Assembly (NCBI GenBank): GCA_012729395.1
Contig: JAAYDF010000311.1
Location: 1-32,661, forward strand
Length of the DNA: 32,661 nt
Origin: Phycisphaerae bacterium
Lineage (GTDB): Bacteria; Planctomycetota; Phycisphaerae; UBA1845; PWPN01
Reading direction: 5' to 3'
Positions 1 through 32,661 of the stretch are shown here, piece by piece. Position 1 is the stretch's first letter; each line of letters begins with the position of its first letter. The position numbers and the translations under genes are program-made. The notes under the pieces were generated by a model. The model was not told the DNA's origin. It saw only the letters and a list, made by a program, of their open reading frames with translations, and made no database searches.

Positions 1-772
1 AGGTGACATATCCGTCGATCTGCTGGAGGCTGGCCAGGTCGACGGCGCCTCCGGTGGTGGCCACGACGCGCACGCGGTCCAGTCCGCCATATGTTCCCGA
101 CCCTCCGCGGAGCAGGGTGACGCCGGACAGGTCGATGAATCCGCCGTTGGTCGCGGAGATGGTCCGGGTGTGGGTGCCGTAGTGATCGGTGTAGCTGTCG
201 ACGGTGGACACAAATGGCAGATTGACGACCGCGTTGGATCCGCTGGCGGAGAGGAAAGCTGTGTTGTTCAAGGCGGAGTTGGTGGCCAGGTATGTGCCGC
301 TGGCGTTGAGGGTGATGTTGGCTGAGTCGGCGGGGTTCGCGGATGTATTGACCTCGAGCACCGCACGATCGCCGGAGAGTGTGCTGGCGACGTGGGCGGC
401 AGTGAGCGACCCGCTGGTGGCCTTGATCTTCCCCGCAATAGCGGCGCTGTCGTGAACGACGAGATTTCGCCCCTGGAGATTGACGGTGCTGCCTGCGGCC
501 AGGGAGAATCGCGTCACGCCGTTATTGCCGCCGGGGCCGTCAGGCACGTCGTAGTTGACGGTGACCCCGGCGCCGATGACCACGACGTACTCTTCCGTGA
601 GTGTGTTGATGGGGACGACGCCGATATCCCAGTTAGCGGGATCGTTGTAGCTGTTGTTCGCGGCGCCGCCGGTCCAGGTGGCGGTGGTCTGGGCGGACGT
701 ACCCGCGGCAACGGACGCGCACATCACCGCGGCACACAGCGCGCGGGTAATCCGCAGATGATTGGCTTGCAT
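1..772 (-). CDS. Secreted beta-strand-rich surface protein, 3' end outside window
   Basis: The minus strand is open from an ATG at 770-772 to the window edge, giving 257 codons with no stop, so the protein is cut at its C-terminus. It starts with a signal peptide (about 1-28: a short basic/polar start, a hydrophobic Ala/Val-rich core, then TSAQ). Next comes WTGGAANNSYNDPANW, the W-x-GG...N-Y-x-DPANW pattern seen at the start of many planctomycete and verrucomicrobial secreted beta-helix proteins. The rest is rich in Gly, Ala, Thr, Asn and Val with regular short strands and has no catalytic motif I can name. An AGAAGGGAGAG purine run about 8 nt upstream acts as ribosome binding site. The protein is probably exported and may carry a dockerin-like or sorting tail outside the window, which cannot be seen. 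It shares strand with the protease upstream (gap 207 nt), so co-transcription is possible. Confidence 0.8.
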   Translation of the reverse strand, partial: MQANHLRITRALCAAVMCASVAAGTSAQTTATWTGGAANNSYNDPANWDIGVVPINTLTEEYVVVIGAGVTVNYDVPDGPGGNNGVTRFSLAAGSTVNLQGRNLVVHDSAAIAGKIKATSGSLTAAHVASTLSGDRAVLEVNTSANPADSANITLNASGTYLATNSALNNTAFLSASGSNAVVNLPFVSTVDSYTDHYGTHTRTISATNGGFIDLSGVTLLRGGSGTYGGLDRVRVVATTGGAVDLASLQQIDGYVT

Positions 773-802
773 CTCTACTCTCTCCCTTCTTCTGTACGGC
801 CC

Positions 803-830
803 CGGTTCGCATGAACGCTCACGCGAACCG
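803..830. other. Inverted repeat in the gap between two secreted-protein genes
   Basis: CGGTTCGC (803-810) and GCGAACCG (823-830) form a perfect 8-bp stem with a 12-nt loop. It lies about 30 nt upstream of the start at 772 and about 150 nt after the stop of the protease gene. There is no T-run on either side, so a classic intrinsic terminator is unlikely; it could be a leader hairpin or an operator. I see nothing else in 773-979 beyond a small CCGGC/GCCGG stem at 943-956. Confidence 0.4.
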
Positions 831-979
831 TGAATGCCGTCCGCAGTCCCTTGGCCTCTCCCCTCGTTCTCATCCCCGGCATTGCCGGTTAGCAGCACCG
901 AGGCAAACATCCTTCACGTGGCTGCGAGCGCCGAACAGTCCACCGGCAGTCGCCGGCCGGCATTGTGCCCTCCGCTTGG

Positions 980-3900
980 TCATGGACATCCGCCCGAGAT
1001 GCTGTTGTTCAGGTTATTCCTGACCAGGACCAAGTCAAAGATATTGATTGCCCCGTCCGTGTTCGGGTCGTTGCGAAAGTTGCCCGCAGTCACGGGCTGG
1101 TTCAACTGATTGCGGATCGCGACCAGGTCGAAGATGTTGACTCTGTCGTCGCCGTTCGCGTCGCCGAGCAGGACGCCGAAGCACAGGGTGTCGGTCACAA
1201 GGTTGCTCTCATCCCCCTGCTGGCAGATGCCGGGAAACGCGATGCCCAGCATGGCGGCATTCGCGACCGACCGGATTCGTACCAGTAGTTCGTTGTCTCT
1301 GGCGGAAAGGCTTGTCACCAGGCCACTCGACAAGGCCACGTCGCCGACGTCGAGTCCGCCTACGCCCTGGATGTCCTGGTCGAAGGTCACCAGGATATCC
1401 GTGGGCCCGCCTGAGCGGTTTTCGACATTGTCCTGGAGGGATACATCGATCGGAAACTCGCCGGCCGTTGCGTGGTCCTTGCTCGAAACCGCGGCCTCGA
1501 TGATTGGTGGACTGACACCGCTCACGTAGCCCGTGTCGGGTAAGCTGAAGTCGCTGGCTCGGCTACCGCTGCCGTCTACCGCCGCCTTGACCCAGTAGTA
1601 GTAGGTCACGCCCGGCGCAGCCGAGGTATCGTCGTAGCTGGTGGGGGCCTGCCAGGGGCCCAACGCGGTTGCACTTGGGGAGTGATTGGTAATGTGCCGG
1701 TAAACTTGGTAACGGGCTGCTCCTGCCACGGAGGTCCAGGTGATGTTTACCATGGCGGCGTAGGCTCCGTCGGTAGCGGTCACGCTTTTGGGCGCGGCCA
1801 AGGCTCGCCAGCCGGCATCAACGTTGCTGAAGTCGCTGACATGGCTTCCGCTACTATCGACGGCTGCCTTGACCCAGTAGTAGTAGGTTGCGCCAGCGGT
1901 CACCGCGGCGTCGTTGTACGAGGTACCGGTCTGCCAATTGCCCAGTTCGGTCGCCGTACCAGGGTCGTTGGCAGTGTTGCGGTAGAGCTGATAATGCGTG
2001 GCGCCGGACGAACTGCCCCAGGATACGGCGATATAGGTGGAGGAGGTGCCATCGCTGGCGGAGATGGTGGCCGGCGGTGACAGGGCCCGCCATCCCCAGG
2101 CTGCAATGCCGAAACCGCTGGCCCGGCTGCCACTGCTGTCGATGGCAGCTTTGACCCAGTAGTAGTGCGTCAGGCCGGGCGTGGCCGTCGTGTCGTTGTA
2201 CGCGGTGCCCGTTTGCCAGGTTCCCATAGGCGTGGCGCTGCCGGAGTCGCCCGTAGTACTGCGGTAGACCTGATAGTGGCTGGCGCCGCTTGAGCTGTTC
2301 CAGGTCAGGGCGACGTGGCTGGTGTAGGTGCCTTCGGTTGCGGTGAGTCCGGTCGGCGGCGATAGGGTGCGGTACCCGGAGGTCATGTTGCTGAAGGCGC
2401 TCGCTCGGTAGCCGGCACTGCTCAGGGCCGCCTTCACCCAGTAGTAGTAGGTTACTCCTGGTGTAGCACCGGTGTCGTCATAGCTGCCGGTTGTGATCCA
2501 CCCGCTGATCAGCGACGCGGTGGCGGATTCATTCGTCGTGCTGCGGTAGACCCCGTAATGTGTGGCATAGGGGTTGGTCCCCCAGATGACTCGAAACCAG
2601 CTCGTGCTGCCGAAGCCGGACACACTTGTCGGCGGGGTGAGGCCTCGCCAGCCGCTGTTGTAGCTGCTGAGGTCGCTGGCTCGCGTGCCCGACGAGTCAA
2701 TCGCGGCTTTAACCCAGTAGTAGTAGGTGGTTCCTGGTGTTGCCATGGTATCGTTGTACGTCGTACCAGGCTGCCAGGATCCCAGGGCGATCGCGCTGCC
2801 GGGGTCGCTCGTAGTATGACGGTATACCCGGTAGTGAGTGGCGCCGGTGGCGCTGTTCCACTGGACAGAAACCCAGTTGGTCTCGCTCCCATCACTGGCG
2901 GACAAGCCGGTCGGAGGCGACAGCGTGCGGTACCCGGTGTCTGCGGTACTGAAGGCATCGTTGCCGCAGAGATTCCTGGCCTTGGCCCAGTAGTAGTAGA
3001 AAGTGCCGGGCGATGCGCTGCTGTCATTGTAGGTTGTCGCGGTTTGCCAGCTCCCCAGGGCTGTCGCACTGCCCGTGCTGTTGGTTGTGTTACGGTAGAC
3101 ACGGTAGTCAGATGCTCCTTCGGCACCGTTCCAGGTGACTTGAACATAGCTGGTCGATGTGCCGTCGGTGGCCGAGACTCCGGTTGGAGCGGGTTGGCTG
3201 GGGCAGGTCACGGTGATCGGGGCGGCGTCCCATCCGGACGTCGCGTTGTTGCCTGTGTTGCCGTCGGTGGCGTCGTCGTAGATCACGCCGAGCCAGTAGT
3301 TGCCCGCCGTCGTGTTCGCGGGGATGGTCACCATCCCCATGTTCACCCGCACGGAACTCATCGCCCCGAAGTCCCAGGTATAACTCTGCGTGCTCACGAG
3401 GGTGTCTGACGAAGTGATGGCATCGTCGCTCGACAGATACACGCGCAACGTGCAGTTGATGCTGGAGGGGTTGTTGTTCGTGGGGTTGTAGGCCAGATGG
3501 TTGAGCAGCGTGGTTTGGCTGCCGGCAGCGATCGTGGCCGGCTCGGCGTTGCAGTCGAGAGCCTGCAGGTCGAATGCCGTGCCCCGGCTGGTGGGGATGA
3601 AGTCGTTGTTCAGGTAATCGACCCAGCCCTCCCACATCTTACAGTAGTAGGTGACGGTAGCGCGGTCGCTGGTTGAGGCGACGGCGTGAACGTACCGGCT
3701 GCCTTCGGTCAGGAAATAGGCCCCGCTGCCGCTCATGCCGCCCCAGCCGGCGTTGAAGCACCCGCCGGTGGTATCGAGCTGCAACTGCTGGTCTGGGCAA
3801 GAGTCGAAGTAGCCGGACCAGAGGTACAAATCCCTCCCGGTGTGCAAACCTCCGCCGCAGTTCTCGGCAGGCCAACTGGCGTTGCGGTAGTACCGTGAGG

Positions 3901-4762
3901 TCGTCGTCGCACACTCCTCGCTGTTGTCGGCGTACAAGCCGTACCACCCGGTCAGCCCGCCCACCGCCCGTGTGATCCGAACCGCGCCCACGTCGCCGTC
4001 GGTATTGCCGTCATTAACCCAGGCGGTCGTGGAAGCCAGGCCTCCAGTGGTCGTGTGTCCGTACCCGTAATGTTGGACGGTGGTCGGGGGCGGATTGAAC
4101 TGGCCGCCAACGCCATCCCAGCCGGGGTATGCCCAGACATCTGTGGCCCAGTCATAGGTCTCGATGCCGTTGGGGGCATGAGCATAGATGCAGTGCCCTG
4201 CCGTAAGCAGGGTTTCGGCATCGACCATGCTGGCTGAGCAGGTTGCGAAGTAGACTTGGCTGTTCTGAGCGACGAAGCGCATGACCAGCTTGCAGTTCGT
4301 CCGCCAGGGATGGACGGCGACATCGGAAACAACGACCATGTCGTTGAAGGATTCCATCATCTCTGGAAACCCTTCGCTTCCATCGGCGCCGCTGTAATCC
4401 TGCGTTACCGACGGAATGCCTGATGTGGACTCATCGAGGGGCACCAGATAGGTCTCGCCGGTCTGAGGATCATGGGCAACGACGGTTTGCGGCCCGGTTG
4501 CTGCGCCGCCTTCCTGGATGTCAGGCATGGGCATGGGAGGAATCAAGTCGAAGGGCGGGTGCGCGGGGCCCTTGATATTTTCCTGCTCCGTGTTTTCCTG
4601 CGGGGCGGGCGGTGGTGCGGACTTGTCTTCGATGGCCTGGACCGTTGGGGCCGGTCCAGGGGGTGCTCCTTGTCCCAAAGCAGCGCTGCCGAGCAAGAGG
4701 CTCGGGACCAAGAAGGTCACTACGCGTAAGCGGACCGCAGCAGTGCGTGGTGAGGTCGGCAT
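980..4762 (-). CDS. Secreted trypsin-like serine protease with CARDB-like, six FN3-like and dockerin-like domains
   Basis: 1260 residues. Signal peptide about 1-31 (Arg-rich start, hydrophobic TFLVPSLLLGSAAL), then a Pro/Gln/Glu-rich linker to about 100. Residues about 145-385 are a chymotrypsin-fold (S1/V8-like) protease: LLTAGHC holds His190, DGDVGAVRI holds Asp257, and GMSGSGAYF holds Ser344. Many Cys pairs suggest disulfides. About 398-520 resembles a CARDB-type domain. About 523-1080 contains six FN3-like repeats of about 94 residues, each with a VYR(S/N/H) strand and a YYYWVKAA strand. A dockerin-like pair of EF-hand loops (about 1196-1257: GDANGDDRVNIFDL and NDPNTDGAINIFDL) closes the protein, which ends in Cys-Pro. 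The ATG is preceded by AGGAGG (4774-4779) at good spacing. Likely an extracellular or surface-held endopeptidase; substrate unknown. Confidence 0.9.
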   Translation of the reverse strand: MPTSPRTAAVRLRVVTFLVPSLLLGSAALGQGAPPGPAPTVQAIEDKSAPPPAPQENTEQENIKGPAHPPFDLIPPMPMPDIQEGGAATGPQTVVAHDPQTGETYLVPLDESTSGIPSVTQDYSGADGSEGFPEMMESFNDMVVVSDVAVHPWRTNCKLVMRFVAQNSQVYFATCSASMVDAETLLTAGHCIYAHAPNGIETYDWATDVWAYPGWDGVGGQFNPPPTTVQHYGYGHTTTGGLASTTAWVNDGNTDGDVGAVRITRAVGGLTGWYGLYADNSEECATTTSRYYRNASWPAENCGGGLHTGRDLYLWSGYFDSCPDQQLQLDTTGGCFNAGWGGMSGSGAYFLTEGSRYVHAVASTSDRATVTYYCKMWEGWVDYLNNDFIPTSRGTAFDLQALDCNAEPATIAAGSQTTLLNHLAYNPTNNNPSSINCTLRVYLSSDDAITSSDTLVSTQSYTWDFGAMSSVRVNMGMVTIPANTTAGNYWLGVIYDDATDGNTGNNATSGWDAAPITVTCPSQPAPTGVSATDGTSTSYVQVTWNGAEGASDYRVYRNTTNSTGSATALGSWQTATTYNDSSASPGTFYYYWAKARNLCGNDAFSTADTGYRTLSPPTGLSASDGSETNWVSVQWNSATGATHYRVYRHTTSDPGSAIALGSWQPGTTYNDTMATPGTTYYYWVKAAIDSSGTRASDLSSYNSGWRGLTPPTSVSGFGSTSWFRVIWGTNPYATHYGVYRSTTNESATASLISGWITTGSYDDTGATPGVTYYYWVKAALSSAGYRASAFSNMTSGYRTLSPPTGLTATEGTYTSHVALTWNSSSGASHYQVYRSTTGDSGSATPMGTWQTGTAYNDTTATPGLTHYYWVKAAIDSSGSRASGFGIAAWGWRALSPPATISASDGTSSTYIAVSWGSSSGATHYQLYRNTANDPGTATELGNWQTGTSYNDAAVTAGATYYYWVKAAVDSSGSHVSDFSNVDAGWRALAAPKSVTATDGAYAAMVNITWTSVAGAARYQVYRHITNHSPSATALGPWQAPTSYDDTSAAPGVTYYYWVKAAVDGSGSRASDFSLPDTGYVSGVSPPIIEAAVSSKDHATAGEFPIDVSLQDNVENRSGGPTDILVTFDQDIQGVGGLDVGDVALSSGLVTSLSARDNELLVRIRSVANAAMLGIAFPGICQQGDESNLVTDTLCFGVLLGDANGDDRVNIFDLVAIRNQLNQPVTAGNFRNDPNTDGAINIFDLVLVRNNLNNSISGGCP
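1530..3190 (-). repeat. Six tandem FN3-encoding repeats, mostly 282-bp period
   Basis: Within the protease gene the marker CCCAGTAGTAG (antisense of the Tyr-Tyr-Tyr-Trp strand) occurs at 1591, 1873, 2155, 2437, 2713 and 2986. The spacing is therefore exactly 282 bp for the four units nearest the 3' end, and 276 and 273 bp further upstream. The near-constant period and conserved codons indicate expansion by tandem duplication, most recently toward the C-terminus of the protein. Confidence 0.85.
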
Positions 4763-4958
4763 GGCGTGTGAATCCTCCTGTACGAAGTTCGGGTGGCGCT
4801 GTGTGACGGCAGTGGGGAGGTGGTACTGCGCCTGCCGTCAGTGTGATGGTGATCCTGCGATGGGAGACTACGCTTCCAACGAGGAGTCCGGTCTCTCGGT
4901 GCATGGCCATTCAACGTGTTCATGGGCCGATGCGTCCTGGTTGAGTGATGAAATGATC

Positions 4959-5002
4959 CAGCTCGGTAGCCGAGTTGAGCTGGGCTTCCGATAAGGATTA
5001 TA
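4959..5002 (-). promoter_or_regulatory. Candidate -10 box and leader hairpin for the protease gene
   Basis: Read on the minus strand, a perfect TATAAT lies at 5002-4997, in an AT-richer patch of otherwise GC-rich DNA. No good -35 is visible at 17 nt. Just downstream (4959-4982) is a nested inverted repeat: CAGCTC/GAGCTG enclosing CTCGG-TAG-CCGAG. If the -10 is real, the transcript has an untranslated leader of about 230 nt starting with this hairpin. I see nothing else of note in 4763-4958. Confidence 0.35.
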
Positions 5003-5142
5003 CAGCGCCGGGTCGCAAGGCGCCAGGTTATTCTACAACTTTTGTACTGAATTTCGAACGATCGCCGCTTGGTGTGCACCCACGGCGATCATGCCCGACT
5101 CAGAAGCCGCGGACGACGTGCCGCAACCCAATAGGGAGCACT

Positions 5143-5313
5143 GTGACAAAAAAGGCCGTTGTCCGGCAGCAGTGTGCGACCTGTGGTGGTCACTGTGGCC
5201 TGGCAATCGTGTGTGACTGGATCTGCCTTGGCTTACGCTGCTTGCCTGGACTTCAGTCGGAGCGGAAGGCAAGCCTTCGCGGAGGCCGTGGATGCGTGTT
5301 CACGCGGCGTTGA
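5143..5313 (+). other. Doubtful 56-codon ORF with a CxxCxxxC motif
   Basis: A GTG start preceded by AGGGAGC opens a 56-codon frame whose first 25 residues include CATCGGHCGL. The spacing C-x2-C-x3-C resembles the N-terminal iron-sulfur motif of molybdopterin oxidoreductases. After that the frame reads into low-complexity Arg/Gly codons at the edge of the repeat mosaic and stops. It could be a chance ORF, a small metal-binding peptide, or the stub of a larger gene truncated by repeat insertion. Nothing downstream continues the family in any frame I could recognise. Confidence 0.2.
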
Positions 5314-5341
5314 TGCCTCGCCAGAGCGATTCCGACGCATG

Positions 5342-5443
5342 GTAGCGGTCGCTCCTCCGCCAAGGCCTGCGCGCCGTAGCGGTCGCCCCTCCACCAAGGC
5401 CTGTCCGCCGTAGCAGTCGCCCCTTGCGAGCCCGATAGCGCAA
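5342..5443. repeat. 34-bp tandem repeat, three units
   Basis: Units begin at 5342, 5376 and 5410 with GTAGCGGTCGC / GTAGCGGTCGC / GTAGCAGTCGC. The first two units differ at only a few positions; the third keeps the first half and then diverges into the GAGCCCG...GCGAGCGAC family. Confidence 0.75.
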
Positions 5444-5553
5444 GCGACGGCCACCTCCACGAGCCCGGAGCGCGAGCGACGGCTACCCCTACGAGCCCGG
5501 AGCGCGAGCGACGGGGGCAGGGGAGCGCCAGCGACAGGATCAACCCCCAGGGA

Positions 5554-5634
5554 ACCGTTTCTGCCCGGCGAGCGATGAAGGGATGTGCGGTATGGTCACG
5601 CCTCCCACCCCGCGCTGGCGCTTGGGGCTCGTAG
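5554..5634. repeat. 81-bp direct repeat, copy 1
   Basis: Matches 5707-5787 at 78 of 81 positions (three transitions). It begins ACCGTTTCTGCCCGG and ends GGGGCTCGTAG. Copy 2 runs directly into the 22-bp array, while copy 1 runs into one degenerate 22-bp-like unit, suggesting that the block and the array duplicated together. Confidence 0.85.
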
Positions 5635-5706
5635 CTTGCGCCTGGAACTCGTAGACGACACGGAAATGCGAGACTGCCCAGCATGATAGTCCCGCATTTC
5701 ACCAGG

Positions 5707-5787
5707 ACCGTTTCTGCCCGGCGAGCGATGAAGGGATACGCGGCATGGTCACGCCTCCCACCCCGCGCTGGCGCTTGGGGCTCGTAG
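5707..5787. repeat. 81-bp direct repeat, copy 2
   Basis: Partner of 5554-5634; the copies start 153 bp apart. Its last bases form the first unit of the 22-bp array. Confidence 0.85.
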
Positions 5788-5898
5788 GCTGCGCGCCTGG
5801 GGCTCGTAGCTTGCGCGCCTGGGGCTCGTAGTCTGCGCGCCTGGGGCTCGTGACTTGCGTGCTTGGGGCTCGTGGCTTGCGCGCTTGGTGCTCGTGGA
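5768..5898. repeat. 22-bp tandem repeat, six units
   Basis: The core CTCGT recurs at 5781, 5803, 5825, 5847, 5869 and 5891, an exact 22-bp period. The unit is close to GCGCGCCTGGGGCTCGTAGCTT. Units are adjacent without spacers, so this is not a CRISPR. Confidence 0.85.
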
Positions 5899-5916
5899 CG
5901 ACGCAGCAAGACGGAC

Positions 5917-6018
5917 TACCGTGACGCACGGGTGGTCAATCGGTCCCGCCTACCATGACGCACGGGCAGTCAACCGGTCCCGCCTACCATGACGCGCGGG
6001 CGGTCCACCGATCCCGTG
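5917..6018. repeat. 34-bp tandem repeat, three units (second family)
   Basis: Units begin at 5917, 5951 and 5985 with TACC(G/A)TGACGC(A/G)CGGG and end in GGTCCCGCC or close variants. The period equals that of the array at 5342-5443 but the sequence is unrelated. Confidence 0.85.
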
Positions 6019-6039
6019 GCTGGAGTCGGCGCTTCTGGT

Positions 6040-6060
6040 AGAACCGGTTCTTTTAACCGG
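6040..6060 (-). other. Palindrome and stem-loop at the tadC stop
   Basis: CCGGTT (6044-6049) and AACCGG (6055-6060) pair around CTTTT; on the minus strand the tadC stop codon (6053-6055) lies at the edge of this loop. The overlapping AGAACCGGTTCT (6040-6051) is a perfect 12-bp palindrome. No U-run follows on the transcript. This is the end of the Tad locus, so it may help to terminate or protect the message. Confidence 0.45.
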
Positions 6061-7006
6061 CGCTGAGGGCACCGCCGCTGCCGAGGGTCTTGATCAACTG
6101 GAGGGCGGCCGGTCCGACGAGCACCACGAAGATCGACGGGAAGATGAAGAGGATCAGCGGCAGCATGAGCTTGACCGTGGTCTTCTGGGCTCGTTCCTCG
6201 GCCTTGAGACGGCGCTTGACCCTCAGGGTGTCGGACTGGGTGCGAAGGGCCTTGGCGACGCTGGTGCCGAAGCGTTCGGCCTGGGTGATGACCGCGACCA
6301 TCGCTCGCATCTCGGCGACGCCGCTGCGTTTGGCCATGTGTTCGAGCGATTCGCTACGCGGCACACCCATTTGCGTTTCGAGCGTGGCGATCTGCATTTC
6401 CTCGCTCAGCTCGGGATGGACGTTACTCATCTCGTCGCTGACTCGTTGGAGTCCCGCGTCGAGGGCCAGGCCTGACTCGACGGACACAACGAGGAGGTCG
6501 AGCGAGTCGGGCAGGCCGTTGCGGATCTTCTCGGACCGCTGGCTGCGGGCGATCCAGAGCCAGACGTTAGGCATGAGGAAACCGAGCCCGCCGGCCGTGG
6601 CGACCATACCGAACAACTGCTTGGCTTCGTATCCTCCGCCCCATGCGACGATGAGTGTGAGGACGGTCAGCACGCCGCCGACGATGGTCTTGCTGGCCAG
6701 GAAGTAGCGGGTCGCGGATTCGTGTCGGTAGCCGGCCTGGGCGAGTTTCTCGCGGAGCGTGGACATTTCTTCGTCGCTGCGGGGCATGACCGGCTTCATC
6801 GCATAGGGTGCGACCTTCTCCATGACGTGGCGGGCGGTGGAGGTTTTTTTGGCCTCCTGGGCCGCGCGTTCGCCCGCGAGCGGCGTCCGGCCGGACATTC
6901 GTCGCAGCACCTTGTCCTGCTCCTCTCGCCGGTCGGGGAGGAAGCTGTAGATGATCATCGCGGCGCTGATCACGACGAGAACGACTAAGATCACGAGTTG
7001 TGTCAT
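6053..7006 (-). CDS. tadC: Tad pilus inner-membrane platform protein TadC
   Basis: 317 residues, usual size for the family. An N-terminal membrane segment (about 4-22) is followed by a cytoplasmic region, two central hydrophobic segments (about 105-155), the GspF/T2SSF domain (about 165-300) with GLPDSLDLLVVSVESGLALD, and a C-terminal hydrophobic segment (about 277-303). The GLPDSLDLL...G.sL..AL pattern is typical of TadC. Together with TadB it forms the membrane platform that the CpaF ATPase drives to assemble Flp pilin. Only 3 nt separate it from the tadB stop, and its ribosome binding site (AAGGTG) lies in the last tadB codons, which implies translational coupling. It is the last gene of the locus. 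Confidence 0.93.
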   Translation of the reverse strand: MTQLVILVVLVVISAAMIIYSFLPDRREEQDKVLRRMSGRTPLAGERAAQEAKKTSTARHVMEKVAPYAMKPVMPRSDEEMSTLREKLAQAGYRHESATRYFLASKTIVGGVLTVLTLIVAWGGGYEAKQLFGMVATAGGLGFLMPNVWLWIARSQRSEKIRNGLPDSLDLLVVSVESGLALDAGLQRVSDEMSNVHPELSEEMQIATLETQMGVPRSESLEHMAKRSGVAEMRAMVAVITQAERFGTSVAKALRTQSDTLRVKRRLKAEERAQKTTVKLMLPLILFIFPSIFVVLVGPAALQLIKTLGSGGALSAG

Positions 7007-7009
7007 GGC

Positions 7010-7978
7010 TTACACCTTGATATTCACGATCTTCTTGATCATGGCCATACCCATCAGGTCCATTCCGATGGCGATCCCGAGCATGGTTCGCCCGCTGGGG
7101 GTATCGATGAGCACGCGGGCGTACTCGGGGTTCACGAAGAGGCAAGCGAAGAAAACGACGACCGGCAGTGCGAGGAGCACCCACCCGGACAATCGTCCTT
7201 CGGCGGTAAGGGCCTGCACGGTACCCAGGAGCTGGATGCGATCACGGATGACCTTGCCGATTTTATCGAGGACTTCGGCGAGGTCGCCGCCGGTTTGCCG
7301 CTGGATAAGCACGGCCGTGACGAAGAACCGGACGTCCATCTGGTCGACGCGGTTGGCCATATTGAGCAGGGCCTCCTCGATTTTGATGCCGAGGTTCTGC
7401 TCATGGAAGACGCGGGAGAATTCCTTGGCGATGGGTTCGGGCATCTGCTGGCTGACGAGCTGGATGGCTCCACCGAGTGCGTGCCCGGCACGGAGGGCCT
7501 GGCCGAGCAGATCGAAGACGTCGGGCAGTTGCTCGACGAGGGTGCGGATCCGTTTCTTGCGTTTGCGGATCAGCCACAGCAGTGGCAGGGCGATGGTGGC
7601 GGCCGCGGCGGCGACGGCGCTGACCGGGCTGACCTGCAGGAAGAGGAGCAGGGCCCCGACGAACAGACTGAGTGCGGAGATATTGACCAGCATGCGTGCC
7701 GCGGACCAGTCGACGTCGGCCTGATCGAGGATATGCTGAAGCTTGGTGACGACGCTGAGTCGGGAGACGACTCCGTCGAGCAGGCCACTCTGCATGTCCG
7801 AGGCCCGGCGGCGGAGCAGCGAGTCCTTGACCTCCTGATCTCGCGAGCGAGATCGGTTTTCGGTCAGCCGGTCGACGACCTTCCTCTGCTTGGCGCTGCG
7901 CAGGTCCATGATGACCTGAAACAGACCCCATGCCAGCAGCATGGCGCCCATTAAGGGCAGGAGAATCAGAGTTATCAT
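7010..7978 (-). CDS. tadB: Tad pilus inner-membrane platform protein TadB
   Basis: 322 residues from the ATG at 7976-7978. A GTG two codons upstream is in frame, but GGGGTGA sits 9 nt from the ATG and only 3 nt from the GTG, so the ATG is preferred. Layout: an N-terminal membrane segment, a charged cytoplasmic stretch, two adjacent hydrophobic segments in the middle, a T2SSF domain with LPDVFDLLGQALRAGHALGG, and two hydrophobic segments at the C-terminus. The LP-D-x-L...A.R.G.sL..A motif and its place between the ATPase gene and tadC identify TadB. It pairs with TadC to form the inner-membrane platform of the Flp pilus machine. Confidence 0.93.
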   Translation of the reverse strand: MITLILLPLMGAMLLAWGLFQVIMDLRSAKQRKVVDRLTENRSRSRDQEVKDSLLRRRASDMQSGLLDGVVSRLSVVTKLQHILDQADVDWSAARMLVNISALSLFVGALLLFLQVSPVSAVAAAAATIALPLLWLIRKRKKRIRTLVEQLPDVFDLLGQALRAGHALGGAIQLVSQQMPEPIAKEFSRVFHEQNLGIKIEEALLNMANRVDQMDVRFFVTAVLIQRQTGGDLAEVLDKIGKVIRDRIQLLGTVQALTAEGRLSGWVLLALPVVVFFACLFVNPEYARVLIDTPSGRTMLGIAIGMDLMGMAMIKKIVNIKV

Positions 7979-8004
7979 TTGCACGGCTCACCCCGCATTC
8001 GTAC

Positions 8005-8032
8005 GAGCGGCGGCGCTGCGTCGCCGCGGCTC
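8005..8032 (-). other. Stem-loop in the cpaF-tadB gap
   Basis: GAGC-G-GCGGCG pairs with CGCCGC-G-GCTC around CTGCGT: ten pairs with one G-G mismatch. It lies about 25 nt after the cpaF stop and about 26 nt before the tadB start. There is no U-run, so read-through is likely. Confidence 0.5.
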
Positions 8033-8056
8033 ATAGAGTCTGTTGTGCTATGTGGG

Positions 8057-9535
8057 CTAATCATTGCGATCACTCATCAAAACCTGCCGCTCGAACAAAG
8101 CCGGGCTGATGTTGCAGCCCGACGCTTTCAGACGATCGAGGAAGGTCGGCCGCAGGCCGGTCGCGACCATCCGCCCGTAGGCCTTCCCGTTCCCGTCGAT
8201 TCCGTCTTGTTCAAAACAGAAGAGATCCTGCATGGTGACGACGTCGCCCTCCATGCCGGTAACTTCGGTGACGCTGGTGATCTTTCGCGGTCCGCCGGTG
8301 AGGCGTTGGGCTTGGACGATGAGCTGTAGGGCGGAGGCGAACTGTTGTCGGATGGCCTTCACAGGCAGTTCGAAGCCGGCCATCATGACCATGGTTTCCA
8401 CGCGTTGGACGGCGTCGCGTGTGGTGTTGGCGTGAAGCGTGGTGAGGGATCCGTCGTGCCCGGTGTTCATGGCCTGGAGCATGTCGAGGGTCTCGGCACC
8501 ACGGCACTCGCCGACGACGATGCGGTCGGGTCGCATACGCAGACTGTTGACCAACAGGTCGCGAATGCTGATGCGGCCCTTGCCCTCGATGTTGGCCGGC
8601 CGGGTTTCGAGCCGTACCACGTGAGGTTGACGAAGCCGTAGTTCGGCGGCGTCCTCGATGGTGACGATGCGGTCGCACGGAGGAATGAAGGTCGACATGT
8701 TGTTGAGCAGGGTGGTCTTACCGGAGCCGGTCCCGCCGATGATCAGGATGTTGAGCCGGGCTTCGACGCAGGCTTTGAAGAACTCGACCATCTCGGGAGC
8801 ACAGGACTTGTAGTTGACGTAATCGTCCCAGGTGATGGGATCGGCTCCGAACCTCCGAATGGACACGCTGGCGCCGTCGAGCGCGAGGGGCGGAATGATG
8901 GCGTTGACGCGCGAGCCGTCTTTCAGGCGTGCGTCGACCATCGGGCAGACCTCGTCGCAACGACGTCCGACAGCACTGACGATCTTGTCGATCACATGGA
9001 TGAGGTGGGCGTTGTTGCGGAAGTTGACCTCAGTCAGCTCCAGCTTGCCTCGACGTTCGACGTAGACCTGCTTGGGGCCGTTGATGAGGATGTCGCTGAT
9101 GTTGGGGTCTTTGAGCAGGATTTCGAGGGGGCCGAGTCCGAAGGTCTCGTCGAGGATTTCGCTGACCAGCCTTTGCCGCTCGGCATGGTTGAGGAGCACG
9201 TCCTCTTTTTCGCAGAGTCCGACAATCAACTCACCGATCTGGTCGCGGATGGTTGGATCGTCGTTGTTGATGGCGCTCATGTCGAGCTGTTCGACGAGCT
9301 TTCGGTGGATGCGGGTCTTGAGGGCGTAGAACTTCTCGATTTTGTCTTCGCTGGGCTTGGCGGTTTTGGCGCGATCGAGGCCGCCGGTCTTGGGGCCCAC
9401 TTCGGATGGCTTGTTCTGTACGGGCGGGGCCTCAGGTGGCCTGGGTCCCAGGACGGACTTGCCCTGTCGGATACCCGGCTGGAGTGCGGGAGCGGGTTCC
9501 TTGGGCGGTGTGGGTGCTCTCAGTTTGCCGAACAT
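8057..9535 (-). CDS. cpaF: Tad pilus assembly ATPase CpaF/TadA
   Basis: 492 residues. A Pro/Lys-rich N-terminal tail (about 1-65) precedes the N-terminal domain and the secretion-ATPase core. Walker A is GGTGSGKTT (Lys273), the Asp box region contains IEDAAELRL (about 293-301), Walker B is RIVVGECRG (Glu343) and the His box is LTTLHANT (about 364-371). All catalytic motifs are intact. This hexameric ATPase powers pilin polymerisation, and possibly retraction, on the cytoplasmic face of the TadB/TadC platform. The ATG is preceded by AAGGAG at 10-nt spacing. It follows cpaE after a 95-nt gap that contains two small stem-loops. Confidence 0.96.
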
Positions 9536-9596
9536 GTGTTCACATCTCCTTGAGGCACGGCTTTTGAGTGCCGGTCACGGAAACTGGTTCCTCTTT

Positions 9597-9640
9597 CGGC
9601 CCGTTGAGCATGGGCCGGCTTGCGACGAAGTCACGTCGCA
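9597..9640 (-). other. Two stem-loops at the cpaE stop
   Basis: TGCGACG (9621-9627) pairs with CGTCGCA (9634-9640); the six-base loop contains the cpaE stop codon (9631-9633). Right after it on the transcript, CGGCCC (9597-9602) pairs with GGGCCG (9612-9617). Both stems are perfect but short (7 and 6 bp) and no U-run follows. Confidence 0.45.
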
Positions 9641-10827
9641 GCGGTAAAAAGCCTCCCGAGCAGCCCCGTCTTGCCTTCGGGCTTGGTGGCGGGGCTGCCG
9701 GTCTGTTCATGAGCGATCGTCTGGGCGATCTCACGAATAGCCGCCCGGACCCGCGATTTTGGTGCGATCTCACTGAGGGGTGATCCGATGTTGATGGCCG
9801 AACTGACGGTCTTCCAGTCGTCGGGGATTTCGTAGGCGACTTTCTTTCCGAGGGTCTTCTCGATTTGCGGAACCTCGAGGTGCCCTGATTCCTGGCCGGC
9901 GCGGTTGCAGACCAGCCGGAAGCGATCCAGGTTGTACCCGCCGTCGCGGAGCCCGGTGAACATGCGGTGCACGTTACGTACGCTGGTCACCAGGAGTTGC
10001 ATGACGAAGATGTTGATATCGGCGAGGTCGAGGACGGCGAGGCCGCCGGGGTCAAACCGGACGGGGCCGTCGACGACCACATACTCGTACATCTGTTGCA
10101 GAGAGCTCAGGACGGAGGCGCAATGAGCTGCGGTAATCTGGTCGGCCTGTGCGAAGTGGTTGGGCCGGGCCAGCAGATGGACGCCGGTGGCGTGTTTGAC
10201 CATGGCCCGCTGAACCATGGGGACGTCCAGTTGTTCTGGGGTATCGCAGAGGTCAGCGATGGTGTAATCGGCCTGGAGGTCGAGCATGGTGGCCAGCTGG
10301 CCGTAGCGGAAATCGAGATCGACGACGGCGACGGGTTTGGCGGTGGCGAAGGAGGCGAGTTCGACGGCGAGGTTGGCGGCGAGCATGGAGGCTCCGGCGC
10401 CGCCGATGGTACCCATCACGGAGACGAGCGTACCGACTTCCTGGGAGGTGGTGGCGGCGACGGCGACCTTGCCAATGGCCGAGGCGAGGAGCTCGCGGTC
10501 GATGGGCTTGGTGATGAACTCGCGTACCCCGGCCCGCATGGCGGTCAAGATGTGCTGGGGATCCGTACTGGCGGAGATGACGAAGACGGCGAGGTCCGGT
10601 CGCGTGGACGCCAATTCCGCGGCGATGGGCAGGGCGATTTCGGGCATCGGGTCGAGGTGGACCATGAGTATCTCGGCGGGGAACTGCCGCACGGCCTGTT
10701 CGACGAGCGCCAGCTCATCCACCTCGGCGACGATCTGCACGCCGTCAAGAGTGAGCAGATCGGCCCGGATGACCGCCGAGTATTCCTCGTCGGCGTTGAC
10801 AATGATGACTCGAACAGACCGCCTCAT
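9631..10827 (-). CDS. cpaE: Tad pilus localisation protein CpaE/TadZ, atypical MinD-like ATPase
   Basis: 398 residues from the ATG at 10825-10827, preceded by TGAGGA; the frame is open 29 codons further upstream, but that part has no ribosome binding site. Residues about 5-125 form a receiver-like domain: it keeps the TKPI lysine, but the usual phospho-Asp strand reads VHLDPMP, so phosphorylation is doubtful. About 132-370 is a MinD/ParA-type domain. Its Walker A region reads TIGGAGASM (about 140-148), with no Lys where KGGxGKS would have two. VVDLDFRYGQLATML and VVVDGPVRF are the following conserved strands. TadZ proteins place the pilus machine at the pole or a focus. Position between the TadG-like gene and cpaF is standard. 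Confidence 0.9.
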   Translation of the reverse strand: MRRSVRVIIVNADEEYSAVIRADLLTLDGVQIVAEVDELALVEQAVRQFPAEILMVHLDPMPEIALPIAAELASTRPDLAVFVISASTDPQHILTAMRAGVREFITKPIDRELLASAIGKVAVAATTSQEVGTLVSVMGTIGGAGASMLAANLAVELASFATAKPVAVVDLDFRYGQLATMLDLQADYTIADLCDTPEQLDVPMVQRAMVKHATGVHLLARPNHFAQADQITAAHCASVLSSLQQMYEYVVVDGPVRFDPGGLAVLDLADINIFVMQLLVTSVRNVHRMFTGLRDGGYNLDRFRLVCNRAGQESGHLEVPQIEKTLGKKVAYEIPDDWKTVSSAINIGSPLSEIAPKSRVRAAIREIAQTIAHEQTGSPATKPEGKTGLLGRLFTAAT

Positions 10828-11058
10828 GGCATCCTCAGGCCAGCGTCGCCCGCGAGTCGGGCATCCCACACTGTGCTGCGCAGCAGGCAGACCGGCGGCA
10901 CGCCTCGTGCTCACCGGTCGATCACGGGGTCTCTACGTGCGAGGGGCTACGCGCCCCGTTCGCGTTCGTCGTAGAGGTTCCCGGCTCCCGCCCCTCCGCC
11001 ATGAGTCCCGTGTGTGTCCCTGGTTCAACGTTGGTCACAGGACTCCCTCATCCGGGTT

Positions 11059-11096
11059 GCTCACCGGCCGCCGAACCTCGTCGGCGGCCGGTGAGC
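11059..11096 (-). other. Perfect 16-bp stem-loop after the TadG-like gene
   Basis: GCTCACCGGCCGCCGA (11059-11074) is exactly complementary to 11081-11096, with a 6-nt loop (ACCTCG). It starts about 14 nt after the stop at 11111. The transcript downstream (AACCCGG...) has no U-run, so this looks like a stability, processing or attenuation element rather than a plain terminator. The rest of the gap (10828-11058) shows no convincing gene. Confidence 0.8.
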
Positions 11097-11110
11097 CCGG
11101 ACCCGGCCGG

Positions 11111-13255
11111 TTACTGAATCAGAATGACCGGCCTCTTGCCGCCCAGATTCTGGAAGATCGCCTCCAGTTGGGCGGAGTACTCACTGATATCACCCTCGGC
11201 GTGGAACCATTCGCCATCGCCGATGCCGGCCACCTCGGCCATGAGGCTCTTGTCGGCGGCGACACCCACGCTGACCGTATAGATCTGGATACCCTGGGCG
11301 CGCGCGTCTCTCGCGGCAGCCTTGGTGTCCTCTCGGGCCACGGCCTCATTGACCGTACCGGTGGCTCGAGTGGAGTTGGCGATGCCGTCCGTGAGCAGGA
11401 TCATCACTTTGGCGGCTTCGTTGCGGGCTCCATTGTCGGTATCGAACAGGACGGCTCGGCCCTTATCGATGCCCTGGGCGATGTTGGTGTTCCTCGTCCA
11501 GTGGCCGGCCTGTAAGGCTTCCACCTTGCCGCGCAAGCCATTGAAATCGTTGGATAGCCAGGACATCAGATCGGGCTTATCGGCAGGCCCGTAGCCGTAT
11601 GTGCCGTAGCTGGTAATCGCGACCTGGTCGTCGCTCTCCAGTTCCTCGACGACGGTGATCAAACGGCTGGAGGCGTCCTTGACCGCCTTCATGGGTTGAT
11701 GCGGCGTGTCAGCCAGTTCCGGCGTATTGAAACTCTCGGGCACCTGCTCAAGCAGGAAGTTGACGAAGGTCTTGATGCCGAACCGGCTCACGAACGCCGA
11801 GTTGGTGCCAGACATCCAGGTGCTGGTTTTCATGTAGTTGAAGTAGTCCCGCCAGGAGCTACCCTGATACGGATAGTCGACAAGCCAGGTCATCTCGGTT
11901 TCATACCCGACTGCGTTGTTGTTGTTCCCGGGCGTCTCGCCGGTTTTGGTCCAGAGTCCGCCGGGATGGCCGCTTCGCCAGCGAGCGAGTCCAAGGGTGA
12001 CCGCGACGCGTCCGTACCAGGATCCGCTCGAGTCATACTGCGCGCTCATGAGGGCTCTGACCTCGCTGTAGCAGTAGCCCAGAGCATAGAGACGGGACTG
12101 GATCGACGAGCTAGTCCAGGATGAGTTATAGGGTAGTCTCAGGAGACCGGGATCAATCGCGGGGTTGTAGCTGGAGCTGAGGTCCGTGGTGCCCCAGGTG
12201 TCCATGAACCCGAAGGTCGGTCCGGGGCTAAGTTCATAACTGGCTTCCCCGGTGTCTGTTCCCGCCTTGGTGGCCACGACCATGGTCATGGCGTCGAGGG
12301 AGGCGGTGGGGATGGTGAACGAGAAGTTGTGCGTCTCAACCGCGCCGTCTTCGCCGAGGCCGGTTCCGACGGCATCGAATTTGACACCGGCTACGCCGGT
12401 CGTGGGATCGGTGCCGCTGACCGGATCGGCGTACGTGCCGGAGGTGGTCGCCGAGTCCACCGCGGCCTGCCAGGCTTCCTGAGGCAACCCGAAGACCACA
12501 TGGCTCAGGGCCGAGGTCTTCGACGAGTCATCGCTGGTCAGGTCGATCGAGAGCGTCGAGGTGCCGTCGCCGTTGTCCGAGACCGCTACGGCCGAAGTGA
12601 ACCCGAGGGCGTCGGTCATCGGGCTGACGTCGTTATTGTTGGGCAACGCGGTCCAGATGTCACGCAGGTTGATGTCGGTGATCTTGTAATGCCTCAATTC
12701 GCTGTCGTCGTTATGGGACGCGCTCAGGTCGAGCACAACAGCGATATCCCGGGGGACAAGGACCGCGGTGGCCTTAGCCGAAAGCGTGGTCGACGCCATC
12801 CCGAAGATGTTGGCGAAATACAGGGGGGCCGGCTGACTGGCCCGCACGCGGATGGCGTTCGGGAATACGTCGGTTTCCTCGAACACGTACCGGTTGGTAG
12901 CTGGATTGATGTAGGCTCGCCCGAAGATCACGTCCTGATCGGGCTCGAGGGTGACTTCCTCTCCAAGAACGCGGTTGCGGAGGGCGAAGTCCGCCGCCAC
13001 GGTACGAGCGTTGGCTTGTGGGTTGCCCTTGGAGTAGTCCGTCAGCTCGGCGGCGGCCGCCAACGCGGCGGCGTCTACCGTCCGCTGCAATTCCGTTCGC
13101 CCGCGATACATCATCCCCACGTCCACGGTCAGTGCGGCGAACCCGCACATCGTGGTGAGCCCCATGGCTACCTGGGCGGCGACCGCCCCGCGACGTCCCG
13201 GACGGCGCTTCGGTACACGCCGTCTCCTTCGTTCCGCAGTCTGTTCACGCTCCAT
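11111..13255 (-). CDS. TadG-like protein with von Willebrand A domain split by a large insertion
   Basis: 714 residues. A strongly basic N-terminus (about 1-22), then a hydrophobic segment with AVAAQVAMGLTTMCGFAALT (about 24-43) and the VDVGMMYRGRTELQRTVDAAALAAA motif region (about 44-70) of TadE/TadG/Flp-like pseudopilins. A vWA domain starts at about 170 with DLSAS (MIDAS residues 176, 178, 180). It is interrupted by about 340 residues rich in Ser, Thr, Gly, Trp and Tyr, and resumes at about 540 with DDQVAITSYG, TNIAQGI (MIDAS Thr about 590) and LLTDG (Asp about 623). Likely a membrane-anchored minor pilin or adhesin exposed outside the inner membrane. GGAGGGTAAA precedes the ATG. The gap to cpaC is 222 nt. 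Confidence 0.85.
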   Translation of the reverse strand: MEREQTAERRRRRVPKRRPGRRGAVAAQVAMGLTTMCGFAALTVDVGMMYRGRTELQRTVDAAALAAAAELTDYSKGNPQANARTVAADFALRNRVLGEEVTLEPDQDVIFGRAYINPATNRYVFEETDVFPNAIRVRASQPAPLYFANIFGMASTTLSAKATAVLVPRDIAVVLDLSASHNDDSELRHYKITDINLRDIWTALPNNNDVSPMTDALGFTSAVAVSDNGDGTSTLSIDLTSDDSSKTSALSHVVFGLPQEAWQAAVDSATTSGTYADPVSGTDPTTGVAGVKFDAVGTGLGEDGAVETHNFSFTIPTASLDAMTMVVATKAGTDTGEASYELSPGPTFGFMDTWGTTDLSSSYNPAIDPGLLRLPYNSSWTSSSIQSRLYALGYCYSEVRALMSAQYDSSGSWYGRVAVTLGLARWRSGHPGGLWTKTGETPGNNNNAVGYETEMTWLVDYPYQGSSWRDYFNYMKTSTWMSGTNSAFVSRFGIKTFVNFLLEQVPESFNTPELADTPHQPMKAVKDASSRLITVVEELESDDQVAITSYGTYGYGPADKPDLMSWLSNDFNGLRGKVEALQAGHWTRNTNIAQGIDKGRAVLFDTDNGARNEAAKVMILLTDGIANSTRATGTVNEAVAREDTKAAARDARAQGIQIYTVSVGVAADKSLMAEVAGIGDGEWFHAEGDISEYSAQLEAIFQNLGGKRPVILIQ

Positions 13256-13456
13256 TTTACCCTCCGCTTCTCCGAGAGCGTTCCGGTGTCCGGTCAGGGC
13301 GGCACAGCGCCGTCATCGCCGGATTTCTGGAACGAACTCTCTCTGGGATTCCCCGGACACCTGAATGGTCGGTTCTCAACGCGGGACTCCCTTCCTGCGC
13401 TAGTTGGCCTGCACAAACCATCGGGTGTCCTGTCTACCTCGACTACTACTTTCAGT

Positions 13457-13475
13457 CCCGGGCAACGGGCCCGAG
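13457..13475 (-). other. Stem-loop directly after cpaC
   Basis: CCCGGGC (13457-13463) pairs with GCCCGAG (13469-13475), seven pairs with one G-U on the transcript, loop of 5 nt. It starts 2 nt after the cpaC stop (13478-13480). A second, wider inverted repeat, GGTGTCCGG/CCGGACACC (13285-13293 and 13353-13361), lies in the same 222-nt gap. Confidence 0.45.
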
Positions 13476-13477
13476 CT

Positions 13478-15145
13478 TTACTGCATCGTTTCCGCCTCCT
13501 CGGCCGGGCCCCATGGGCCGTGCAGCGACATTTGGTGAGGCGGGCTTCGGAACTTCCGGAATTTCGGTGGTGTCTGCGTTTCCAGGGCCGCGTCGTCGTT
13601 CGGCTCTTCATCCATCGGTTTGCCTTCTACCATGCCCAGTCCGAAGAGTTCCCAATCGTTCGGGTCGCGCATGAACTGCCCGGGGACAGCGGCCACTTGG
13701 TCGGGCTGCAAGCTGCTGACCAGTTCGGGCGTCACCAGAATCACCAACTCGGTGAGGTTCTTCTGGTAGTTGACCGACGAGAACAGGGCTCCCAGTACGG
13801 GCACGTCGCCCAATCCCGGTACCTTCTTCGAGGACGCGCGGGCCTCTTCGCTGAGCAGGCCGGCTATGGCGATGGTTGTCCCGCCGGCCAACTCGATGGT
13901 CGTCTCCGCGGTACGCACCCGAAGACCGGGCACGGTGGTGCCGGCGAAGGTGACGGCGGTGGTGTAGTCCGGTTCGCTGACCGTCGGCTGGACGTGCAGG
14001 CGGATCATTTGATTCCCGATGACCGTGGGGGTGAACTTGAGAATGATGCCGTACTCTTGAAAGTCCACCGACGGTGTCGTTCCGATACCCTGCGGCAGGG
14101 GATAGGGGTAGGAGCCACCGGCCTGGAACCATGCCTCCTGCCCGCTGAGGGCCACGAGGTTGGGCTCGGCGAGTACCCGCAACAGGGTGTTCTCTCGCAG
14201 AGCCTGGAAGAAAAGCTGCATTTGGAGGCGAGGGAACCCGACGCTCAGTGTCGGGGTAGCCGTCAAGGGCAACCCGTCCTTGTCGGTGGCGAACAGCAGC
14301 CCGCCGTCTTGGATGATGTTACCGGCCGGGCCTGCGCCGATGTTCACCGGGTTGATCTGGTCAAGCTGGTTGACCGCGAACATGTCGCGGACGTTGTCGC
14401 CGGCGATCCAACCGTTGATCCCGAGTTGTCGCGTGGCCCGCTTGTTCACCTCGGCGACGGTGCAGCGTAGCAGCACTTGGTGTACGCCGCCCACCTTCAG
14501 CTGATTCTGGACTTTGGGCGAGAAGACCTTGGCCAGGTCGGCGATGCGGCTTGCCGTGTCCACGTCCGGGACCGCCCCCGTGAGGACGACGGTGTCCTTG
14601 ACCGCCCGGACCTCGACCGCCGAGCCCGGCGCCGCGTTGCGGATCGCCGACACCAGCTCGACCAGGTCCAGTTCGACGACGACCGGCATGATGACCTGCT
14701 TGTCGTTTTGGTCCCAAAGGATGATTTGTGTGAAGCCCACGGCCTTGCTACTGACCAGCACCTGCCGTGGCGAAAGGACCGCGACCTCGACAACGTTGGG
14801 GTCGGCTACCTGCGCTCGCGCCAGCGGCTCGCTGAGATCGATCACAGCGCTGCGGCCTGAGGTGAGCACGATCTGTTGCTGGGTGGCTTCCATTCGTTGC
14901 ACGGTGACATGCATCGGGGATTCGGGGGAGGCGCGCTCCACGCCCGGCGCTATGCTCGTGATGGCCGGGGAGTTCGTCGGATCGGCTTGGATTTCGTCGG
15001 GCCACGCCTGTCCGGGCCACGCCAGTATGGCTGTCGCCAGCCCTGCGCACAGACCTACCAGGCGGCCGCCCCCCCGCGCCGCCTGGCCGAGGCCGAGGTT
15101 CTTCCATGAACGCCGCAAGACTAGACCATCCATGTACGCGATCAT
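13478..15145 (-). CDS. cpaC: Tad pilus outer-membrane secretin CpaC/RcpA
   Basis: 555 residues. The N-terminal basic stretch and hydrophobic segment (about 25-50, ending QAWPDE) act as signal peptide. About 85-160 is the N-terminal secretin-associated domain (SAVIDLSEPLARAQVADPNVVEV, with a LVSSKAVGFTQIILWD strand). About 165-225 is a BON-like domain (VEVRAVKDTVVLTGAVPDV). The secretin core runs about 240-480 and carries VLAEPNLVALSGQEAWFQAGG and VPGLGDVPVLGALFSS, both hallmarks of the family. It forms the outer-membrane channel through which the Flp pilus exits. The C-terminal tail (about 490-555) is Pro/Glu-rich and unusual. GGAG lies 9 nt before the ATG; cpaB ends 6 nt upstream, so the pair is probably coupled. 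Confidence 0.95.
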   Translation of the reverse strand: MIAYMDGLVLRRSWKNLGLGQAARGGGRLVGLCAGLATAILAWPGQAWPDEIQADPTNSPAITSIAPGVERASPESPMHVTVQRMEATQQQIVLTSGRSAVIDLSEPLARAQVADPNVVEVAVLSPRQVLVSSKAVGFTQIILWDQNDKQVIMPVVVELDLVELVSAIRNAAPGSAVEVRAVKDTVVLTGAVPDVDTASRIADLAKVFSPKVQNQLKVGGVHQVLLRCTVAEVNKRATRQLGINGWIAGDNVRDMFAVNQLDQINPVNIGAGPAGNIIQDGGLLFATDKDGLPLTATPTLSVGFPRLQMQLFFQALRENTLLRVLAEPNLVALSGQEAWFQAGGSYPYPLPQGIGTTPSVDFQEYGIILKFTPTVIGNQMIRLHVQPTVSEPDYTTAVTFAGTTVPGLRVRTAETTIELAGGTTIAIAGLLSEEARASSKKVPGLGDVPVLGALFSSVNYQKNLTELVILVTPELVSSLQPDQVAAVPGQFMRDPNDWELFGLGMVEGKPMDEEPNDDAALETQTPPKFRKFRSPPHQMSLHGPWGPAEEAETMQ

Positions 15146-15151
15146 CCTGTT

Positions 15152-16258
15152 CTACTCCGTTGGCTCCTGCGAACCCTGGGTCTCCCGATGGGCGCTGTCC
15201 TGGTCAACTCCGGCTGCTTCGAGCACCGGCTGCCGGGGAACGCCTTGCGGGGGGATGCCCACTTGGCCGTGCCGACCACGGTCGTTAGGTTTGTTCTCCA
15301 GGCGGCGGGCTCCGGTCTCGGGGCTCGAGAACCAGACTTCCTCACGCTGGGCACCACTCATCACCTCGACGCGCCAAGGTTCGGACGTTGGCTGCGTCTG
15401 TTGAGGTGGCGCCACCTGAACCTGGAGAACGTCGGTTGCTTTATCGGTCTTGTCGGCGTTCATCTTTGGTTGCCTGCTGAGTAAACGGCTGAGTAGGGAC
15501 GGTCGTTCGGGGGCATCCGGGGCCTCTGCTTCGGCGGGGGCGGTGGATGGCGTGGAAAGCAAATCTTTATCGGTCGTTTCCATTCCGTTGCCGGTGTCTG
15601 CGTCCCTTTGATTACGCATGGCGAGTTTGATGGTGCCTTTGGTGGCCGCGAGGTGCAGTCTGGGGACATCCTCGGGGCGGATCAGGAGGGTCACGGACTT
15701 GGTTATCGCCGCGGAGACTTCACCTGTGGTGCCGAGGTCCTGCCCGACGGCGAGTACCTCGATGTTGTCGAGGATCACCTTGCTGACGGTGCCTCGACGA
15801 GCTCCTTGGTTCTCGGTCTGCATGACGGCGACAACGTCGACCCTGCTACCGGGGCGAATCCAACCGGCGACCCCGGCGAACTCATCGACCTTGACGGCGA
15901 CCGCCCGATAACCCTCGCGGATTCGGGTGGCCATGCCGGGCGGTGTTCCCTTGGGAGCCAGTAAGGTGGGGATGACGGCCATGCCGCGCGGGATTGTCAT
16001 GCCAGCCACTCGGCCGATCACCTCGTCTTTGCGGGTGAACACCAGTTTGGGCGCGAGGCTTCTGGGGACCGTGGTCATCTCGACCATGGAGTCTTTGATC
16101 TCCATGGTGGGGTTGATGTCCGTGTTAGCGCAGACCACCTGGACGGTATCGTTGTTGGTGGCACCTTTGGCTTTCTTGAGGACGTCGGTGAAAAGCTTGA
16201 TGGCCAGTACGCCAACAGCCAGCCCCACTGCCAACGGAATGATTGCCCTACTTCGCAT
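15152..16258 (-). CDS. cpaB: Tad pilus periplasmic protein CpaB/RcpC
   Basis: 368 residues from the ATG at 16256-16258, which has AAGGAG upstream; an in-frame extension of 29 codons exists but lacks a ribosome binding site and would spoil the membrane-anchor start. A single N-terminal hydrophobic segment (about 6-24, IIPLAVGLAVGVLAIKLF) is followed by a SAF-like domain (about 40-110, with GRVAGMTIPRGMAVIPTLL) and the RcpC core (about 115-230: YRAVAVKVDEFAGVAGWIRPGSRVDVVAV, and SVTLLIRPEDVPRLHLA). The last 120 residues are low-complexity, Pro/Glu/Arg-rich and probably disordered. CpaB works in the periplasm with the secretin. It sits between tadE and cpaC. Confidence 0.92.
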   Translation of the reverse strand: MRSRAIIPLAVGLAVGVLAIKLFTDVLKKAKGATNNDTVQVVCANTDINPTMEIKDSMVEMTTVPRSLAPKLVFTRKDEVIGRVAGMTIPRGMAVIPTLLAPKGTPPGMATRIREGYRAVAVKVDEFAGVAGWIRPGSRVDVVAVMQTENQGARRGTVSKVILDNIEVLAVGQDLGTTGEVSAAITKSVTLLIRPEDVPRLHLAATKGTIKLAMRNQRDADTGNGMETTDKDLLSTPSTAPAEAEAPDAPERPSLLSRLLSRQPKMNADKTDKATDVLQVQVAPPQQTQPTSEPWRVEVMSGAQREEVWFSSPETGARRLENKPNDRGRHGQVGIPPQGVPRQPVLEAAGVDQDSAHRETQGSQEPTE

Positions 16259-16489
16259 GTCCTGCTCCTTGGGCCGTGCCCCGGACCCAGTGGCGTGACA
16301 CACGCTTGGGTGGGGGGGCCTTTCAGCAGGGGGTGAGCGGCACACACCGTCCGCGCCCCCCTTCCAACGTTACTGACTGTCGGGCCGACATCGGCGGATC
16401 GCCGCGAGGTTCTCCCCTTGACCCTCGTTCTGCCGGGTGAGCCGTCACTGCGGTGTCGGCCCCGTGGCCGCCTGGTTCTTCAGGCGCTG

Positions 16490-16512
16490 CGGTGTCGCCC
16501 ACTGCGACACCG
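16490..16512 (-). other. Perfect 9-bp stem-loop directly after tadE
   Basis: CGGTGTCGC (16490-16498) pairs with GCGACACCG (16504-16512) around CCACT. Only 1 nt separates it from the tadE stop codon (16514-16516). No U-run follows. The remaining gap to cpaB (16259-16489) shows no gene. Confidence 0.65.
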
Positions 16513-16513
16513 A

Positions 16514-17011
16514 TTACAGCATTCCCTCTTTGCGCATCGAGCACGAGGAGCCAATCCGCTTTTGCGTGATCGTGTCCCCGTCACCCTGGCCGCTCGCCTG
16601 CCCCTGCGTGAACCACGATTTGAACAGGCCTGAGGGCAGGACACCCAGGAGGGTGACATCCTCATAAGGCACCTGCACCTTGACCCGAACGACGGGGTTC
16701 TCCAGGGTGGCCGGCTCAATGGTGACCATGTCGGCGGTGACATCGAGGCCGGTAGACGCCATGGCCTCCTGGAGTCTGGCCCGGACTTCCGCGTCGGTTG
16801 TGCCGGGTAGGCTGGCCAAGCGGCATGCCTCGCGGGCGCTGTTGGTCAGGCTCTGCTGCATCATGAAGATGTAGCCGAACTCGATCATGCCCAACATCAT
16901 GGTCATCAAGAGCGGTGTCACGACCGCCATCTCTACGACCGCGGCTCCGCGGCGGGCCGTCCGCTGCGGGGCGCGGCGGATGCGCATGCTTCTTAGTCCC
17001 CTTGCTTCCAT
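16514..17011 (-). CDS. tadE: TadE-like minor pilin
   Basis: 165 residues from the ATG at 17009-17011, which lies 6 nt after GAGGAGG; an ATG 6 nt upstream abuts the Shine-Dalgarno, a GTG at 17035 lies before it, and an ATG at 16987 preceded by AGGGGA is an alternative. The Arg-rich start leads into RRGAAVVEMAVVTPLLMTMMLGMIEFGYIF, the TadE motif: a prepilin-like G-A-A-V-V-E with Glu at +5 and a long hydrophobic segment. Then NSAREACRLASLPGTT and a small periplasmic domain. The protein is probably cleaved by CpaA before the hydrophobic segment and acts as a minor pilin. The gap to cpaA is 36 nt and the gap to cpaB 255 nt. Confidence 0.9.
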   Translation of the reverse strand: MEARGLRSMRIRRAPQRTARRGAAVVEMAVVTPLLMTMMLGMIEFGYIFMMQQSLTNSAREACRLASLPGTTDAEVRARLQEAMASTGLDVTADMVTIEPATLENPVVRVKVQVPYEDVTLLGVLPSGLFKSWFTQGQASGQGDGDTITQKRIGSSCSMRKEGML

Positions 17012-17047
17012 TTCCATCCTCCTCGATGATCGCACCGAACCGTTGTG

Positions 17048-17608
17048 CTACCCGATCAGCCAATGCTGCCCGAAGAAGATGATGAGTGTGCCGATGGTCA
17101 AGGGCACACCGTAGGGCAGCAGTTGGGATGTTTCCCCAAAGCTCTTGGCCGATCCAAAGTCGCTGAATACCGTTGATGGGCTGGTGACCTTCTGGCTGAT
17201 GGTGAGCAGGTTGGCATAGGCATGCCAAAGCCGCCCACTGGAGAGGATCATCACCACGGCGATGACTCCTCCAACTACAGCGCCGACGCAGAAGGAGAGG
17301 AATGTAAGCCAGGGTCCCAGCCATGCGCCGATGGCCATCATCAGTTTGACGTCGCCGGCGCCCATTCCGTGCATGAGCCAGGGCACGATGAGGACCGCGA
17401 AGCCCACAATGAGCCCGAGGGCCGCGGTTGCCAATCCTGACCAACCGAAGAAATGCGCCTGGGTTGCGAAACCGGCGATAGCCAAAGCGGCATTGAGCCA
17501 GTTCGGAACCCGGCGCTCTCGGTAGTCAATCCACGAAGCCCACAGAATCCCAGGAACCAGGACTGCGCACGTCACAACCCAGAAAGACTCGTGCATAACC
17601 AACTCCAT
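17048..17608 (-). CDS. cpaA: Prepilin peptidase CpaA/TadV
   Basis: 186 residues, matching the small Tad-type peptidases that lack the methylase domain. Several membrane segments. The two catalytic aspartates of the GxGD family are present: Asp28 in IDYRERRVPN and Asp86 in GMGAGDVKLM. It cleaves the leader of Flp and TadE-type prepilins at the cytoplasmic face of the inner membrane. The ATG at 17606-17608 follows GGAAGGAAG; a second ATG four codons later is possible and would keep all motifs. It comes after flp, separated by 165 nt holding two strong stem-loops, which suggests lower expression than the pilin. Confidence 0.94.
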   Translation of the reverse strand: MELVMHESFWVVTCAVLVPGILWASWIDYRERRVPNWLNAALAIAGFATQAHFFGWSGLATAALGLIVGFAVLIVPWLMHGMGAGDVKLMMAIGAWLGPWLTFLSFCVGAVVGGVIAVVMILSSGRLWHAYANLLTISQKVTSPSTVFSDFGSAKSFGETSQLLPYGVPLTIGTLIIFFGQHWLIG

Positions 17609-17689
17609 CCTGCTTCCTTCCCGTCTCCGGCTACCGTCCCGCCGACGCTCATCCGAAGACCGTGCGTGTTACTCGGGTGATAGGCTGGT

Positions 17690-17758
17690 GGGCGCCCGTC
17701 CCGCAACGGACGGGCGCCCCCCATCGCCTGACCTAGGCTTCGGTCTCACGCGAAGCCT
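17690..17758 (-). terminator. Double stem-loop between flp and cpaA
   Basis: Reading the minus-strand transcript after the flp stop (17774): first AGGCTTCG/CGAAGCCT (17735-17742 with 17751-17758, 8-nt loop), then a perfect 12-bp stem GGGCGCCCGTCC/GGACGGGCGCCC (17690-17701 with 17708-17719, 6-nt loop). No U-run follows either. The likely role is partial termination or 3'-end protection, keeping pilin mRNA abundant relative to the assembly genes; this is inference. Confidence 0.7.
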
Positions 17759-17773
17759 CCGACATCACGACGA

Positions 17774-17956
17774 TCAGGTGCCGTCCGGCAAGCCCGCCTC
17801 GACGTTCGTGAAGATGTCATTGACCTTGGTGCCCAGCAGGGTAATGCCCGCCAGAGCCACAATGATGATCAGAGCCAGCATGACCGCGTACTCGGTGGCG
17901 GTCGGGCCATCCTCGCTCTTCAGGAAACTCTTCGCTCGTTTGACCAGTGCCTGCAT
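17774..17956 (-). CDS. flp: Flp-type major pilin (prepilin)
   Basis: 60 residues. A short positively charged leader (MQALVKRAKSFLKSEDG) is followed by the processing site G17/P18 and PTATEYAVMLALIIIVALAG, in which Glu and Tyr stand at +5 and +6 of the mature pilin, the Flp motif. One hydrophobic helix runs about 24-42, then GTKVNDIFTNV. The mature pilin would be 43 residues. It is cleaved by CpaA and polymerised into the adhesive Flp fibre. AAGGAGAG precedes the ATG by 5-6 nt. It is the first gene of the locus, with a structured leader upstream and a double stem-loop downstream, both fitting high and separate expression. Confidence 0.97.
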   Translation of the reverse strand: MQALVKRAKSFLKSEDGPTATEYAVMLALIIIVALAGITLLGTKVNDIFTNVEAGLPDGT

Positions 17957-17977
17957 GAAACTCTCCTTTCGAGTGTC

Positions 17978-18149
17978 CGCCCCACCTGGGGCGACCCAGC
18001 CGCGGCATCACTCCGATTGGCCGTCGGCTCTTTCCATTTTCCCGGCTAACATGCCGGGCAGATGCTCGGTGAATCCCTTCTGCCGAGATTCCGTCGTATG
18101 TGTGCGTACCAACCGGCCCGTGGTCAGCGTCTTGTTGTGTCGGGCCGGT
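17978..18149 (-). promoter_or_regulatory. Structured leader region upstream of flp
   Basis: Three perfect inverted repeats lie upstream of the pilin start: ACCGGCCCG/CGGGCCGGT (18112-18120 with 18141-18149, 9 bp, 20-nt loop), CCCGGC/GCCGGG (18041-18046 with 18053-18058) and CGCCCC/GGGGCG (17978-17983 with 17988-17993). The last ends just before the ribosome binding site. I could not find a convincing sigma-70 or sigma-54 promoter, so the transcription start is unknown. The rest of 18150-18568 has no convincing gene; an AT-rich patch (18240-18320) has T-runs on the minus strand after a 4-bp GCCT/AGGC stem, possibly a weak terminator for the nitroreductase. Confidence 0.4.
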
Positions 18150-18434
18150 AATCAGGTCAACTCGGCTGATTCAACTTTCGCCGTTGCGGCGAGTTACACG
18201 TGCTTCCAACCAACCACACCTTCGTGATCGTCTGGACACGGGGCAAACATAAAAAACAAAAGGCCTCCAAGGCAAACGGAACTGCAAAAAACCTTGCGAT
18301 TTTGCGTGTTCTAGGACTTCTCGGCGACATCAGTATCGTGTGGCCGGTTATTATGGGGCGAGCGGGGAAGGCCGGAAGGCGGGATTCGACGGTGAGGACA
18401 GGAAATGCGGGCGACGCGAGGGGGGCGAGAGGAG

Positions 18435-18578
18435 ATGAAAGGGCCCAAAAAGGCTGGCGGGGTACCAGGACTGGCGGTGCTTATATTATGGGGCCTGTTG
18501 TCGCGTGTTATGGCCGTCAAGCGGTGCGGCAAACGGGGGACAGCTCGGCAGTGCGCTGGCTGGTACGCTCAGAAGTGA
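18435..18578 (+). CDS. Possible 47-residue membrane peptide (doubtful)
   Basis: A short ORF starts with MKGPKKAGG, continues with a hydrophobic stretch (VPGLAVLILWGLLSRVMAV, about 10-28) and ends in a basic Cys-containing tail. AGAGGAG abuts the ATG with almost no spacing, which is poor. Its last 10 bases overlap the 3' end of the nitroreductase on the other strand. I recognise no family; it may be chance. Confidence 0.2.
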   Translation: MKGPKKAGGVPGLAVLILWGLLSRVMAVKRCGKRGTARQCAGWYAQK

Positions 18579-19171
18579 TCGGTGAGCACCACCTCGTCGA
18601 GGGACAACTGGCCGGCGCGAGGCCGGGCGTCCTGAGTCGCCTTGCCGATGGCGACGAACATGACGATGACGTGGTCCGGCGGGAGCTTGATGAGCTTGCC
18701 GACGGCATCGAAGTCGAAGCCATCCATCGGACAGGAATCGTATCCCATGGCCTTGGCGGCCAGCATGAGCGTCTGGGCGGCGATACCGCAGGAACGCATG
18801 GCCTCGTCGCGCTGAACCTGCTCGCGGCTGCGGTAGTAGCTGTCAATCGCAGGTACCACGAAGTCGCGTACCGGGGCCGGTGCGTCCCGCCAATAGCGAG
18901 CGGGGTCCTTCTCCCAGGCTTTCAGGTCAGCACAGAGCACGACCAGGAGTGAGGCATCGGTGACCTGAGCCTGGTCCCAGCTGACCGCCCGGATCTTCTG
19001 CCGTAGCTCGGGGGCACGAACCAGCAGGAATCGCCAGTTCTGAATGTTGAACGCGGTGGGCGAGAGCACGGCCAGCGACATGAGTCGCTCGATCTCCGCG
19101 TCGGTCATACGGTGTTGCGGATCGTAGTGTTTGACCGACCGGCGGGCCTGTATCGCGGTATAGGTATCCAT
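18569..19171 (-). CDS. Nitroreductase-family FMN oxidoreductase
   Basis: 200 residues from the ATG at 19169-19171 (GGGAG upstream); a longer open frame exists but its extra N-terminus is unlike the family. MDTYTAIQARRSVKHYD is the classic opening, where the RRS arginines bind FMN phosphate. SPTAFNIQNWRFLLV is the second FMN motif, and GIAAQTLMLAAKAMGYDSCPM the third conserved segment. Size is normal for an NfsB/Frp-like homodimer. It would use NAD(P)H to reduce quinones, nitro compounds or a similar electron acceptor; the natural substrate cannot be told. It is divergent from the GH2 gene (270-nt gap). A TACAAT box lies at 19254-19249 on the minus strand, next to the palindrome AATCGCGATT (19254-19263); a CTCGCCG/CGGCGAG hairpin (19219-19239) lies in the leader. 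Confidence 0.92.
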   Translation of the reverse strand: MDTYTAIQARRSVKHYDPQHRMTDAEIERLMSLAVLSPTAFNIQNWRFLLVRAPELRQKIRAVSWDQAQVTDASLLVVLCADLKAWEKDPARYWRDAPAPVRDFVVPAIDSYYRSREQVQRDEAMRSCGIAAQTLMLAAKAMGYDSCPMDGFDFDAVGKLIKLPPDHVIVMFVAIGKATQDARPRAGQLSLDEVVLTDHF

Positions 19172-19248
19172 GTCAGCTCTCCCAGTCACAGTCTCTATCT
19201 CGCCCAGATGTTGCCAGTCTCGCCGACGCCGCCGGCGAGGTGCTTTCC

Positions 19249-19263
19249 ATTGTAATCGCGATT
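19249..19263 (-). promoter_or_regulatory. Weak promoter candidate with palindrome, nitroreductase
   Basis: On the minus strand TACAAT (19254-19249) is a five-of-six -10 match about 78 nt before the nitroreductase start. The perfect palindrome AATCGCGATT (19254-19263) sits against it and could be an operator half shared with the divergent GH2 gene. No good -35 is visible. Confidence 0.25.
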
Positions 19264-19441
19264 CCGGCGACAGACGAGCCGGCGGGTATGAGTTCCCGCC
19301 ACGGCACGTCCTCGGGTAAAGTTGGGGTCGTGCGGAAACAGGCTGCGCCACGGGCGAGCAAGATGTGAGATTGAGCTTGCCGCTTCGCGGGGAAGTCCCT
19401 TGCTGTGTCGGCTGAAATTGCCTGAACAGGAACGCAAACGG

Positions 19442-22033
19442 ATGAAGACACTCTTGCTCAACGGCCATGACTGGACGCTCACCTGCTATTGGCAGCATTT
19501 CTGGCGGATGGGCCGGGCGGACAACGCGGGGTTCGGGCCGAGCAGTCCGCCGCTGCCGGCCACGGTACCGGGTGCGGTGCACGCGGACCTGCTGGCGGCC
19601 GGCCTGATCCCCGACTGGCAGAACGGGCTCGACGCCTTCAAGTCTGAGTGGGTCAATAACCGCGAGTGGAGCCTGCGGCGTACGGTTACCGTGCCGGGCG
19701 ATTTCACCGGCCCGATCACGCTGGAATGCGACGGGCTGGACTACTCGGGGCATGTGTTGATTGACGGCCGGGTCATCGCGGATTTCGAGGGAACGCACCT
19801 TCGCCACTGTTTCGAACTGACCGGGCTTGTGCGGGCCGAGCAGACCTTTGAGCTGGAGTTCCTTTTTCACGTGGCCCCGCGGCTCGAAGGGCAGATCGGT
19901 TGGACGAGCCACACGCGACAATTCAAGCCGCGGTTCGGCTACTGCTGGGACTGGGTGCCGCGTCTGGTGAACGTGGGCATCTGGCAGGATGTTCGGCTGG
20001 TGGGGCGAGGCATGTCGCGGTTGGCCGGCTGCCGGGTGATTCCGCGGCTGGATGACGACTTGGCGACGGGTCGCGTTGTGGTGGCCGGCCAGGTCGAGGG
20101 GACGGCAGCTCGATTGCGTCTCACACTGACCGGCGAGGCGGGCGGCACTGCGGCGGTTGAAGAACGGGAGCTGTCGACGGGCGCTTTCGAGGCAACGCTG
20201 CAGGTGGATAGGGTGATTCCCTGGTGGCCGGCCGGTTTAGGCGAGCAATCGCTCTATCGGTTACGCGTCGAGCTACTTGGGCCAGATGGCGCGGTGAGTG
20301 ACCGTATTGAGCGGATGGTGGGCTTCAAACGGGTGCGATGGCTGCCGAACCCAGGGGCACCCAACGACGCCGAGCCGTTCCTTTGTGAGATCAACGGTTG
20401 CCCGCTGCCCTTGCGGGGCGTCAACTGGGTGCCGTTGTCGCCTTTCTACGGGGCGGTGTCGGCGGGACGCTATGAGGCCTATTTGCGGCTCTACCGGCAT
20501 CTGCGGGTGAATCTGCTGCGGGTGTGGGGCGGAGGGATTCTGGAGACTCCGGCGTTCTACGATCTGTGCGACCGGCTGGGGCTGCTGGTGTGGCAGGAGT
20601 TTCCGCTCAGTTCGTCGGGCATCGAGAACTGGCCGCCGGAGGATGTGGCGGTGATCGATCAGCTCGAACGGTTGGCTGCGGAATACATTGAGCGTCGCGG
20701 CCATCACGCGTGTCACCTGCTCTGGTGCGGCGGCAACGAGCTGCAGGGCGGGTTGGATGGCGGGAAGGTGGGCATCGGTCGGCCGGTCGACGGGTCGCAT
20801 CCGCTCATGCAGCGCTGGCGGCGGCTGGTGGCCACGCTGGATCCGGGCAAGCGGTTGCTGTGCACGTCGCCGACGGGGCCGCGATTTACCGTGGACCCGG
20901 CGGCCATAGGGCAAGGTTTGCATCATATGGTGCACGGCCCGTGGTCGAACCTGCCGCTGGCTGAGCGGTACGACTTCTTTAACCGTGATGACGCGCTGTT
21001 CCGGTCGGAGGTCGGGGCACCCGGTTGCTCATCGGCGGCCGCCCTGGAACGTTACCGCGGTGATCAGTCGCTGTGGCCTCCGAGCCGGGCCAATATGCAC
21101 TGGCTGAATCCCGGCGCGTTATGGACGCCGTGGGAGGATGTGACTCGCGAGTTCGGTCCGTTCGCGGACGATCCGGCCCAGTTGGCGCATGTGGTGCGAG
21201 CGTCTCGCTATCTTCAGGCGGAGTCTTACCGCTATGTTGCGGAGTCGGTCCGCCGGCGTTTTCCCGCGTGCGGTGGGCTGATCATCTGGATGGGCCACGA
21301 CTGCGTGCACTGCACGGCCAACAATTCGCTGGTGGAGGTTGACGGCTCGACCAAGCCGGCATGCGATTGGCTACGCAAGGCGTGGGCGCCTCGGCATGTA
21401 TCGCTGCGGCACGACCGTATCAGCTACAGGCCCGGCGAGCTGTTCGAGGGCGAGGTGTGGTGCCATCGGGACGAGCAGGCCGCGGCTCGGTCTGTGCCCG
21501 GAGAGGGCATGGGCAGTGGTTGTCCCCTGGGAGGGATGGTGCATGCCCGCCTGCGCACGTTGACCGGCGAGACGGCGTGTCAATGGCAGCAGGAGGTGAG
21601 CGGCACGGGGCCGAGTCTGTGCGTGGGCCGGGTGTCTTTCCATGTGCCCGCTTGTGCGGAGGGACTCTTCCTGGTTGAACTGGCGTGGGACGATGACGGC
21701 GGGGAGCAGGCCGAGAACCGTTACCTGCTGAGCCTGCACAAAGAGCATCCGCTGGCTCCGCTTGCCGCACTGCCAGCTACGTTTGTGGCTCTGCTTATCG
21801 AGGCGCCGGGCAGGGCGGTTGTCCGCAATGAGGGTTCGGCGGCGGCGATCGGCGTACGGCTGGTCTCCAGGCGTCCGGACGTGTTCCTGTTCACCGATGG
21901 GGGCTTCTTCGTCCTTCTGCCGGGTGAGAGCCGGGTGATTCGGCATGAGACGTATGAGGTCGGGCGGGCGAGCGCCGCCCAGGCCGAGGCCTGCTCCGCT
22001 GCTGAGCTTCGGTTGGAGTGGTTCAATGCTTGA
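19442..22033 (+). CDS. GH2-family beta-mannosidase-like glycoside hydrolase
   Basis: 863 residues from the ATG at 19442 (AGGA upstream); the frame is open further upstream only from a TTG. There is no clear signal peptide, so it may act in the cytoplasm on imported oligosaccharides. Layout: GH2 sugar-binding jelly roll (about 1-185, with FGYCWDWVPRLVNVGIW near the end, like the family's WDWGP...GIW), immunoglobulin-like domain (about 190-300), then a TIM barrel (from about 310) with RGVNWVP, LLRVWGGGILE and LLVWQEFP. The acid/base is Glu433 in WCGGNE and the nucleophile Glu523 in FRSEVGAPG. C-terminal Ig-like domains follow. The WDW and WGGG motifs favour beta-mannosidase over beta-galactosidase. 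The aldolase gene follows after 164 nt on the same strand. Confidence 0.9.
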   Translation: MKTLLLNGHDWTLTCYWQHFWRMGRADNAGFGPSSPPLPATVPGAVHADLLAAGLIPDWQNGLDAFKSEWVNNREWSLRRTVTVPGDFTGPITLECDGLDYSGHVLIDGRVIADFEGTHLRHCFELTGLVRAEQTFELEFLFHVAPRLEGQIGWTSHTRQFKPRFGYCWDWVPRLVNVGIWQDVRLVGRGMSRLAGCRVIPRLDDDLATGRVVVAGQVEGTAARLRLTLTGEAGGTAAVEERELSTGAFEATLQVDRVIPWWPAGLGEQSLYRLRVELLGPDGAVSDRIERMVGFKRVRWLPNPGAPNDAEPFLCEINGCPLPLRGVNWVPLSPFYGAVSAGRYEAYLRLYRHLRVNLLRVWGGGILETPAFYDLCDRLGLLVWQEFPLSSSGIENWPPEDVAVIDQLERLAAEYIERRGHHACHLLWCGGNELQGGLDGGKVGIGRPVDGSHPLMQRWRRLVATLDPGKRLLCTSPTGPRFTVDPAAIGQGLHHMVHGPWSNLPLAERYDFFNRDDALFRSEVGAPGCSSAAALERYRGDQSLWPPSRANMHWLNPGALWTPWEDVTREFGPFADDPAQLAHVVRASRYLQAESYRYVAESVRRRFPACGGLIIWMGHDCVHCTANNSLVEVDGSTKPACDWLRKAWAPRHVSLRHDRISYRPGELFEGEVWCHRDEQAAARSVPGEGMGSGCPLGGMVHARLRTLTGETACQWQQEVSGTGPSLCVGRVSFHVPACAEGLFLVELAWDDDGGEQAENRYLLSLHKEHPLAPLAALPATFVALLIEAPGRAVVRNEGSAAAIGVRLVSRRPDVFLFTDGGFFVLLPGESRVIRHETYEVGRASAAQAEACSAAELRLEWFNA

Positions 22034-22184
22034 TGGCTGGTGCCGCAACGTGTGCCGAGGGCTGCCTTTGACATATCCGGCGCAGTTGTCCACAATGGCC
22101 GATTGATTCCCGCCGACTGGTGCATGGATGCTGGTAGCCGAACAGGTGCGGAGTCGCTTGGCCTGGCGGTTTCTGTGATACTGT

Positions 22185-22190
22185 AAGGAG
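22185..22190 (+). promoter_or_regulatory. Ribosome binding site deciding a TTG start
   Basis: AAGGAG at 22185-22190 lies 7 nt before TTG 22198. An ATG at 22193, only 2 nt from the site and out of frame, opens a 13-residue peptide ending at 22234. The spacing supports TTG as the true start of the aldolase. Confidence 0.6.
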
Positions 22191-22197
22191 ATATGTC

Positions 22198-23166
22198 TTG
22201 CGAGCACCCTGGGTTACCTATCGGCCGGAACTGAAGGTTCTGGATTGCACGGTCCGCGACGGCGGGCTGATCAACGATCACCAGTTCGACAATGCGTTTG
22301 TGCGGGCGGTCTATCGGGCGTGCATCGACGCGGGCATCGACTACATGGAGATCGGCTACAAAAACTCCAAGAAGATCTTCAGCCGAGACCGGTTTGGGGC
22401 GTGGAAGCACAGCGACGAGGATGACATTCGCCGGGCGATCGGTGAGAAAGACCCCTCGGTCAAGCTGTGTGCGATGGCCGACGCGACCAAGAGCGATTAC
22501 CACGAGGACATCCTGCCGCGGGATCAGAGTGTCCTCGACGTGATTCGCGTGGCCATGTACGTCAACCAGATCCCCACGGCGGTGGACATGATCAAAGACG
22601 CCCACGACAAGGGCTACGAGGTGACCGCCAATCTGATGGCCGTGTCCGTCGTGCAGGAGCCGGAGTTGGACGAGGCCTTGGAAGCTCTGGCGGCGACGCC
22701 GGCCGCGACCATCGTGGTGGTCGACAGCTTCGGCGCGTTGTATGCCGAGCAGATCGAGATCCTGGTCCGCAAGTACCGCAAGGCGATCGAAGGTACGGGC
22801 AAAGAGGTTGGCATCCACGCGCACAACAACCAACAGCTCGCGTTCGCCAACACCATCGAGGCGATTATCCATGGTGCGAACCGGGCGGACGCGACGATGG
22901 GTGGTCTTGGTCGGGGGGCGGGCAACTGTCCGATGGAGCTGCTGCTGGGTTTCCTGCGGAATCCGAAGTTTCACCTTCGGCCGGTCTACCAGTTCCTTCA
23001 GGAACAGGTGGCTCCGTTGCACAAGACCATGCAGTGGGGCGCTTTGGTGCCGTACAACATCACCGGGCAGCTCAACCAGCACCCGCGTGCGGCGATTGGT
23101 TTCCTGGCCGGCGAGGACGGGGACAAGTGCCTTGATTTCTACGATCGGTGCCTGCGCGAAGAGTGA
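22198..23166 (+). CDS. DRE-TIM metallolyase (HMG-CoA lyase / 4-hydroxy-2-oxovalerate aldolase type)
   Basis: 322 residues from a TTG start. The opening strand LDCTVRDGG is the D-x-T-x-R-D-G active-site motif (Arg20, Asp21). VVVDSFGALY and GIHAHNNQQLAFAN (His207, His209 as metal ligands) follow; GGLGRGAGNCPMELL matches the G-x-G-R-G-A-G-N loop of 4-hydroxy-2-oxovalerate aldolases. A divalent-metal TIM-barrel aldolase or lyase on a 2-keto or acyl substrate is well supported. The exact substrate is not: there is no acetaldehyde dehydrogenase partner nearby, so a dedicated catechol meta-cleavage role is unlikely. It follows the GH2 gene on the same strand and ends 18 nt before the convergent sulfatase stop. 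Confidence 0.85.
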   Translation: MRAPWVTYRPELKVLDCTVRDGGLINDHQFDNAFVRAVYRACIDAGIDYMEIGYKNSKKIFSRDRFGAWKHSDEDDIRRAIGEKDPSVKLCAMADATKSDYHEDILPRDQSVLDVIRVAMYVNQIPTAVDMIKDAHDKGYEVTANLMAVSVVQEPELDEALEALAATPAATIVVVDSFGALYAEQIEILVRKYRKAIEGTGKEVGIHAHNNQQLAFANTIEAIIHGANRADATMGGLGRGAGNCPMELLLGFLRNPKFHLRPVYQFLQEQVAPLHKTMQWGALVPYNITGQLNQHPRAAIGFLAGEDGDKCLDFYDRCLREE

Positions 23167-23184
23167 GCTTGTGCAGGTATGGGT

Positions 23185-24543
23185 TCAACGGGGGGCCGCG
23201 GCGGGTCGGATCTCCGCTTGCCAAGCATCGAGACGACGGACGAGGTCGTTGACGATGTCCGGGTGTTGGCGGCGGAGGTTGTTGCGTTCGCCGGGATCGC
23301 GTTCCATATCACTGAGGAAGAGGGCGTCGTCGCCGGCAGCCCGGTTCTGGCGGGCCAAGTGCTGGTCGATGAAGCCGTTGCGGACCAGCTTCCACCGGCC
23401 CGCCCTCACGGCGGTCTGACCGTTCCACTCGAAAAAAGCGGCGTCATGGCCTGGGGCGGCGGGATCGCGCAGCAGGGGCAGCCAGCTTTGGCCGTCGAGC
23501 ACGAGACCAGGGGGGAGCTCAGCGCCGATCGCCTCGGCGATGGTCGGCAGCAGGTCCATGGCGATGGTCAACTGGTCGCGGGTTTGTCCCTGAGGCAGGG
23601 TGCCGGGCCAACTGATGATGCCCGGCATGTGGATACCGCCGTCGAAGAGGCTGGTCTTGAACTCGCGGTAGGGTGCGTTGCTGCCGCCGCCTTCGCCTCG
23701 CCGCGACGGGCTTGGGGATCCGTTGTCGCTGGCCAAGAAGACCAACGTATGCTCAGCCAGCCCGGCGGTGCGTAGCTTGGTCATGATGATGCCGAGGGAC
23801 TCGTCCAAGCCGGCCACCATCGCGGCATAGTCCCGCCGGGCACGAGGCAAGTGGGCATACTTCTCCATGAACCGGGCATGGGCGACCATCGGGTAATGGG
23901 GGGCGCCGTAGGCGGCATAGAGCAGGAACGGTCGCTCGCGATTCTGATCGATGAACTTCAGGGCCTCGCGGGTGATGAGATCGGTGAGATGGATGCCGTC
24001 CTCGAAGATTTCATCCCGGTCGCGGTACAGGTCGTGGTACCACGGTTCGCTGGCGTAGTAGACATGGGAGAAGGAGTCGATGCAACTGGCGTGGTGGCCG
24101 AGGAAATACTGGAAGCCCTGGGCGTTGGGCTGGGTATCATAGGTTGAGCCGAGGTGCCATTTGCCGAGAGCGGCGGTGGCGTATCCGCGGGTGCGGGCGA
24201 TTTCGGCGAAGGTGACTTCCACGGTGGGGATGCCGGCTTCGCCCATGGCGGAGGGGATGTTGCGGAACGGGGACATGCCGATGCGTCCGGGGTATCGGCC
24301 GGTGAGCAGGGCGGCCCGCGATGGCGCGCAGATCGGGGCGGCACAGTAGTAGTTGGTCAGCCGTACGCCGGCGGCCGCCAAGGCGTCGATGCCGGGTGTC
24401 TGGATATCCTTGCACCCGTAGCAGCCCGCGTCGGCGATGCCCATGTCATCGGCGAGGAAGATGACGACGTTCGGTGGTCGGCCCTCCGCATACCCCGTCA
24501 GGCAGGCCAATCCCGTCAACATCAAGCCGCATACCGACTTCAT
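23185..24543 (-). CDS. Secreted type I sulfatase (formylglycine-dependent)
   Basis: 452 residues from the ATG at 24541-24543, preceded by TGGAGG at 7 nt; the frame is open further upstream but only here does a signal peptide begin (MKSVCGLMLTGLACLTGYAEG; a Cys in this region leaves a lipoprotein possible). PNVVIFLADDMG holds the metal ligands Asp32 and Asp33. CAPSR (Cys72-Arg76) is the C-x-P-x-R signature whose Cys is converted to formylglycine. GKWHLG, the SDNG strand and the C-terminal region are all present. It would release sulfate from a carbohydrate; the linkage cannot be read from sequence. An anaerobic or FGE-type maturase must lie elsewhere. Its 3' end converges on the aldolase. Confidence 0.94.
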   Translation of the reverse strand: MKSVCGLMLTGLACLTGYAEGRPPNVVIFLADDMGIADAGCYGCKDIQTPGIDALAAAGVRLTNYYCAAPICAPSRAALLTGRYPGRIGMSPFRNIPSAMGEAGIPTVEVTFAEIARTRGYATAALGKWHLGSTYDTQPNAQGFQYFLGHHASCIDSFSHVYYASEPWYHDLYRDRDEIFEDGIHLTDLITREALKFIDQNRERPFLLYAAYGAPHYPMVAHARFMEKYAHLPRARRDYAAMVAGLDESLGIIMTKLRTAGLAEHTLVFLASDNGSPSPSRRGEGGGSNAPYREFKTSLFDGGIHMPGIISWPGTLPQGQTRDQLTIAMDLLPTIAEAIGAELPPGLVLDGQSWLPLLRDPAAPGHDAAFFEWNGQTAVRAGRWKLVRNGFIDQHLARQNRAAGDDALFLSDMERDPGERNNLRRQHPDIVNDLVRRLDAWQAEIRPAAAPR

Positions 24544-24819
24544 GCCGTACCTCCATTGGTGCTCGAGGGCTCGTCGGGCGATCAGATTCTCTTTGGCGGT
24601 AGCCTCGCCGGCAGGCATCCTATCCTTCCTGGGAGCAGACGCCAACGCGGGCATGGATATGGCGAGCAGGGCAGGGGGTGAGGCTAAACCGCGGCAAGTG
24701 GTTGCTGAAAGTCCCACACGTCTGGGGAAGTGTATCAGCAAGTCGAGTCGGGCCACGGGAAATCGACATCCTGCCGGTTTCGTCGTGATCCCTGCAGCCG
24801 CGGTCCATCGCGTTTGGCG

Positions 24820-24848
24820 TTGACGATTCGGCGGCGGCGGGTTAGGGT
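24820..24848 (+). promoter_or_regulatory. Candidate sigma-70 promoter for the Ig-repeat protein
   Basis: TTGACG (24820-24825), a 17-nt spacer and TAGGGT (24843-24848) lie about 160 nt before the ATG at 25007. The -10 is only a partial match. The gap 24544-25006 between the divergent sulfatase and Ig-repeat genes shows no gene; no clear promoter was found for the sulfatase direction. Confidence 0.35.
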
Positions 24849-25006
24849 GGCATGGTCAGGTTGGCTTGCGCGCGGCGTCTGCCTTTCGCGAAGAGATGTA
24901 CGGGATGCTCAGTTCAAGGCGATAGCGTCCCGTGGGCCAATGGTCGCGTTGCGGGTTGGGATGCTCAGGCTGCAAGAGGCGTCGATTCGGAGTGAGGATC
25001 AACACA

Positions 25007-27853
25007 ATGGTGCGACAGAAGCAGGGCCTCATGGCCATCATCGCGTTGGTAGGACTGTGCGGGGCAGGCCATGCCGACGCGCAAGTGACGGTCAGTGCGT
25101 TCGGCAAAATGACGATCACCGCGGATCAGAATGCGGAGTCCGGCAACGGTGTCTTCTCCGAGCTTGACGTCTTGCCGATTCTGCGTGAGGAAGAAGGCGG
25201 CGAACTGGCCGAGGGTACGGAGATCGTGATCACGGCACCCGAGGGTTTCGAGTTTGATACCGGCATGGATGTCGGCGCCCAGCCCTGGAACGGCAGCGAT
25301 ATCGATTTGGGAGGCGGGGCCGGCGTGGCGCTTCTTGCGACCCCGACCGCTGAGACCATTACGTTCACGGTGGTTGGCGAGAGCACGGTGCCAGGCGGGA
25401 AGATTCGGTTTTGGTTCATTACCCTTCGCCCTCTGAACTGTGCCGAAGCGGCAGTTGACGGCGTCACCATCACGGTGACAGCGGGCGACGCGCTGGAGGA
25501 CGAGGATTTCGTCGATGTCAAGGTGGTTCCCGGAGAGCCGGCCACGTTGACTTTGGGGGCGGTGGGGGATCAGGTCGCCGGCTCGCCCTTCTCGGTCCCG
25601 ATCACTGTTCGTGATAGTTGCGAACTTGAGGTGCCCGACGCTTACGTCACCCTCTCCACGGATACCGGGGAGGTTGAGCCCACCGGCACGGTGACGGGCA
25701 AGATGCCCGCGGTGGATGGCGTGCGTTACCAGAAGGCCGAGACCGGCGTCAAGCTGCTGGCTGAGGTGGACGGCATTCAGGAGACGACTGTTGCGTTTGA
25801 CGTGGTGCCGAACAATCCCGCGCGGCTGGCTATTGATGCGGTGGAGGGTCCGGGCCCGGCGGATGAAGTGTTTGTGAATGCTCCGTTCGCGGTGACCGTC
25901 AGCGTGCGCGATCTGTACTACAACGTCACTGAGGTCACGGCTGATACGATGGTCAGCATTCGCCTGCCGGGTGTTGTGCCGGGCACCTTGAGTGGTACCA
26001 CGGTCGGCGTGATCGACGCGGGGACGAGCACCAAGGTCATCGACGGCGTCTTGTACGACTACATCATCGACGGTCTGGTGTTGCTGGCTCATCATAGTCT
26101 GCTTTCTCAGGGTGCCTCGGACCCCTTTGACGTGCTGCAGGCGGGCGAGGCGGTTGACCTGGGCTTCGCCGCTATTGGAACCAAGGTCAAAGATCTGCCG
26201 TTCAACGTGACCGTGAACTTCTTGGATGACCTGGGTTTGCCGACCACGGTTTCGGCGGCTACGGAAGTGACGCTGAGCCTGGATACGGGCACGGGCGATC
26301 TGGCTGGTACGTTGACGATGACGGCGGCTGCGGGGAGCGGCAGCGTGGTGTTCAGTGGATTGACGTACAACAAGGTCGAGAACGGTGTGAAGGTCAAAGC
26401 GACCGCCACCGGTCTGACGCAGGCCGTCTCCGACGCTTTCAATGTTCAGGCTCAGTCCGTGGCCCCGACCAAGCTGGAGATTGCCGCGATTTCCGATCAG
26501 GTCGTCGCTGAGGCGTTTGCCGTCACGGTGACTGCGACGGACGACGACGGGAATCCCATCGCGGTGGATGCCAACCAGACGGTTACTCTGACCCGCCATG
26601 TGGGCACGGGCACACTGGGGGGCACTCTGACCGGCACGATGCCGGCCGGCGAGAGCAGCGTGACCATCGAAGGCGTGACCTACAGCAAAGCAGAGGCCGG
26701 GGTGACACTCCGGGCGGCGGCGGCTCCCGCCGGGTTGACCGGCACGTCCAACGCCTTTGTGGTCGCTGATCCGCCCGTGCCGCCGACACCGACCAAGCTG
26801 GTGATCGCCGCAATTGGCGAGCAGCAGGCCGGCGAACCGTTCTCGGTGACCGTCACGGCGACGGATGACGAGGGAACCCCGATCGCGGTCGATGCCAATC
26901 AGACTGTCACGCTGACTCGCCAGGTTGGCACAGGCACGCTGGGCGGCACGTTGACAGGGAGTATGCCTGCCGGCGAGAGCAGCGTGACCATCGAGGGCGT
27001 GACTTACAGCAAGGGCGAAGAGGGCGTCAAAATCCGTGCCGCGGCAGCCCCAGCGGGCCTGACCGGTCTATCCGATGCCTTTGTCGTGATTGCTCAACCT
27101 ACACCGCCGACGCCGACCAAGCTGGTGATCGATCCCATCGCGGAGCAGGTGACGGGCGAGCCTTTCTCGGTCACTGTGACCGCCACGGACAATGACGGAA
27201 CCCCGGTCGCGGTCGGCGCGAGTCAGACGGTCATTCTGGAGCGTATCGCCGGCACAGGTGTTCTCGGGGGTACGCTCACCGGCACCATGACGGCGGGGAC
27301 GAGCAGTGTCACCATCGACGGGGTTACATACAGCAAGGGCGAGACGGGCGCGACCATCCGTGCCACCGCGACTCCGGCGGGTTTGACCGGCACGTCCGAC
27401 GCGTTTGAGGTGGTCGATCCACCAGCTCCCCCGGCACCGTCGAGACTGGTCGTCAGTGCGATCGCGGAGCAGGTGGTGGGTGAGTTGTTCGTGGTCACCG
27501 TGACCGCCACCGATGACGATGGCGAGCCGGCCGTCTTCAGCGTTGCTCAGACGATCAATCTGACTTGTGACATCGGTACGGGCTCTCTGGGGGGTATCGT
27601 TTTCGCCTTGCTGCCGGCCGGCCAATCCCAGGTCACATTCAACAACCTGACCTACGACAAGGCGGAGGCAGCCGTGAGAATTCGGGTCGTCGCGGCTCCC
27701 TCGGGTCTGGCTGGGCTTTCCAACGTCTTCACCGTGACGGCGGCACCTACACCTCCGCCCGTGTGCTTTGCGACAAGTCCGATGATGTTGGCCGCGACGG
27801 TGATCGGCCTGCTGGGCTTGAAGCTGATGGGTCGCCGACGCCGGAACGCATGA
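25007..27853 (+). CDS. Surface protein of Ig-like repeats with a Cys/hydrophobic/Arg C-terminal tail
   Basis: 948 residues from the ATG at 25007 (GTGAGGA upstream); the frame is open 25 codons further upstream but the signal peptide begins here (about 1-25, with LMAIIALVGLCGAGHADAQ). An N-terminal beta domain (about 26-180) is followed by seven Ig-like (bacterial invasin-type) repeats of about 105 residues, each opening with a TKL-x-I-x-AI-x-(D/E)Q-like strand, then FSVTVTATD, and ending GVTYSK...GLTG.S.AF.V. The last four have an exact 108-residue period. The tail reads PPPVCFATSP, then a hydrophobic helix, then GRRRRNA, like MYXO-CTERM or PEP-CTERM sorting signals. Likely a cell-surface stalk or adhesin; no catalytic motif. 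Confidence 0.85.
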   Translation: MVRQKQGLMAIIALVGLCGAGHADAQVTVSAFGKMTITADQNAESGNGVFSELDVLPILREEEGGELAEGTEIVITAPEGFEFDTGMDVGAQPWNGSDIDLGGGAGVALLATPTAETITFTVVGESTVPGGKIRFWFITLRPLNCAEAAVDGVTITVTAGDALEDEDFVDVKVVPGEPATLTLGAVGDQVAGSPFSVPITVRDSCELEVPDAYVTLSTDTGEVEPTGTVTGKMPAVDGVRYQKAETGVKLLAEVDGIQETTVAFDVVPNNPARLAIDAVEGPGPADEVFVNAPFAVTVSVRDLYYNVTEVTADTMVSIRLPGVVPGTLSGTTVGVIDAGTSTKVIDGVLYDYIIDGLVLLAHHSLLSQGASDPFDVLQAGEAVDLGFAAIGTKVKDLPFNVTVNFLDDLGLPTTVSAATEVTLSLDTGTGDLAGTLTMTAAAGSGSVVFSGLTYNKVENGVKVKATATGLTQAVSDAFNVQAQSVAPTKLEIAAISDQVVAEAFAVTVTATDDDGNPIAVDANQTVTLTRHVGTGTLGGTLTGTMPAGESSVTIEGVTYSKAEAGVTLRAAAAPAGLTGTSNAFVVADPPVPPTPTKLVIAAIGEQQAGEPFSVTVTATDDEGTPIAVDANQTVTLTRQVGTGTLGGTLTGSMPAGESSVTIEGVTYSKGEEGVKIRAAAAPAGLTGLSDAFVVIAQPTPPTPTKLVIDPIAEQVTGEPFSVTVTATDNDGTPVAVGASQTVILERIAGTGVLGGTLTGTMTAGTSSVTIDGVTYSKGETGATIRATATPAGLTGTSDAFEVVDPPAPPAPSRLVVSAIAEQVVGELFVVTVTATDDDGEPAVFSVAQTINLTCDIGTGSLGGIVFALLPAGQSQVTFNNLTYDKAEAAVRIRVVAAPSGLAGLSNVFTVTAAPTPPPVCFATSPMMLAATVIGLLGLKLMGRRRRNA
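26465..27760 (+). repeat. Four in-frame 324-bp tandem repeats
   Basis: The unit start (CCGACCAAGCTGG or close) lies at 26465, 26789, 27113 and 27437, an exact 324-bp period. The first three units are closely similar at the DNA level (for example GAGAGCAGCGTGACCATCGA shared by the first two); the fourth has diverged most. Confidence 0.9.
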
Positions 27854-27963
27854 CGTCACCCGATCAACCAGGCGTCACCCTTACGCCGTGGGATCAAGCG
27901 AGCGCATGGCCGACCGAACGGTGCCGTGCGGCCCGCCCGGACGCGGCTTGTTCCGCAACCACT

Positions 27964-28000
27964 TTGGCTGACACTTGCCCCCTATGCTATAATTGGGGGC
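27964..28000 (+). promoter_or_regulatory. Sigma-70 promoter with a G/C inverted repeat around the -10
   Basis: TTGGCT (27964-27969), an 18-nt spacer and a perfect TATAAT (27988-27993) with extended -10 TGC just upstream, about 142 nt before the ATG at 28135. GCCCCC (27977-27982) and GGGGGC (27995-28000) form an inverted repeat that encloses the -10, a plausible repressor site. The surrounding gap 27854-28134 has no convincing gene. Confidence 0.55.
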
Positions 28001-28134
28001 CTACCCCGATTGCGATTTGATCATTCCGTCCACCGTGTCCGTCTGCGCGTCTGGAAGGAAGGCGTGATCGCGTCGATGGGGGCTGGGGAGGTTGTCCGCG
28101 GCCTTGCGGCGGGCGTCGCGCCGAGGGGTGTCGC

Positions 28135-30669
28135 ATGAACGATATCGGGCGAACTGCATGGTCCGGGTTTGTGCGGCTGTGGCTGATCGGTCTGGCTGTG
28201 GTCTCGGTCGGCCGGGCCCAGGAGAGTCCGCATATCTACGGCATCCACGACCACGACACTGGCCAGCAGGGGTACCTCGACCGCTTGAATGCCCAGGGCG
28301 TGACCGGGTGGGTGACGGCCACGCTGGGCATCGGGCACGATCCGAACGACCACGGCGGCGGCGACTTTCGCTCGATCTCCAACCAGGCCCACACGGTTAT
28401 CGCCCGTCTGAACAATGGCTACGGCAGTACCGGCACGATTCCGGTTCCCGCTCAGTACGCCGACTTTGCCCAGCGCTGCGCCAACTACGTGGCCGCCAGC
28501 CAGGGCTGTGATATTTGGTTGATCGGCAACGAGACCAACCTGGCCAGCGAGTGGCCCGCGGTCAACGGTTACCGAAGCTATATCTCCCCGCAGAGTTACG
28601 CGGAGTGCTTCCGCCTGTGCTACAACGCGATCAAGGCGGTCCGACCGAACGCCAAGGTGCTTTGCCAGGCTCTCGCCCCCTGGGCGGGTCCGTACGGGGC
28701 CGGCGCCGACCACGACGCCATGCCGCTCGGCTGGACCGAGTACATGCACCAGATGCTCACCTCGATCAGCGCCACCGGCGGGCTCGACGGCATCGCCGTG
28801 CATATCAACTCACGCGGGTACACCTACAACGACGTGCACTCGACCGCCCAGGTCAACGGCCAGTACTTCAGCTTCTACGTCTACAAGGACTGGGTCAACC
28901 TGGGCACGCCGGCCCACCTGCGCACGTTGCCCTACTACGCGACGGAATGCAACGGGGGTTGGTACTGGAAGGGCGGGCACTCCGAGTGCGTCAGTTGCGC
29001 CAACCCGTCGTGCTGCTACCAGCCGGGCTGGATGCAGTGGATCCATGAGGAGATCAACGCGTGGAACCAGTCGCGGGCCGCCAGCGGCGAGGGTATCTAC
29101 CGCTGCATCAACATGTACCGCTGGTGCAGTTGGTGCGACGGATGGAACATCGACGGCGCACCACAGAAGGGGCAGTTCCTCGCGGACCTCGACGCGGTGG
29201 CGGCCCAGAAATACCGCTGGGACACGGGCCCGGTGCAGCCCCCGACGGCCGACTTCACCGGGACGCCCACCAGCGGGCAGGCGCCCCTGGCGGTCAGCTT
29301 CACCGATCTGTCGGCCGGCAACATCACCTCGCGGGCGTGGGCGTTCGGCGACGGCGGCACCTCGAACGCGGTTAACCCGACCTGCACCTATCTGACCGCG
29401 GGTACCTACACGGTGAGCCTGACCGTCACCGGCCCCGGCGGCAGCGATACCCGCACACGCACGAGCTACATCCAGGTCTCCGCCCCGGAGCCGGGCAGCA
29501 ACCTCATCACCAACGGCACGTTCGATACCAGCCTGAACGGCTGGACGGTCTGGACGGAGCGCAACGCGGCCGGCGATTTTTCCGCCTTGGTGGTTGACGG
29601 CCAGTTGCGGAGCACGGGCTCCAACTACAACGGCGGCGTCTGGCAGCAGTTCGCCACCGGCGGCCCCGGACGAACCATCGACATCGCCGGCTTCTGGCAG
29701 TCCAGCCCCACCGTCGCCAACTACCAGTGGGCGGAAGTGCGGATCATCAACGGCCCGCGCACGCCGATCAACGGCCAGGACGAGGGCGCTCAAGGCGACA
29801 GCGTGCTCATCTACAAGAACGACACCTGGGCGACGCCCGGCGGATGGAGCGGGACCATGTCCGCCACCGCCCCGGTCGCCAACCTCGGCCGGTTCACCTC
29901 CGCCGCCGATCTCGCGACTATCGTCCTCAAGAGCGGCAACCTGGGCGGCAGTTCCTCGGGCATTCGCTGGGACAACATCGAGGCGCGAGACGCCTCGGCG
30001 GCGATCATTATCGAATCGCGCAGCGGCGGGCAGAACCACGCTTGGTATCGCGAGGAGGGACCCTGGGCGGACATCAGTGCGACCAGCGGCGCGGCCGGCG
30101 TGACGGTGGGTCTCGGCTCGCGATACGGATCGACCGTTCGTTCTGTCGCCGGACTCAAGGCGGCGGTGTTCGAGCCGGTCATCGCCTCGTCCGGACGGTA
30201 CCGGGTCTATGCCACTTGGCCGGCCCATGCGTCGGCTCGCAATCCGATCCTCTACCAGGTGGCCCACGCCGACGGTGTCACCGAGATCGACGTGGACCAG
30301 ACCCAGAACCCGAACACGTGGTTCGATCTGGGCGAGTATCGATTTGCCGCGGGGGGGGCGGCGTCTGTTCGCCTCTCCAACGAGCATATCGACGAGTCCG
30401 GCAGCATGTTTGCCTCGGCGGTCCGTTTCGTGCAGGTCGGCGCGGCGCCCGAGTACAGCCGGGCGGATTTCGACCACGACGGCGACGTCGATCTCGACGA
30501 CTTCGGGCATCTGCAGCGTTGCCTGAGCGGCTCGGGAGTTCGGCAGGATGTTGAGGCCTGCCGCAGCGCCTGGCTCGACGACGACAATGATGTGGACCTT
30601 GCCGACCTCGCGTTTCTTCGCCAATGCCTGTCCGGAGCTGACCTCGACGCCGATGTGTATTGCCCGTGA
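28135..30669 (+). CDS. Secreted putative glycoside hydrolase with PKD, CBM-like, golvesin-like and dockerin-like domains
   Basis: 844 residues; GAGGGG lies 7 nt before the ATG. Signal peptide about 1-28 (WLIGLAVVSVGRAQ). About 32-365 looks like a TIM-barrel hydrolase of clan GH-A type: IYGIHDHD near the start, Glu133 in LIGNETN as likely acid/base and Glu271 in YYATECNGGW as likely nucleophile; several Cys. About 370-450 is a PKD domain (PPTADFTGTPTSGQAPLAV...WAFGDGG...AGTYTVSLTV). About 455-615 is a CBM4/9-like jelly roll (NLITNGTFDTSLNGW). About 620-770 resembles the golvesin C-terminal domain (YRVYATWPAHASARNP). A dockerin-like pair (DFDHDGDVDLDDF and LDDDNDVDLADLAFL) ends the protein, which finishes Cys-Pro. 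The substrate and exact GH family are not identifiable by eye. Confidence 0.85.
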   Translation: MNDIGRTAWSGFVRLWLIGLAVVSVGRAQESPHIYGIHDHDTGQQGYLDRLNAQGVTGWVTATLGIGHDPNDHGGGDFRSISNQAHTVIARLNNGYGSTGTIPVPAQYADFAQRCANYVAASQGCDIWLIGNETNLASEWPAVNGYRSYISPQSYAECFRLCYNAIKAVRPNAKVLCQALAPWAGPYGAGADHDAMPLGWTEYMHQMLTSISATGGLDGIAVHINSRGYTYNDVHSTAQVNGQYFSFYVYKDWVNLGTPAHLRTLPYYATECNGGWYWKGGHSECVSCANPSCCYQPGWMQWIHEEINAWNQSRAASGEGIYRCINMYRWCSWCDGWNIDGAPQKGQFLADLDAVAAQKYRWDTGPVQPPTADFTGTPTSGQAPLAVSFTDLSAGNITSRAWAFGDGGTSNAVNPTCTYLTAGTYTVSLTVTGPGGSDTRTRTSYIQVSAPEPGSNLITNGTFDTSLNGWTVWTERNAAGDFSALVVDGQLRSTGSNYNGGVWQQFATGGPGRTIDIAGFWQSSPTVANYQWAEVRIINGPRTPINGQDEGAQGDSVLIYKNDTWATPGGWSGTMSATAPVANLGRFTSAADLATIVLKSGNLGGSSSGIRWDNIEARDASAAIIIESRSGGQNHAWYREEGPWADISATSGAAGVTVGLGSRYGSTVRSVAGLKAAVFEPVIASSGRYRVYATWPAHASARNPILYQVAHADGVTEIDVDQTQNPNTWFDLGEYRFAAGGAASVRLSNEHIDESGSMFASAVRFVQVGAAPEYSRADFDHDGDVDLDDFGHLQRCLSGSGVRQDVEACRSAWLDDDNDVDLADLAFLRQCLSGADLDADVYCP

Positions 30670-30674
30670 GGCGT

Positions 30675-30768
30675 CCAACAGAGCCGCGCCCGTGGCGCCC
30701 AACAGAGCCGCGCCCGTAAGGAAGCGGTTCTTTGTTCGCGGAAACGCTCCCTCACGGTCGTGGCTCTG
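30675..30768. repeat. Repeat/inverted-repeat element after the hydrolase gene
   Basis: CAACAGAGCCGCGCCCGT occurs twice, 24 bp apart (about 30678 and 30702). The second copy starts a 24-bp arm (30703-30726) that pairs with 30745-30768 with four mismatches and an 18-nt loop. Read forward it encodes NRAAPV repeats, a phrase I recall from spurious planctomycete ORFs. It lies between the convergent hydrolase and pectate lyase genes and may act as a bidirectional terminator or a REP-like element. Nothing else is seen in 30670-30947. Confidence 0.6.
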
Positions 30769-30947
30769 CTTGGCATACTCGAGCCGGTTATCAGAACACT
30801 CATGAACGGCTGGCGGCAAGGATCACAAACACGCCGGTCGCCACGGCTCGGCTGAGCTCGCCGAAGTCAGGGGGCGACCGCTACGACGAGCCGGGAAGCG
30901 TTCTGATGTTGCACGCTGGGCCGCAGGGGGTGCGCGGCGGTGTTCGA

Positions 30948-32423
30948 TCAGGGTTGCGATGTCGCGGTTGCCTGAGCGGCGGTGATGTAGTTGGCCAGGA
31001 TGCCCAGATTCCTGGCGAAGGTGGCGCAGTCGATGACCCGCCGCGTCGGGTGGTCGTCGCCGTGATAGCGGAGGCGGCCGGTCTCGACCCAGCGGCCTTG
31101 CTCGTCGAGGGCGGCAATGACTGTGCGGGCTTGCCGGGTCAGCTCCTCGGTCAGCTTGGGATCCGCTGTGTTGCGCATTCGCTCGAGCGTGGCCTGGTCG
31201 GCGGCTTTGAGGCGCTCGTACTCGGCGGCGATGGCCTCCACGCCGTTGTGGACTCTGAAAGCGTAATGCGTGGGCAGGTCGTCATCGTTGTAGGTCAGCT
31301 CGTACTTGCGAGTGAAGTAGAGCGGCCGATTCGTGTGCAGCTCATAGAAGCGGGCGAGCTTGTCGTCGGGCAGTTGCGAGCGGCGGAGATAGGCGATGGC
31401 TTGGGGTAAAGGCTCAAGCCATTTCGGGTTGCCGGTCTCGCGGTAGAGTTGGAGCAGCGAGCGCATCGCGCTGTGCGACTCGCCGCCGGTGATGGCCGGT
31501 GGCTCGAATTTCCGAGCCCATACCGGGTGCATATTGACGTCGTATTGCTGGGCCCAGGCTGGTTGCGGCTCGGGCATCTGGGCGAGGAGGATGAAATCGC
31601 CGGCGCGTTCTACGGCGGCGTGGTAGCGCGGCTCATTGTAGATCCGCGCCGCCTGCAGCAGGGTGGTGATCAAGTCGTTGATGGCTGAGTCGTTGAAGGT
31701 GTAGTCGCTGCTGTAGTCGCGGCTGGGGAAGGTCCGCGGCCAATCGTCAGGGTAACTTGCTCTGCGGATTGGGAACTTGTCGGGGTCGGGGAAGCGGTTG
31801 TAGCGTTGCGGCCAGGCACCATTGGGGTACTGGGCCTTGAGCACGGCGTCGAGTCCGTAGCCGACGGTCTCGTGGACCGCCTGGTCGGCGAATTCGCGGG
31901 CCTGATCCAACTCCATGAGGAATCGCAGGGCGGCCTGCGTGGTATCGTCGTCGTAAGTGGTCGTGTTGTGGGTACCCGGCGTCTCGGGCTCGACGCGGTA
32001 GGCGAACTTGGCCCGCCGGGCGTCGTCAAAGTGTATTTGGTAGGTCCATCCGCCCGAACGCAGTTGGCCGCGGATGAGCGCCTCGCCGGTTTCGCGAGCG
32101 GCGGCCAGGTATTCGCGCTGGCCCGTCGCCCGCCAAGCTTGCAGAAAGGCCAGGCCGATCGACGGCGTGCCTGGCGGTTGCACCCAAATGGTGTCAGCGT
32201 CCGCTTTGCCCTCGCCTTCGCGGAACTTGAGGTCCTCGCTGTATCGCCAGAGGTAACCACCACGGGACGCCACTTCAGTGCGGAAGAAGCGGACCGCTCG
32301 GGCCATGGCCTCGCGTGCCTGGGGTTCCAGGGCTTGCTCGGCGACCGTTGGCGTGGGATGGGCACCGCTGATCCAGCTACCAACCAACACGGCAGTGACG
32401 ACAAAATGTTGGCGAAACCTCAT
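30948..32423 (-). CDS. Secreted PL10-family pectate lyase
   Basis: 491 residues from the ATG at 32421-32423; the ribosome binding site is weak, and a TTG 12 codons upstream is the only alternative, but the signal peptide (FVVTAVLVGSWISGA) starts properly here. The motifs are those of family 10 polysaccharide lyases: YPNGAWPQRYN, YTFNDSAINDLI, PAWAQQYD and RKFEPPAITGGES. The helical toroid surrounds a calcium-dependent site; the arginine and aspartates of these motifs are expected to bind calcium and substrate. It would cleave polygalacturonate by beta-elimination outside the cytoplasm or in the periplasm. It is convergent with the hydrolase gene, with a 278-nt gap. Length is larger than the bare PL10 catalytic domain (about 330), with extra N-terminal helices (about 30-140). 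Confidence 0.92.
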   Translation of the reverse strand: MRFRQHFVVTAVLVGSWISGAHPTPTVAEQALEPQAREAMARAVRFFRTEVASRGGYLWRYSEDLKFREGEGKADADTIWVQPPGTPSIGLAFLQAWRATGQREYLAAARETGEALIRGQLRSGGWTYQIHFDDARRAKFAYRVEPETPGTHNTTTYDDDTTQAALRFLMELDQAREFADQAVHETVGYGLDAVLKAQYPNGAWPQRYNRFPDPDKFPIRRASYPDDWPRTFPSRDYSSDYTFNDSAINDLITTLLQAARIYNEPRYHAAVERAGDFILLAQMPEPQPAWAQQYDVNMHPVWARKFEPPAITGGESHSAMRSLLQLYRETGNPKWLEPLPQAIAYLRRSQLPDDKLARFYELHTNRPLYFTRKYELTYNDDDLPTHYAFRVHNGVEAIAAEYERLKAADQATLERMRNTADPKLTEELTRQARTVIAALDEQGRWVETGRLRYHGDDHPTRRVIDCATFARNLGILANYITAAQATATSQP

Positions 32424-32567
32424 GCGGGCGAGTCTACACCTGTTGTGAGGACGGGGCAATCAGGCGCGGTCGTCTCGCGGCAGCCCGTACGCGACATCGT
32501 GTTTGACCCCATGGCTGCGGCAGCCTAACATGGCATCGCTGTGTTGCGGCGATCGCCTTGTGTTGTA

Positions 32568-32591
32568 GCGGCCGCCGCCTCTGGCGGCCGC
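32568..32591. other. GC-rich stem-loop near the window end
   Basis: GCGGCCGCC (32568-32576) pairs perfectly with GGCGGCCGC (32583-32591) around GCCTCT. It lies upstream of the pectate lyase gene in 32424-32661, where I see no gene. The GTAGCGGCCGCC...GGCGGCCGCT form resembles dispersed intergenic elements of GC-rich genomes. Confidence 0.45.
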
Positions 32592-32661
32592 TGGGTGGCG
32601 ATGGGACCTCAGATGCCGGTGGTCTCCGGGCGGTGATGGGTTGTCAGACGCCGGCCGCCGC

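Follow-up and report, generated by a model that had tools for sequence, protein, structure and literature searches.

The repeat-filled interval at positions 5230-6018 of the window (the whole 32,661-nucleotide stretch of Phycisphaerae DNA that was analyzed) is best explained as a REP island, BIME/REPIN-like in organization, whose units would be mobilized in trans by RAYT-type Y1 proteins; we put the probability of this reading at about 0.85. A sequence-only reading had described a mobile or amplifying intergenic family here, and that description is borne out by hundreds of copies, nearly all of them extragenic, and by empty sites in a related genome. The genome search that it proposed returned many further copies; the REP identity of the repeats and their cognate RAYT-type genes had escaped it. 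REP/RAYT systems in general are already known, and REPs have already been reported in Planctomycetes, according to the portion of PMC3733652 consulted. What appears to be new is an explanation for recurrent peptide phrases, the scale of class 3 Y1 systems, and the empty sites. Among the papers listed by a general search of the literature on planctomycete repetitive sequences, none beyond PMC3733652 concerned these repeats.

Tandem-repeat and repeat searches of the window revealed a genuine mosaic at approximately 5342-6017. Repeated 12-mers occupy 193 positions within 5230-6018, compared with maxima of 52 across 115 further 789-bp stretches taken from the window and of 12 across 500 shuffles. 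The listed repeats cover 549 of the 789 bases, and by the same listing 5230-5341 and 5642-5706 are repeat free; the mosaic that had been proposed is thus real, but the claim that these ~800 bp are almost only repeats overstates its extent. On one side lies a T2SSF/TadC-type gene (6053-7006, minus strand), in agreement with the Tad locus recognized earlier. On the other, a 1260-aa large secreted dockerin protein is encoded (980-4762, minus strand); it had been called a secreted protease, and secretion stands, but Pfam identified no protease domain in it. The features are as follows.

5342-5424, plus strand: 34-bp unit repeated 2.4 times, tandem 5' halves (GTAGCGGTCGC...) of a long-loop GTAG-tagged REP.
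5427-5514, plus strand: 32-bp tandem array of 2.7 copies, class-3-type CGAG REPs.
5492-5631, left REP on the plus strand and right REP on the minus strand: inverted CGAG-REP pair, REPIN-like.
5554-5641, plus strand: 88-bp block, copy 1, the 3' end of which is a CGAG REP.
5608-5631, minus strand: CGAG REP, CGAG-CCCC-AA-GCGC-CA-GCGC-GGGG, whose codons give TSPKRQRG / YEPQAPARG.
5707-5794, plus strand: 88-bp block, copy 2, 94% identical to copy 1 and leading into the 22-bp array.
5761-5784, minus strand: CGAG REP, variant identical to that at 5608-5631.
5771-5897, no strand assigned: 22-bp array of 5.8 copies, truncated CGAG REP (GGGGCTCGTAG half).
5916-6017, no strand assigned: 34-bp tandem array of three copies, 35 bp away from where the TadC-type gene ends.
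30834-30884, minus strand: complete long-loop GTAG REP (GTAG-CGGTCGCC ... GGCGACCG), between two convergent genes.

The mosaic had been counted as four or more repeat families, which is too many, as its content resolves into two dispersed families accompanied by local tandem arrays. One hairpin (family 1) gave rise to the 32-bp array, to the 22-bp array, and to the right end of the 88-bp block; the first 34-bp array corresponds to the 5' half of another hairpin (family 2). Units of the 32-bp array follow the variant CGAG-CCCG-GA-GCGC-GA-GCGA-CGGG, with the best ones at 5460-5482 and 5492-5514. In the inverted pair at 5492-5631, the tags lie outside and a 102-nt spacer, which as a whole has no dispersed copy in the genome, separates the 19-bp cores. 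The two copies of the 88-bp block start 153 bp apart; a joint duplication had been described as an 81-bp block leading into a 22-bp array, and it holds with a block of 88 bp, the second copy of which runs into the array. The array at 5342-5424 lacks a 3' arm and is therefore degenerate. By eye, the last 34-bp array (5916-6017) resembles a GTAG hairpin, an assignment that was dropped and the array not classed as a REP because it has no second clear copy in the genome (best other match, E = 0.27).

Family 1 is a bulged hairpin with the consensus 5'-CGAG-CCC(C/G)-NN-GCGC-NN-GCGN-(G/C)GGG, in which a CGAG foot precedes a stem of CCC(C/G) and (G/C)GGG that encloses a two-base bulge and an inner GCGC-NN-GCG. 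BLAST with the 88-bp block returned 69 genomic matches (E <= 0.001), most of those outside the window spanning only its right half. A shared-core pattern matched the genome 55 times and its reversed control never, while a shorter pattern gave 234 exact matches versus 0 in the control and 293 versus 4 when up to one mismatch was allowed. Orientations are approximately balanced (114 versus 120), and neighboring units often stand in direct tandem (62 ++ and 66 -- pairs), with single units present as well as tandem and inverted ones. Among 234 units from the fetched regions, the pair formed by positions 7 and 20 is C-G in 140, G-C in 71, and otherwise composed in 23; this pairing played no part in the selection of units. 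The CGAG foot in this genome, like the GTAG foot of family 2, was part of the search pattern and is not independent evidence for the foot. As expected of a REP, family 1 is a palindromic hairpin with compensatory change that is high copy, dispersed, and extragenic.

Family 2, in its full form GTAG-CGGTCGCC-loop-GGCGACCGG, has 122 genomic copies compared with 0 in the control. The array at 5342-5424, which consists of 5' halves of this hairpin only, gave 47 genomic BLAST matches at E <= 1, many of them weak. The complete copy at 30834-30884 shares the window with these degenerate relatives. GTAG-tagged REPs accompany class 2 RAYTs in the E. coli, Pseudomonas, and Stenotrophomonas systems covered by the part of PMC3733652 consulted. 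Family 2 shares with the systems described there a GTAG foot, an 8-bp stem, a short loop, an intergenic location, a high copy number, and REPs that flank a RAYT gene on both sides. It differs from them in having several loop-insertion variants and, in the window, an array of 5' halves alone.

The location of both families was assessed in the window and in 60 stretches fetched for the matches they contained, 61 regions in all, with genes called by a home-made codon-usage caller. Only 9 of 237 CGAG units fall inside called genes, compared with 147 expected at random, and none of 54 GTAG units does so, compared with 30.6 expected, which upholds the intergenic character that had been proposed for the repeats. 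These units form 73 clusters; both neighbors were called for 46, of which 25 lie between tandem, 18 between convergent, and 3 between divergent genes, while all adjacent called gene pairs in the same regions comprise 84 tandem, 26 convergent, and 14 divergent ones.

REPINs and BIMEs are pairs of REPs in inverted orientation that disperse together with a conserved spacer. Thirty-six inverted family 1 pairs (tags outside, spacer below 130 nt) were grouped by spacer, and the genome contains classes of 51-54 nt and of 90-105 nt. Half of the pairs (18) have 51-54-nt spacers that are up to 98% identical across contigs, indicating that composite elements disperse as units. This arrangement matches REPINs and BIMEs in its inverted REPs, conserved spacer, and joint dispersal, and it is unlike the known ones in being built from class-3-type hairpins and in comprising several spacer classes within one genome. 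A conserved GTGGAGCGTCAGCGACGTAC stretch in the spacer of the 18 short REPINs (L090, L098, L102, L107, L109, L117, and others) resembles the hairpin core of class-3-type REPs from other genomes and is possibly a fossil third REP variant. On C124 and C86, inspection by eye of the sequence between paired repeat clusters revealed no transposase. Also, at 11 places in this assembly (L083, L088, L092, L095, L110, L113, L116, L119, L120, L127, and L129), a contig ends within 150 bp of a REP unit, and so the repeats probably broke the assembly there.

An extragenic position near gene ends would also be expected if the hairpins were RNA elements, kept for transcript stabilization or termination, selection for which, and not a transposase, would have spread them. 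The scarcity of divergent gene pairs around the clusters (3 of 46) fits this idea, and the part of PMC3733652 consulted assigns such roles to REPs in other bacteria. Nevertheless, the repeats contain no intrinsic terminators (a single weak site at 6035-6047 lies outside them and is within shuffle expectation), and a search of 4900-6400 against Rfam returned nothing up to E = 1. Moreover, selection alone explains neither the conserved REPIN spacers at unrelated places nor the hairpins on both sides of transposase genes, which makes this account improbable as the cause of spread. An RNA role may be a secondary function of the hairpins, and the REPs could conceivably benefit the host.

For the REP reading, candidate enzymes come from genes associated with each family. 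The genome has 11 Y1_Tnp matches, and CGAG REPs with at most one mismatch lie within 1.5 kb of just one of them, the locus on contig 199 (C199). There, 14 exact family 1 units occupy both sides of the gene, the nearest being 75 and 79 bp from its ends, so that the gene sits inside a dense REP cluster. Two other Y1_Tnp loci have a single family 1 match each, with 3 mismatches; close CGAG REPs are absent near the other Y1_Tnp genes of the genome (L061-L069) in general. The gene on contig 199 encodes P0001, a class-3-like HUH/Y1 protein of 162 aa that scores 27.8 bits against Y1_Tnp (cut-off, 23) and 30.8 against the NCBI model REP_Tyr_transpos (cut-off, 80). Its motifs are NHVH, WT, and YVVYGQ, and H91 and H93 (HUH) and Y152 are invariant in an alignment with 26 relatives. 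Contig 138 (C138) encodes P0002, a RAYT-like protein of 174 aa whose scores lie just below both cut-offs (21.8 bits for Y1_Tnp [cut-off, 23] and 75.3 for REP_Tyr_transpos [cut-off, 80]); two family 2 hairpins flank its gene on one side and one inverted hairpin does so on the other. A 28-mer motif scan of Y1 loci for family 2 missed C138, the 28-mer having been taken from the degenerate copies in the window; BLAST and direct reading recovered it.

Because each family flanks one HUH/Y1 gene, both are identified as REP elements with RAYT-type partners. Judged from sequence and position, the enzyme of family 1 is most likely P0001 and that of family 2 is most likely the RAYT P0002. Both proteins would cut and move REPs, and their superfamily suggests that they are catalytic; nuclease activity is documented for an E. 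coli protein of the superfamily in the part of PMC6006769 consulted. The nuclease superfamily and the recognition of hairpins are common to Y1/REP systems and to IS200/IS605 insertion sequences. Here, unlike in IS200/IS605, a single close copy of the gene faces hundreds of hairpins; other P0001 relatives within the genome are 32-39% identical.

P0001 resembles the class 3 TnpA-Y1 group, as judged from published motifs. The accessible part of PMC6006769 (2018) describes these 'REPtron-like' systems, mainly from Planctomycetes, Acidobacteria, and Proteobacteria, with the motifs NHVH, W[TA], and YV[VI][AENY]EQ and a CnGA foot on the flanking hairpins. P0001 has NHVH, W[TA], and a Y motif with Q; it departs from the group described there in that its YVVYGQ lacks the E of the published EQ ending. 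The foot in this genome is ACGA(G), compared with the CnGA of that description, and CCGA or CAGA(G) occurs at several other loci.

The same source calls class 3 rare on the basis of a 24-sequence sample, whereas our scan of named genomes returned at least 541 P0001 relatives, of which 80 were kept. In a sample of 294 genomes from the phylum, 35 (G000, the source of the window, included) match P0001 at E <= 1e-10. Among the matches listed by the scan of named genomes, most are from Phycisphaerae and other Planctomycetota, with some from Acidobacteria, Chloroflexi, and others. Class-3-type relatives in MAGs labeled Myxococcota, Abditibacteriaceae, Chloroflexi, Acidobacteria, Dehalococcoidia, and Sumerlaeia (L175, L182, L197, L199, L214, and L222) may reflect either transfer or mis-binning.

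Hairpins recur around these genes. We examined 110 loci (30 from the 294-genome set and 80 from the named scan), of which 106 had enough flank. An inverted repeat of at least 19/22 is common to both flanks at 80 of the 106, versus 15 of 209 cross-locus pairings and 0 of 106 shuffled controls. The family 1 architecture occurs at 67 of 110 loci (49 on both sides) versus 21 of 204 control stretches, and of 67 units near class-3-type genes, chosen on AG only, 56 have the foot NGAG. Excluding 4 odd ones from 46 distinct units with both-side matches left 42 units from 42 loci, selected for three of four outer pairs with the inner pair 13-20 unused. Standard pairs fill 96% of the pair cells, versus 75% in shuffles, none of 500 of which reached that value; the inner pair is GC in 27 units, CG in 13, AU in 1, and something else in 1. 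The hairpins are weak, with a mean folding z of -1.1 versus -0.3 for control stretches.

A covariance model of these 42 units (R1) was run on the 294 genomes; only ~25 candidates were scored per genome, so the counts saturate and are usable only as rich (at least 10 matches) or poor. Hairpin-rich genomes make up 22 of the 35 with a class-3-type gene versus 11 of the 259 without one (p = 2e-16). When the 13 genomes that supplied units to the model are set aside, 9 of 22 gene-bearing genomes are rich (p = 2e-6), a comparison in which the named source MAGs may overlap the 294. Exceptions run both ways, with 13 of 35 gene-bearing genomes not hairpin rich and 11 gene-less genomes rich. Hairpin-rich genomes in which no class-3-type gene was detected include G209, G231, G256, G261, G272, and G277; the gene was lost or missed there, or another hairpin family is present.

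Inverted CGAG hairpins flank the P0001 relative (55% identical) of genome G095, which has 39 pattern matches, compared with 2, 2, and 6 in its gene-less congeners G002, G034, and G172. Two of nine fetched G095 sites were compared with these congeners, G172 being uninformative at both. At the first, two genes of G095 have an inverted pair of ~85 bp between them; BLAST places the flanks 2 bases apart in G002 and G034, and alignment shows the whole pair to be absent. At the second, the pair is absent from G034, and G002 carries an unrelated longer sequence. These sites record that a relative, as distinct from the species of the window, gained or lost an equivalent element.

Inverted pairs of 89-143 bp with related ends on many contigs, one class of them with conserved spacers, could instead be MITEs, that is, short elements with terminal inverted repeats that a DDE transposase mobilizes with target duplication. 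This is somewhat less probable still than the RNA account, since single units and direct tandems exist as well, the gene within the cluster is a Y1_Tnp, and other class-3-type genes have, in their flanks, a hairpin version of their own. Also, a target duplication is not evident at the two aligned empty sites, where identity is low.

On the preferred reading, two REP families, short hairpins with a tetranucleotide at the 5' foot, would have inserted repeatedly between genes. A Y1 transposase would recognize foot and hairpin on single-stranded DNA, cut beside them, and move single REPs or inverted pairs (REPINs, about 90-145 bp) to new intergenic sites. The REPs inserted at this site would then have decayed, with ordinary tandem duplication producing the periods of 22, 32, 34, and 153 bp. 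More tentatively, and at somewhat less than even odds taken jointly, class 3 Y1 proteins, instead of being rare intermediates, may form a widespread Planctomycetota system in which enzyme and hairpin codiverge, which seeds many of the intergenic repeats that show up as SPKRQRG/YEPQA 'proteins' in planctomycetes, and which still moves REPINs; its foot might be NGAG with a variable first base, and its outer and inner stems might swap complementary pairs.

Slippage or unequal exchange is likely the cause of the local arrays, and the entire stretch might be a local tandem-repeat accident of that kind with no mobile component. The 22-bp array is unique to the window among the 61 regions, the last 34-bp array has no clear counterpart, and the window alone has two copies of the left part of the 153-bp block (the first 25 bases of the 88-bp block, at its 5' end, are present genome-wide only in the two window copies). 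However, the genome contains hundreds of copies of the underlying hairpins, and slippage accounts for local multiplication and not for dispersal, leaving this account with only a slim chance.

SPKRQRG and YEPQA had been picked out of the minus-strand translation, and both are present, the former twice and the latter four times, all in minus-strand frames. They are chance translations of one hairpin family, since a single family 1 unit yields YEPQAPARG, TSPKRQRG, or LRAPSASAG in different reading frames, and the warning that the repeats are a source of false ORFs was well founded. That the phrases are real peptides of a small repetitive protein family, for which a 218-aa open frame along 5253-5909 (minus strand) might be cited, is very unlikely, as they come from different frames of one hairpin, its units lie in both orientations, and its sequence changes preserve base pairs. 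As a full-text literature term, SPKRQRG returned no paper.

These findings supply a testable origin for peptide phrases that recur in predicted planctomycete proteins; as translations of mobile hairpins, they should not be annotated as genes. They also enlarge a transposase class, so far described from few sequences, to hundreds of loci for which the hairpin is defined; the pairs of occupied and empty sites allow REPIN gain and loss to be tracked. Moreover, the interleaving of two REP/enzyme systems in one island offers a natural case in which to ask whether REP families share insertion sites.

Two further repeats were seen elsewhere in the window. A 24-bp direct duplication (95%) at 30670-30717 directly follows the stop codon of the gene at 28135-30669. 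Finally, a 324-bp tandem repeat of 2.5 copies at 26522-27336 lies inside the open frame 24932-27853 and probably represents duplicated Ig-like domains of a surface protein.
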